Assembly (NCBI GenBank): GCA_024330215.1
Contig: JANDLU010000017.1
Span: forward strand, 1-50,338
DNA length: 50,338 bases
From: Candidatus Gaiellasilicea maunaloa
GTDB taxonomy: Bacteria > Actinomycetota > Thermoleophilia > Gaiellales > Gaiellaceae
Direction of reading: 5' to 3'
Shown here one piece after another: positions 1-50,338 of the stretch. The notes under the pieces are model-generated. The model did not search any database. It worked only from the letters and a program-made list of their open reading frames with translations, and had not been told where the DNA came from. Position numbers and translations under genes: made by a program. Positions within the stretch are counted from its first letter, which is position 1. Every line of letters starts with the position of its first letter.

Positions 1-76
1 CACCGTGTCTGGCACCGTCTCTGGCACCGTGTCTGACACCGTCTCTGGCACCGTGTCTGACACGGTGTCTGAGAAA
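1..76. repeat. 12-bp tandem repeat, about six copies
   Basis: Successive 12-mers fit CACCGTSTCTGR, with variation at the S and R positions, and the array runs in from the window edge. It ends about 20 bp before the stop codon of the phospholipase D-like gene. The same unit appears in reverse complement at 35633-35768. There is no coding signal; it is an intergenic repeat family of unknown role. Confidence 0.85.
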
Positions 77-96
77 GGATCTTGGTCAACCGTCTC

Positions 97-1149
97 CTAG
101 AGCGGCGGCAGGGTCACCGGCGGGTAGAGCGCTCTGATCTCGTCGACGAAGGCGGCGAGCAGATCGGCCGACTCTGCGTCGTGGAGCTCGAGCACGTTCT
201 CCGCGTTCCGCTCGCCGGAATGCGAGAGGTTGAAGCTGCCGATGAACGCGTGGTCGTCTGCGACCGTGACCTTCGCGTGCATGAAGTCGTGAACCGTGTC
301 GGGTGCCCAGCCCGTCGAGGGCTTGCCGGAGAACCGCGCCGCCTCGAGGAACCGCCGCAGCGCCGGCACCTTCCAGCTCGCGTTCCCGTTCAGCCGCCAC
401 TGGTGGAGGACGCCGTCCACCTGCGTGTCGTCCACGACGCCGCCGACGTCGACCTTGCCGTCCGAGCAGACCTCGGCGAGCGTGCCGAGAATCGGCCCGG
501 ACGAGAGCACAGGCGAGGCGATCCGGATCCGCCGCCGCGCCTGCCCGAGCCGCTTCGCGATCCGATGCGCCAGCTCCTCGCCGTGGCCGGGCGTGAACCA
601 CGGCCGGATCTCGATCCCGCCGACCTCGACCGGGCGCGGCTCGACGCGACCGGAGCTCTCCACGTCCTGCCCGCTCCAGAGCTCCTCGAAGTTGAGCGCG
701 AAGGCGCGCGCGAGCGGCTCCGACTCGACGATCGCGATCGCGTTCTCCTGCCGGCTCCACGAGTCGTCCGTCCAGTTCAGCGAGCCCGTCCAGATCGCCT
801 CCCGGTCGCGAACGACATACTTGTGGTGCATCAGGTCGGGCTCGCCGGGGACCGGCTTCGTCGCGATCGGCAGCGCCTCGAGCAGCCCGGGGGCCGTTCG
901 GGGCGGCGGCGGCACCGGGATCGGGGCCGAGTAGTCCGCGTTGTAGACGAGCCGGACCTCGACGCCGCGCTCGTGCGCGCCGATCAGCGCGTCCTTGACC
1001 ACCTCGGCGGCCTCGTCGTGGAGGCGGATGTCGTAGAGCGCGAGCTCGAGCGTCCGCTGCGCAGCGCCGAGGAACTCGGCGATCTGGACGGCGACCTCGA
1101 CCGCGGTCTGCCCGCCGTCGCGGTAGGTCCGGAGCTCGAGCTCAGGCAC
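97..1149 (-). CDS. Phospholipase D-like (two-HKD) protein
   Basis: A 350-residue protein from a GTG start. It carries two phospholipase D-like half sites: MHHKYVVRD followed by GSLNWT around residues 106-126, and MHAKVTV followed by GSFNLS around residues 289-309. Both have the H-x-K core, a downstream acidic residue and the GS-N element, so a phosphodiesterase acting on phospholipid or nucleic acid is plausible. No signal peptide or membrane segment is visible, so it is probably cytoplasmic. Its start overlaps the stop of the DUF1028 gene by 8 bp, so it is the last gene of a three-gene leftward operon with a base-excision-type glycosylase. That context hints at DNA processing, but the substrate is unknown. 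Confidence 0.85.
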   Translation of the reverse strand: MPELELRTYRDGGQTAVEVAVQIAEFLGAAQRTLELALYDIRLHDEAAEVVKDALIGAHERGVEVRLVYNADYSAPIPVPPPPRTAPGLLEALPIATKPVPGEPDLMHHKYVVRDREAIWTGSLNWTDDSWSRQENAIAIVESEPLARAFALNFEELWSGQDVESSGRVEPRPVEVGGIEIRPWFTPGHGEELAHRIAKRLGQARRRIRIASPVLSSGPILGTLAEVCSDGKVDVGGVVDDTQVDGVLHQWRLNGNASWKVPALRRFLEAARFSGKPSTGWAPDTVHDFMHAKVTVADDHAFIGSFNLSHSGERNAENVLELHDAESADLLAAFVDEIRALYPPVTLPPL

Positions 1150-1984
1150 GTGTGCGCGCCGCTGCGTCGCGCGCTGTCGAGAAGGCGGTCAACCAGCGCT
1201 CGTCGACAGCCGCGAGCGGGGCGAGGAGCGCCTTCGCGCGCTCAGGATCGTCGTCGAGAAGTCCGGAGGCGGCGACCCAGCGCGCGACGTCCTCGTCGAC
1301 TCCGACCAAGAGCGCCTCTGCGAAAAGCTCCTCGACATTCTCGGGCGCCGCCCTGCGGAGCCGGCGGAGCAGCTGAGAATGGGTTAGCAAGCGGCGCAGC
1401 TCCGACAGAGGATCGGCGTGATTGTCGACGCGGACGTCGGCGGCGCGATCCCAGGCGTTGGTCGCGGTCGCCTCTGCCGCCACGACCACGATCGCGCCGG
1501 CCTCGCGACCCCGGAAGTCGCCGCCCGCCGCCTCGGCGCCCTCCAACCCGGCGAGGAGCCGCTCCGCCAGCGAGCCGCCGGCAGCCGAGAACGCCTCCGC
1601 AAGGGCAGGAACCACCGCCGCCGAGCGGAGCATGTTTCCCTGAGCCGAGAATCCGTCTCCCGCGACGGATCCGACCTCCGAGATGCAGGCCGCTCCCGTG
1701 TGGACGGCGGTCGCGCCGGTCGAGTCGAGGACTGCGACCTGGCGGAAGTCCTGCAGCTCGTCCTGCGAGGTCAGGCTTGCGAGCGCGTTCGCCGGCGAGT
1801 CTCCTCCTCGGAGCCGCTCCAGCGCCAGCGGCCCGTAGCTGCGCAGCGAGAAGGACTGCGTCGCGACCGCGCCGACCCCGGCGGTCGCCCAGGGAACGAC
1901 CGCGCCTGTGCCGAACGAGCGACTCTGGACCGCGACCCCGAGCTCGCCCGTCTCCGGATCGCGAGCGACGAGCGAGTAGGTCAC
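1142..1984 (-). CDS. DUF1028 family Ntn-hydrolase-like protein
   Basis: 280 residues from a GTG start. The N terminus (TYSLVARDPETGELGVAVQS, then a G-V-G-AVATQS element) is the signature of DUF1028 proteins, which have an Ntn-hydrolase-like fold and no firmly assigned reaction. The middle retains the conserved G-ML---VV and GGDFRG---GA-VV segments of the family. The C-terminal ~80 residues are helical and may be the family's peptidoglycan-binding-like extension, but I cannot confirm that. The start overlaps the upstream glycosylase stop by 4 bp (GTGA), indicating translational coupling. Confidence 0.85.
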   Translation of the reverse strand: MTYSLVARDPETGELGVAVQSRSFGTGAVVPWATAGVGAVATQSFSLRSYGPLALERLRGGDSPANALASLTSQDELQDFRQVAVLDSTGATAVHTGAACISEVGSVAGDGFSAQGNMLRSAAVVPALAEAFSAAGGSLAERLLAGLEGAEAAGGDFRGREAGAIVVVAAEATATNAWDRAADVRVDNHADPLSELRRLLTHSQLLRRLRRAAPENVEELFAEALLVGVDEDVARWVAASGLLDDDPERAKALLAPLAAVDERWLTAFSTARDAAARTRA

Positions 1985-2532
1985 GAGTCGGCGCGGAGCG
2001 AGGCCTTATAGGCGCGCTTCGCCGCCTGGTACTCCGCGAGCGCCTCGGGAGAGTCCACGTCGCCGAGCATGGGATGGCTCGGGACGAGCGGCTCCGCGGC
2101 GGCGACGCCGAGCCTTCGCGCGAGCACCGACGCGAGCGCCTTCACCTTCATCTCGCCGAAGCCGGGAAGCGCCTCCAGCCGACGTCTCAGGTCGTCGGCG
2201 CCGCTCGCGTCCCGCCACACGCGGCTCGCATCGCCTCCGTACTCCTCGGTGACGACGGCCGCGAGCTCCTGGACGCGCTTGGCCATGTTGCCCGGGAACC
2301 GGTGGATCGCAGGCTTCTCGCGGAAGATCGCGTCGAGGCGCTCGGGATCGAGCCCCGCAAGCTCCGCCGCGTCGAGGCGGCCGAGCCGCCGCTTCAGCTT
2401 CAGCGGGCCGCTGAACGCGGTCGGAACCGGCACCTGCTGGTCGAGGACGAAGCCGATCAGGAGCGCCAGCGGCTCGGTTGCGATCAGCTCGTTCGCCTCG
2501 CTGTCGCCCGTGAAATGGAGCACGTCCGCCAC
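1981..2532 (-). CDS. HhH-GPD base-excision DNA repair protein
   Basis: About 183 residues. The N terminus (V-ADVLHFTGD, then LLIGFVLDQQVP) matches a small actinobacterial HhH-GPD family annotated as base-excision repair proteins. A helix-hairpin-helix is visible as LEALPGFGEMKVKAL around residue 130, and the conserved PSHPMLGDVDSPEAL lies near the C terminus. I placed the start at the GTG at 2532 because the family usually begins at the ADVLHFTGD motif; a GTG at 2553 adds seven residues. It has no C-terminal iron-sulfur cluster, unlike EndoIII/MutY, so its lesion specificity is unclear. It is the first gene of the operon with DUF1028 and the PLD-like gene. Confidence 0.8.
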   Translation of the reverse strand: MADVLHFTGDSEANELIATEPLALLIGFVLDQQVPVPTAFSGPLKLKRRLGRLDAAELAGLDPERLDAIFREKPAIHRFPGNMAKRVQELAAVVTEEYGGDASRVWRDASGADDLRRRLEALPGFGEMKVKALASVLARRLGVAAAEPLVPSHPMLGDVDSPEALAEYQAAKRAYKASLRADS

Positions 2533-2596
2533 GGCTCGATCGTACCCTCGCACGCCGGAGGCGGCTGCCGCCGCCTCCGATCGATTCCGATCCGCC

Positions 2597-2806
2597 TTAC
2601 GCGTATGCGAACGGGTGGTTGAAGACCGCGAGCGCCTGGTCGCGCTCGGGCTCGAGCGAGAACGCCGTACCCATCCGCTCGTCCACGACGATGACGACGA
2701 GGCCGTCGTCCGCCTCCCGCCAGAAGAGCGTCACGTGCACGCCGTCGCTCTCGCGGTACGCGAGCTCGCGCGTCCGTTCACGAGTTGTCGTTGCGCCTTT
2801 CGCCAT
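2597..2806 (-). CDS. Small conserved protein, unknown function
   Basis: 69 residues starting MAKGATTTRERTREL and ending HPFAYA. The start is chosen by a clear Shine-Dalgarno (AAGGAG about 8 bp upstream of the ATG); the longer open frame upstream runs through a terminator-like hairpin and is rejected. The composition is an acidic, strand-rich small domain with the phrases VHVTLFW and LVVIVVDE. I recognise no family. It is separated from the upstream gene by a hairpin and so is probably transcribed on its own. Confidence 0.65.
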   Translation of the reverse strand: MAKGATTTRERTRELAYRESDGVHVTLFWREADDGLVVIVVDERMGTAFSLEPERDQALAVFNHPFAYA

Positions 2807-2846
2807 GGGATTCGCTCCTTCCACTACCTGCGCCTGCCGCCGTCGT

Positions 2847-2882
2847 GGTGAGCGGGCTGCGCCCCCGAACAGCCCGCTCACC
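2847..2882 (-). terminator. Terminator-like hairpin, 13-bp stem
   Basis: A perfect inverted repeat: GGTGAGCGGGCTG pairs with CAGCCCGCTCACC around a 10-nt loop. It lies 11 bp past the stop of the leftward gene ending at 2894. No U-tract follows, which is common in high-GC actinobacteria. Confidence 0.65.
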
Positions 2883-2893
2883 GCGCGCCATGG

Positions 2894-3517
2894 CTAGGCG
2901 CTCCTGTACCCGTGGCGGTTGCCGCGGGTGAACGTGACGGCCAGTGCCACGAGCATCGCCGCGATGATCGAGGCTGCGAAGCCGGTGGTCGTCCAGTCGA
3001 AGCCGTCGGAGGCGACGGTCAGCTCCGAGACGCCGAGCTGAGGCTGATGGCCGTCGGGCCGGTCGCGCAGCGAGCCGACGGCGGCTGCGTCACGCGGGGA
3101 ATCGCCGAACGCTCCGAGCTCCGGCCTGCCGGGCACGACCGCGTCGCCGGGCTCGGGAATGCCGGCCGACAGGGGGATGCCCGAGCGGGAGACGCCGCTC
3201 TGGGCGGCGAGGGCGGCTGCGTCGCTCTCGGTGAGGATGCCGTGGCTGAGATACGGGATCACCTGGAGGTGCTGGTCGGCCGCCAGCTCGAGCTGCCGCT
3301 GGTTCACGATCGCGTTGGCCCCCGACTCCGGCAGCACGAACGGCCGGTACTCGTCCGTCAGGTACCAGCTGACCGACTGCTCCTCCAGCGCCGGCCGGCT
3401 CGAGAGTCCGGGGTCCTCGACGTTCGTCGCGGGCGCCTGACTCACGAAGATCATCGCAGCGAGGCACGCTCCGAGCGCCGCCAGCTGGTGCATCTGCGTT
3501 CCCTTGAGGTTCATCAT
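2894..3517 (-). CDS. Secreted/anchored protein of unknown function
   Basis: 207 residues. The N terminus has a signal-peptide-like hydrophobic stretch (QLAALGACLAAMIFVSQAPA). The C terminus has one membrane segment (SIIAAMLVALAVTF) followed by a basic tail (RGNRHGYRS), so the central ~130 residues should be outside the membrane, anchored at the C terminus. The start is one of two consecutive ATG codons with AAGGAG upstream. A longer open frame to 3904 is rejected because it runs antisense into the next gene. The middle contains no recognisable enzyme motif. It is divergently arranged with the large regulator that starts at 3658. Confidence 0.65.
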   Translation of the reverse strand: MMNLKGTQMHQLAALGACLAAMIFVSQAPATNVEDPGLSSRPALEEQSVSWYLTDEYRPFVLPESGANAIVNQRQLELAADQHLQVIPYLSHGILTESDAAALAAQSGVSRSGIPLSAGIPEPGDAVVPGRPELGAFGDSPRDAAAVGSLRDRPDGHQPQLGVSELTVASDGFDWTTTGFAASIIAAMLVALAVTFTRGNRHGYRSA

Positions 3518-3657
3518 CCTGCTCCTTCGCTCCCCGACCGCCTCATGCGGCCGTGCCGACCAAGAGACAGGACGGCGGCAAAGGTCCGGTACCGGCCCGG
3601 TAAGTGCGCGGCAAAGACACCTCGGGATCGTGCTAGCTTCAACAAAAGGAGACGCTC

Positions 3658-6600
3658 GTGGAGTTCCGCATTCTCGGGCCGCTCGAGGCCCGTTCTCGGG
3701 GTAGCTCGCTCCCGCTCGGCGGGACCAAGCAACGCGCCGTGCTGGCGCAGCTTCTCCTGCGGGCCGGCGAGGTCGTCTCCTGCGATCGCCTCGTCGAGGG
3801 GCTCTGGCAGACGCCACCCGAGACGGCGACGAAGGCCGTCCAGGTCCACATCTCGCAGCTCCGGAAGGCGCTTGCGCCGCACGTCGCGATCCACACCCGT
3901 GCACGCGGCTATGTGCTCGAGGTCGCGGCCGAAGACCTCGATCTCAGCTGGTCGGAGCGCCTGCGTGCGGAGGGACTGGAGGCGCAAGCTGCCGGCGACC
4001 TCGGCGCTGCGGCCTCGCACCTCCACGCCGCTCTCGCGCTCTGGCGCGGCCCACCGCTCGCCGAGTTCGTCCTCGAGCCGTTCGTCGCCGTCGAGTCGCC
4101 CCGGCTGGAGGAGCTCGAGCTCGCGACGCTCGAGGAGCGAATCGACGTCGACCTCGCCCTCGGCCGTCACGGCGGGCTCGTGCCCGAGCTCGAGGCGCTC
4201 GTCGCCGCGAATCCGCTCCGCGAGCGGATTCGCGGTCAGCTGATGCTCGCTCTCTACCGCTGCGGCCGCCAGGCGGCCGCGCTCGAGTGCTTCAGGGAGG
4301 CGCGGCGGCTGCTCGTCGACGAGCTCGGGATCGAGCCCGGACCCGCGCTCCAGCGGCTCGAGCGCTCGATCCTGGTCCAGGAGCCGGAGCTCGAGCTGCC
4401 GCTCCCGCCCTCGGGCCGGTCAGCGCCGCCGGAGCCGCCGGTACAGCCGCCTTCGCCGGCGCTCGTCTCGGCGCGTCCGCACCTACCGCCGCTCGAGGTG
4501 CGAAAGACGGTGACGACGATCTTCTGCGACGTCACCGGCTCGACGACTCTCGGCGAAGCGCGGGATCCGGAGCTGATGCGGCGCGTCATGTCGCGCTACT
4601 TCGATGAGATGCGTACGGCGCTCCAGGGTCACGGCGGCACCGTCGAGAAGTTCATCGGCGACGCGGTGATGGCCGTCTTCGGCACGCCGGTGCTACACGA
4701 GGACGACGCTCTGCGGGCGCTGCGGGCCGCGCTCGAGATGCGCGACCGGCTCGCGACCCTGAACGACGAGCTCGAGGAGTCGTTCGGGGTCCGGCTCGAG
4801 ATCCGGATCGGCGTTTGTACCGGGGAGGTCGTCGCCGGCGACCCCACTCGCGCCGAGACGTTCGTCACCGGCGACTCGGTGATCGTGGCGCAGCGCCTCG
4901 AGGCCGCTGCCGAGCCGGGCGAGATCCTCATCGCCGAATCGACGTACCGGCTTGCGCGCGGCGCCGTCCTCGCTGAGCCGCTCGAGCCGATGGCGCTGAA
5001 GGGAAAGGCGAAGCTCGTCCAGGCGTACAGACTGCTCGGGCTCGGCTCGACCAGCCCGGGCGTGCCCCGCCTCCGCTCGCCGATGGTCGGTCGCGGCCGA
5101 GAGCACCGGCTGCTCCAGGATGCCTTCGCCCGAGCGGTCCAGAGTCGCGCCTGCCATCTCTTCACCGTCCTCGGCCCCGCTGGGGTGGGCAAGTCGCGCC
5201 TCCTCGCAGAGGGTCTGGCCGAGATTGGCGACCGGGCCCGCGTGCTGAGCGGCAGCTGCCTCCCCTACGGCGAAGGGATCACCTTCAGGCCGGTCGCGGA
5301 GATCGTGGCGCAGGCCTTCGGAGCCGATCCGCGCGCCGGGATCGAGGCCATGGTCGGTGGTCCGGAAGCCGGCGTCGTCGCCGAGCATGTGACCTCGATC
5401 GTCGGCCGCGACGGATCCGGCAGCACGCCCGAGGAGGCCTTCTGGGCGATTCGGAGGCTCTTCGAGGCGCTGTCGCGCGAGCGACCTCTGGTACTCGTGT
5501 TCGACGACGTCAACTGGGCCGAGCCGACCCTGCTCGACCTGATCGAGCATGTCGCCGACTGGGTGCGCGACGTGCCGCTCCTCGTCGTCTGCATGGCACG
5601 GCCCGAGCTCCTCGACGGGCGTGGCTCCTGGGGCGGAGGCAAGCACAACGCGACCTCGATCTTCCTCGAGCCGCTCACGGCGCCCGAGACGGGTCGGCTC
5701 GCTCGCAACCTGCTCGGCCGCGGTGAGCTCGACGCGGATCTGGCGGCGCGGATCGAGCGCGCGGCCGGCGGCAACCCGCTCTTCGTCGAGGAGATGGTCG
5801 CGTTGCTGCTCGAGGAGGGACTGATCCAGAACGAAGGCGGCCGCTGGTCTGCCTCCGGCGAGCTGCGGGAGCTGCCGGTGCCGCCCTCGATCCAGGTGCT
5901 GCTCGCCGCCCGGCTCGACCTGCTCCCTCGCGAGGAACGCCAGGTGCTCGAACGGGCGGCCGTCGAGGGCCAACGCTTCCGCCGCAGCGCCGTGGAACGC
6001 CTGTCCGAGGAGTCGCCTGCACGCATCGCGGCTGCGCTCGGCGCGCTCGTCCGCAAGGAGCTCGTCCGCCCGGCGGGCGACGACGCGTTCCGCTTCCGGC
6101 ACCTGCTGATCCGCGACGCCGCTTACGAGGCGCTGCCGAAGCAGCTCCGTGCCGACCTGCACGAGCGGCTGGCGCGGTGGCTCGACGAGCGTGAAGAGGA
6201 GGACGAGCTCGTCGGCTACCACCTCGAGCAGGCCGTCCGATATCGCGCCGATCTCGGCCGTACCGGCGGAGATCTGGCCGGCGAGGCGGCAGCGCGGCTG
6301 GCAGGAGCCGGCCGGCGCGCGCTCGGCCGCGGCGACGTCCACGCAGCCGGAAATCTGCTCGACCGGGCCTCGGCTCTGCTTGCGGCAGACGATCCGCGTC
6401 GACTCGAGCTGGCACCGGAGCTCGGGCTCGCGCTCACCGAGGCCGGCGAGCTCGTCCATGCCGAGGAGATCCTCAGCGACGTGGTGATGCGGGCGGACGG
6501 AGGAGGAAGCGAGCTCGTCAGACTCGGCACCCGGATCGAGCGGGCGGCGCTGCGCCTCAAGAGCGACCCCAAAGGCGGCTGGGAGCGGGATCTGGAGCTG

Positions 6601-7551
6601 GTGGAATCGTCGTTGCCGACGCTCGACACGATGGCGGTGCCGGATCGGGGCGTGGATCGGGTGCTCGGCCGTGGCTGGTTCCTCGTCGGCCTCGTGAGGG
6701 GGCTCTGGACGGGCCAGGTCGCTCTCGGCGAGTCGGCGCTCGAGCGGGCGAGGATCCACGCGCGCGCGGCGGGCGACCGGCGGCAGGAGGCGGAGATCGT
6801 CGGTCGCCTCGGACTCGCCGCCTGGTCGGGTCCGCTACCGGTTCCAGAGGGGATCGAACGCTGCCTCGCGCTGCTCGAATCTGCCGAGGAGAACCGGTTC
6901 GTGATCGCGAGCTGTCAGCGCTGGCTGGGCGCGCTGGTCGCGAGACAGGGCAAGCTCGACGAGGCGCGCGGTCTGGTCGACGAGGCGGCGCTAGGGTACG
7001 AGGAGCTCGGCACGCGATTGAACGCTGCGGCGACGTTGGCGTTCGGGCATGCGGACATCGAGTCCCTCGCCGGCGACCCCGTGTCGGCCGAGAGCGCCCT
7101 CCGGCGTGGTTACGTCGTGCTCGAGCAGCTGGGTGAGCTGGGCTATCGCGCGAGCATCGGCGCCCTGCTCGCACGGTCTCTGCAAGCCCAGGGTCGTTCG
7201 AAAGAGGCCGCGCACTTCTCGCGGATCGTCGAAGAGACGGCTTCGAAGCACGACCTCTGGTCGCAGGTGATCCTCCGGCTCACCCGCGCGAGATCGCTCG
7301 CCGACGCGGGGCTCGTGACCGAGGCAGTGACGCTCGCGAGGGAGACCGTCTTCATCGTGGAGCAGACGGACTTGTTCGAGCTCCACGGCGACGTACTCCT
7401 CGAGCTCGGCGAGATTCTGCGTCTCGGCGGTCGCGACGCCGAGATGCGCGATTGCGTCGAGCGGGCGCTCGGTCTCTACGAGCGAAAGGCCAACGTCGTC
7501 TCGGCCGCGCGCGCCCGCGCCCTCCTGGAAGCCTCGGCTACCCGAGCGTGA
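3658..7551 (+). CDS. BTAD (SARP) - adenylate cyclase - AAA ATPase regulator
   Basis: 1297 residues from a GTG preceded by AAAAGGAG. Domains in order: an OmpR-type winged helix (about 1-90) and a BTAD domain (about 95-245), the SARP arrangement; a class III nucleotide cyclase (about 280-460: VTTIFCDVTGST, then FIGDAVMAVFG); an AAA/STAND ATPase with Walker A GPAGVGKS at about 505 and Walker B-like LVLVFDDVNWAE; and a C-terminal helical TPR-like region. The cyclase metal-binding Asp residues are present, so catalysis is possible. The architecture suggests a signal-integrating transcription factor. It converges with the borosin-like methyltransferase gene, their ends overlapping by 14 bp, so a regulatory link to that locus is possible but unproven. 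Confidence 0.85.
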   Translation: MEFRILGPLEARSRGSSLPLGGTKQRAVLAQLLLRAGEVVSCDRLVEGLWQTPPETATKAVQVHISQLRKALAPHVAIHTRARGYVLEVAAEDLDLSWSERLRAEGLEAQAAGDLGAAASHLHAALALWRGPPLAEFVLEPFVAVESPRLEELELATLEERIDVDLALGRHGGLVPELEALVAANPLRERIRGQLMLALYRCGRQAAALECFREARRLLVDELGIEPGPALQRLERSILVQEPELELPLPPSGRSAPPEPPVQPPSPALVSARPHLPPLEVRKTVTTIFCDVTGSTTLGEARDPELMRRVMSRYFDEMRTALQGHGGTVEKFIGDAVMAVFGTPVLHEDDALRALRAALEMRDRLATLNDELEESFGVRLEIRIGVCTGEVVAGDPTRAETFVTGDSVIVAQRLEAAAEPGEILIAESTYRLARGAVLAEPLEPMALKGKAKLVQAYRLLGLGSTSPGVPRLRSPMVGRGREHRLLQDAFARAVQSRACHLFTVLGPAGVGKSRLLAEGLAEIGDRARVLSGSCLPYGEGITFRPVAEIVAQAFGADPRAGIEAMVGGPEAGVVAEHVTSIVGRDGSGSTPEEAFWAIRRLFEALSRERPLVLVFDDVNWAEPTLLDLIEHVADWVRDVPLLVVCMARPELLDGRGSWGGGKHNATSIFLEPLTAPETGRLARNLLGRGELDADLAARIERAAGGNPLFVEEMVALLLEEGLIQNEGGRWSASGELRELPVPPSIQVLLAARLDLLPREERQVLERAAVEGQRFRRSAVERLSEESPARIAAALGALVRKELVRPAGDDAFRFRHLLIRDAAYEALPKQLRADLHERLARWLDEREEEDELVGYHLEQAVRYRADLGRTGGDLAGEAAARLAGAGRRALGRGDVHAAGNLLDRASALLAADDPRRLELAPELGLALTEAGELVHAEEILSDVVMRADGGGSELVRLGTRIERAALRLKSDPKGGWERDLELVESSLPTLDTMAVPDRGVDRVLGRGWFLVGLVRGLWTGQVALGESALERARIHARAAGDRRQEAEIVGRLGLAAWSGPLPVPEGIERCLALLESAEENRFVIASCQRWLGALVARQGKLDEARGLVDEAALGYEELGTRLNAAATLAFGHADIESLAGDPVSAESALRRGYVVLEQLGELGYRASIGALLARSLQAQGRSKEAAHFSRIVEETASKHDLWSQVILRLTRARSLADAGLVTEAVTLARETVFIVEQTDLFELHGDVLLELGEILRLGGRDAEMRDCVERALGLYERKANVVSAARARALLEASATRA

Positions 7552-8344
7552 GCCCGAGCCGGTCTGCGACCTGCGGATCGATCGGCCGCAACGCGAGCGG
7601 CGGTACATAGAGCGTCGGCCCGGGTGCTGCTTGGAGGCTCGCGAAGCCGTCGAGCCGGGCAGGCTCGATCGTCGGCCCGGCGATGGGGTAGAGGGACGCG
7701 CGGTAGAAGACGGCCTCGTGCTCGGGCGGATAGAACTCGAGCAGGTGCTGTGCGAGCGCGTGCAGGCCGCGCGGCTCCGGCTCGACGTTCCAGTCGAGCT
7801 TTCCGATCGCGTCGACCTGCCAGAGGACGACGGCCGCGGTCGGATCGAGCCGGTGTCGCCGAAGTAGCAGCTCGGTCGCTTCGTAGCTCTGCCACCCGCG
7901 CCTTCCGGGATCGACACCCAGGTCGGCGATGAGACAGTCCTCAGCCGAGATCGCGGGCAGCATCCGCGCCGGGAAGCCCTCCGCGCGGGCGAGGGCGATC
8001 GCCTCGTGGGAGGGCGTCACGAAGACCCCCGGATGGCCGTAGAAGGCCGCGCAGACGCGCGAGCCGCCCCGGACGGCGGCGAGGATCTCCTCGACCATCT
8101 CGGTATAGATCCGGCGACGCGGAACACCGGTGCGATAGAGCGCGTTCAGACTGCGAGCGCTTCCGTTCAGCTGTGCCAGCCATGTCGCCATGACCGGATC
8201 GGCGGCCACGAACAGAAGCTCATCGGCTCGCTCGAGCTCGTCGCGCGCTTCAGCGGTCAGCTGTCGGACGAGTTGGATCCCCGTTCCGACGACGACGAGC
8301 GAACCGGCTCCAGGTCGCTCGTGGGGCCTGGAAATCCGCGCTCG
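7538..8344 (-). CDS. Borosin-type peptide backbone N-methyltransferase
   Basis: The frame is open from 8344 to 7538 (up to 268 residues). It encodes [11 protein letters not shown] (SAM-binding N terminus of the tetrapyrrole-methylase fold), ADPV, a Y-x5-R-x3-Y element ([12 protein letters not shown]), FYGHPGVF and [16 protein letters not shown]. These match the alpha-N-methyltransferases of borosin RiPPs; the spacing of Tyr, Arg, Tyr and a later Tyr corresponds to OphMA Y66, R72, Y76 and Y98 as I recall them. The oddity is that no ATG, GTG, TTG or CTG lies between the upstream in-frame TAG (8347-8345) and the SAM motif. The first conventional start, GTG 8209, would delete 45 residues including GTGIQ. 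The precursor gene ends at that same TAG in the same frame. Readthrough, an ATT start at 8335, sequence error or an amber mutation are all possible. Confidence 0.85.
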
Positions 8345-8749
8345 CTAGCTCGCCGGATGGTGCGGGTGCTCGTCGGCCGGAGGTTCGTCGGCCGGAGGCT
8401 CGTCGGCCGGAGGCTCGTCGGCCGGAGGCTCGTCGGCCGGAGGCTCGTCGGCCGGAGGCTCGTCGGCGGGAGGCTCGTCGTCGCATGACGTGAAGATCCA
8501 CGGTCCCGGGATCGGACCGAGCCCGATCCAGATCGCTGCGAAGACGGCTTCGGTCTCCGGGTGCTCTGCCCGGACGGCGTCCTGGATCTGCCCGAGATTC
8601 CCGCCGCGCACGACCTTCTGCAAATCGTCGCTCAGACCCGAGCCGACGAACGTAGAGTCGGGATCCTTGTCGAACTGCTCGAGCAACTCGGGAGAGTGAC
8701 AGAGCGAGATCAGGAAGTTCGTTAGTGGAGCGCGTCTCTCCGGAGCCAT
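8345..8749 (-). CDS. Candidate split-borosin RiPP precursor
   Basis: 134 residues from the ATG at 8749 (an upstream TTG at 8785 would add 12). Residues about 8-62 form a small helical leader ([30 protein letters not shown]), resembling the LigA/Nif11-like borosin-binding domain of split borosin precursors. A hydrophobic stretch follows (residues about 69-88, [17 protein letters not shown]), which is the candidate methylated core. Seven exact DEPPA repeats come next, then DEHPHHPAS and a TAG. No strong Shine-Dalgarno precedes the ATG. The methyltransferase frame begins immediately after the TAG, in phase. Assignment rests on the leader, the hydrophobic core and the adjacent borosin-type methyltransferase; a non-RiPP linker protein is the alternative. 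Confidence 0.7.
8375..8479 (-). repeat. 15-bp coding repeat, seven DEPPA units
   Basis: Seven head-to-tail 15-bp units encode Asp-Glu-Pro-Pro-Ala inside the precursor gene. The units are almost identical in DNA, with one or two base changes in the outermost copies. Copy-number change would preserve frame. The peptide would be acidic, extended and soluble, fitting a follower or linker. Confidence 0.9.
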
Positions 8750-8838
8750 GTGCGCGAAGCTACAAGAGTCCCTCGCCGTCGTCAAGGGGGACGACGGCGC
8801 GCAGGTGTGCGCTCGGGAAATCGGGGTAGATCGGCCTC

Positions 8839-9000
8839 ATGGACGAACCGACCGAGAAGCCGAGAGAGCTCGCCGAGGAGGTCGAGCAGGGGCGTTCGGC
8901 ACGAACGCCGGCTCTTGCGATCTCGGGCGTGGCGATGGCGATCGGCGGGCTCTTCCTCGTGATCGGTGGGATCGCGTTGGCGGTCTATCTGCTGGCCTGA
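8839..9000 (+). CDS. Small single-pass membrane protein (53 aa)
   Basis: ATG at 8839, TGA at 8998-9000. The first ~23 residues are charged (MDEPTEKPRELAEEVEQG), followed by a glycine/alanine-rich hydrophobic helix ending VYLLA. It is divergent from the borosin-like precursor (start 8749) and lies just before lhr. No Shine-Dalgarno is obvious. It could be a small membrane factor for either neighbour, but no function can be assigned. Confidence 0.6.
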   Translation: MDEPTEKPRELAEEVEQGRSARTPALAISGVAMAIGGLFLVIGGIALAVYLLA

Positions 9001-9051
9001 CCAGCTGCTCGCCTGACGGGGCTACGCGCCTCGCCGGGCTAGTCTGAGAGG

Positions 9052-12000
9052 ATGGATCCGCTCGCTCCGTTCTCACCGAAGACGCGGGCCTGGTTCGAGC
9101 AGGCGTTCGCGGCACCGACGCCCGCGCAGGCGGCCGGCTGGCCGGCGATCGCGAGCGGCGAGCACGTCCTGATTCAGGCGCCGACCGGCTCCGGCAAGAC
9201 GCTCGCCGCGTTCCTCTATGGGATCGACCGGCTCGACCAGACCCCCGGCGAGGGCCTGCGCCTGCTCTACATCTCGCCGCTGAAGGCGCTCAACTACGAC
9301 GTCGAGCGAAACCTGCGCGGCCCGCTCGCCGGCCTCCGCTCGGAGCTCCGCGTCGGCGTCCGCACCGGCGACACGCCGCAGAGGGAGCGGCAGGCGATGC
9401 TCCGGAGCGCGCCGGACATCCTGATCACGACCCCGGAATCGCTCTTCCTTCTCCTCACGTCTCAGGCCCGCGAGCTGCTGCGCGCGGTCGAGACCGTGAT
9501 CGTCGACGAGGTTCACGCTGTGGCGGGAACCAAACGTGGAGCCCACCTGACGCTCTCGTTGGAACGCCTGGATGCCCTACTAGACAAACCAATGCAACGC
9601 ATTGGCTTGTCAGCGACGCAGCGCCCGATCGAGGAGATCGGCCGCTTCGTCAGCGGCGACCGCCCGATCCAGATCGTCGACGCGGGCACGCGCAAGGAGC
9701 TCGATCTCCAGATCGTCGTTCCCGTCGAGGACATGCGCGAGCCCGGTGGGCGTGCCTACGAGAACCCGCCCGAGGCGGACGGCAGCCACCTCGCTGTCAG
9801 CACGGAGGGCGGGCCGAGCCTGGGTGGAACAGGCTCGATCTGGCCCTCGATCTACCCGGCCCTGCTCGAGCTCGTTCGCGAGCATCGCTCGACGATCGTC
9901 TTCGTCAACAACCGCCGCCTCGCCGAGCGGCTTGCGCTGCGGCTGAACGAGCTGGCCGAGGAAGAGATCGCGCGCGCACACCACGGCTCGCTCGCGCGCG
10001 AGCAGCGGGTCGAGATCGAGGAGCTTCTGAAGGCGGGGCAGATCCCATGCCTCGTCGCGACCTCCAGCCTCGAGCTCGGGATCGACATGGGCGCCGTCGA
10101 CCTCGTGATCCAGGTCGAGAGCCCGAAGTCGGTCGCGCGCGGGCTTCAGCGCGTCGGCCGCGCCGGACACGAGCTCGGCTCGATCTCGAAGGGTCGGATC
10201 TTCCCGAAGTTCCGCGCCGACCTCCTCGAGTGCGCGGTGGTCGCCCGGGCGATGCGCGAGGGCGCGATCGAGGAGACGGCCATTCCGAGAAACCCGCTCG
10301 ATGTGCTGGCCCAGCACATCGTCGCAATCTCGGCGTCAGCCGAGATTGCGATAGACGAGCTCCATACACTCGTGCGTGGGGCGTATCCGTTCTCCGATCT
10401 TTCTCGCTCGCAGCTCGAGAACGTCCTCGACATGCTCGCGGGCCGTTACCCGTCGGATGAGTTCGCCGAGCTACGGCCGCGAATCGTCTGGGACCGCACC
10501 GCGGGCGTGATCCGCGGCCGCACCGGGGCGCAGCGGCTCGCGATCACGAACGCGGGCACGATCCCGGATCGCGGCTTATTCGGCGTCCATCTCGTCGGTT
10601 CCGCTGCCGAGAAGGGGGGCGGCCGGGTCGGCGAGCTCGACGAGGAGATGGTCTACGAGGCTCGGCAGGGTCAGACCTTCATGCTCGGCGCCTCGACGTG
10701 GCGGATCGAGGAGATCACTCGCGATCGCGTGCTCGTCTCGCCCGCTCCGGGTGCGCCGGGTGCGATCCCGTTCTGGAAGGGTGAGGGCGTCGGCCGGCCC
10801 TACGAGTTGGGTGAGCGGATAGGCGCAGCCTCGCGTTCGCTCGTCGCTTTGTCTGACGACAAAGCGATAGACGTGATGCGTTCCGAGTATTTCCTTGACG
10901 ATCGGGCTGCGCGGAACCTTCTATCGTTCCTGCGCGAGCAGGAACGACACACCACGGTCGTTCCCTCAGATCGAACCGTGGTCGTCGAGCGCTTCCGCGA
11001 CGAGATCGGCGACTGGCGCGTCTGCATCCTCACGCCCTTCGGCGGCCGCGTGCACGCGCCCTGGGGCATGGCGCTGACCGCGCGGCTGCGCGACGCGCTC
11101 GGAATCGAGGCGCAGTCGATCTGGTCGGACGACGGGATCGCGCTGCATCTTGCGGACTCCGATGCGCCGCCGCCGCTCGCCGCCCTCGAGCTCGCACCGG
11201 ACGAGCTCGAGGAGCTCGTCGTCCAGGAGGTGGGGCAGACCGCGCTCTTCGGCGCGCGCTTCCGCGAGAACGCCTCGCGCGCGCTCCTGATCCCGCGTCG
11301 GCGGCCGGGGCAGCGGACGCCGCTCTGGCAGCAGCGCCTGAAGGCGCAGAACCTACTTCAGGTCGCGCGCAAGTACGGCTCGTTCCCGATCGTGCTCGAG
11401 ACCTACCGGGAGTGCCTCCAGGACGTCTTCGACCTGCCCGCGCTGAAGCAGATCCTCCAGGGCATGCTGACGCGCGAGCTCGACGTCGTCGAGGTGGAGA
11501 CGAGCTCCGCGTCGCCGTTCGCGTCGTCGCTCCTCTTCGACTACGTCGCGACCTACATGTATGAGGACGACACCCCGCCCGCCGAGCGGCGGGCGCAGGC
11601 GCTCTCGCTCGACAGGGACCTGCTCCGCGAGCTGCTCGGCCAGGAGGAGCTGCGCGAGCTGATCGACGCCGACGCGCTCGCCGAGGTCGAGGCGCAGCTT
11701 CGCGGCACGCCACGAAACGCCGACGAGCTGGACGACGTCCTGCGGCGCCGAGGTCATCTCTTCGAGGGCGAGTACGACGCCGGCTTCATGGAGACGCTCT
11801 TGCGAGAACGTAGAGCGATCCGTGTCCGCCTAGCCGGAAATGACGCAGTCATCTCCGGCCTCGATGCGGGCCGTTATCGCGATGCGCTCGGAGTGATGCC
11901 GCCGGGCGGGCTCCCGGAGGCGTTCCTCGAGGGCGGCCTCGACTCGCTGCGTCAGCTCGTGCTCCGCTTCGCGACCGGCCGCGGCCCCTTTACGACCGGC

Positions 12001-13398
12001 GAGGCCGAGGAGCGCTTCGGGCTCGAGTTGGGCGGGCTCCTGCACGAGCTCGAGCGCACCGATCGGCTCGTCCGTGGCGAGCTGCGGCCCGGTGGGAGCG
12101 AGCGCGAATGGTGCGATCCGGAGGTGCTCCGACGGCTCAGGCGCGCATCGCTCGCAGCGCTGCGGAAGGAGGTCGAGCCGGCCGAGCAGGCGGTTCTCGG
12201 GCGGTTCCTCCCGGCGTGGCACGGGATCGGCAGGCGCGCGAGCCTGCGCGAGGCGATCGTGCCGTTGCAGGGGCTCCCGCTCCCGGTCTCGCTCTGGGAG
12301 TCCGAGGTGCTGCCGCGGCGCGTTCCGAACTACCAGGCCGCGTGGCTCGACGCCCTCTGCGCCTCGGGCGAGGTCGTCTGGGTCGGCGCGGGGCTGGACC
12401 GGGTAGCCGTCTACTTCCGCGACGATGCGCCGCTGCTCGGCCGGTCGGGAGCTGCGACGCCGCCCGAGGGCGAGGCCGCAGCGGCGATCCGGCGCGCGCT
12501 CTCGCAGAGCGCCGAGTTCTGGGATCCGCTCCTCGAGGCGACCGCTCTCGAGCCCGACGCGGCGCTGCCCGCTCTCTGGGATCTCGTCTGGGCAGGCGAG
12601 GTGACGAACGATGCCTGGACGCCGCTGCGCGCCGGCCGCCGCTACGCGAGCCCTAGCAACAGGCTGTTACAAGGCCGTTCGCGCCGGTTCTCGCGCACCC
12701 GCGCCGCCGGGATCACCGCCACACAGGGGCGTTGGACGCTCACTGACGAGCTCTTTCCTGGAACACCCGACCGACGCGCGCTCGCCGAGCTCCTGCTCGA
12801 ACGGCAGGGGATCGTCACCCGCGACGGCGTCCGCGGCGAGGGGATCCCAGGCGGCTACGGCGCCGTCTACGGCGAGCTCAAGGATCTGGAGACGATCGGC
12901 GCCTGCCGCCGCGGCTACTTCGTCGAGGGCCTCGGCGGGGCCCAGTTCGCGCTCGCCGGCGCGGTCGAGCGGCTGCGCGAGCTCCGCTCCGACACCGGGG
13001 CGGGGGACGACGATCCGGAGCCGCTCGTGCTCGCCGCTGCCGACCCCGCTCAGCCGTACGGTGCCGCGCTTCCGTGGCCGAGGCGCGCGGGAGCTCGCGC
13101 GGCCCGCGTGGCCGGGGCGCAGGTCGTTCTCCTCGGCGGTGAGGCGGTGCTCTTCGTCGAGCGCGGCGGGCGGACGCTCGTGCCGCTTCGCGACCCCGAC
13201 GAGGCCTGGCTCCGCCCCGCGATCGTGGCGCTGGTCGCAAACGTCCGGACGGGCTCGGGCTCGGGCACGGCCGGCAGACCGAAGCGACTTGCGGTGGAGC
13301 GCTTCGACGGGAAGCCCGTCGTCGAGAGCGAGGTGCTGCCGCTCCTCGTCGAGGCGGGCTTCCTCGCCGGGCCGCGCCGCGCCGTCTTGCGCTCTTGA
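9052..13398 (+). CDS. lhr: Lhr-type superfamily 2 ATP-dependent helicase
   Basis: 1448 residues, the length of the long bacterial Lhr helicases. Visible motifs: Walker A APTGSGKT at about residues 43-50; motif II DEVH at about 152-155 with AVAGTKRGAHL directly after, a strong Lhr signature; motif III SATQRPIEEIG; and C-terminal helicase elements TSSLELGIDMG, VIQVESPKSVARGLQR and GRAGH. The Lhr-specific DNA-gripping regions and the large C-terminal domain follow. Lhr translocates 3'-5' on single-stranded DNA and unwinds DNA and RNA:DNA hybrids; mycobacterial homologues respond to DNA damage. The start ATG is 51 bp after the small membrane protein gene. Confidence 0.95.
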   Translation: MDPLAPFSPKTRAWFEQAFAAPTPAQAAGWPAIASGEHVLIQAPTGSGKTLAAFLYGIDRLDQTPGEGLRLLYISPLKALNYDVERNLRGPLAGLRSELRVGVRTGDTPQRERQAMLRSAPDILITTPESLFLLLTSQARELLRAVETVIVDEVHAVAGTKRGAHLTLSLERLDALLDKPMQRIGLSATQRPIEEIGRFVSGDRPIQIVDAGTRKELDLQIVVPVEDMREPGGRAYENPPEADGSHLAVSTEGGPSLGGTGSIWPSIYPALLELVREHRSTIVFVNNRRLAERLALRLNELAEEEIARAHHGSLAREQRVEIEELLKAGQIPCLVATSSLELGIDMGAVDLVIQVESPKSVARGLQRVGRAGHELGSISKGRIFPKFRADLLECAVVARAMREGAIEETAIPRNPLDVLAQHIVAISASAEIAIDELHTLVRGAYPFSDLSRSQLENVLDMLAGRYPSDEFAELRPRIVWDRTAGVIRGRTGAQRLAITNAGTIPDRGLFGVHLVGSAAEKGGGRVGELDEEMVYEARQGQTFMLGASTWRIEEITRDRVLVSPAPGAPGAIPFWKGEGVGRPYELGERIGAASRSLVALSDDKAIDVMRSEYFLDDRAARNLLSFLREQERHTTVVPSDRTVVVERFRDEIGDWRVCILTPFGGRVHAPWGMALTARLRDALGIEAQSIWSDDGIALHLADSDAPPPLAALELAPDELEELVVQEVGQTALFGARFRENASRALLIPRRRPGQRTPLWQQRLKAQNLLQVARKYGSFPIVLETYRECLQDVFDLPALKQILQGMLTRELDVVEVETSSASPFASSLLFDYVATYMYEDDTPPAERRAQALSLDRDLLRELLGQEELRELIDADALAEVEAQLRGTPRNADELDDVLRRRGHLFEGEYDAGFMETLLRERRAIRVRLAGNDAVISGLDAGRYRDALGVMPPGGLPEAFLEGGLDSLRQLVLRFATGRGPFTTGEAEERFGLELGGLLHELERTDRLVRGELRPGGSEREWCDPEVLRRLRRASLAALRKEVEPAEQAVLGRFLPAWHGIGRRASLREAIVPLQGLPLPVSLWESEVLPRRVPNYQAAWLDALCASGEVVWVGAGLDRVAVYFRDDAPLLGRSGAATPPEGEAAAAIRRALSQSAEFWDPLLEATALEPDAALPALWDLVWAGEVTNDAWTPLRAGRRYASPSNRLLQGRSRRFSRTRAAGITATQGRWTLTDELFPGTPDRRALAELLLERQGIVTRDGVRGEGIPGGYGAVYGELKDLETIGACRRGYFVEGLGGAQFALAGAVERLRELRSDTGAGDDDPEPLVLAAADPAQPYGAALPWPRRAGARAARVAGAQVVLLGGEAVLFVERGGRTLVPLRDPDEAWLRPAIVALVANVRTGSGSGTAGRPKRLAVERFDGKPVVESEVLPLLVEAGFLAGPRRAVLRS

Positions 13399-13429
13399 GT
13401 TTCGGACGCCACAAACCGATTACGAGGCC

Positions 13430-14848
13430 ATGACGCCGACGCTCACCCAGCGGCTCTGGCTGGCGCCGGTGTCGCTGCCACCGGACGAGCGGTGGAGGCT
13501 CGTCGCAGCGCGCGCCGCGTTCATCCTGTTCGTCGTTCAGCCGACGCTCGGGCTCGCCGCAACGGCGACGACGAACACGATCGACGGGATCGTCGTGGGA
13601 GCGACCGTGGTCTCGTATCTGCTCGCCATCCTCATCCTCGGCTTCTACGAGCGGCTACCGACGCTCGTCAAGGCGCTCGCCGCGACCGCAGGCGCGCTCG
13701 TGATCTCGAGCTTCGTCTACTCGCAGCCCGGCGGCGAGGTGTTCGTCCTCCTCTACGTCGGACTCGTGTTCTACGTCAGCTTCTTCTTCAGCCGCCGGCG
13801 TGCGATCGTCCAGGTCGCCCTCGTCGTCCTTCTCGCCACGGCCAGCACGCGCACGGCCGCCAGTGTCGGGGAGATCGTCCGGCTCTCGATTCTGAACGCC
13901 GGCACCCTCGCGGGCGCGGCCGGAATCACGCTCGTGCTCCGCCGTCAGCTCCGTGGCGCGCTCGTGAACGCGATCGCGAGCCGGGCCACGCTCGACGCCT
14001 TCTTCGAGCACGCGGCCGGCGGCTTCGCCTTCCTCGACAGCGACCTGCGCTTCGTTCGGGTCAACGACCCGCTCGCCTCGATGATCGAGCTCCCGGTCGA
14101 GCGGATCGTCGGCCGCAGCGTCCGGGAGATCTTCCCGCATCAGGCGGACGCGGTCGAATCGCTCCTGCGCGCAATCCTTGCGACCGGGGAGCCGGTCGTG
14201 GGGATCGAGCTGGCGAGCGCGGACGGCAGGCGCGACTACCTCGTCGACTACTACCCCGTCGCGGAGACGCTCAAAATCGGCATGTCCGTCGCCGACGTGA
14301 CGCGGCTCAAGCATTCGGAGCGCAGCCTGACGGAGTCGAATCGCCAGCTCACCGTGCTCGCGACGACCGACGAGCTGACCGAGCTGCCGAACCGACGCAG
14401 CTTCTCGGAGCAGCTCTCGCTCGCGCTCGCGCGCGCCCGGAAGAGCGGTTCGGCCGTCGCGCTGCTCTCGATCGATCTCGACCGCTTCAAGGACGTTAAC
14501 GACTCGCTCGGCCATGCCTACGGCGACAGGCTCCTCGCCGAGGTCGCTCGTCTGCTGCGTGAGGCAGCGCGCGAGAACGATGTCGTCGCCCGGATCGGTG
14601 GCGACGAGTTCGTCGTCCTCCTCGCGGAGCTCGACCTACGAGAAGCGCCGAGGCTCACGCAGACCGTGGCCGAGCGGATCCAGGCGCTCCTCTCGGCGCC
14701 AATCTCGATCGGACCCGTGGAGCTGCGAGCCGACGCGAGCATCGGCTCCGCGATCTACCCGCGCGACGCGCACGACGAGGATGGGTTGCTGGGCGCCGCG
14801 GACGCTGCGATGTACCGTCGGAAGACCGCGACCGTGCGTGTTGCGTAG
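13430..14848 (+). CDS. Membrane diguanylate cyclase with PAS and GGDEF
   Basis: 472 residues. The N-terminal ~180 residues hold about five to six hydrophobic helices (FILFVVQPTLGLAAT, VVSYLLAILILGFY, EVFVLLYVGLVFYVSFFF and others). A PAS-like domain follows (FFEHAAGGFAFLDSDLRFV through DVTRLK), then a GGDEF domain with an intact GGDEF motif. The inhibitory I-site RxxD (REND) sits exactly five residues upstream, so synthesis of c-di-GMP with product inhibition is expected. There is no EAL domain. A longer upstream open frame is rejected because it overlaps the end of lhr out of phase. The gene follows lhr by 31 bp and converges on the B12-binding regulator. Confidence 0.9.
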   Translation: MTPTLTQRLWLAPVSLPPDERWRLVAARAAFILFVVQPTLGLAATATTNTIDGIVVGATVVSYLLAILILGFYERLPTLVKALAATAGALVISSFVYSQPGGEVFVLLYVGLVFYVSFFFSRRRAIVQVALVVLLATASTRTAASVGEIVRLSILNAGTLAGAAGITLVLRRQLRGALVNAIASRATLDAFFEHAAGGFAFLDSDLRFVRVNDPLASMIELPVERIVGRSVREIFPHQADAVESLLRAILATGEPVVGIELASADGRRDYLVDYYPVAETLKIGMSVADVTRLKHSERSLTESNRQLTVLATTDELTELPNRRSFSEQLSLALARARKSGSAVALLSIDLDRFKDVNDSLGHAYGDRLLAEVARLLREAARENDVVARIGGDEFVVLLAELDLREAPRLTQTVAERIQALLSAPISIGPVELRADASIGSAIYPRDAHDEDGLLGAADAAMYRRKTATVRVA

Positions 14849-14859
14849 CTCGCGGCGAG

Positions 14860-16236
14860 TCAGGTGGAGCGCAAGCGAGCCGCCACGTCGGCGAGCCCGC
14901 CCGTGATCAGGCGGGCAGGGAGCTTCGTCCCAGCAAGCGCCACGCCCGGGCCGCCCGCGACCACGAGCGGACGGTCGCCGGGAGCCTCCTCCAGCTCCGC
15001 CGCCAGCCGTGCGAGCGACTCGGGCAGGGTGACGCTGAGGCAGACGACGTCGGCGTCGATCCGGCGAGCGACGGAGATCGCTGCGTCGGCGGGCAGATCC
15101 GCGCCGAGATAGACAACGAGCCAGCCGTCCGCCTGCAGCATCACCGCGACTGCCAGCAACCCCAGCTCGTGCTGCTCCCCGGGGGCGCAGGCCAAGACCG
15201 CCGTGCCATGAACACCGCTCCGCCGGTCGGAGAGCATCCGCTCGAGCCGCGAGCGCACCGCTCCGCTCAGCAGATGCTCCTCGGCGATCGTCTCCGAGCC
15301 GGACTCCCAGGCGTCGCCGAGCGTCCGGAGCGCGGGGGCGAGGATCTCGTCGATCGCGACGACGAACGGATGCAGGGTGAACGTCTGCTCGACGAGTCCG
15401 AGCAGGCGCGACGGGTCGCCCTCGCTCGCAGCGGCGACCAGGGCCTCGCGCAACTCGTCCACGTTCTCCGCGGAATCGCCGTGCGCCGACTCGAGGAGAG
15501 CGGCGGCGGCGCCGATTCGGATCCCCTCGCTCAGGCGGTCGCGAAGCCACTTGACGCGCGAGACGTCTATGTCGTCGTAGCGGCGCTGACCGCCGGCGGT
15601 GCGGTGCGGATGGAGGATTCCGTAGCGCCGCTCCCACTTCCGCAGCGTGTCTGGAGCGACGCCGGTCCGGTGCGAGACGGCTGCAATGTTCAATCCTCCG
15701 GGCGACGTTTCCGCCGGCGTGGCCGGCCGGCTCTCGACGTACGCGATCGCGGTTGCGGCGAGATCGCTCAGAACGCGGACGTCGTTCTCGCTCCACTCTC
15801 GCGCGGCCGTATCGACGGCGCAGAACGTACCGACCGCGTGGCCGGACGCGGTGACGAGCGGAATCCCGAGGTATGCGACGACCTCGTGCTCGAACACCGA
15901 GCGTGCTTCGCGCGCGCGCGAGTCCGTCCGCGCGTCGTCGATCGCGAGCGGCGCGCCGAACCGCACGGTGCGGTGGCAGAACGTGTCGGTGACCGGGACC
16001 GCGCCGCGGCGCTGCCAGTCCTGCTCGACCCCGGCGACGCTGATGAAGGACTGGCTCTCCGGTGCGACGAGCGTGAGCAGCGCGATCGGAACGTCGAGGA
16101 GGGAGGTGACGAGGGCGGTCAGTCGATCGAAGACCGCCGAGTCGGACGCGCTGCCGACGCGGATGCGTGTGAGAGCATGGAGTCGGGCCGGGTCGTCGAG
16201 AGCGGCACCGACGGTGAGCGTGCCAGCGTTCTCCAT
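14860..16236 (-). CDS. GAF - MerR - B12-binding regulator (CarH-like)
   Basis: 458 residues. A GAF domain occupies about 20-165. A MerR-type helix-turn-helix lies at about 181-245 (NIAAVSHRTGVAPDTLRKWE, RRYGILHPHR, GQRRY). A cobalamin-binding module follows: the four-helix part has W310-x9-E320-H321, and the Rossmann part has E354-Q-H356-E-L-G359, which supplies the lower axial histidine of base-off B12 binding. This is the CarH/LitR layout of adenosylcobalamin-dependent light-sensing repressors. The residue after Trp310 is Glu, whereas Thermus CarH has His132, the upper ligand formed after illumination. The extra GAF domain is unusual. A longer upstream open frame is rejected because it runs antisense to nei. 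Its start lies 39 bp from the divergent nei gene. Confidence 0.85.
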   Translation of the reverse strand: MENAGTLTVGAALDDPARLHALTRIRVGSASDSAVFDRLTALVTSLLDVPIALLTLVAPESQSFISVAGVEQDWQRRGAVPVTDTFCHRTVRFGAPLAIDDARTDSRAREARSVFEHEVVAYLGIPLVTASGHAVGTFCAVDTAAREWSENDVRVLSDLAATAIAYVESRPATPAETSPGGLNIAAVSHRTGVAPDTLRKWERRYGILHPHRTAGGQRRYDDIDVSRVKWLRDRLSEGIRIGAAAALLESAHGDSAENVDELREALVAAASEGDPSRLLGLVEQTFTLHPFVVAIDEILAPALRTLGDAWESGSETIAEEHLLSGAVRSRLERMLSDRRSGVHGTAVLACAPGEQHELGLLAVAVMLQADGWLVVYLGADLPADAAISVARRIDADVVCLSVTLPESLARLAAELEEAPGDRPLVVAGGPGVALAGTKLPARLITGGLADVAARLRST

Positions 16237-16275
16237 CGGTCTGGAGACACTACCGGCCGCGGCTAGGGTCGGGAG

Positions 16276-17031
16276 ATGCCCGAGGGGGATTCGCTCCACC
16301 GCGCCGCACGGCGTTTGCAGCCCCTCGTTGGGCAGCGGCTCGAGGCGAGCTCGCCGAATCCGCGCGCGCAGGTGACCGGAGTCGCCGAGGCGGTCGACGG
16401 TCGCCTCCTCGAGTCGGTCGAGGCCGTCGGCAAGAATCTCCTGCTCCGCTTCGAGGGCGGGCTCGTCGTTCGCAGTCATCTGCGCATGAGCGGGCGCTGG
16501 CGCCTCGATCCTCGCGGGAAGACGCGATCGGGCCTCCCGTGGCTCGTCCTCCGCGGCGAGGAGGTCGAGGGCGTGCTCTGGAATGGGCCGGTACTCGCTT
16601 TCGAGTCCCGCTCGCTCGGAAGGCTGGGCCAGGACGTGCTCGGCACGGACCTCGACGTCGCCTCGGTCGTCGCTCGGCTCAGGAGCGCGGGAGACCGTCC
16701 TCTCGGCGAGGCGCTCCAGAGCCAGCGGCTCGTGGCGGGGATCGGGAACATGTGGATGGCGGAGGCGCTCTGGGAGATCCGCGTCTCGCCGTGGGCTCGG
16801 GTTCGCGACCTCCCGGACGAGATCCTGGCGGAGGCTGTGGCGGCGGCGCGGCGGCTGATGCAGGCATCGCTCGCGGACGGTCGGCCGGGTCGGAACGTCT
16901 ATCGCCGCGCCGGCCGCCCATGCCGGCGCTGCGGCACGATCGTCAGCTCTCGAGGTCAGGGGGACGCGAACCGCACGGCGTACTGGTGCTCCGGCTGTCA
17001 AGAGGAAGGAGGCGGGGGGCCGGTCGCGTAG
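16276..17031 (+). CDS. Fpg/Nei family DNA glycosylase
   Basis: 251 residues. The N terminus MPEGDSLHRAA supplies the catalytic Pro2 and Glu3 once Met is removed, and PEGD is typical of Nei (endonuclease VIII) rather than Fpg. The middle contains R-HLRMSGRW and the helix-two-turn-helix GIGNMWMAEALW. The C terminus has a zinc finger, C-R-R-C then C-S-G-C about 20 residues later. It should remove oxidised bases and nick abasic sites. It is divergent from the CarH-like regulator across 39 bp, so light- or oxidation-linked control is conceivable but not shown. Confidence 0.92.
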   Translation: MPEGDSLHRAARRLQPLVGQRLEASSPNPRAQVTGVAEAVDGRLLESVEAVGKNLLLRFEGGLVVRSHLRMSGRWRLDPRGKTRSGLPWLVLRGEEVEGVLWNGPVLAFESRSLGRLGQDVLGTDLDVASVVARLRSAGDRPLGEALQSQRLVAGIGNMWMAEALWEIRVSPWARVRDLPDEILAEAVAAARRLMQASLADGRPGRNVYRRAGRPCRRCGTIVSSRGQGDANRTAYWCSGCQEEGGGGPVA

Positions 17032-17039
17032 ACGAAGAG

Positions 17040-18260
17040 GTGGCGATCCGCTCACCTCGGCTCCATCTGACCCTGCGCTCGTTCTGTCTCGGTGCGTTTG
17101 TCGTGCTCGGGCGCACGCTCGAGGAGGGGGACGAGCTGCCATTCTCGTTCGAGGAGCACGTACAGCGCGGCGGCCCCGCGCTCTACGAGTATCGGCCGCT
17201 CGTGCGCTCGTTCGTCGAGGCTCGCGCCGGTGGCCTGGCGAAACGCGAGGATGCGCGAATCGCGCTCGACGAGCTTCTGCGCGAGCCGGCGGCGGCAATC
17301 TACGCGCGCGCCCACGCCGGCCCGAGGCCGTCCGAGGAGCAGGCGCTCTACCGGACGGTGCTCGTCTCGTTGCTGATCTCGACCGCGGAAGCCTGCGGCG
17401 GCTTCGACTGGGACGACGTCGCCTTCGAGCGCGCCTATGCCGAGCTCGAGGCGTCGCTCTTCGGGGAGTCCCGCGGGTACGCAGCCGTTGCGCCGATTGT
17501 CGGGATCTCGGTGATCACGCAGGTCGAGCTCGCCGACGGCCTGCGAATCCGGGCAGCGGCGACCGGCGAGCTCGCGCGCCACTGGCCCGAGGCGCAGGGG
17601 CTCCTGCCGCCCGGCTTCGGCGAGGAGGTCGACCGGTACTGCGTCCTCGAGCTGGAGCGAGGGCTTGGTCGCGAGGAGGAGCCGCCCGACGCCCCCGCCG
17701 AGCTCTCCGACGCCGTCACCGCGCTCCGGCTGGCGACCGCCGCGCCCGTCTCGGCCGGACCTGTCCTCTTCGAGCGGCTCGACTGGCGGCCGTTCGGGAT
17801 CCGGCCGGTGCTACCGATCGCGGCCACCCAGCCGTGGGGCGAGCCGACGCGGCTCGACGCCTTCCGCGCCGAGGTCGCTCGAATCGTGCTCGAGCGGCTC
17901 GTGCTCGCTGACGGCGACCCGGCGCTCGCAGAGGCGCTCGACCGCTGGGAGCTCTCGCTCTTCCAGAACGAGCCCTTCCGCTCCGAGCAGCTCCGCGGTG
18001 CTCTCGCCGCGCTGCTCGGCGAGACCTGGGAGCTCCGAGCGGCCGTGCTGCTCGGGAAGTCGTCCGAGGAGCGGCGTTCCTTGCACGCGTCGCTGCGGGC
18101 GCTCGGCTCCGGTGAGCTTGCTCTGCCCTCGGCGGCCGACGCGGTTCGACGGACGCTCGTCGAGACGCTGCGGAGCGGCGATCGACTCGAGCTGCTCCGC
18201 TCGCTCGACGACGAGCTGCTCGGCCTGCGCGCGTCCGCCCGGCTTGCACGCGCCGGGTAG
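17040..18260 (+). CDS. Unrecognised helical protein (~406 aa)
   Basis: An open frame from GTG 17040, eight bases after the nei stop; an AAGGAGG lies about 28 bp upstream, too far to fix the start. The predicted protein is leucine/alanine/glutamate rich and mostly helical, with no signal peptide, convincing membrane helix, nucleotide-binding loop or metal site. It begins with LHLTLRSFCLGAFVVLG and has phrases such as DELPFSFEEHVQRGGPALYEYRPL. Codon use matches its neighbours, and there are no competing open frames with better character. It is probably cotranscribed with nei. I do not recognise the family. Confidence 0.65.
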   Translation: MAIRSPRLHLTLRSFCLGAFVVLGRTLEEGDELPFSFEEHVQRGGPALYEYRPLVRSFVEARAGGLAKREDARIALDELLREPAAAIYARAHAGPRPSEEQALYRTVLVSLLISTAEACGGFDWDDVAFERAYAELEASLFGESRGYAAVAPIVGISVITQVELADGLRIRAAATGELARHWPEAQGLLPPGFGEEVDRYCVLELERGLGREEEPPDAPAELSDAVTALRLATAAPVSAGPVLFERLDWRPFGIRPVLPIAATQPWGEPTRLDAFRAEVARIVLERLVLADGDPALAEALDRWELSLFQNEPFRSEQLRGALAALLGETWELRAAVLLGKSSEERRSLHASLRALGSGELALPSAADAVRRTLVETLRSGDRLELLRSLDDELLGLRASARLARAG

Positions 18261-18336
18261 GCCCCCGCGTCTTGTTGCCGATTCGACACTGATTCGTGAC
18301 GATCCTGTGACTGGTGTCGCGGTAGCGTCGACCTCG

Positions 18337-18558
18337 ATGGACGCCAACGATCTCGCTGCCGGCAGCGTCGTGCTGCTGGCCCGGCTCAACCGGATCGACG
18401 CTCTCGACCGCCGCGGAGCGTCGCCTGCCGAGTTGCTGCCTGAGCTGCGCGGCCTGATTCGCGAGGCCGAGCGATCGAGTCGCGCCGGTGACGTCGGCGA
18501 GGGCAGGGGTAGAGAGGAGGTGGCAGGGCGCCTGCACACGGCGCCGCACCGGACATAA
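18337..18558 (+). CDS. Small helical protein (73 aa), tentative
   Basis: ATG at 18337. Residues 1-50 (MDANDLAAGSVVLLARLNRI, then LLPELRGLIREAE) form a plausible amphipathic helical unit with actinobacterial codon bias. The last ~20 residues are low complexity and arginine rich, and the stop is only 8 bp before the cupin start. No clear Shine-Dalgarno is visible. It may be a genuine small cytoplasmic protein or a chance frame. Confidence 0.4.
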   Translation: MDANDLAAGSVVLLARLNRIDALDRRGASPAELLPELRGLIREAERSSRAGDVGEGRGREEVAGRLHTAPHRT

Positions 18559-18565
18559 TCGAAGC

Positions 18566-19522
18566 GTGATCTCGCACTGGGACGAGCTGCCGTGGACGCG
18601 GATGGAGCGTGGCCATATCGCGGGCGACTGGCAGAGCCTGACCGGCGAGCGGTCGGTCGTCAGCGGTGTCAAGCGCATCCGAGTCGACGCGGGCAAGTGG
18701 TCGACGCCGGCGCACGTCGAGAGCTCGGAGGAGGAGATCTTCTACGTGCTCTCCGGCTCGGGAGTGTCGTGGCAGGACGGCGCCTGTTACGACGTCGGCG
18801 CCGGCGACTGCCTGGTGCACACCGCACGGACCGAGGCGCACACCCTCCGCGCAGGCGTGGACGGGCTCGAGGTGCTCGCGTTCGGGGAGCGGCATCTCGC
18901 GAGCGGCGCGCGGCTTCCGCGGGCGGGCGTCTCCTGGGGCCTCGGCGCCTGGGTTCGAACCGGGGCCGAGGACGACCATCCTTGGAAGCTCGAGGTCGAG
19001 GCCGGCGAGCCAGACGTTGCCGCGTCCAGCGAGCTGCCTGCCTGGATCGTCCACCTCGACGACGTGCCTGTCAGCGAGCGACGGTCCGAGGACGTCGCCC
19101 GCGACTGGCGCGACCTCGGGCGAGCCGCGGGCAGCGAGCGGACCGGGATCAAGCACGTCCGCGTGGATCCGGGCCTGCTCGGTGCCGTGCCGCACTGTCA
19201 CTCCGTCGAGGAGGAGCTCTTCGTCGTGCTCGAGGGAGGCGGCGAGCTCGAGCTCTGGCCGGCGCCGCAGAGCGTCTCGGTCACCGAGCGACAGACACAC
19301 TCGGTCCGTGAGGGCAGCGTTGTCGCCCGCCCGGCCGGAACGCGTCTCGCCCACGCCTTCCGCGCCGGGAGCGACGGGCTCGCATATCTCGCCTACGGCA
19401 CCCGCGATCCCAATGACCTCGCGTACTACCCGCGCTCGAACAAGATCTTCTTTCGCGGGCTCGGCCTGATCGGGCGGCTCGAGTCGCTCGAGTACGGCGA
19501 CGGTGAAGGAACCGAGGTGTGA
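18566..19522 (+). CDS. Double-cupin domain protein
   Basis: 318 residues from a GTG. Two cupin barrels are visible. The first has the metal-site pattern H-x-E-EEIFYVLSG near residue 50, with GDC-VHTA-TEAHTL downstream. The second has PHCHSVEEELFVVLEG near residue 210, with G---RPAGT--AHAF downstream. Bicupins of this kind include metal-dependent dioxygenases, isomerases and sugar-binding proteins; nothing here fixes a substrate. No signal peptide is present, so it is probably cytosolic. It ends about 100 bp before parA and looks independently transcribed. Confidence 0.85.
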   Translation: MISHWDELPWTRMERGHIAGDWQSLTGERSVVSGVKRIRVDAGKWSTPAHVESSEEEIFYVLSGSGVSWQDGACYDVGAGDCLVHTARTEAHTLRAGVDGLEVLAFGERHLASGARLPRAGVSWGLGAWVRTGAEDDHPWKLEVEAGEPDVAASSELPAWIVHLDDVPVSERRSEDVARDWRDLGRAAGSERTGIKHVRVDPGLLGAVPHCHSVEEELFVVLEGGGELELWPAPQSVSVTERQTHSVREGSVVARPAGTRLAHAFRAGSDGLAYLAYGTRDPNDLAYYPRSNKIFFRGLGLIGRLESLEYGDGEGTEV

Positions 19523-19624
19523 AGGAAAAACCGGGGTAGGCTTGAAATGCGAGTCCACATGGGACTCATGCGCCTGCTTCCGCGACCGAACGTCCGGTCG
19601 CATACCCCCACCGAGGAGACGTCG

Positions 19625-20395
19625 TTGCAGAGGGTGATCGTGTTCGCCAACCAAAAGGGAGGCGTCGCGAAGACGACGACGACACTCAACCTCGGGGTCG
19701 CGTTCAAGGAGCTGGGTCACCGGGTCCTCGTCATCGATCTCGACCCCCAGGGCAACCTGACGATGAGCCAGGGGATGAATCCGGACGCGATCGAGCGCTC
19801 GATGTTCGACGTGCTCGTCCACCGTCTGCCGATCACCGAGATCATCCACCGGGCCGAGGTCGACGTCGCCGTCTCGTCGATCGACCTCGCCGGTGCCGAG
19901 CTCGCGCTCTCCGCGATGATCGGCCGGGAGCGCGCGCTCGAGAAGGCCCTGTTCGAGGTGCGCGACGCCTACGACTTCATCATGGTCGACACGCCGCCGT
20001 CGCTCGGCCTCCTGACGATCAACGCCTTCGTCGCGGCGACCGGGGTGATCGTCCCGGTTCAGTGCGAGTATCTTTCGCTTCGCGGCCTCGTCCAGCTCGA
20101 GAACACCTTGGCCATGGTGCGCGAGAACCTGAACCCGGACGTCAAGATCGAAGGGATTCTGCCGACGATGTTCGACGCCCGGACGCTGCACGCCCGCGAG
20201 GCGATCGAGATCCTCGAGGAGAACTTCGGCGAGCTCGTCTTCAAGACGCGGATCCGCAAGACGGTGCGCTACGCCGAGGCGCCGGTGAAGGGCTCGTCCA
20301 TAATGAAGTACGACCCAACCGGCACGGCCGCGGAGGCCTACCGCGACCTGGCGAAGGAGGTGCTCCATGGCGCGAAATCGCGCGAGCATGCGTGA
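19625..20395 (+). CDS. parA: ParA/Soj-family ATPase
   Basis: 256 residues from TTG 19625, chosen because GAGGAG lies 6 bp upstream and the product then begins at the family N terminus ([13 protein letters not shown]). An in-frame ATG at 19547 would add 26 residues that look non-homologous. The deviant Walker A is KGGVAKTT, with Ala replacing the more usual Gly but both signature lysines kept. Walker A' ([13 protein letters not shown]) and Walker B ([11 protein letters not shown]) follow. ParA proteins position DNA or protein cargo. Here the partner is not ParB: the gene overlaps ftsZ by 29 bp, so a role in placing the division ring is a reasonable inference. Confidence 0.9.
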
Positions 20396-21854
20396 GGGGC
20401 CGCTCGCCGAGCTCTTCCGCGCGACCGAGGCCGCCCAGCGGCAGGCCGAGGACCCGCCGGCGGCCGGGGCCGTGCCGGAGAACGCGGCCGCCGAGCGTGC
20501 AGCGCCCGAGAGCCCGGCCGAGCAGCCAAAGCGGCGGAGAGCCGCTTCGCGAGCCGCGGCAGCGGAGGAGCCGCAGGAGCAGACGGTCGAGCACGTCCCC
20601 GATTTCGCGCGGCCGGAGCCGGGTCTGCCCGAGCCTGACGCCGTTGAGCCCGCCGCCGCTCCCACCGTCGCCGTGCCGGCCCCCGGCGCGGGAGTCCCCG
20701 CAGCGTCCCCGGCGAGCCCGGAGTCGACCCGGCGCGAGCGCCCGTACGAACCGCCGACGAGCCGCTTCCTCGAGGCGATGCCCGAGCCTGCGCCACGGCT
20801 CGAGTACGCGACGCGACCCGACTCGACCTCGTACCTCGCCGTGATCCGCGTCGTCGGCGTCGGCGGCGCAGGTTTGAACGCGGTCAACCGCATGATCGAC
20901 GCCGGGATCTCGGCCGTCGAGTTCCTGGCCGTCAACACCGATATGCAGCAGCTCCAGCTCTCCGACGCGCCGGTCAAGCTCCACATCGGCCGCGATCTGA
21001 CCCAGGGGCTCGGCTCGGGCGCCGAGCCGGAGATCGGCCGTCGCTCCGCCGAGGATGGCTACGACCAGATCAAGAATGCGCTCCGCGGCTCCGACATGGT
21101 CTTCGTCACCGCCGGCGAGGGCGGCGGCACCGGCAGCGGCGCAGCCCCCGTCGTCGCGCGGATCGCGCGCGAGCTCGGCGCGCTCACGGTCGGCATCGTC
21201 ACGACCCCGTTCCGGTTCGAGGGCTCGCGCCGCAAGAGCTCGGCCGAGGTCGGTGTCGAGGAGCTCCGCGCCGCCTGCGACACCGTGATCGTGATCCCGA
21301 ACGACCGGCTACTCGAGGTGCTCGACCGCTCGACCTCGATGCTCGACGCGTTCAAGATCGCCGACGACGTTCTCCGTCAGGGCGTCCAGGGAATCACCGA
21401 CCTGATCACGATGCCCGGCCTGATCAACCTGGACTTCGCCGACGTGCGGACGATCATGTCCGACGCCGGCTCGGCGCTGATGGGGATCGGCTTCGCGACA
21501 GGCGAGGATCGCGCCAAGCAAGCTGCCGAACGGGCGCTTCGCTCGCCGCTCATCGACACGGAGATCGTCGGTGCCCGCGGCATTCTGCTTTCGATCGCGG
21601 GCGGCGAGGATCTGACCCTGCTCGAGGTGAACGACGCCGCGGAGCTCGTCCGGCAAGCCGCGACCGATGACACGAACATCATCTTCGGTGCCACCGTCGA
21701 CGAGCGTCTCGCCGGCCAGGTTTGGGTCACGGTCGTCGCCACCGGCCTCGGCGGCAAGCTTCGGCGTCAACCGACTTCGAGCTTCTCCGGATCGAGCCCG
21801 CGGACAACGCGGTCGGACGACCCACTCGAGCCTCCGAGCTTTCTGCGCAGCTAG
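20367..21854 (+). CDS. ftsZ: FtsZ with long N-terminal extension
   Basis: 495 residues. The tubulin/FtsZ core starts at about residue 157 ([19 protein letters not shown]) and has the GTP-binding loop [25 protein letters not shown] and the synergy-loop region [22 protein letters not shown]. The C-terminal peptide [11 protein letters not shown] resembles the FtsZ tail that binds FtsA/SepF-type partners, after a short linker. The first ~156 residues are Ala/Pro/Glu/Arg-rich and probably disordered, apart from a helical start ([17 protein letters not shown]). FtsZ normally has only a short N-terminal segment, so this extension is unusual. The gene overlaps parA and lacks the usual dcw neighbours (ftsA, ftsQ, mur genes), so whether it is the sole ftsZ is unknown. 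Confidence 0.93.
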
Positions 21855-22891
21855 ACGAGCGGCATGACCACGGTCGCGCCGAACGCGGCGCCGAGAGCCA
21901 GGCAGCCCGTGGCTGACACGCCCACAAGCGCATAACGGCGGAAGCCCGGGGCCTGCCCGTCGAGGAGATAGAGCGTGCTGCCGACGCCGAAGGCGATGCT
22001 CGTCACCGTCTCCACCGCGCTGAACGCGATTCCTGCCGCGATCGCCGTGTCGATCGCAGTTCCGTGCGCTTTGAGCGCGAAGACGATCGCGGCGCTGGCG
22101 ACGCCGATGTTCCCGGGCGTCAGCGGCAAGGTTCCGGCGAGCTCGAGCGCAGGCACGATCAGGAGAGCGGCGGCAAGCGGGCGGGAGATCCCGAACGCCG
22201 TGCACACCGCTGTCGCCGCGGCGACGCGGCCGACCGTCGCGAGCCCGATCCAGCCGAGGAGCTGGCCCGCCGCACGTGGACAGCGGCCGAGCGCATGGAA
22301 TGCGTCGAGCACGTGGGCGACGCGGCCGCGGGGACGCGAGCTACGCGTGAAGTAGGCGAGCGCGACGGCAACGGCGACGACGGCCGCGATGATCGCGAGC
22401 GGCCACGCCGGCAGGGCGCCGGTGACGGCGCCGAACGCGAGTAACGCTGCGAGCCAGGCGATGTGGGCGACCCCGACGGAGGTGCCGACCCCGCCGGCAG
22501 TCCAGATCCGCGCCTCGCCGTCGAGCGTGCGTGCGAAGAGAGCGAACCGCAGCGCCGTGCCGAGCCGAGCCGGTGCGAAGGAGTTGAGCAGCGAGCCGCA
22601 GCCGTACCGCGCCGCCGAGTCGAGCCTCGACGTTCGACCGCCGCAGCGCAGGAGCGCAGACCGCCACGCGCATCCGGAGGCGGCGAGCGAGAGCACGAAG
22701 CCGACCGCCGCCGTCCACAACCACGCCGGGCTCGCGGCGTCGAGACTGCCGAAACCCTCACGCACCTCGTCGCCGAGGAGCTGCGGCGTCGAGGCGATCA
22801 AGGCGACGAGGCCCAGTGAAGCGAGCCCGAAAGCGAGTTGGCGCTTGTGTGCTGCGAGTGCGTGCATGCGTCTCCAACATTCGTGGTTCAT
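21851..22891 (-). CDS. Flippase-like (LPG synthase TM) membrane protein
   Basis: 346 residues with about eight to nine hydrophobic helices after a basic N terminus. The pattern [22 protein letters not shown], the proline/glycine segment [19 protein letters not shown] and the final helices are typical of the lysylphosphatidylglycerol synthase transmembrane/YbhN-like (UPF0104) family, whose members are thought to move lipids across the membrane. It lacks the soluble transferase domain. The gene converges on ftsZ with a 4-bp overlap of stop codons and is divergent from ggt. Confidence 0.8.
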
Positions 22892-22924
22892 GACTCGGTC
22901 CTGCCTTCTTATCGGCAGAAACTC

Positions 22925-22941
22925 CAGAGCTTTACGCTCTG
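22925..22941. promoter_or_regulatory. Small palindrome upstream of ggt
   Basis: CAGAGC and GCTCTG flank TTTAC and end 3 bp before the ATG of the gamma-glutamyltransferase gene, in the 53-bp divergent spacer. It could be an operator or a leader hairpin limiting initiation. One 6-bp inverted repeat is weak evidence. Confidence 0.3.
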
Positions 22942-22944
22942 TTC

Positions 22945-24270
22945 ATGAGAGGCGCGATTGCGGCCGGCCACCCCCTGACCGCCGAGGCGGGCGCCAGGGT
23001 ACTCGAAAACGGCGGGAACGCCGTCGATGCGTGCATCGCAGCGGCCTTCGCGGCGTTCGTGACGGAGGGGCCGCTCACCGGGCCGGCGGGCGGCGGCTTC
23101 CTTCTCGCCCACGTCGAAGGGGAGGCGACGCTCCTCGACTGCTTCTTCTCGGTTCCGGCCGAGGCACTCGGCGAGATCGAGCACCTCACCGTCGATTTCG
23201 GCTCGACGACGCAGAGCTACCACGTGGGCGAGGGATCGATCGCCGTCCCCGGCCTGCTGCCGGGACTGAGGGATGCGCATCGGCGATTCGGGCAGCTTCG
23301 CTGGGAGGAGCTCGTTGCGCCGGCGATCGAGATCGCTCGGGCAGGCGTCGACGTGAGCGAGGCGCAGGCATTCCTGCACGAGATCCTCGTCGCCGTCCTG
23401 CAACGCGACGACGGTGGACGGCGGATCTACGCCGACGCCGACCACCTCGACACGAGCGAGCTTGCCGCGACGCTCGAACGGATCGGCGCTGATCCCGTCG
23501 CGGCCGTGCGCGGGCTCCTGCCCGAGCTCGAGTCGGATCTCGATGCCTACCGCCCCGTCGAGCGCGAGCCTCTGCGCAGCACGATCGACGGCCGGGAGGT
23601 ACTCACGACCCCGGCTCCCTCGCGCGGCGGAGCGATCGTGGCCGCGGCGCTCGCGGGCTTCGGGGCGAGCACCTCTCTCGACGGTCGCGCCCAGGCGCTT
23701 CGGGAGGCCTATGGAGCCGAGTCCGTTGGCGGGATCGCCGGCACGACACACATCTCGGTGATCGACGCGGCCGGGAACGCAGCCGGGCTCTCGTCGACGC
23801 TCGGCGCGGGCTCGGGTGTCCACCGGGGCGGGACGCAGCTCAACAACATGCTCGGCGAGTTCGACGTGATCGGTAGCGGCGAGCTCATCCCGGGCGAGCG
23901 TCTCGCGAGCATGATGACGCCGACGCTCGTGCTCGAGGAGGGGCGGCCGCGACTCGTACTCGGGAGCGCCGGCTCGGTGCGTCTCGCCGGTGCGATCGCG
24001 CAGGTCGCAGACGCGGTGATCAGCGGAGCCGCCGTCGGCGAGGCGATCACCGCACCCCGGTTCCATGTGGTCGGCGAGCGAGAGCTCCATCTCGAAGGAG
24101 GATGGCCCGCGGCCGCCGCCGAGGAGCTGCCCGAGGGTGTCTGGGAGGTGAGTCCCTGGCAAAGCCTGAACCTCTACTTCGGTGGCGTCTCCGCGGTCGA
24201 GCTGCGCGCTGACGGCTCGCTCGACGCCGCAGGCGATCCGCGCCGCGGCGGCCACGGCATCGTCGTATGA
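22945..24270 (+). CDS. Gamma-glutamyltransferase family protein
   Basis: 441 residues. The N terminus (GHPLTAEAGARVLENGGNAVDA, split by the usual variations) and TGPAGGGF are standard for the family. The autoprocessing/catalytic threonine is Thr267 in GTTHISVID, and LNNMLGEFD and PTLVLEEGRPRLVLGSAGS lie in the small-subunit region. It is shorter than the ~550-580 residues of classical enzymes and has no signal peptide, so it may be a cytosolic amidase-like member rather than periplasmic glutathione hydrolase. Its stop overlaps the next gene by 4 bp (ATGA). Confidence 0.9.
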   Translation: MRGAIAAGHPLTAEAGARVLENGGNAVDACIAAAFAAFVTEGPLTGPAGGGFLLAHVEGEATLLDCFFSVPAEALGEIEHLTVDFGSTTQSYHVGEGSIAVPGLLPGLRDAHRRFGQLRWEELVAPAIEIARAGVDVSEAQAFLHEILVAVLQRDDGGRRIYADADHLDTSELAATLERIGADPVAAVRGLLPELESDLDAYRPVEREPLRSTIDGREVLTTPAPSRGGAIVAAALAGFGASTSLDGRAQALREAYGAESVGGIAGTTHISVIDAAGNAAGLSSTLGAGSGVHRGGTQLNNMLGEFDVIGSGELIPGERLASMMTPTLVLEEGRPRLVLGSAGSVRLAGAIAQVADAVISGAAVGEAITAPRFHVVGERELHLEGGWPAAAAEELPEGVWEVSPWQSLNLYFGGVSAVELRADGSLDAAGDPRRGGHGIVV

Positions 24271-24821
24271 GCGGCGGAGGCTCGCCGGGGCCGGCACGAG
24301 CGGAGCCGACCGTCACGATCCGGCCGGCAAGACCCGAGGACGCGGCGACGCTCGTCCAGCTCGGCTCAGCGGTTGGCCGCGAGGAGGGCGGCTGGCTCCT
24401 GAACACGGACGGCTGGCGCACCGTCACGGAGGAGCGTCGCTATCTGCGAGCGCTGAAGCGCTATCCGCATGCGGCTGTCTTCGTCGCCGAGGCCGGCGGG
24501 GAACTCATCGGGCGACTCTCGCTCGCGCGGGATACGCACCCGTCGAGCCACCACGTCGCGGATCTCGGACTGATGATCGCCGCCGGCCATCGGCGGCGCG
24601 GGATCGGCCGCGCACTGCTCGAGCAGGCGGTCGCGTGGGCGCGAGACGCGGGCGTGCGCAAACTCGAGCTCCACGTCTTTCCCTGGAACGAGCCTGCCCT
24701 CCGGCTCTACGAGGCGTTCGGCTTCGAGCGCGAAGGGCTGCGCCGCGAGCACTATCGGCGTGAGAGCGACTATGTCGATGCGATCGTGATGGCCTACAGG
24801 CTCCCTCCTTTGGCCAGGTGA
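24267..24821 (+). CDS. GNAT-family N-acetyltransferase
   Basis: 184 residues. The acetyl-CoA pyrophosphate loop is RRRGIGRALLEQA, preceded by the strand VADLGLMI. The C-terminal half has ELHVFPWNEPALRLYEAFGF, typical of RimI/PhnO-like acetyltransferases. It is translationally coupled to the gamma-glutamyltransferase, so it may act on a related amino-acid or peptide product; the substrate is not predictable. Its 3' end overlaps the convergent phosphatase-like gene by 28 bp. Confidence 0.9.
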   Translation: MSGGGSPGPARAEPTVTIRPARPEDAATLVQLGSAVGREEGGWLLNTDGWRTVTEERRYLRALKRYPHAAVFVAEAGGELIGRLSLARDTHPSSHHVADLGLMIAAGHRRRGIGRALLEQAVAWARDAGVRKLELHVFPWNEPALRLYEAFGFEREGLRREHYRRESDYVDAIVMAYRLPPLAR

Positions 24822-25342
24822 AGCGACGTCTGCCGCCGCGCGTGCGACCACCGACGGACGAACGTCCGCTGCTCCGGTAGCGACGGGGAGCTCCGCCACG
24901 GCTCCTCGATCGAGCGTCGGAGCTCGTCGAGAAAGCCGAGCGGGTCGCGCGACAAGTAGGGCATGCTTCCGACCCAGCAGCCGATCGCCGTTCCGACCCG
25001 TCCGATCCCGTTGGCGTCGTGAACGTAGAGGAACCAGCCCTCCGCGGCCGAGAAGCGGTCGATCGCCGCCACGATCTCGTCGATCTGCGCTTGCGAGGGA
25101 ACCGCACCGGCCCGCAACGGCATCCGGACGTGCCGCGCGCTCGGCGGAAGCAGATGGGCGTACGGCTCGCATTCGCCGAGCTGGGTCAGGTCGATGAAGA
25201 GGTCGCATCCTTCCTCGAGCACGCACCCGAGCCGGCGCCGGGCCTCGTGCTCGTTTCCCGCACCCGGATACGGCCCCGCGAGCACCGGCAGGAAGACGAG
25301 GTAGGAGAGCGGCAGCGGTGGCTTCACGAGGTTGAGGGTCAT
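24794..25342 (-). CDS. Dual-specificity-phosphatase-like protein lacking Cys
   Basis: 182 residues from the ATG at 25342, chosen because GGAAGG lies just upstream and the longer frame runs into the VOC promoter. The fold elements of a dual-specificity/tyrosine phosphatase are present: YLVFLPVLAGPYP near the start, FIDLTQLGECEPY (the general-acid side of the fold), and the P-loop region VHDANGIGRVGTAIG. In an active enzyme this loop is H-C-x5-R; here it is H108-D109-x5-R115, so the nucleophilic Cys is Asp. It is probably a pseudophosphatase or phospho-ligand-binding protein. Confidence 0.7.
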   Translation of the reverse strand: MTLNLVKPPLPLSYLVFLPVLAGPYPGAGNEHEARRRLGCVLEEGCDLFIDLTQLGECEPYAHLLPPSARHVRMPLRAGAVPSQAQIDEIVAAIDRFSAAEGWFLYVHDANGIGRVGTAIGCWVGSMPYLSRDPLGFLDELRRSIEEPWRSSPSLPEQRTFVRRWSHARRQTSLHLAKGGSL

Positions 25343-25451
25343 CGCCTTCCAGCCTGCCTGACGAGCTGTCGCCGGTTCGTCTCGACAATGCAACGAATCC
25401 GCAACAAACCGTCCACGGACTGACCAGCGTCCACCACGCGAAGGAGCTGCC

Positions 25452-26204
25452 ATGCGAGAGTTCACCGAGTTCTTCCCCCGCACGCCGTGCTGGGTCGACG
25501 TGATGAGCCCGGAGCTCGACCGCACCGTCTCGTTCTACTCCGACCTCTTCGGCTGGGTGGCCGAGCAGGATCCGAGGCCCGAGGCAGGCGGCTACACGAT
25601 GCTCTCGAAGGACGGGAAGCCTGTCGCCGCCGCGATGCCGCCGCAGCAGGAGGGGATGCCGTCCTTCTGGTCGACGTACATCGCAAGCGACGACGACGAC
25701 GCAACCGCCGTCAAGATCCGCGAGGCAGGAGGCACGCTGATCGTGGAGCCCTCGATGTCTTCGCTCGGCCGGATGCTCGTCGCGAAGGATCCAACCGGGG
25801 TCGTGTGTCGGACCAACGATGCCGAGGCAGCCGAGACGTTCTGTCGCGCCGTCCTCGGCTACGAGATCGACACGATGCCGATGGGCGAGGGAGAGCCTTA
25901 CCGCGTGCTCGAGCTCGGCGACAAGCGCGTCGGCGGTCTCTTCCAGATCAATGCGGAGATGGGCGACGTGCAGCCGAACTGGGCGACCGCCTTCGCCGTC
26001 GCGGACACCGACGCGACCTGCGCCAGGCCGCGGAGCTCGGTGGCAAAGTGCTCGTGCCGCCCATGGATATCCCGGAGCTCGCCCACTGCGCCGTGCTCCA
26101 CCCGCCGCGCGCGCGGCTGGCTGCCACCCGACCGATCCGCCAGCGAACGTGGACGGGCGCCGCGCCCTCATACGCGATGTGGGCCGATACGCTCGACTCG
26201 ATGA
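25452..26204 (+). pseudogene. Frameshifted two-domain VOC (glyoxalase-like) gene
   Basis: Start ATG with AAGGAG. The first VOC repeat is intact (residues about 8-120: PCWVDVMSPELDRTVSFYSD through DPTGVV). The second is intact to about residue 190 (TFCRAVLGYEIDT through NWATAFAVADTDAT). From about 26020 the frame turns into Arg/Ser-rich nonsense, while the +1 frame continues the homologous sequence (AAELGGKVLVPPMDIPELAHCAVLH, broken here for length). A one-base deletion near 26018-26026 explains it. The corrected frame has no stop of its own and runs into the next gene's ATG at 26201, suggesting further damage around 26100. Either a decaying gene or a sequence error. Confidence 0.8.
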
Positions 26205-26809
26205 GCGATCTCGCGCTCACGGACTTTCTCGCCTCGCTCGGGCTCGTCGGCGCGTCTGCGGAGCGCGGGCGCGCGGTGCTCGAGGCCGAGGGGATCACGA
26301 ACCCGCGCAAGAGCCGGCTCTCCGAGGCCAAGCTCGACCGCGCCCGTGCGGCGATCGACCTTCGGTTCGCCCGCTTCTGCGCCTCGTGCGCGGCGCGCAC
26401 CGACGCGGGCGGGCGAGAGGTCGTCACCGTCGCCGCGTCCGCCTGCACTCGCTGCGGCGGCTCGCGCAACGATCGCGCGCTCGCGGAGCTCGTCGAGGCG
26501 TGCGAGGCGGGCGGGCTGCGGCGGCTCGTCGTCGTCGGCGGCTCGCCCGAGGTCCGGCGCGAGCTCGGAGCTCTTCGCGGCTGGATCGAGCTCCGGCTCG
26601 TCGACGGGACCGAGCGGCGGACTCGACCCGAGGCGCAGCGCGACCTCGTCTGGGCCGACCTCGTCGTGATCGGCGGCTCGTCCGAGCTCGCACACAAGGT
26701 GTCGAGGCTCTACACCCGCGACTCGGGCTCGACGCCGGTCGTAATCGCGTCGCGGCGCGGGGTCGAGGCGATTGCAGCGGCCGTCATCGAGCACGTGCGG
26801 CGCCGCTAA
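26201..26809 (+). CDS. DUF2325-like protein with zinc ribbon
   Basis: 202 residues. The N-terminal part (LTDFLASLGLVGASAERGRAV) is helical. The centre has a four-cysteine zinc-ribbon-like element (CASC then CTRC about 20 residues later). The C-terminal half has a Rossmann-like strand-loop (RRLVVVGGSPEVRREL), then ADLVVIGGSSELAHKVSRLY and STPVVIASRRG, resembling DUF2325. It is only partly recognised and its function is unknown. Its ATG overlaps the stop of the broken VOC frame, and the same frame is open upstream through the VOC tail, so a native fusion cannot be excluded. Confidence 0.7.
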   Translation: MSDLALTDFLASLGLVGASAERGRAVLEAEGITNPRKSRLSEAKLDRARAAIDLRFARFCASCAARTDAGGREVVTVAASACTRCGGSRNDRALAELVEACEAGGLRRLVVVGGSPEVRRELGALRGWIELRLVDGTERRTRPEAQRDLVWADLVVIGGSSELAHKVSRLYTRDSGSTPVVIASRRGVEAIAAAVIEHVRRR

Positions 26810-27113
26810 CCGTGAAGGGTTCAAGTCCCCTGTCGACAGCCTGCACGACTTCGAGCGCCGGCGCATCGGCGAGACATGGGCGCTCCGGCACCCGGATCGA
26901 TGGGCGGTTCAGCTTCGTTTCCGGCGTTCCCGCGCGCTTCGGCGGTTCTGCGAGAGGGCTGCGATCTCGTCGCCGCGACACCGGGATTCGATGCCGAGCT
27001 GGGATGCGCGATGCTCGAGGGATACGTCTGGCTGCTCGAGCAAGGATTCCCGCGCCCCTTACATCACTCTGCTGAACTGACGTACTCACGTCGAACCTGA
27101 TCCATGGCGACAC
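26810..27113. other. Decayed intergenic stretch with tRNA T-arm-like motif
   Basis: 304 bp without a convincing gene. At about 26814-26840 the sequence GAAGGGTTCAAGTCCCCT resembles a tRNA T-arm (loop TTCAAGT), followed by GTCGACAGCC as if an acceptor 3' end. No matching 5' tRNA half is visible, and one stem pair is mismatched. A short frame around 26940-27100 (VLREGCDLVAATPGFDAELG) has coding-like codon use but no start signal. It may be the scar of a lost element. Confidence 0.4.
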
Positions 27114-27263
27114 GTGGACATTCGTACGCCGCCGGTCGACGAGCGTGAGTACTCGTTCGTGGACCCAACGAGCTTCGCGCTGATGCGCAAGCTGCGGATC
27201 CGGGAGGCCCTCGCCTTCGACGGCGACTTCGCCGCCGCCGGCTTCGTGGAGCTGCGCACGTAA
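27114..27263 (+). pseudogene. C-terminal remnant of a PIN-domain (VapC-like) toxin
   Basis: The last ~40 codons before TAA 27261-27263 read EYSFVDPTSFALMRKL, REALAFDGDFAAAGF, which is the C-terminal acidic-residue region of PIN-domain ribonucleases (VapC). The N-terminal catalytic Asp region and an antitoxin gene are absent, and an in-frame stop lies at 27078. It is a truncated, non-functional remnant. Confidence 0.7.
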
Positions 27264-27295
27264 GCGCCGACCGCCTCGTCGGCGACTCTTCGTAG

Positions 27296-30200
27296 ATGCA
27301 CCTCGACGACGACCGCCTCCACCTCTCCCCGTCCGACGTCACGGCATTCCTCGCCTGCGAGCACCTGACGACGCTCTCGCTCGCATACGCGCACGGGGCG
27401 ATCGAGCGGCCCGAGGTCGAGAACGAGCAGGCCGAGCTGATCTTCCGCAAGGGGCTCGAGCACGAGCGCGCCTACCTCGACTCGCTACGGGCCGAGGGGC
27501 TCACCGTGCTCGAGATCGCGGATCCGGATGGCGACTTCGCGCGCGGGGCGCGCGAGACGGCGGCTGCGATCCTCGCCGGCGAGGCCGACGTGATCTACCA
27601 GGCCGTCTTCATCCGCGAGCGCTGGCGCGGCGTCGCCGACTTCCTCGTCAAGCAGCCGGACGGCCGCTACGAGGCGCTCGACACCAAGCTCGCGCGCTCC
27701 GCCAAGCCCGCGTACATCCTCCAGCTCCTCTTCTATGACGACGAGGTCGGGCGGATCCAGGGGCGCGCGCCGGAGCGAATCCACGTTCTCCTCGGCTCGG
27801 GCGAGCGGGCGTCCTTCCGCCCGCGGGAGTTCGGTGCCTACTACCGGCGGCTGCGCTCCCGGCTCGAGGCGTTCGTCGCAGACCCGCCCGCGACCGAGCC
27901 CTATCCCGTCTCTCACTGCCGGATCTGCGACTTCAAGCCCCGCTGCGAGGGGTACTGGGACGCGGTCGACCATCTCTCGCGGGTCGCAGGGATCCGGCGC
28001 AGCCAGATCGAGAAGCTCGGCGCCGCCGGGATCGGGTCGCTCGCGCAATTCGGGCTCGCACCCGACGAGCCGATGCCGCAGGGGCTCGACGCCGACGTCT
28101 GGGAGCGGCTCCACGATCAGGCCGAGCTCCAGCACCGCCGACGCGAGACGGGCGACATCGGCCTGATCCTGCTGAAGCCGCAACCCGAGGCCGGCTTCGC
28201 GCTCCTGCCCGATCCCTCCCCGGGCGATCTCTTCTTCGACTTCGAGGGCAACCCGTTCTGGGACTCGAGCGGCGGGCTCGAGTACCTCTGGGGGATCCTC
28301 GACGTGGATGGCGAGTTCACGCCGCTCCACGCGCACGATCACGCGACGGAGCGAATCGCGTTCGAGACGTTCGTCGACCTCGTCCACGAGCGGCTCGCCG
28401 AGTATCCGGATCTGCATGTCTACCACTACGCGCAGTACGAGATCGCGGCGCTCCGACGGCTGATGGGTCGCTACGGGACCCGCGAAGCGGAGCTCGACGA
28501 CCTCCTCCGCCGCAACGTCTTCGTCGACCTCTACAAGGTCGTCCGCAACGGGATCCGCGCGGCTGTCCCAGGCTACGGGCTGAAGGAACTGGAGGTCTTC
28601 CTAGACTTCCGTCGCCAGGCCGAAGTCCAGGACGGGGGGACGTCGATCATCGTCTTCGAGCAGTGGATGCAGACCGGCGAGCAGGCGCTGCTCGACCGGA
28701 TCGACGAGTACAACCGGGAGGACTGCATCGCGACGCGGCTCCTGCGCGACTGGCTGCTCGGGCTCCGCGACGAATCGCTCGCTGCCCACGGGCCGTTCCC
28801 GCTGCCGGAGCCGAAGGAGTCGAAGCCCGTGCCGGAGGCCAAGGCGGAGCGGGCGGCGCTGCGGGCGGAGCTCCTCGCAGCGGGACACGAGCTCGCCGCA
28901 CAGCTCCTCGACTACCACGACCGCGAGCGCAAGCCGGTGTGGTGGGCGTTCTTCGACCGCATCGAGAAGACGCCCGAGGAGCTGCTCGAGGACGCCGACT
29001 CGATCTCCGGGCTCGAGAACGTCGCCGAGCGGGTGCGCGTCGACCGCTCCTGGGCCTACACGCTCAGCTTCCCGGCGCAGGAGCACAAGCTCGGGCAGGG
29101 CCGGCAGACGTTCGATCCGAAGACGCGCCGCTCGCCCGGCGAGATCCTCGAGCTCGATCGCGAGGCACGGCGGCTCGTGCTCAAGCGTGGAGGCTCGTTC
29201 GACGACGTGGATCTGCCGGCGGCGCTCATCCCCGGCCGGCCGTACGACACGGACGACCAGGAGGATGCGCTCGAGCGGCTCGGGCGCTCGCTCCTCGTCG
29301 GCGGCGGCCGTTATCCCGCGCTCGAGTCCGTGCTCCGGCGGGAGCCGTTCGGGTGGCCCGTGCAGACGACCGACCTCGACGAGATGAAGGAACTCGTGCG
29401 CTCGCTCGACGGCCGGCACCTCGTGATCCAGGGGCCGCCCGGCTCGGGGAAGACCTGGACGTCGGGACGCCTGATCGCGGATCTGATCGCCGCCGGCAAG
29501 ACGGTCGGCGTCGCCTCGACGAGTCACAAGGCGATCCACAACCTGCTCGCGGCCGTGGAGGAGGCGGCGGCCGAGCTCGGGCTCGTCTTCCGTGGCCTGA
29601 AGAAGGCAAGCAGCGGCAATCCGGAGTCGTACTACGACGGCCCGAGCGTCGAGAACGTGACCTCGGGCGAGGAGTGCGTCGACTGCGACCTCGCCGCGGG
29701 AACCGCGTGGCTGTTCTCGAACGAGCGACACGACGCGACGCTCGACTATCTCTTCGTCGACGAGGCGGGGCAGGTGTCGCTGGCCGACGCGCTCGCGTTG
29801 GGCACGGCTGCGCGGAACCTCGTGCTCGTCGGCGATCCGCTCCAGCTCGATCAGGTGCTGCAGGGGATGCATCCGTCCGGGAGCGACGCCTCGGTGCTGA
29901 AGCACCTGCTCGGCGAGCACGCGACCGTCCCGGCCGACCGCGGCCTCTTTCTCGAGCTCACGTTCCGGCTGCATCCGGACGTCTGCGGCTACATCTCGGA
30001 GGAGTTCTACGAGGGGCGGCTCGAGCCGGCGGACATTGCGCGTGGGCGGTCGACGCCGGTCGGGACCGGTCTGCGGTATCTCGCGGTGCCGCACGAGGGG
30101 CAGAGGCAGGAGTCGCCGGAGGAGGTGGCGGTCGTGCGCGTCGAGGTCGAGCGGCTTCGTGCTGCGGGCGTGCTCGCGAGCGAGATCATGGTCGTCGCGC

Positions 30201-30526
30201 CGTACAACGCGCAGGTGAATGCGTTGAAGGCGGCGCTCCCGGAACTGGTGCGAGTCGGCACGGTCGACAAGTTCCAGGGACAGGAGGCGACCGTCGTCCT
30301 CTACTCGCTGGCGAGCTCGAGCGGCGAGGAAGTCCCGCGAGGGCTCGAGTTCCTGCTCTCGCGCAACCGCCTCAATGTGGCGATCTCGCGGGCGCGCTGC
30401 CTCGCGTATCTCGTTTGCTCGCCGCGCCTTCTCGAGGTGAACGCGCGCACGATCGAGCAAATGCGGCTCGCGAATGCTCTGTGTCGGTTCGTCGAGCTCG
30501 CCGAGTCGAGCGCGACAGTGGCCTAA
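27296..30526 (+). CDS. RecB-like nuclease - SF1 helicase fusion (TM0106 type)
   Basis: 1076 residues. The N-terminal PD-(D/E)xK region shows VADFLV and EALDTK. Four cysteines, one near residue 19 (FLACEH) and CRICDFKPRC near 205-214, fit a Cas4/AddB-type iron-sulfur cluster. A second part (LFFDFEGNPFW at about 310, then HVYHYAQYEI and YNREDC) is an RNase H-like/DEDD exonuclease domain. The C-terminal half is a superfamily 1 helicase: Walker A GPPGSGKT at 713-720, DEAGQ at 822-826, GDPLQLDQVL, and the final VGTVDKFQGQEA and SRNRLNVAISRAR, like Dna2/Upf1. It is likely a DNA end-processing or repair machine. It stands alone, with no adjacent cas or defence genes. Confidence 0.9.
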   Translation: MHLDDDRLHLSPSDVTAFLACEHLTTLSLAYAHGAIERPEVENEQAELIFRKGLEHERAYLDSLRAEGLTVLEIADPDGDFARGARETAAAILAGEADVIYQAVFIRERWRGVADFLVKQPDGRYEALDTKLARSAKPAYILQLLFYDDEVGRIQGRAPERIHVLLGSGERASFRPREFGAYYRRLRSRLEAFVADPPATEPYPVSHCRICDFKPRCEGYWDAVDHLSRVAGIRRSQIEKLGAAGIGSLAQFGLAPDEPMPQGLDADVWERLHDQAELQHRRRETGDIGLILLKPQPEAGFALLPDPSPGDLFFDFEGNPFWDSSGGLEYLWGILDVDGEFTPLHAHDHATERIAFETFVDLVHERLAEYPDLHVYHYAQYEIAALRRLMGRYGTREAELDDLLRRNVFVDLYKVVRNGIRAAVPGYGLKELEVFLDFRRQAEVQDGGTSIIVFEQWMQTGEQALLDRIDEYNREDCIATRLLRDWLLGLRDESLAAHGPFPLPEPKESKPVPEAKAERAALRAELLAAGHELAAQLLDYHDRERKPVWWAFFDRIEKTPEELLEDADSISGLENVAERVRVDRSWAYTLSFPAQEHKLGQGRQTFDPKTRRSPGEILELDREARRLVLKRGGSFDDVDLPAALIPGRPYDTDDQEDALERLGRSLLVGGGRYPALESVLRREPFGWPVQTTDLDEMKELVRSLDGRHLVIQGPPGSGKTWTSGRLIADLIAAGKTVGVASTSHKAIHNLLAAVEEAAAELGLVFRGLKKASSGNPESYYDGPSVENVTSGEECVDCDLAAGTAWLFSNERHDATLDYLFVDEAGQVSLADALALGTAARNLVLVGDPLQLDQVLQGMHPSGSDASVLKHLLGEHATVPADRGLFLELTFRLHPDVCGYISEEFYEGRLEPADIARGRSTPVGTGLRYLAVPHEGQRQESPEEVAVVRVEVERLRAAGVLASEIMVVAPYNAQVNALKAALPELVRVGTVDKFQGQEATVVLYSLASSSGEEVPRGLEFLLSRNRLNVAISRARCLAYLVCSPRLLEVNARTIEQMRLANALCRFVELAESSATVA

Positions 30527-30572
30527 GCAGAAGCGTCGACAAGCATACGAACGTGTCCCTTCAGACGCATAT

Positions 30573-31580
30573 CTAAGGAAATGGGCTTCGGCCGGGGGCG
30601 AGATCGAGACTGCCGCCGTCGCGGCACTCCGCCGGCACGAGGTACGCCGGCGCAGACCGTGCCACCGTCGCGTTGTCTGCGAGCTGCTGGCGCATCATCC
30701 GCGCCGCCGTCCGCTCCGAGAGGCCTAGCCGCCGGCCGAGCGAAACCCCGCTCTGGAAGGCGTAGCAGTTCGCGATTCCCTCGTTTGCCTCGCCGCGGAG
30801 GTGCCAGGACTCGTGGGCGAGGACGGCGATCGCCCTGGCGGTCTGGCTGAACGATCCCTCGTCGGCCTCGAACGCGAGCCGGTGGAGTCGGTAGCAGATC
30901 GCCGGGGTCAGATAGGCGTTCGAGCCGCCGATCTCGGCCAGCCCGTCCGCGTGCTGGACGATCCCGACCGCCTCGCCCTCTGCGTCGCAGTGGACGCGCG
31001 CCTCGTGGCCGGCGATTCGTTGCGCCTGTGACGACAGGAGCGCTTCGGTCCTGGCTCGTTCGGCCCCGTCGAGTCCGTCCCAGCCTCCATCCCGCAGCAG
31101 CACGAACAGGACGAATGCGAGCGCGGCGAGTACGGCGACCCCCTCGACCCGGGCCAGGAAGCGCCGCCGGAACGGCCTCGAAGCTGGCGCCTCCGCTTCT
31201 TCGGGCTCGTACGGAGGCTCGCCGCGTCGCAGCCGCTCGCGGCTCTCCTCGATCAACTCCGCCACCTCCTCGTCGGTCTTGCCCGTTCCCGGGAGCCAGA
31301 CGTCGTCTCCGTCGATCCGCACGAGCACAGGCTCGAGCCACTCCTCGCCCCCGAGCTCGGCGATGTCTTCCGGCTGCGGACTGCGTCCTCGAGCCCCGGG
31401 AGCCGTTCCCCGCTCCCGCAGACCGGCGACGAGAAAATGCGCCTCGAGCGCGGCGAAGCCGAGGAATGGGAGCCACAGGGGAACCCAGCTCTGCAACCGA
31501 GGCGAGAAGAACCAGGCGAGGAGCAGCACCACCGCCGCGATCCGAAGGCGTCGTGCGTGCGGCAGGGAACCGGTCTCCAT
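30573..31580 (-). CDS. Membrane protein with HExxH metalloprotease-like motif
   Basis: 335 residues. Two N-terminal hydrophobic segments (IAAVVLLLAWFF and LWLPFLGFAALEAHFLVAG), a cytosolic-type acidic stretch, a third helix (VAVLAALAFVLFVLL) and a C-terminal domain with AVLAHESWHLRGEANEG. HESWH matches the HExxH zinc site, and a Glu in GEANEGIANCYA is suitably placed as third ligand. It is therefore a candidate membrane-anchored metallopeptidase, not a recognised family. The start ATG at 31580 is chosen over a much longer frame that runs antisense to the papain-like gene. It is divergent from that peptidase across 123 bp. Confidence 0.7.
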   Translation of the reverse strand: METGSLPHARRLRIAAVVLLLAWFFSPRLQSWVPLWLPFLGFAALEAHFLVAGLRERGTAPGARGRSPQPEDIAELGGEEWLEPVLVRIDGDDVWLPGTGKTDEEVAELIEESRERLRRGEPPYEPEEAEAPASRPFRRRFLARVEGVAVLAALAFVLFVLLRDGGWDGLDGAERARTEALLSSQAQRIAGHEARVHCDAEGEAVGIVQHADGLAEIGGSNAYLTPAICYRLHRLAFEADEGSFSQTARAIAVLAHESWHLRGEANEGIANCYAFQSGVSLGRRLGLSERTAARMMRQQLADNATVARSAPAYLVPAECRDGGSLDLAPGRSPFP

Positions 31581-31703
31581 CTCGGAGAACGTAGCCGCCG
31601 GACTTGACTCGCCAGCGCGCGCGCAGGAGCATGGCCGGAGAAGGTGGCGCGTGCCCTCCCGGGCTCCTGCGGCGCGCCGCAGGCACTGGGACAGGAGAGC
31701 GAG

Positions 31704-32495
31704 ATGGCGAGAGCGCGACGGCAACCGAAGCGGATTCTCAACTGCATCCCCTCGCGCGAGCGCGAGGACGACTGGAAGCTCGACACCGCCGAGGACTCGG
31801 GCGTGCTCGACACGGCGCCTCGCGTTCCGGCGAAGAAGGATCTGCGCCAGACCTGGTGGAAGATCCAGGATCAGGGCTCGACCGGCTCCTGCGTCGGCTG
31901 GGCGTGCGCCGACGCGATCCTCCGCTGGCACTTCGTGAAGACGAATCGGATCGCCCAGAACGAGCTGATCTCGCCGCGCTTCCAGTGGATGGCGGCCAAG
32001 GAGACCGACGATTTCAAGACGCGCCCGACTACGTTCGTCGAGGCGGAGGGAACGAGCCTCAAGGCGGCACTCGAGGTCTCGCGCAAGTTCGGCGCCGTCC
32101 GCGACTCCGTGCTCCCGTTTGCTACGGGACAGACCTACCCGGGCAACGCAAAGACCTTTTATGCGATCGCCGCACAGCTCAAGATCAGCATGTACTTCAA
32201 CCTCGGACGCAACCTCGAGAACTGGCGGCTCTGGCTCGCCACCAAGGGCCCGATCCTGACGCGCCTCGACGTCGACTCGACCTGGGACCGCGCGACCGAG
32301 AACAAGGGGAAGCTCGACGTCTACCAATCACAGACGGCGCGGGGCGGGCACGCGATCGCGCTCGTCGGCTATACCGAGACGACGTTCGTCGTCCGCAATA
32401 GCTGGGGCACGGCCTGGGGCGACAGGGGCTTCGCGCACGCATCGGTCGCCTATGCGCAGGACGCCTTCACCGAGGCGTACGGCGTGGAGCCGTGA
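31704..32495 (+). CDS. Papain-like (C1) cysteine peptidase
   Basis: 263 residues from an ATG preceded by AGGAG. All papain catalytic elements are visible: oxyanion Gln57 in QDQGSTGSC, nucleophile Cys63, His216 in GGHAIALVGY, and Asn232 in VRNSWGTAWGDRGF. There is no signal peptide and only a ~45-residue N-terminal segment before the mature-like domain, so it has no classical inhibitory propeptide. It may be cytoplasmic or exported by another route. It overlaps the O-methyltransferase by 4 bp (GTGA). Confidence 0.9.
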   Translation: MARARRQPKRILNCIPSREREDDWKLDTAEDSGVLDTAPRVPAKKDLRQTWWKIQDQGSTGSCVGWACADAILRWHFVKTNRIAQNELISPRFQWMAAKETDDFKTRPTTFVEAEGTSLKAALEVSRKFGAVRDSVLPFATGQTYPGNAKTFYAIAAQLKISMYFNLGRNLENWRLWLATKGPILTRLDVDSTWDRATENKGKLDVYQSQTARGGHAIALVGYTETTFVVRNSWGTAWGDRGFAHASVAYAQDAFTEAYGVEP

Positions 32496-33136
32496 CGTTC
32501 GTCGTTCCCGAGGAGATCGAGGCCTACGCGGCCGCGCATACGACGCCGGCCGGCCCCTTCCTCGACGAGCTCGCGGCGGAGACCCGCGCGACGCTTCCGT
32601 CGCCGCAGATGCTCACCGGCGAGCTCGAGGGCCGCCTGCTCGAGTTCCTCGTCTTCCTGACAGGTGCCCGCCGCGTCCTCGAGATCGGCACGTACTCCGG
32701 CTACTCGGCGATCTCGATGGCCCGCGCGCTGCCGCCGGACGGGACGATCGACACGCTCGAGCTCGAGCCGCGGCACGCGGAGGTCGCCTCCGGCTGGATC
32801 GACCGGACCGAGTGGGCCGACCGGATCACCGTCCACGTCGGCCCTGCCGACCGCGCGCTCGAGCGGCTGCCCGGGCCTTACGACCTCGTCTTCATCGACG
32901 CCGACAAGTCCGGCTACGCGGCGTACTACGAGGCGGCGCTGGAGCGGCTCGCGCCCCGTGGCCTGATCGTCGTCGACAACGTGCTCTGGAGCGGCCGCGT
33001 GCTCGTGGAGAGCGACGACGACACCGACGACACCCGCGCGCTGCGCGAGTTCAATGACCGTATCGTGCAGGACGAGCAGGTCGTCTGCGTGATGTTGACC
33101 GTTCGCGACGGCGTGACGCTGATCCGCCGCCGCTAG
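32492..33136 (+). CDS. Class I SAM O-methyltransferase (caffeoyl-CoA type)
   Basis: 214 residues from a GTG coupled to the peptidase stop. It begins with the helical cap of this family (PSPQMLTGELEGRLLEFLV) and then motif I, VLEIGTYSGYSAISMA. FIDADKSGYAAYYEA provides the metal-binding acidic residues, and GLIVVDNVLWSGRV follows, the usual second metal-site region. Such enzymes transfer methyl groups from SAM to catechol-like hydroxyls in a divalent-metal-dependent way. The natural substrate is unknown. Confidence 0.93.
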   Translation: MTFVVPEEIEAYAAAHTTPAGPFLDELAAETRATLPSPQMLTGELEGRLLEFLVFLTGARRVLEIGTYSGYSAISMARALPPDGTIDTLELEPRHAEVASGWIDRTEWADRITVHVGPADRALERLPGPYDLVFIDADKSGYAAYYEAALERLAPRGLIVVDNVLWSGRVLVESDDDTDDTRALREFNDRIVQDEQVVCVMLTVRDGVTLIRRR

Positions 33137-33137
33137 C

Positions 33138-33206
33138 AGGGACAGACCCTCGGACCCGTCCCGGTCGGACAGGGCTGCTTGGGACACGTCCCAGGGACTG
33201 TCCCTC
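33138..33206. repeat. GGGAC-type palindromic repeat, intergenic copy
   Basis: It contains AGGGACAGACCCT, GGGACACGTCCC and AGGGACTGTCCCT, the last a perfect inverted repeat with one central base. It fills most of the gap between the O-methyltransferase and mutS2. Related sequence occurs at 41929-42022 and, more diverged, at 38882-38930. Confidence 0.75.
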
Positions 33207-33237
33207 GCTCGCGCCGCGCGGTTCGTACACTCGTCGC

Positions 33238-35628
33238 GTGGACAGCGAAGCCCTCACCGTCCTCGACTTTCCCGTGATTGCCGAGCGGCTTGCCGACGCG
33301 ACGGCGACGTCCGCCGGCGCCGAGCTCGCACGGGCGCTCGTCCCCTCGGCGGATGCCGACGAGGTCGCTCGGCGCCAGGCCCTCACGGCGGAGGCGATCG
33401 CGCTCCTCGACCAGTCCGTCGAGCCACCGCTCGACGGGATCCGCGATGTCCGCGAGTCCGCCGCGCACGCGGCGCTCGGCGGCGTCCTCACTCCAGAGGC
33501 TTTGACAGACGTCGGGCTCACGATCGGCGGCGGCCTCCGCGCCCGCGCCGCCCTCGACGAGCACGCCGAGCTCGCGCCGCTCCTCGCCGAGCTCGCGGAC
33601 GAGATCGACCCCACGCTGGCGCCGCTCGCCGAGGGGATCGGCCGCCGCGTCGAGGAGGACGGCTCCGACCTCCGCGACACCGCCTCGCCCCGGTTGCGGA
33701 AGCTACGGGCGGAGCTACGCGAGGGCAGGCAGCGCGTGGCCGACGAGCTGCGCCGGCTCTCGCGTTCGCCCGGCCTACGCGAGCACCTCCAGGAGGACTT
33801 CGTCGCTCAGCGCGGCGGACGCCCGGTGCTCGCGGTGAAGGCGAGCGCGCGAAGCCGCGTGCCCGGAATCGTCCACGACGCCTCGGGCTCGGGCCAGACC
33901 CTCTTCGTCGAGCCGTTCCAGGTGGTCGAGCTGGTGAACCGCCAGTCGGAGGCCGCGGGCGCCGAGCGCGAGGAGGTCGTGCGGATCCTGCGCGAGCTCT
34001 CGACGGCTGTCGGTGAGCGGGCGCCGTCGCTCGAGGCGCTTGACGAGGCGACGGCCGCGATCGACCTCGCCCTCGCGTGCGGCACGCTTTCGCGACGCTG
34101 GCGCGGCTCGCCCGTGGAGGTCGCCGACAAGGTTCGCCTCCTCGGCGCGCGGCACCCGCTGCTCGACCCCGCGGCCGCGGTTCCGATCGACCTCGACCTC
34201 GGCTCCTTGCGCGCGCTCGTCATCAGCGGCCCCAACACCGGTGGCAAGACCGTCGCTCTGAAGACGCTCGGCCTGGCGGCACTCCTCCACCAGTCCGGGC
34301 TGCGCCCGCCGGCGGTTACGGCAGCGCTGCCGGTGTTCGATGAGGTGCTCGCGGACATCGGCGACCAGCAGTCGATCGAGATGAGCCTCTCGACCTTCTC
34401 CGGCCACATCAGGAACCTCGTCGCGATCCTCGGCTCGGCGACGGGGCGGTCGCTCGTGCTCGTCGACGAGCTCGCGTCCGGCACGGATCCCGTCGAAGGA
34501 TCGGCGCTCGCGCAGGCGCTTCTCGCGCAGCTCGCCGGTCAGGCGCGGCTGACGATCGTGACGACGCACTACCCGGAGCTGAAGGAGTGGGCGAGCGCGA
34601 CGGCGGGCGCCGTGAATGCCGCGACCGGGCTCGATCCCGAGACGCACGCACCCCTCTACCGGGTCGCACTCGGGCGGCCGGGCACCTCGCACGCGCTCCA
34701 GACCGCCGAGCGTCTCGGACTCGACGAGTCGGTCGTCGTGGATGCCCGCAGCCGCGTCGCGCCCGAGCGGCTGCGGATCGCGGAACTGCTCGCCGAGGCC
34801 GAGTCGGCGGAGCGGGCAGCGCTCGAGGAGCGTGAGGCCGCAGAGCGAGAGCGCACGGAGGTGCGGGAGGTCGGCGAGCGAGCACGTGAACGCGAAGCGG
34901 AGCTCGGAGCCGAGATCGAGAAGGTCCGTGCCTCGGCCGCGAAGGAGCGAGAGCTTGCCGTCGCCGAGGCCGCGCGCGACCTCGCCGCCGCCCGCGCCGA
35001 GCTACAGGAGCTGCGTGAGGAGATCCGCGTCGCGCGCCGCCGCCAGCGGGAGGCGGGCCGAGCCGCGCCCACCGGAGTCGCGCGGGCGGAGCGCGACCGT
35101 GACCGGAGCCTCGGTGCGGCCTCGAGTCGGGCCGCCCGCGCCGAGCATGCGCTTCGGGCGCTCGACCGGCCGCTCCCCCTTCAAGGCCCGCTGGCCGTCG
35201 GCGATCCGGTCGAGGCGCCGGCCGTCGGTGTCCGCGGCACGATCGCGGCGATCGACGGCGACGAGGCGGAGGTCGTCGGCACCGGCGGGCATCGTGTCCG
35301 AATTGCGCTCGCTCGGCTGCGCCCCGACTCCCGCAGCGCCCGTCCGGTCGACGACGCGCCGGCAATACGCGTCCTCGCCTCCGCGAGCGGCGACATCTCC
35401 GACGAGCTGGACGTGCGCGGACAAACAGGGCAAGAGGCGCGCGAGGCCGTCCGCTCCTTCGTCGACGCTGCCGCGCTCGCTGGCCTCCCGACCGTTCGCG
35501 TCATCCACGGGCGCGGCACCGGCGTGGTCCGAAAGGCCGTCCGGGACGAGCTGGCAACTCACCCGCTCGTCAGCGGCCACGAAAGCGACTCGGCCGACGG
35601 CGCCACCGTCGTCGACCTCGGCGTGTGA
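33238..35628 (+). CDS. mutS2: MutS2 family ATPase with Smr domain
   Basis: 796 residues from a GTG. The MutS core lacks the mismatch-recognition domain I. Walker A is GPNTGGKT at about 331-338, followed by QQSIEMSLSTFSGH, LVLVDELASGTDP (Walker B) and TTHYPELKEWA. A long Glu/Arg coiled coil spans about 510-610, then a KOW-like region. The C-terminal Smr domain has ELDVRGQTGQEA and VIHGRGTGVVRKAV. MutS2 suppresses homologous recombination in some bacteria and, in Bacillus, recognises collided ribosomes. The adjacency to an acVLRF1-like peptidyl-tRNA hydrolase fits the ribosome role. Confidence 0.95.
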   Translation: MDSEALTVLDFPVIAERLADATATSAGAELARALVPSADADEVARRQALTAEAIALLDQSVEPPLDGIRDVRESAAHAALGGVLTPEALTDVGLTIGGGLRARAALDEHAELAPLLAELADEIDPTLAPLAEGIGRRVEEDGSDLRDTASPRLRKLRAELREGRQRVADELRRLSRSPGLREHLQEDFVAQRGGRPVLAVKASARSRVPGIVHDASGSGQTLFVEPFQVVELVNRQSEAAGAEREEVVRILRELSTAVGERAPSLEALDEATAAIDLALACGTLSRRWRGSPVEVADKVRLLGARHPLLDPAAAVPIDLDLGSLRALVISGPNTGGKTVALKTLGLAALLHQSGLRPPAVTAALPVFDEVLADIGDQQSIEMSLSTFSGHIRNLVAILGSATGRSLVLVDELASGTDPVEGSALAQALLAQLAGQARLTIVTTHYPELKEWASATAGAVNAATGLDPETHAPLYRVALGRPGTSHALQTAERLGLDESVVVDARSRVAPERLRIAELLAEAESAERAALEEREAAERERTEVREVGERAREREAELGAEIEKVRASAAKERELAVAEAARDLAAARAELQELREEIRVARRRQREAGRAAPTGVARAERDRDRSLGAASSRAARAEHALRALDRPLPLQGPLAVGDPVEAPAVGVRGTIAAIDGDEAEVVGTGGHRVRIALARLRPDSRSARPVDDAPAIRVLASASGDISDELDVRGQTGQEAREAVRSFVDAAALAGLPTVRVIHGRGTGVVRKAVRDELATHPLVSGHESDSADGATVVDLGV

Positions 35629-35632
35629 GACG

Positions 35633-35768
35633 GACGGTGCCAGACACGGTGCCAGAGACGGTGTCAGACACGGTGCCAGAGACGGTGCCAGAGACGGTGT
35701 CAGACACGGTGTCAGAGACGGTGTCGGAGACCGTGCCAGAGACGGTGTCAGACACCGTGTCAGAGACG
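35633..35768. repeat. 12-bp tandem repeat, about eleven copies
   Basis: Units of GACGGTGYCAGA/CACGGTGYCAGA, the reverse complement of the array at 1-76. It begins 4 bp after the mutS2 stop and ends two bases before the next ATG, replacing any normal ribosome-binding site there. The copies differ at a few fixed positions. Confidence 0.9.
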
Positions 35769-35770
35769 CT

Positions 35771-36409
35771 ATGACGCGGCGCCACATCGGGCGGGACAAT
35801 CTCCGCAAGCGCCTCGAGCCGGGGGAAGGAGTGCGCGGCCGGACGACCTACGCCGGCGGCACCGTCCGGATCGAGCCCGACGAGGGCGAGAGCTTGGAGA
35901 TCCGGCCGCCGTTCGGCTTGGCGCACGAGGCCGAGTACGACCGCGTCCGCGCGGCACCTCTGCTCGAGGAGATCGCGGCCGACCACGTTGTCGCTGCCCT
36001 GCTCGTGCGGCTCGGCGGCTACGCCGTCGGCGTCTTCGAGGGCGAGCGGCTCGTCGCCTCGAAAGTCGGCTCGCGCTTCGTCAAGAACCGCCACAAGAAG
36101 GGCGGCTCCTCCGCCAACCGCTTCCGCCGGCGCCGCGAGGAGCAGGCCCGCGAGCTCGTGGACGACGCGGCCGATGTCGCCGCGCGCATCCTCGAGCCGC
36201 ACCGAGGCCGGATCGAGTTCGTCGCGCTCGGCGGCGACCGCAGCGCCGTGGACGCCGTGCTCGACGCCCGGCCCGACCTCGCGTGGCTCGGCGAGCGCGC
36301 GCTCCCCCGCTTCTTCACCGTGCCCGAGCCCCGACAGCGCGTCCTCGAGGCCTTCCCGTACGACCTCTACGCGGTGGAGGTCGTTACGCTCTCGCCCGAT
36401 GAGCCGTGA
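35771..36409 (+). CDS. acVLRF1-like peptidyl-tRNA hydrolase
   Basis: 212 residues. The centre (VGSRFVKNRHKKGGSSANRF, then RRREEQARELV) matches the Vms1/eRF1-like VLRF1 catalytic loop region, in which a glycine-rich loop replaces the eRF1 GGQ. The actinobacterial members are annotated as acVLRF1 peptidyl-tRNA hydrolases. They release nascent chains from stalled 60S/50S-type complexes as the bacterial counterpart of Vms1. Its start codon directly follows the 12-bp repeat array, with no visible Shine-Dalgarno. It overlaps the DUF2237 gene by 11 bp. Confidence 0.82.
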   Translation: MTRRHIGRDNLRKRLEPGEGVRGRTTYAGGTVRIEPDEGESLEIRPPFGLAHEAEYDRVRAAPLLEEIAADHVVAALLVRLGGYAVGVFEGERLVASKVGSRFVKNRHKKGGSSANRFRRRREEQARELVDDAADVAARILEPHRGRIEFVALGGDRSAVDAVLDARPDLAWLGERALPRFFTVPEPRQRVLEAFPYDLYAVEVVTLSPDEP

Positions 36410-36785
36410 CCCAGATGTGAACGTCGTCGGCGGCGAGCTGCTGCCGTGCTCGGCCGAGCCGCTCACCGGGTTCTTCCGGGACGCCTGCTGCGCGACCGGA
36501 CCGGAGGACGTCGGCAGTCACACGGTCTGTGCCGTGATGACCGAGGAGTTCCTCTCCTTCAGCCGGGCGGTCGGGAACGATCTCTCGACGCCGCGGCCCG
36601 AATGGGGATTCGAGGGCGTGCAGTCGGGCGACCGCTGGTGTCTTTGCGCGGCGCGCTGGCTCGAGGCGCACGAGGCCGGTCGCGCGCCCGAGGTCGTCCT
36701 CGGCGCCACACACGTCCGGGCGCTCGAGATCGTGCCGATCGAGCTCCTGACCGCTCGCGCCGCCGCTCCCGATCCGGCGCCGTGA
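36399..36785 (+). CDS. DUF2237 family protein
   Basis: 128 residues. The conserved blocks of DUF2237 are intact: GFFRDACCATGPEDVGSHTVC, separated by variation, AVMTEEFLSFS, GNDLSTPRPEWGF and GDRWCLCAARW. Five to six conserved cysteines suggest metal binding or a structural role, but the biochemical function of the family is not established. It overlaps acVLRF1 by 11 bp and the glycosyltransferase by 4 bp (GTGA), so the three form an operon. Confidence 0.9.
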   Translation: MSRDPDVNVVGGELLPCSAEPLTGFFRDACCATGPEDVGSHTVCAVMTEEFLSFSRAVGNDLSTPRPEWGFEGVQSGDRWCLCAARWLEAHEAGRAPEVVLGATHVRALEIVPIELLTARAAAPDPAP

Positions 36786-37795
36786 CCGACCTACGCGTGG
36801 CCATTCTGGCGCCGATCGCCTGGCGGGTGCCGCCGCGCCACTACGGCCCCTGGGAGCAGTTCGCCTCGCTCCTCGCCGAAGGGCTCGTCGCGCGCGGCGT
36901 CGACGTGACGCTGTTCGCGAGCGGCGACTCGCTCACCGCGGGCCACCTCGCCTCCGTCGTCCCGCGCGGCTACTCGGAGGATTCCGAGGCCGATCCCAAG
37001 GTGAGCGAGTGCCTGCACATCGCGCAGGCATTCGAGCGCGCGGCCGAGTTCGACGTGATCCACAACAGCTTCGACTTCCTCCCGCTGACCTACAGCGAGC
37101 TCGTCGAGACGCCCGTCCTGACGACGATCCACGGCTTCTCGTCGCCGCGGATCCTGCCCGTCTACCAGCGCTACGACGCAAGCTCCGCCTACGTCGCGAT
37201 CAGCGACGCCGACCGGCACCCGAGCCTCGACTACCTCGCGACGATTCACCACGGGATCGACACCGACGCCTTCTCGCTCCATGCGACGCCGGGCGGCTAC
37301 CTCCTCTTCTTCGGCCGGATCCATCCCCACAAGGGGGCGGTGGAGGCGATCGACGTCGCCGAGCGGGCGGGGATTCCGCTGATCCTCGCCGGAATCGTCC
37401 AGGACGAGCGCTACTTCGAGGAGCTCGTGGCGCCGCGGCTCGACGGCGAGAACGTCCGCTACCTCGGGCCGGTCGGGCCGGACGAGCGGTCGGAGCTCCT
37501 CGGCGGCGCGCAGGCACTCCTGCACCTGATCTCGTTCGAGGAGCCGTTCGGCTACAGCGTCGTCGAGGCGATGGCGTGCGGGACGCCTGTGCTCGCGTTC
37601 CCACGCGGCTCGATGCCGGAGTTGATCGAGGACGGGGCCACCGGATTCCTCGTCGGCGATGTCGCCGCGGCGGTCGCGGCGGTCGGGCTCGCCGAACGCC
37701 TCGATCGGGGGGCGATCCGCGAGCACGCGGTGGCGCGGTTCGGAATCGACCGGATGGTCGACGCCTATCTCGACGGCTACGCCGCGATCGTCTAG
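36782..37795 (+). CDS. GT4-family glycosyltransferase
   Basis: 337 residues from a GTG overlapping the DUF2237 stop. GT-B fold signs: N-terminal VAILAPIAWRVPPRHYGPWE, HGIDTDAFS in the linker, GGYLLFFGRIHPHKG (nucleotide-sugar side) and EEPFGYSVVEAMACGTPV, the E-x7-E motif of GT4 retaining enzymes. There is no membrane helix. The N-terminal PRHYGPWE and E--QFASLLAEGL pattern is common in actinobacterial GT4 enzymes of unknown acceptor. It may act on a glycolipid or small molecule. Confidence 0.92.
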   Translation: MTDLRVAILAPIAWRVPPRHYGPWEQFASLLAEGLVARGVDVTLFASGDSLTAGHLASVVPRGYSEDSEADPKVSECLHIAQAFERAAEFDVIHNSFDFLPLTYSELVETPVLTTIHGFSSPRILPVYQRYDASSAYVAISDADRHPSLDYLATIHHGIDTDAFSLHATPGGYLLFFGRIHPHKGAVEAIDVAERAGIPLILAGIVQDERYFEELVAPRLDGENVRYLGPVGPDERSELLGGAQALLHLISFEEPFGYSVVEAMACGTPVLAFPRGSMPELIEDGATGFLVGDVAAAVAAVGLAERLDRGAIREHAVARFGIDRMVDAYLDGYAAIV

Positions 37796-37904
37796 CGCCC
37801 CGAGGTCGGACCGGCGGAGCGCGCCGGGCGCATTGCACGTGAACCTTCTGTAGGCCCTGCTCCGAAGTCCAAGGTGCATCCAACGACGGACAAAGGAGAC
37901 CCAC

Positions 37905-38168
37905 ATGAGCAAGACACGAGCTGCAGCGATCGTCGCTTCGTTGACCGTGTCGGTGGCGGGAGTCGTCGCCCCGGTAGCGGGCGCCGCGACGTCCCCGCCG
38001 AGGGATGAGCGCTGCAAGGTACCGCCGCTGCTCTTCCAGGTGGCGGCAGTCGTCGACCCCGACAGCCTCGAGGGCTGCGGGTTCTTCGAGGATCCGAACT
38101 ACTTCGAGAACCGCAAGGAGCAGGGCACCTATACCGACCAGGGCGTCTTCTCCAGGCTGTTCGGCTAG
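37905..38168 (+). CDS. Small secreted protein, unknown function
   Basis: 87 residues with AAAGGAG upstream of the ATG. Residues 1-28 form a signal peptide (basic start, hydrophobic core, VAGAA cleavage region). The mature ~60 residues contain two cysteines (ERCKVPP and EGCGFFED) that could form a disulfide. There is no known family. A strong hairpin follows the stop, so this is a single-gene unit. Confidence 0.7.
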   Translation: MSKTRAAAIVASLTVSVAGVVAPVAGAATSPPRDERCKVPPLLFQVAAVVDPDSLEGCGFFEDPNYFENRKEQGTYTDQGVFSRLFG

Positions 38169-38179
38169 CGGGTCGAAGG

Positions 38180-38214
38180 GATCGCCCCGGCCGAGGCCGC
38201 CGGCCGGGGCGATC
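38180..38214 (+). terminator. Hairpin terminator, 14-bp stem
   Basis: GATCGCCCCGGCCG and its exact complement flank the 7-nt loop AGGCCGC, 11 bp after the small secreted protein's stop. No U-tract follows. It may also serve the convergent leftward gene ending at 38252. Confidence 0.7.
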
Positions 38215-38251
38215 GCTAGACCGATGGGACGGGCCGAACTCGTCGCAGGCG

Positions 38252-38830
38252 TCAGAGGTCGGAGCGCCGGAGCGGGCGGGCGTAGCGCGACTTCAGAGCT
38301 GCGATCGCGTCCGGGTCGTAGAGCGGCCGATGCGGATCGAGTCGTGCGATCTCCCCGCGGCTGAGCGAGCGACCCAGCGCTCGCGTCTGCCGGTCCGCCC
38401 TCCGTGCGCAGGACTCGCAGAGCGCGATCAGGTCGACGCCAACCTGCTCCTGGCCGAGCAAGCGCTGACCCAGGTGTCGAACTGTGAGCTCGGCGCGCTC
38501 GTCGCAGCGCTCGACCTCGCACCCCGACGCTGCCGACCGCTGAGCCTTCGCCTTGCGAGCCCAGTGCCGGCTGCCGTGGTAGGCGTCGCGGTCGAGCGCG
38601 AAGATCGCCCGGTAGACCGGAGGAGCGAGGACGCCGACGACGTCGACCGGCGTGCCGGCCCGCCGCCAGAGCGCGACAAGGCGGGCGGCTTCGTTCTCCG
38701 TCTCGGCGCGCTCGCGCCCTGTCTCCCGCTGGGCCTCGCGCTGCCGGAGCTCTTCCACGGTGAGGAGCGGCTTGGCTTGGCGGCGCGCTCGCATCGCCTC
38801 CTGCAAGGATCGATCGCTGGGTCTGCTCAC
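38252..38830 (-). CDS. Putative HNH-like cysteine-rich protein
   Basis: 192 residues from a GTG. The N-terminal half is charged and helical (LLTVEELRQREAQRE). The C-terminal half has C-EVER-C and, about 35 residues later, C-ES-C, with LTVRHLGQRLLG between, a spacing like a degenerate HNH or zinc-ribbon fold, but no clear HNH catalytic triad. It could be a nuclease-like or structural zinc protein; the assignment is weak. It lies downstream of the SWIM/SNF2 genes on the same strand, separated by a diverged GGGAC repeat. Confidence 0.55.
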   Translation of the reverse strand: MSRPSDRSLQEAMRARRQAKPLLTVEELRQREAQRETGRERAETENEAARLVALWRRAGTPVDVVGVLAPPVYRAIFALDRDAYHGSRHWARKAKAQRSAASGCEVERCDERAELTVRHLGQRLLGQEQVGVDLIALCESCARRADRQTRALGRSLSRGEIARLDPHRPLYDPDAIAALKSRYARPLRRSDL

Positions 38831-38881
38831 GAGCCGCCTCCGAAAGCCGCCAAGTATCGTTCAGGTCCGCGACCACTTCTC

Positions 38882-38930
38882 GGACAGGCCCTCAAAGCCC
38901 CGGTCCTGTCTGGTCGGAACACGTCCCGGG
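38882..38930. repeat. GGGAC-type repeat, diverged copy at SWIM 3' end
   Basis: GGACAGG and CCTGTC flank a spacer, followed by ACACGTCCC. In reverse complement it aligns by eye with the 41929-42022 copy. It straddles the stop codon of the SWIM protein gene at 38892, so the last ~12 residues are repeat-encoded. Confidence 0.5.
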
Positions 38931-39632
38931 CTCCAAGCCGTGGAACGAGGCGTAGGCCCGCACGAGCACGTCCGCGAGGTCGTTGCCGCCGACGCGGATT
39001 CCGCTCGGGCCAAGTCGCTTCAAGACCGCGCCGAGTGGAAGCGGCCGGCGCGCGCGCGGCTCGGGCAGTGCGCCGCCTCGCCAGATGTCGCCGCCGGCGG
39101 GGCGCTCGACCGCGGGTGCGGGCTCCGGCTCAACCGCCGGCGGAGGCTCGTCCGTGCAACCCCGCCAGTGCAGGAGCACGGAGGGGTCGCGATCGAGCTC
39201 CTCGGCGATCGCGAAGGCGAGCGCGGCGACGTGCTCGCAGGTTCCATCCCCGCCGGTGAAACGAGCACAGGTGCAGGAGCGGACGATCGCCTCGCGCCGC
39301 GGAACGAGCGGCGCATCCCAGTCCACGGTCAGCAGATGCTCGAGCTGGACGGACTGCTCGCGCCCCGCGACCGCTGCCTCGAGCGGTCGGCTCCCGCGCG
39401 CATACCGAGAGATCGCGGCCCAGATCCGCGGCGGCAGCGGCTCGGCTCCGATCGTGACGGCGTGCTCGTCGACGACGGCGCTGAGCTCGCCTGTCGCGAC
39501 ACGCAGCGAGTCCACGCTGCGTGCGCGAACGAGCCGACGCCCGTGCTCCGCCCGCGACGAGCCCTCGTCGCCCACGATCGCGCTCGCGAGCAGGCGCGCC
39601 CACGGCCCGCGACCGATTCGGTCGTCGTTCAC
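38892..39632 (-). CDS. SWIM zinc-finger protein
   Basis: 246 residues from GTG 39632, chosen for the GGGAGG upstream and because it gives the family's VNDDRIGRGPWA start. The SWIM motif is CTC-ARFTGGDGTC-EH (CxCx9CxH). SWIM proteins of this type are encoded beside SNF2-family helicases and are thought to bind DNA or partner proteins. The C-terminal end is altered by a repeat element. It is separated from the SNF2 gene by 70 bp on the same strand and is probably cotranscribed. Confidence 0.85.
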   Translation of the reverse strand: MNDDRIGRGPWARLLASAIVGDEGSSRAEHGRRLVRARSVDSLRVATGELSAVVDEHAVTIGAEPLPPRIWAAISRYARGSRPLEAAVAGREQSVQLEHLLTVDWDAPLVPRREAIVRSCTCARFTGGDGTCEHVAALAFAIAEELDRDPSVLLHWRGCTDEPPPAVEPEPAPAVERPAGGDIWRGGALPEPRARRPLPLGAVLKRLGPSGIRVGGNDLADVLVRAYASFHGLEPGTCSDQTGPGL

Positions 39633-39702
39633 GCCGCCTCCCTCGCCTGCGGCGCGGTCGCGCGGAGGAAACCCCAGGCCCCTTCCTGGCAGCATGACTG
39701 CG

Positions 39703-42700
39703 TCATGCTGCGTCCTCCAGCGAGTCGGGCGCAAGCGCGACCGCGGCCCGGATCGCGCCGAGGTCGAGGTTGCCGAGCCAGTCGTCGGAGCGGCCGGCGA
39801 TCACCTTCTCCGCCAGCTCGCGCTTCGAGTCGAGGAGCTGGTCGATCCGCTCCTCGAGCGTGCCGGTGCAGATCAGGCTGTGGACGAAGACGTGCTTGCG
39901 CTGCCCGAAGCGGTGGACGCGATCGGTCGCCTGCTGCTCGACTGCCGGATTCCACCAGCGGTCGAAGTGGAAGACGTGGTTGGCTGCCGGCAGGTTGAGC
40001 CCGCGACCGCCGGCCTTGATCGAGACGACGAGCACCGACGGGCCGTCGCCGGCGGCAAACGCCGTCAGCAGCGCCTCGCGTTGCCGCGCGTTCAGACGGC
40101 CGTGGAAGAAGCCGACGTCCCGGCCCAGACGCTCCTCGAGGTGCGGCACCAGCCGGTCGAAGCCGGGGTACTGGGTGAAGACGAGCGCCTTGTCGCCCGC
40201 CGGCACCTGCTCCAGCAGCTCGAGCAGCCGCTCGAGCTTGCCGGAGCGACCGTCGAGAGGCCTGCCGGTCGCGAGCAGCGCCTCCGGATGGTTGCAGACC
40301 TGCTTCAACTGGCTCAGCATCGCGAGCACGGCGCCCCGCCGGCCGAAGCTCTCGGCGTGCTCCTCGATCCGCGGCAGCCAGCGGTCGACCGTCGCCTGGT
40401 ACAGGCTCGCCTGCTCGACGGTGAGCCGGCAGTAGTCCTTCGCGATCGTGATCGGCGGCAGCTCCAGCTCGACCTCGGGCGCGTCCTTCTCGCGACGGAG
40501 GGCGAACGGCTCCACGATCGAGCGCAGTCGTTCGAGCGCCGCCGCGTCGCCGGCAAGCTCGATCGGCCGGGCGAACGTGCGCTCGAACCACTCGCGCGAG
40601 CCGAGCAGGCCCGGGTTGACGATGTCCATGATCGCCCAGAGCTCGCCGAGCCGGTTCTCGATCGGCGTTCCGGTCATCGCTAGCTTCCGTCGCGCGGGCA
40701 GTCGCCGCAGCGTCCGCGCCCGTTTCGTGGCCGGGTTCTTGACGTCCTGTGCCTCGTCGAGGAGGAGCCGGTCCCAGGCGACGAGGGCGAGCGCATCGGC
40801 GTCGCGCGTCGCGATGTCGTAGGAGGTGACGACGACATCGCAGGCGGGAGCCTTCGCGGCGAGCGCGGAGCCGGCGAGACGTCCGACGCCGTGATGGAGG
40901 TGGACGCGCAACGAGGGCGCGAACCGATCGATCTCCGCGCCCCACTGGCGGACGACGCTCATCGGGCAGACGACGAGCGTCGGGCCGAGCTCGTCGGGGG
41001 CGGCCTCCTCCCGCTCGGAGACGAGCATCGCGATCGCCTGCACCGTCTTCCCGAGCCCCATGTCGTCGGCCAGGATCCCGCCGACGCCGAGGTCGCCGAG
41101 TAGTCGCAGCCAGCCGTGCCCGCGCTCCTGGAACGGGAAGAGGTCGAACCGCATTCCGGCTGGCGTCGGCAGCGAGCGGAAGCGTCGCTCGCCCCCAACC
41201 AAATCGACGCCCCCGAGCGGCTCGGCGAGCCCCAGCAGCTCGGCGAGCGGTGTGTCGAGCGTGACCCTGCCGAGCTCGAGGCCGGCCTCGTCCGTCTCGA
41301 GACCCGAGACCGCGCGGACGAGATCGACGATCCCGGCCTCGTTGCGGCGACGCTCCAGGAAGAGCAGTGCGCGCTCGACATCCGTCTGGCGGAGCGCGTG
41401 CCAGCGGCCGGCGATCCGGACGAACCGCTCCTTGGCGGCGGCGAGCTCGGCGAGCTCCTCGTCCGTCAGGGCGACATCGCCGACCGCGAGCCGCCAGTCG
41501 AAGCGGGCGAGCGCCGCCGGCGAGAGGAGGCCGCTTGCACGGCCGGCCGGCCGGCTCGTCGCCGTCAGGTCGACGCGCAGGCGGCTCGGCGCGCGAAGCC
41601 ACGCGGCGGGCAGCAGCACGGGCACGCCTCGCTCCTCGAGCCGCGGCATCGTCTCGCGCAGGAAGGCGGCGGCCACATCCGGGTCGAGCTCGAGCTCGTC
41701 CGGCTCGGCGGCGTCGAGCTCGATCCCGGCCGCTGCGAGCAGCGGCTCGATCTCGGCCAGCCGGCGGATCAGGTCGCGGCGCGGATCGCTCGCGCGCAAG
41801 AAGGTGAAGACACCATCCTCGCCGTTCCAGATCAGGGCGGCGGGAAGCGCGAGCGTGGGATCGTCCTCGGCGTGGAGCCAGAGCTCGAGCACGAGCGCAG
41901 GCGGCCCACCAGCCGGGACGCCGTCCGGAGGGACAATCCCCGGGTCGTGTCCCGAAAGGACGGGTCCGAGGGACAGTCCCTTGGACGTGTCTCGAAAGGA
42001 CGTGTCCGAGGGACTGTCCCTCTCGGATAGCCGCTCGGTCAGGCGCAATCCCAGCCGCCACGGCGCCGCCGAAAGCCGGCCGAGCCCGTCGTCGACCCAG
42101 CGTGAGAGATGCCGCTCGAGCGGCGAGTAGCCGGAGTGCCGCGGCAGCACGGGCTCGTCCGCGGCGAGGCCGGCGAGGAACAGCTCGAGCGCGCCGGGTC
42201 GCTGCCTCGCCGGGCTCGCCAGCCGGACGCCGCTCGCCCGCAGACGGTCGCGGGCGATCTGGTCGACGAGAATGGGGTAGAGGTCGTCGACCGTTGCCTC
42301 CGCGTCGCCGCCGAATGCGCTCGTCGCAACGGCCGGGAGGGCGGCCGCGATCCGCGAAAGCGCCTCCTTGACGCTCTCGTCGAGGGTCGCTCCCCAGAAG
42401 GCATACCACCAGCCGTCGCCGTGATCGAGGTGCGGGTGGACGAGCCCCTCCGCGACCGATCGGCGCGCGAGCTCGACGAGCGCGAAGAGCGCTCGGGCGG
42501 TGTCCCCGACCTCGAGCGAGCGGGGCGGCGACTCCGCGAGCCGGACGAGCTCGCGTGGGTCGATCCGGCGAACCGCGACCTCGCCGCCGGCAACCGGGAG
42601 CTCGACGGTGGATGGCATGCCGACGTGGAGACCATGCGCCGAGACGCCGCCGTCGCTGCGCGCGAAGACGCAGGCGGTTGCGTCCTGCTGCCACAGAATC

Positions 42701-42753
42701 TCGAGGATCGCGGGGTCCGGATCGGCGGGAGGGGTGTGCTCGGGCCTCGACAT
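39703..42753 (-). CDS. SNF2-family helicase (SWIM partner)
   Basis: 1016 residues. The N-terminal ~450 residues match the bacterial SNF2-associated domain. The ATPase core follows: motif I DDMGLGKT, LLLDEAQDVKN (motif II DEAQ), TGTPIENRLGELW, FTQYPGF and VHRFGQ in motif VI. I start at ATG 42753, preceded by AAAGG; GTG 42780 would add nine residues. A repeat sequence is encoded in-frame at residues about 244-275 (SERDSPSDTSFRDTSKG) within the N-terminal region. It is divergent from the cNMP-binding gene across 89 bp. Confidence 0.92.
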   Translation of the reverse strand: MSRPEHTPPADPDPAILEILWQQDATACVFARSDGGVSAHGLHVGMPSTVELPVAGGEVAVRRIDPRELVRLAESPPRSLEVGDTARALFALVELARRSVAEGLVHPHLDHGDGWWYAFWGATLDESVKEALSRIAAALPAVATSAFGGDAEATVDDLYPILVDQIARDRLRASGVRLASPARQRPGALELFLAGLAADEPVLPRHSGYSPLERHLSRWVDDGLGRLSAAPWRLGLRLTERLSERDSPSDTSFRDTSKGLSLGPVLSGHDPGIVPPDGVPAGGPPALVLELWLHAEDDPTLALPAALIWNGEDGVFTFLRASDPRRDLIRRLAEIEPLLAAAGIELDAAEPDELELDPDVAAAFLRETMPRLEERGVPVLLPAAWLRAPSRLRVDLTATSRPAGRASGLLSPAALARFDWRLAVGDVALTDEELAELAAAKERFVRIAGRWHALRQTDVERALLFLERRRNEAGIVDLVRAVSGLETDEAGLELGRVTLDTPLAELLGLAEPLGGVDLVGGERRFRSLPTPAGMRFDLFPFQERGHGWLRLLGDLGVGGILADDMGLGKTVQAIAMLVSEREEAAPDELGPTLVVCPMSVVRQWGAEIDRFAPSLRVHLHHGVGRLAGSALAAKAPACDVVVTSYDIATRDADALALVAWDRLLLDEAQDVKNPATKRARTLRRLPARRKLAMTGTPIENRLGELWAIMDIVNPGLLGSREWFERTFARPIELAGDAAALERLRSIVEPFALRREKDAPEVELELPPITIAKDYCRLTVEQASLYQATVDRWLPRIEEHAESFGRRGAVLAMLSQLKQVCNHPEALLATGRPLDGRSGKLERLLELLEQVPAGDKALVFTQYPGFDRLVPHLEERLGRDVGFFHGRLNARQREALLTAFAAGDGPSVLVVSIKAGGRGLNLPAANHVFHFDRWWNPAVEQQATDRVHRFGQRKHVFVHSLICTGTLEERIDQLLDSKRELAEKVIAGRSDDWLGNLDLGAIRAAVALAPDSLEDAA
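41929..42022. repeat. GGGAC-type repeat inside the SNF2 coding frame
   Basis: It contains AGGGACAATCCC, AGGGACAGTCCC, GGACGTGTCTCGAAAGGACGT (split by variation) and GAGGGACTGTCCCTC. It is related to the 33138-33206 copy. It inserts about 31 in-frame residues into the helicase N-terminal domain with no frame disruption. Confidence 0.75.
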
Positions 42754-42842
42754 CAACCTTTCAAGATAGGCGTCAGGCACGACGACCCGTCGGACTTGGT
42801 GCGAATGGCGTACTGCGATACGATCGTCGAGCCGTGGCCGCC

Positions 42843-43253
42843 ATGCCCTCGCCCCAGCAACTCGCCCAGGTACCGCTCTTCGCGGGCCTGAAGGAACGCA
42901 ACCTGAAGCTACTCGCGAACTCGCTCAAGGAGCGCTCGTTCGGCGAGGGAGAGACGATCGCCGCCGAGGGAAAGTCGGGCGTCGGCTTCTTCGTGATCGT
43001 CGAGGGCGAGGCGACCGTGAGCGTCGACGGCAAGGAGCGAGCGACGCTTCGCGCCGGTGACCACTTCGGCGAGCTGGCGCTGATCGACGACGGCGCGCGG
43101 ACGGCGACCGTGACAGCCGCGACGCCGCTCCGATGCTACGCGATGACCTCGTGGGAGTTCCGACCGCTCGTCCAGGAGAACGCTACCGTCGCCTGGCACC
43201 TGCTCGAGAACCTCGCGAAGAGGCTCCGCGCAGCCGACGCACGGCCTCTCTAG
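42843..43253 (+). CDS. Cyclic-nucleotide-binding domain protein
   Basis: 136 residues from ATG 42843 (an in-frame GTG at 42834 would add three). It is a single cNMP-binding beta-barrel: PLFAGLKERNLKLLANSL, GETIAAEGKSG, FFVIVEGEATV, and the phosphate-binding cassette GDHFGELALIDDGARTATV, with the key Glu and Arg present. No helix-turn-helix or other output domain is attached, so it may act as a stand-alone sensor. cAMP could come from the BTAD-cyclase encoded at 3658, but that link is only inference. Confidence 0.9.
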   Translation: MPSPQQLAQVPLFAGLKERNLKLLANSLKERSFGEGETIAAEGKSGVGFFVIVEGEATVSVDGKERATLRAGDHFGELALIDDGARTATVTAATPLRCYAMTSWEFRPLVQENATVAWHLLENLAKRLRAADARPL

Positions 43254-43306
43254 CCAGGGGTAGGTGCCCGCGCGGTGCGCGCCGACGTGCCGGGTACAAC
43301 TAAGGC

Positions 43307-45037
43307 GTGTCCCGAGCCCCCCTCGGTTTCGCTCTGCTGAGTGCGCTGCTCGGTGCTCTCGCGGCCGCCTCGCCCGCGCACGCGCGCGAGTGCGGGATCC
43401 CGGACTCGCAGCCGCTCTGGGTCGACTTCGCCGGCCACGACGCGCCGCTGCCGCAGAAGCCTGGGCTGACGCTTGCCTACACCTCAGGGACCGAGAAGCC
43501 CGCCGCCGCGCGAGCCGCGGGCGCCGCGACCGTCTTCTTCGACCTCAACTTCAACAAGCGCGTGGGCACCCCGACCGCGCCGGCCGATCCGGCCACGATC
43601 GTCGACAAGGCCGATCGACTCTTCGACTTCGCCGTCTCCGTGACCGGCTGCGCGACGCCCTGGATCGCCCTGAACGAGCTTTTCGGCGCCCAGACGCCGA
43701 CGCCGTGGACCGAGACGACGGCGCAGTACCGGGAGAACACGCTCGTCCTCCTCCGCCGTCTGGCCGAGCGCGGCGCCCGACCCGCGCTCACAATCGCAAA
43801 CCCGCCCTACACCGGCGGCGAGGCGGCCGATTGGTGGCGCGAGGCGGCCGCCACCGCGCTCCTGATCCGCCAGGTCTTCTTCACGGCCCCCAACGTGCCG
43901 CAGTTGCACGCGCTCGGCCCGGTGCGCGGTAGCCGGGCGATGCGCCGCGGGATGCGCGGGCTCGTTCGTCGCTTCACCGAGATCGGGATTCCGGCGAGCC
44001 GCGTCGCGCTCGAGCTCCAGTTCCATTCCGCACCGGGTCAGGGCGGGCGGGAGGGGCTCCAGCCCCGCTCGAAGTGGCTCGAGATCGTCAAGCTCGAGGC
44101 GCTGGCCGCTCGGCAGGTGACGAATGAGCTCGGCACCCACTCGATCTGGTCGTGGGGCTGGGCCACGTTCAGCCAGGCCGGAATCGACCGAGACAAGGGC
44201 GAGGCGGTCTGCGTCTACCTGTGGGTGCGCGACCCGACGCTCTGCAGCGGGCCCGGTGCGGCTGGACCGGCGTTCGACGCCTCCCTCACCGTCGGCCAGC
44301 TCGAGCTGCCGGCGGGGGTGATCTGCACGCTGCCCGCGGGCGAGATCCGGCTGGATGCGGTGGCGCCGCTCCTGCGCGCGCTCGGCGACGGCGATGTGGC
44401 CCGGAGCGTCGTGCTCGAGCGGCTCGTGCTCGGATCGGAGGTGAAGCTCGAGCCGGAAGCAGCACTCACGGCCGAGCTCGCGTACGTCGAGGAGCGTTAC
44501 GGAGGCAGTCTCTCCGCCTACCTGGTGGCGCTCCGCGGCGCCGGGCTGACTCGAGCGGCGACGCGCGCGCTGCTCGCGGACGAGGTTCGGCGGGAGGCGA
44601 TTCGCTCCCGCTTCACGACCCTGCCGCCGAGTGTCGCCGCGATCGCCGCCTTCCACGCGACGTATGCCGAGCTCCGGGCGCGGCTCGTGGAGGTGACGAC
44701 TCCTGTCGCCTGGCTCGGCGGCCTCGCTCAAGGACTCGCGCTCGAGACGGTCGCGCCGCGCCGGATCTTCGCCCTCGCCGAGGCCCGACCCGGTTGGGTT
44801 CGCGACCTGCGCGGACGCCTCGAGGTGAGACCGCTCGAGCCCACGACCTCGCTCGGCGCCGTTCCGCTCGCCTCCGCGCAACCCGCGATCGTCGCCGCGC
44901 TCAACCGCTTCGCCCGCGCCTCGGCCTACGAGCGGTGGATCGTGAGCGCCGGTGAGCGGGCCCTTCGGGAAGCGACCTGCCTCGGCGACGAGCTGCCCCA
45001 GACGGGGACGGTCGGACTCGACAGCCTCTTCGATTGA
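43307..45037 (+). CDS. Conserved secreted protein, unknown function
   Basis: 576 residues from a GTG. A signal peptide covers residues 1-27 (LLSALLGALAAASPAHA). The mature protein begins ECGIPDSQPLWVDFAGH and has conserved blocks I recall from other Thermoleophilia-type secreted proteins: TVFFDLNFNKRVGTP, TPWIALNELFG, PYTGGEAADWW and SIWSWGWATF. The pattern suggests a TIM-barrel or glycoside-hydrolase-like fold. No established family or active-site motif can be named with confidence. The C-terminal ~200 residues are helical. Confidence 0.7.
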   Translation: MSRAPLGFALLSALLGALAAASPAHARECGIPDSQPLWVDFAGHDAPLPQKPGLTLAYTSGTEKPAAARAAGAATVFFDLNFNKRVGTPTAPADPATIVDKADRLFDFAVSVTGCATPWIALNELFGAQTPTPWTETTAQYRENTLVLLRRLAERGARPALTIANPPYTGGEAADWWREAAATALLIRQVFFTAPNVPQLHALGPVRGSRAMRRGMRGLVRRFTEIGIPASRVALELQFHSAPGQGGREGLQPRSKWLEIVKLEALAARQVTNELGTHSIWSWGWATFSQAGIDRDKGEAVCVYLWVRDPTLCSGPGAAGPAFDASLTVGQLELPAGVICTLPAGEIRLDAVAPLLRALGDGDVARSVVLERLVLGSEVKLEPEAALTAELAYVEERYGGSLSAYLVALRGAGLTRAATRALLADEVRREAIRSRFTTLPPSVAAIAAFHATYAELRARLVEVTTPVAWLGGLAQGLALETVAPRRIFALAEARPGWVRDLRGRLEVRPLEPTTSLGAVPLASAQPAIVAALNRFARASAYERWIVSAGERALREATCLGDELPQTGTVGLDSLFD

Positions 45038-45112
45038 CGCACCCTCGTAAGCGGCGATGGTGTAGAGCGGCTGCTCGAACCGTCCCTGCCGCGGCGCGGA
45101 GGAAACCTGGTC

Positions 45113-46582
45113 TCAGCGCTTGCCGAGGAAGAGCTTGGCTTCGGCCGCGCGCCGGTTGACGAGCCCCTGCAGCGTCTTCCCGCCGGCCTTCGTCCAGCGC
45201 GCGAGCTGCGCCTCGACCGCGTCGTAGCGGCCCTCGTTCAGGAGGCGGAGGAGCGTCGAGTTGCGGAAGGCGCCGTTGCCGACGTTGAACGCGAAGCTGA
45301 CGAGCGCGTCGAACTGGTGCTGCTCGAGCGGCACCTTCACGCATCGTTCGACCTCGGCCGCCGCCTTCGCCGCGTCCTCCTGGAGCAGCTCGAAGGCGCG
45401 CTCCTGTGAGATCCCCGCCTTGAGCTCCGCGGGCTCGCTCCCGTCGATCGGGCCGTGGTGGACGAGGTGGCCGTAGCCGATCGTGCAGTGGTTCGCCGCG
45501 TCGTTGTAGAGCTCGCCGCGAAAGCCCTCGAAGCTCGCAATCAGCTTCGCGCCCTTCTTGCTCAGTGCCGAGGGCGGCACGGGCTTCTTTGGCTTCTTCG
45601 GTCGTACCGGCTTGTCGACGTCGACGACGGCCGGCTCCCGCTTCTGCTTCTCCTCCTCCGCCGCGACGGCCGCCTGGAGCGCGCGGCCCGTCTCGGTCCC
45701 GAAGACCCCGTCCACCTCGAGGCCCGCGTCGGCCTGGAAGCGCCTGAGCGCTGCCTCGACGACCGCGTCGAAGATCCCCTGCCCGCGCTCGAGGTAGCGC
45801 TTCCCTGCGGCGTCGGTGATCGAGGCGAGCTGCTTCGCGAGGAGCGCCACCCTTGGCCCCTTGCTGCCGAGCCGGAGGAGCTGTGCGGCCTCCGCGGCGG
45901 CCTTCCGCTTCTCCTTCTCGGCGCGAACGGCGACCGCAAGCTGTCGGCTCGACTCGACACCGTAGACCCCGTCGGAGTCCTGGTCGTAATCAGCCTGGAA
46001 CCGCCGCAGGGCGGCCTCGAGAGTGGCGTCGAAGACGCCTTGCCCGCGCTCCAGGTAGCGCTTTCCCTCGCCGTCCGTGATCGACGCGAGCTGATTCGCC
46101 ATCCGCGCCACCCGGTAGCCCTTGTCCCCGAGCCGAAGCGGCTTCAGGAGCTTCAGCTTCGGCTCCTTCCGGAAGTTGAGGTGATGCTTCTCGCGGGCAC
46201 TCAGCGGATACGTGCGAGTGACGGTGAAGCCGAGCTTGCTCGCCGCCTCGATCACGCCGTCCGCGTTCTCCCAGTCCATCCCGACGCACCAGTAGAAGAG
46301 CGGCACGCCTGCCGGGCCCGGGTAGGCGACGCCGTCGTTCCTGCGCTCATGGGTGGATCGTCCGGGCGGGTTCGCCGGATTGAAGCCTGGCTTGCCCAGG
46401 CGGAAGCCGTCGTAGAGCTCGCGCTGGGACATCTTCGCCGGCCTGCACCGCTTCAGAAACGGCTCTGCCTCCGGCGAGCGATCGCACGAGTTGAGCGTCG
46501 CGCCCGTCCGGCGCTTGATCTCGAGGATCATCGGCGCGAGGCTCGCCGGCACCGGGCAGTTGTCGACCACCTCGAACTTCAC
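45113..46582 (-). CDS. Modular endolysin-like muramidase
   Basis: 489 residues from GTG 46582 with AAAGGAGG 7 bp upstream. N-terminal ~145 residues: an M15/VanY-like domain (STHERRNDGVAY, MDWEN, EKHHLNF, holding the His/Asp/His pattern of a zinc site). Two peptidoglycan-binding repeats follow (LRLGDKGYRVARMANQLASI to DGVYGVES, and LRLGSKGPRVALLAKQLASI to DGVFGTET). The C-terminal GH24 lysozyme has LIASFEGFRGELYND and CTIGYGHLVHHG, with the catalytic Glu in SFEGF. There is no signal peptide. It is coupled to the upstream membrane protein by a 4-bp overlap. A phage origin or a domesticated wall hydrolase are both possible. Confidence 0.88.
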   Translation of the reverse strand: MKFEVVDNCPVPASLAPMILEIKRRTGATLNSCDRSPEAEPFLKRCRPAKMSQRELYDGFRLGKPGFNPANPPGRSTHERRNDGVAYPGPAGVPLFYWCVGMDWENADGVIEAASKLGFTVTRTYPLSAREKHHLNFRKEPKLKLLKPLRLGDKGYRVARMANQLASITDGEGKRYLERGQGVFDATLEAALRRFQADYDQDSDGVYGVESSRQLAVAVRAEKEKRKAAAEAAQLLRLGSKGPRVALLAKQLASITDAAGKRYLERGQGIFDAVVEAALRRFQADAGLEVDGVFGTETGRALQAAVAAEEEKQKREPAVVDVDKPVRPKKPKKPVPPSALSKKGAKLIASFEGFRGELYNDAANHCTIGYGHLVHHGPIDGSEPAELKAGISQERAFELLQEDAAKAAAEVERCVKVPLEQHQFDALVSFAFNVGNGAFRNSTLLRLLNEGRYDAVEAQLARWTKAGGKTLQGLVNRRAAEAKLFLGKR

Positions 46583-47553
46583 GTGCTCGCCTCCTTTGCG
46601 GGGATGTCTCGGCTCCGGGTCGTCGCTCCTCGGCCGGCTCTCGTCTCCTCGCCCTCGCCGTGGCGGACGGCGTCGGTCGCCGGGGGCGGCGCGCCCGCCG
46701 AGCGCAGCCGCGCGACCTTGCTCAGCACGTCGAACCAGAAGGGGGCGCCGAGCGTCAGCGCGGCCGCCGTCAGCAGGAGGCCGAGCGGCTTCAAGAGGAT
46801 GCGGGCGAGCCACCCTGCGCTTCCCTCCGGACCGCTCTCCGTGCTCCAACCGATCGGGATCGCGAGCTGCTCGAGCTCGGTCACGTCGCGCGCCACCTCC
46901 TGCACGCTCGCCGAGCCGTCCGCCGGTTCAAGCGTCTCCGCCCGGGCCACCACGGCCGCGCGAACGGCCTTCTGCGTCCAGAGCTCCTCGGCGATCCGCA
47001 GGCTGTCGACGTTCAGGGAGACGACGAGCGCGAGCGCCAGTACCCAGAGCACCTTCTGCACGCGCCGCCTGTACCAGCCGGAGACGCGCTCCATCGAGTC
47101 GTCGAACCACCGCTCGGCGTCGCGGGTAAATCGTGTCACGTCGCCGTCGGCACGCTCGTAGAGCACCGTCAGCGCTCGGCGTGCGTCCTCGCTCGGGACG
47201 GCCGCGATCGCATCCTCGACCTTGCGCACGGTGCCTGCCCGGTCGAAGTCGAGCAGCGCGGCGACGAACGTGCGCGAGGGAACGTAGGACGGATAGTGTC
47301 GCCGCCTCGAGCGGGGCGTGACCGGCCGGACGAGGGCGTTCAGAAGCGGATGCTCGAGGAGCCTCCCTGTCTGCTCGAGGCCGCGATCGAGGTTGGCGGG
47401 CTCGAGCAGGTTCGCGATCCCGCGACGCAGGAACTCGGCCCGCCAGTTGAAGATGCTCGAGATCGTCTCGTTCAGCGCGGAGCACGCGAGGCTGAGGATC
47501 ACGAAGACGAAGACGAGGCCGAACGCAACGTCGAGGACGGCGGAATCGAGCAT
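46579..47553 (-). CDS. Conserved membrane protein upstream of muramidase
   Basis: 324 residues from ATG 47553. It has an N-terminal helix (FGLVFVFVILSLACSALNETISSIF), a central cytosolic-like helical region with WFDDSMERVSGWYRRR, a second helix (VLWVLALALVVSLNVDSL) and two C-terminal segments (LLKPLGLLLTAAALTLGAPFWFDVLSK). The pattern belongs to a conserved family of unknown function. Its stop overlaps the muramidase start by 4 bp, so the membrane protein may export, hold or regulate the wall hydrolase. A longer upstream frame is rejected because it overlaps the divergent GTPase gene. Confidence 0.75.
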   Translation of the reverse strand: MLDSAVLDVAFGLVFVFVILSLACSALNETISSIFNWRAEFLRRGIANLLEPANLDRGLEQTGRLLEHPLLNALVRPVTPRSRRRHYPSYVPSRTFVAALLDFDRAGTVRKVEDAIAAVPSEDARRALTVLYERADGDVTRFTRDAERWFDDSMERVSGWYRRRVQKVLWVLALALVVSLNVDSLRIAEELWTQKAVRAAVVARAETLEPADGSASVQEVARDVTELEQLAIPIGWSTESGPEGSAGWLARILLKPLGLLLTAAALTLGAPFWFDVLSKVARLRSAGAPPPATDAVRHGEGEETRAGRGATTRSRDIPAKEAST

Positions 47554-47701
47554 CAGCGAACCACCATCGGCCACTCCTTCGTCGAGCCGCGGCCGCAGTG
47601 TCCCGGCTTCCTTCCCTGCTGTCGAGGCGATCTTGAACCGGCGGGAGACGACGGTCAAGAGCGTGTGGATACCGTTCGCCCTCGCCGGGTAGCTCTCTGC
47701 C

Positions 47702-49396
47702 ATGGCCGCCGACGTCACCGAGCCGCTCAGCCGCCTGCGGGACGACTTGCGCAGCGTCCGCCTCGAGCTCGATGTGCCGGGTGCAGTCGAGGCGCGCCGC
47801 GTCCGCGACGATCTCGTCGCCCAGGTCGACGACTACCTGCTGCCGCGCCTGCGCCAGATGGAGGCGCCGGTGCTGATGGTCGTCGGCGGCTCGACCGGCG
47901 CCGGCAAGTCGACGCTCGTGAACAGCCTGGTCGGCGCCGTCGTCAGTCCCGCCGGGGTGCTGCGCCCGACCACGCGGTCGCCGCTCCTCGCCTGTCATCC
48001 CGACGACGTGCGCTGGTTCGAGGACGACCGGATCCTGCCCGGCCTGGCGCGAACGACCGGCGCGGTTGCGGCGGAGCCGGGTCGGCAGAGCGGCTCGATC
48101 CAGCTCGTTCCGACCGCGGCGCTCAGCCCGGGGCTCGCGCTCCTCGACTCTCCCGACATCGACTCGGTGCTCTCCGAGAACCGTGCGCTCGCGAACCAGC
48201 TCCTCGCCGCTGCTGACGCCTGGCTCTTCGTCACGACGGCGGCCCGCTATGCCGACGCGGTGCCGTGGGAGTTCCTGCATGCCGCTCGCGACCGCGGCAC
48301 GACGCTCTCGATCGTCCTGAACCGCGTGCCAGAGGACGCCGGCCGCGAGGTTCCCGCACACCTGCAGCAGATGCTCCGTGAGCGAGACCTGGCCGACAGC
48401 CCCGTCCTCGTCGTCCCGGAGGTCGAGCTCGTCGCCGGGCTACTCCCGCCGGCCGCGCTCGCGCCCGTGCGCGCCTGGCTCGACGACCTCGCGGCCGACG
48501 CGCAGGCGCGCGCATCTCTCGTCCGCCGAACGCTGCGTGGCGCGCTCGCGAGCCTGCCCGCGCGCGCGACGACGGTCGAGCGCGCGGCCGTCGAGCAGCT
48601 CACGGCGGCCTCCGAGCTCCGGGCCGAGCTCGACGCCGCCTACACGGGGGCCCTGCGAGAGGTCGAGGGCGCCCTGCGGAGCGGCTCGCTCCTGCGCGGC
48701 GAGGTGCTCGCCCGCTGGCACGAGGTGGTCGGAACCGGCGACGTGATGCGGGCGCTCGAGACTCGTGTCGGCTGGGTACGCGACCGGCTCAAGAGCCTCG
48801 TCACGGGCTCGCCGGCGCCCGATGCGGAGCTGCGCGTGACCGTCGAGAACCGGGTCGAGGCGGTCGTGCGGGCCGCGGCGGAGCGCGCCGCCGAGCGGAC
48901 CGCGCGTGCCTGGCGCGAGCGTGTGCCGGGTCGGGCGTTGCTCGAGTCGGCACCGGACCTCGACCGCGCGTCGGCCGCGCTCGAGGCCGCGACCGAGGAG
49001 GAGGTGCGTGCTTGGCAGGGCGTCGTCTTCGATCTCGTCAGCGAGGAGGGCGCGTCGAAGCGGTCGACCGCGCGGCTCGCCTCGCTCGGCGTCAACGGGG
49101 CGGGACTGACCGTGATGCTCGCCGTCTTCGCCCACACGGGAGGTCTCACCGGCGCCGAGGTCGCCGTCGCGGGCGGAACCTCGGCGGTCGGCCAGAAGGT
49201 GCTCGAGGCGATCTTCGGCGACCAGGCCGTTCGCGCGCTCGCCGCGCGCGCCCGCGAGGATCTCGTCGAGCGCGTAGACCGCCTGCTGCGCGAGGACGCG
49301 GCTCGCTTCGACGCGCTTCTCGACGCCGCCGCGCCGGAGGCCGACACCTTCGCGCGTTTGCACGGCGCGGTGGACGCGATCCGCCGGACCGCGTGA
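47702..49396 (+). CDS. Dynamin-like GTPase, first of a pair
   Basis: 564 residues from an ATG. G1 is GGSTGAGKST, G2 is the RPTTRSP region, G3 is LLDSPDIDS, and the G4-like element is LNRVPED. A helical stalk follows with a C-terminal hydrophobic patch (VNGAGLTVMLAVFAHTGG) that may insert in membrane. This fits the bacterial dynamin-like/YfjP-type pairs of actinobacteria (compare DynA/DynB of Streptomyces), which act at membranes, for example during sporulation septation. The next gene starts inside its stop codon (GTGA). Confidence 0.85.
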   Translation: MAADVTEPLSRLRDDLRSVRLELDVPGAVEARRVRDDLVAQVDDYLLPRLRQMEAPVLMVVGGSTGAGKSTLVNSLVGAVVSPAGVLRPTTRSPLLACHPDDVRWFEDDRILPGLARTTGAVAAEPGRQSGSIQLVPTAALSPGLALLDSPDIDSVLSENRALANQLLAAADAWLFVTTAARYADAVPWEFLHAARDRGTTLSIVLNRVPEDAGREVPAHLQQMLRERDLADSPVLVVPEVELVAGLLPPAALAPVRAWLDDLAADAQARASLVRRTLRGALASLPARATTVERAAVEQLTAASELRAELDAAYTGALREVEGALRSGSLLRGEVLARWHEVVGTGDVMRALETRVGWVRDRLKSLVTGSPAPDAELRVTVENRVEAVVRAAAERAAERTARAWRERVPGRALLESAPDLDRASAALEAATEEEVRAWQGVVFDLVSEEGASKRSTARLASLGVNGAGLTVMLAVFAHTGGLTGAEVAVAGGTSAVGQKVLEAIFGDQAVRALAARAREDLVERVDRLLREDAARFDALLDAAAPEADTFARLHGAVDAIRRTA

Positions 49397-50338
49397 CCCG
49401 TCCTGGAGAGCTCGACGCGCGGATCGCGGCGCTGGCGGAAGCCGCCGACTTCGCTGACGGGAGGCTGGACGACGGTCCCGTCGAGACGGCCCGGGCTGTC
49501 GTCGCGAAGGCCGGCGCGCGCCTCGGACTCGGGCTCGAGACGACGGTCGTCGCGCTCGCCGGGCCGACGGGCGTCGGCAAGTCGCAGCTCTTCAACGTGC
49601 TCACCGGAACCGAGCTGGCGACGGTTGGCCGTCGGCGCCCGACGACCTCGGCGGGGCAGGCGGCGGTGTGGGGCGACGGCGGCGAGGCGCTGCTCGACTG
49701 GCTCGAGATCGCGCGCCGCCATCGCCTCGAGGTCGGCGAGCTCGACGGGCTCGTGCTGCTCGATCTACCCGACTTCGACTCGGTCGAGACGGCTCATCGC
49801 GTCGAGGCCGATCGCGTCGTCGAGCTCGCGGATCTCGTCCTCTGGGTCGTCGAGCCGCAGAAGTACGCGGACGCGACGCTGCACGAGCGCTACCTGCGGC
49901 CGCTCGCGTCTCACGCCGCGTCGATGGCGGTCGTCCTGAACCAGGCCGATCTGCTTTCCGAGGTGGACGTTGCAGCCTGGCAGAAGGACGCGGAGCGGCT
50001 GCTCGCCGAGGACGGGTTGCGGGGGATCCCGCTCGCGGTCGTCTCGGCGCGCACCGGCGCCGGGTTGCCCGAGCTACAGCGGTTGCTGCGCGAGCGCGTC
50101 CGAGCGCGGGATGCGGCCGTTGCCAGGCTGGGCGCAGATGTCGAGGTGGCGGCCGAGACACTCGGCACGTCGTGCGGAGGCGCCGCCGCCGGCCGTGTCG
50201 AGCGCGAGGAACGTGCGCGGCTGCTGGCGGCGCTCGAGGACGCGGCCGGGGTTCCGACCGTTCTGCGCGCGGTTGCCGATGCGCACCGGCGACGAGGTGC
50301 GCTTGCGTGCGGCTGGCCGTTCGTGCGCTGGATCAAGC
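49393..50338 (+). CDS. Dynamin-like GTPase, second of a pair (partial)
   Basis: Starts at GTG 49393, overlapping the previous stop, and runs off the window edge after about 315 codons. G1 is GPTGVGKSQLFN, G2 is RRRPTTSAGQ, G3 is LLDLPDFDS, and G4 is LNQAD (NKxD-like). The available C terminus (GWPFVRWIK) may begin a membrane segment, as in YfjP-type GTPases. Tandem GTPases of this kind usually form a heteromeric membrane-remodelling pair. Confidence 0.88.
   Translation, partial: MTRPGELDARIAALAEAADFADGRLDDGPVETARAVVAKAGARLGLGLETTVVALAGPTGVGKSQLFNVLTGTELATVGRRRPTTSAGQAAVWGDGGEALLDWLEIARRHRLEVGELDGLVLLDLPDFDSVETAHRVEADRVVELADLVLWVVEPQKYADATLHERYLRPLASHAASMAVVLNQADLLSEVDVAAWQKDAERLLAEDGLRGIPLAVVSARTGAGLPELQRLLRERVRARDAAVARLGADVEVAAETLGTSCGGAAAGRVEREERARLLAALEDAAGVPTVLRAVADAHRRRGALACGWPFVRWIK

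Follow-up and report, generated by a model that had tools for sequence, protein, structure and literature searches.

Described borosins and the layout of the Thermoleophilia locus

The closest characterised counterpart of the locus described here is SonM/SonA of Shewanella oneidensis, a type IV split borosin in which the methyltransferase and the precursor are separate proteins encoded in the order enzyme-precursor; the five-helix leader of SonA is followed by a short linker and a hydrophobic core (PMC8429565). By 2021, a final product had not been assigned to any type IV split borosin (PMC8429565). A split borosin is already known from Actinobacteria, since the pair of Streptomyces sp. NRRL S-118 has been validated, with an adjacent short precursor of about 75 residues (PMC8429565). 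The fungal borosins OphMA, dbOphMA and MroMA are instead single fused proteins with the order enzyme-clasp-core, while in type 0 borosins the core is N-terminal and the enzyme C-terminal (PMC11395268). Borosin types IV-X have been placed in bacteria in a review.

We analysed a stretch of 50,338 nt from contig JANDLU010000017.1 of Candidatus Gaiellasilicea maunaloa, hereafter the window. On its minus strand, the frame running from 8749 to 7538 holds a 134-aa small protein, an in-frame TAG (8345-8347) and then 268 in-frame methyltransferase codons. The small protein, which a preliminary description had placed directly upstream of the enzyme, is indeed a 134-aa ORF from ATG at 8348-8749 (minus strand) and is the only borosin-binding domain (BBD) match in the genome. 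Its parts are a leader with a borosin-binding domain (residues 8-62; 8564-8728), a predicted hydrophobic core (residues 68-86; 8492-8548) and an acidic proline-rich tail read from the translation as the tandem repeat (DEPPA)7 (residues 90-134; 8348-8482). The frame of the borosin alpha-N-methyltransferase (7538-8344, minus strand) is conserved from a GSL at about 8305 and stops at 7538-7540. The two genes are discrete and adjacent, separated by the TAG plus 45 nt ahead of the point where the enzyme becomes conserved. At its 3' end the methyltransferase overlaps by 14 bp a convergent gene on the plus strand (3658-7551), the 1297-aa product of which has Pfam matches to Trans_reg_C and BTAD (SARP-like), a class III cyclase, AAA_16/STAND and TPR.

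We consider it very probable that this locus is a split (type IV-like) borosin RiPP pair within a conserved cassette that includes the adjacent signalling protein, the methylation and its sites being predicted. The resemblance to SonM/SonA extends to the separate methyltransferase and precursor, the catalytic residues, and the predicted five-helix leader followed by a linker and a core-like hydrophobic segment; an adjacent TPR signalling gene is shared with close Shewanella-type orthologues of that pair. The differences are the reversed gene order (precursor-enzyme), a precursor of 134 aa with a long DEPPA tail against 71 aa for SonA, the missing start codon of the enzyme, and a convergent cyclase-STAND-TPR neighbour where Shewanella-type orthologues have a TPR-GGDEF gene. 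The Streptomyces pair, which we liken to the window pair by its description, has a precursor without a comparable long tail. The fused fungal borosins share the catalytic fold and motifs with the window enzyme, and the OphMA clasp matches the leader profile described below, although here the genes are separate. As in type 0 borosins, the precursor portion precedes the enzyme, and in the window the two share a frame; a TAG divides them here, and the frame relation is not conserved among relatives. The pair had been taken for a complete minimal borosin system, a description that we revise because the enzyme has no normal start codon and the adjacent cyclase-STAND-TPR gene had been missed. The claim that no protease lies nearby stands for the immediate neighbours of the pair, among which we found no protease or transporter gene.

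The methyltransferase

Among PDB sequences searched with HMMER, the best match of the enzyme was SonM of Shewanella (E 2.7e-50), and the fungal dbOphMA, MroMA and OphMA matched at 1e-43 to 1e-47. Published work on SonM mutated or discussed its residues Y58, R67, Y71, Y93 and F99; all five are identical in the window enzyme in the HMMER alignment, and the Y-R-Y set is invariant across 11 aligned sequences. All four motifs of the borosin fingerprint noted at the outset, including GTGIQ and Y-x5-R-x3-Y, were recovered in the one minus-strand frame, which is open throughout, retains its catalytic residues and is 46-58% identical to family relatives. The enzyme part of the AlphaFold2 model has mostly pLDDT >90, and its predicted fold scores VIA Z 28-30 against the borosin enzymes OphMA/SonM and Z 16-18 against siroheme and cobalamin methylases. 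The reading of 7538-8344 as a split-borosin alpha-N-methyltransferase with its own precursor has good support from sequence and profile matches, from the predicted fold and from the conserved pairing of the two genes. Only the enzyme part of a model of the read-through fusion was used and the leader was folded alone; the leader part and the docking in the fusion model are meaningless, because MAFFT set precursor rows against the enzyme region.

Leader, predicted core and tail of the precursor

The leader was detected by an HMM built from other precursors, with SonA and its relatives in the seed and the window precursor held out (E 7e-13), ranking first among 611 window ORFs, the next best of which scored 0.73. 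This rules out that a small ORF was taken for a precursor by chance; a leader search of the whole window genome returned no further precursors. Single PDB sequences compared by phmmer gave matches to SonA chains only, at E 0.36-0.59. Since SonA alone matches the precursor at just E 0.36, the homology of the leader is carried by profiles and fold. A profile of 30 precursors matched SonA at 2e-21, a value partly due to the inclusion of near-SonA rows, and it also matched gallate dioxygenase and residues 321-375 of the OphMA clasp (the latter at E about 0.003). Both matches are in line with the resemblance of the borosin-binding domain to the OphMA clasp and dioxygenase caps that has been described (PMC8429565). 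TALE and armadillo-repeat rows in the same search held no individually significant stretch and were ignored.

In an AlphaFold model of precursor residues 1-91 the leader folds into five helices, and the top 28 Foldseek matches of the model are all SonA chains (E >0.1, probability 0.87-1.00). The best VIA match has Z 7.2 with 1.9 A over 54 residues, a score that is weak by itself for a helical bundle; what counts is the exclusive ranking of SonA. Through HMM, profile and fold, the leader-like helical domain first noted at residues 8-62 is thus confirmed as homologous to the SonA leader and the OphMA clasp.

Beyond the leader, the hydrophobic segment at residues 68-86 aligns with the methylated residues of SonA-type precursors and, judging from this alignment, is likely the borosin core; its second half is rich in glycine and proline. 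The 45-residue repeat tail that follows is encoded by DNA (8368-8480) with a period of 15 bp, 7.5 copies and 96% match, and is most likely a follower, serving as a spacer or solubility tail, rather than the main core. A Pfam match of the precursor to extensin reflects merely the proline-rich repeat, and a match to the IniB N-terminus fell under the cut-off. Partly repeated tails rich in Asp/Pro or Asp/Gly (DPDP, EHPPT, GEHTGDDDGP) recur in distant split borosins, in cyanobacterial loci (L018-L054) and in L085, L014 and L015. We propose that the leader domain would dock on the methyltransferase, which would use SAM to methylate backbone amides of approximately residues 68-86, as SonM does on SonA, with the DEPPA tail as a follower and with the pair acting as part of a conserved cassette with a large signalling protein, here of the cyclase-STAND-TPR type.

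The junction of precursor and enzyme

From the TAG at 8345-8347 to GTGIQ there is no ATG, GTG or TTG. Reading the codons over this interval, the only plausible near-cognate start is an ATT at 8333-8335 (minus strand), which is a possible, though unproven, site of initiation. Given the lack of ATG, GTG or TTG, the window copy could be poorly expressed, in decay or the product of misassembly. Standard starts are missing from 8 of 100 enzymes, mostly in the clade of the window, a count in which L008 and L009 appear twice because they also carry other locus numbers. A candidate CTG of the enzyme overlaps the TGA of the precursor as CTGA in L010 and L016, which have no ATG, GTG or TTG; L008 and L009, likewise without these codons, have in common a CTG a few bases past the precursor stop. 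These CTG junctions suggest that unusual coupled starts are tolerated in this clade, and from its sequence the window junction also looks like translational coupling with an unusual start. In L014 (G611:C21) the start region of the enzyme lies in a different frame from the remainder, consistent with a frameshift or a sequencing error in that MAG.

Alternative explanations

The locus could also be read as a pair that is genuine by descent and is now decaying, the enzyme having lost its start while the repeat tail expanded in an unselected precursor. The absent start codon, the near-identity of the 15-bp repeats and the restriction of the locus to 10 of 103 family genomes would fit such a history, but the enzyme frame with its intact catalytic residues and its identity to relatives would not, and the other enzymes without standard starts, with CTG junctions in L010, L016 and L008/L009, suggest that unusual coupled starts are tolerated in the clade; we regard decay as unlikely. 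Read-through of the TAG, yielding a fused precursor-methyltransferase that resembles type 0 borosins, is less probable still. It is suggested by the shared frame with only a TAG between the two genes, by a natural fusion of leader, core and enzyme in L061 and by the description of type 0 borosins (PMC11395268). The single open frame of a type 0-like protein is, however, interrupted here by the in-frame TAG, and in close relatives the precursor and enzyme stand in frame relation 0, 1 or 2, as chance would give, which rules out the TAG as a conserved read-through signal.

That methylation is directed to the DEPPA tail as the core, and not to the hydrophobic segment, seems doubtful to us. Support comes from L014, L015 and L016, which carry repeat tails or tails rich in Asp, Gly and Pro, L014 even without a hydrophobic core, and from the Asp-Pro-rich tails of cyanobacterial precursors; the cores of type III borosins also have alternating acidic residues (PMC11395268). 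Against this, it is the hydrophobic segment that aligns with the residues methylated in SonA-type precursors, a short hydrophobic core is all that most close relatives have, and methylation is impossible on proline nitrogens. Membership of the enzyme in the Pfam family TP_methylase (PF00590, E 3.3e-17) could point to a cobalamin or siroheme methylase beside an unrelated small protein. This reading retains a negligible probability and is ruled out by family and fold scores: the structure-prediction check called for in the preliminary description placed the enzyme nearer to OphMA/SonM (Z of about 30) than to tetrapyrrole methylases (about 17), NCBIfam precorrin methyltransferase and cobalamin models matched only far under their cut-offs, and the SonM match and the conserved pairing with leader-bearing precursors favour a borosin. 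The split borosin pair remains our preferred reading.

Distribution of relatives

The enzyme was found in 10 of 103 genomes of the family, 12 of 399 of the class and, among 396 genomes sampled across the phylum, in the window genome itself only. Outside this group the enzyme is widespread: at least 573 related stretches occur in GTDB contigs, and the enzyme relatives listed include those of cyanobacteria, acidobacteria, Chloroflexi, proteobacteria, Streptomyces and archaea, with the named relatives from the same family (L017 and L057) being Thermoleophilia MAGs. In the tree, the window enzyme groups with the other enzymes of the family at modest support (82/91). A leader ORF is present in 79 of 93 relative loci, mostly near the enzyme. 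With the window pair, an enzyme class already known gains a member from Thermoleophilia, one whose precursor has an unusual repeat tail.

Among the relatives are archaeal records of split-borosin enzymes, most with leader-bearing precursors, for which MAG contamination is possible: L023, L024, L027, L038 and L045 (Thermoplasmata), L047 (Methanomassiliicoccus) and L051 (Nitrososphaera). Fused forms also occur. In Methylocystis (L061:4605-5777) leader, core and enzyme form one type 0-like frame, and in two further loci (L050:3176-4183 and L056:3001-4008) a leader is fused directly to an enzyme and followed by a second enzyme gene.

Signalling genes beside split borosins

A protein related to the cyclase-STAND-TPR neighbour adjoins each of the 11 borosin loci in the family, in ten cases convergently (eight of these overlapping the enzyme end) and in one on the precursor side. 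The window regulator is one of a large set of paralogues, to which 69 of 103 family genomes have matches. Borosin-bearing genomes of the family have 7-40 cyclase genes each, so that chance adjacency would be about 0.5-5% per genome; the product of these chances (1e-17) is overstated because the loci are related by descent. The far flank nevertheless varies, with the Lhr helicase adjoining just 3 of the 11 loci. Just before the Lhr helicase gene, the window has a 53-aa ORF on the plus strand (8839-9000) with a hydrophobic C-terminal stretch, which is 81% identical in G677 of the same genus.

Signalling genes neighbour borosins in other phyla as well, and their domains differ by lineage. The neighbours are cyclase-TPR proteins in Thermoplasmata, cyclase-STAND-TPR proteins in Alphaproteobacteria, BTAD-STAND-TPR proteins in Chloroflexi, kinase-STAND proteins in cyanobacteria and one gemmatimonad, kinase-TPR proteins or histidine kinases in Acidobacteria, and TPR hybrid histidine kinases in Alteromonas relatives. 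In close Shewanella-type orthologues of SonM/SonA (L169, L170-L176) the precursor gene is followed at once by one for a TPR-GGDEF protein; in L169, the enzyme of which is 92% identical to SonM, this gene (L169:6823-8829) begins with a TTG immediately after the precursor TAG. A GGDEF or histidine-kinase gene lies near the pair in 12 of 14 loci fetched from the Shewanella-type order.

As a control, we compared the borosin locus with another TP_methylase locus from the same 40 genomes over about 10.6 kb each, using kinase and cyclase HMMs from genes not chosen for borosins and histidine-kinase and STAND HMMs from borosin neighbours. Signalling domains were near 29/40 borosin loci and 4/40 control loci (Fisher p 7e-9), a pattern noticed after the fact among loci that are phylogenetically non-independent; the other 11/40 borosin loci had none of these domains. 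A large sensor of at least 550 aa within 1 kb, counted as a kinase, histidine kinase, cyclase, GGDEF or STAND protein, mostly with TPRs, accompanies 26/40 borosin loci, or 27/40 if the GGDEF protein of L076 is included, against 1/40 controls (a GGDEF protein in L099). Because few signalling genes may lie around housekeeping anchors, genome-wide kinase density was used too, from which 2.5 kinase-bearing borosin loci would be expected and 14 were seen. Since output domains vary from one lineage to another, the sensor link seems to have been retained repeatedly; we found no earlier mention of it in the borosin literature searched, a search that covered the likely sources in part.

We tentatively hypothesize, as a possibility somewhat short of even, that many split borosins are signalling cassettes in which the backbone-methylated peptide or its precursor serves the adjacent TPR/STAND sensor as ligand or modulates it, and in which the sensor output has been swapped between lineages among class III cyclases, Ser/Thr kinases, hybrid histidine kinases, diguanylate cyclases and SARP-type domains. 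Under this hypothesis, the 3658-7551 protein would sense the window borosin or be tuned by it. TPRs are known binders of peptides and proteins, as in RRNPP receptors. A weaker version, in which the sensor controls borosin production, may be on par with the peptide acting as ligand. Kinases, cyclases and GGDEF proteins as a rule do not bind DNA, so a plain cluster-regulator role misfits some lineages. The putative functional link between the borosin pair and the signalling protein would, if true, add a new kind of peptide signal that is ribosomally made, backbone-methylated and served by swappable receptors. More generally, a sensor link conserved across many phyla, including SonM/SonA orthologues, provides a handle on the role of borosin peptides.

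Elsewhere in the window, 12-bp repeat arrays (GACGGTGTCAGA / CACCGTGTCTGG) lie at 1-71 and 35633-35768, one of them at the very end of the contig.
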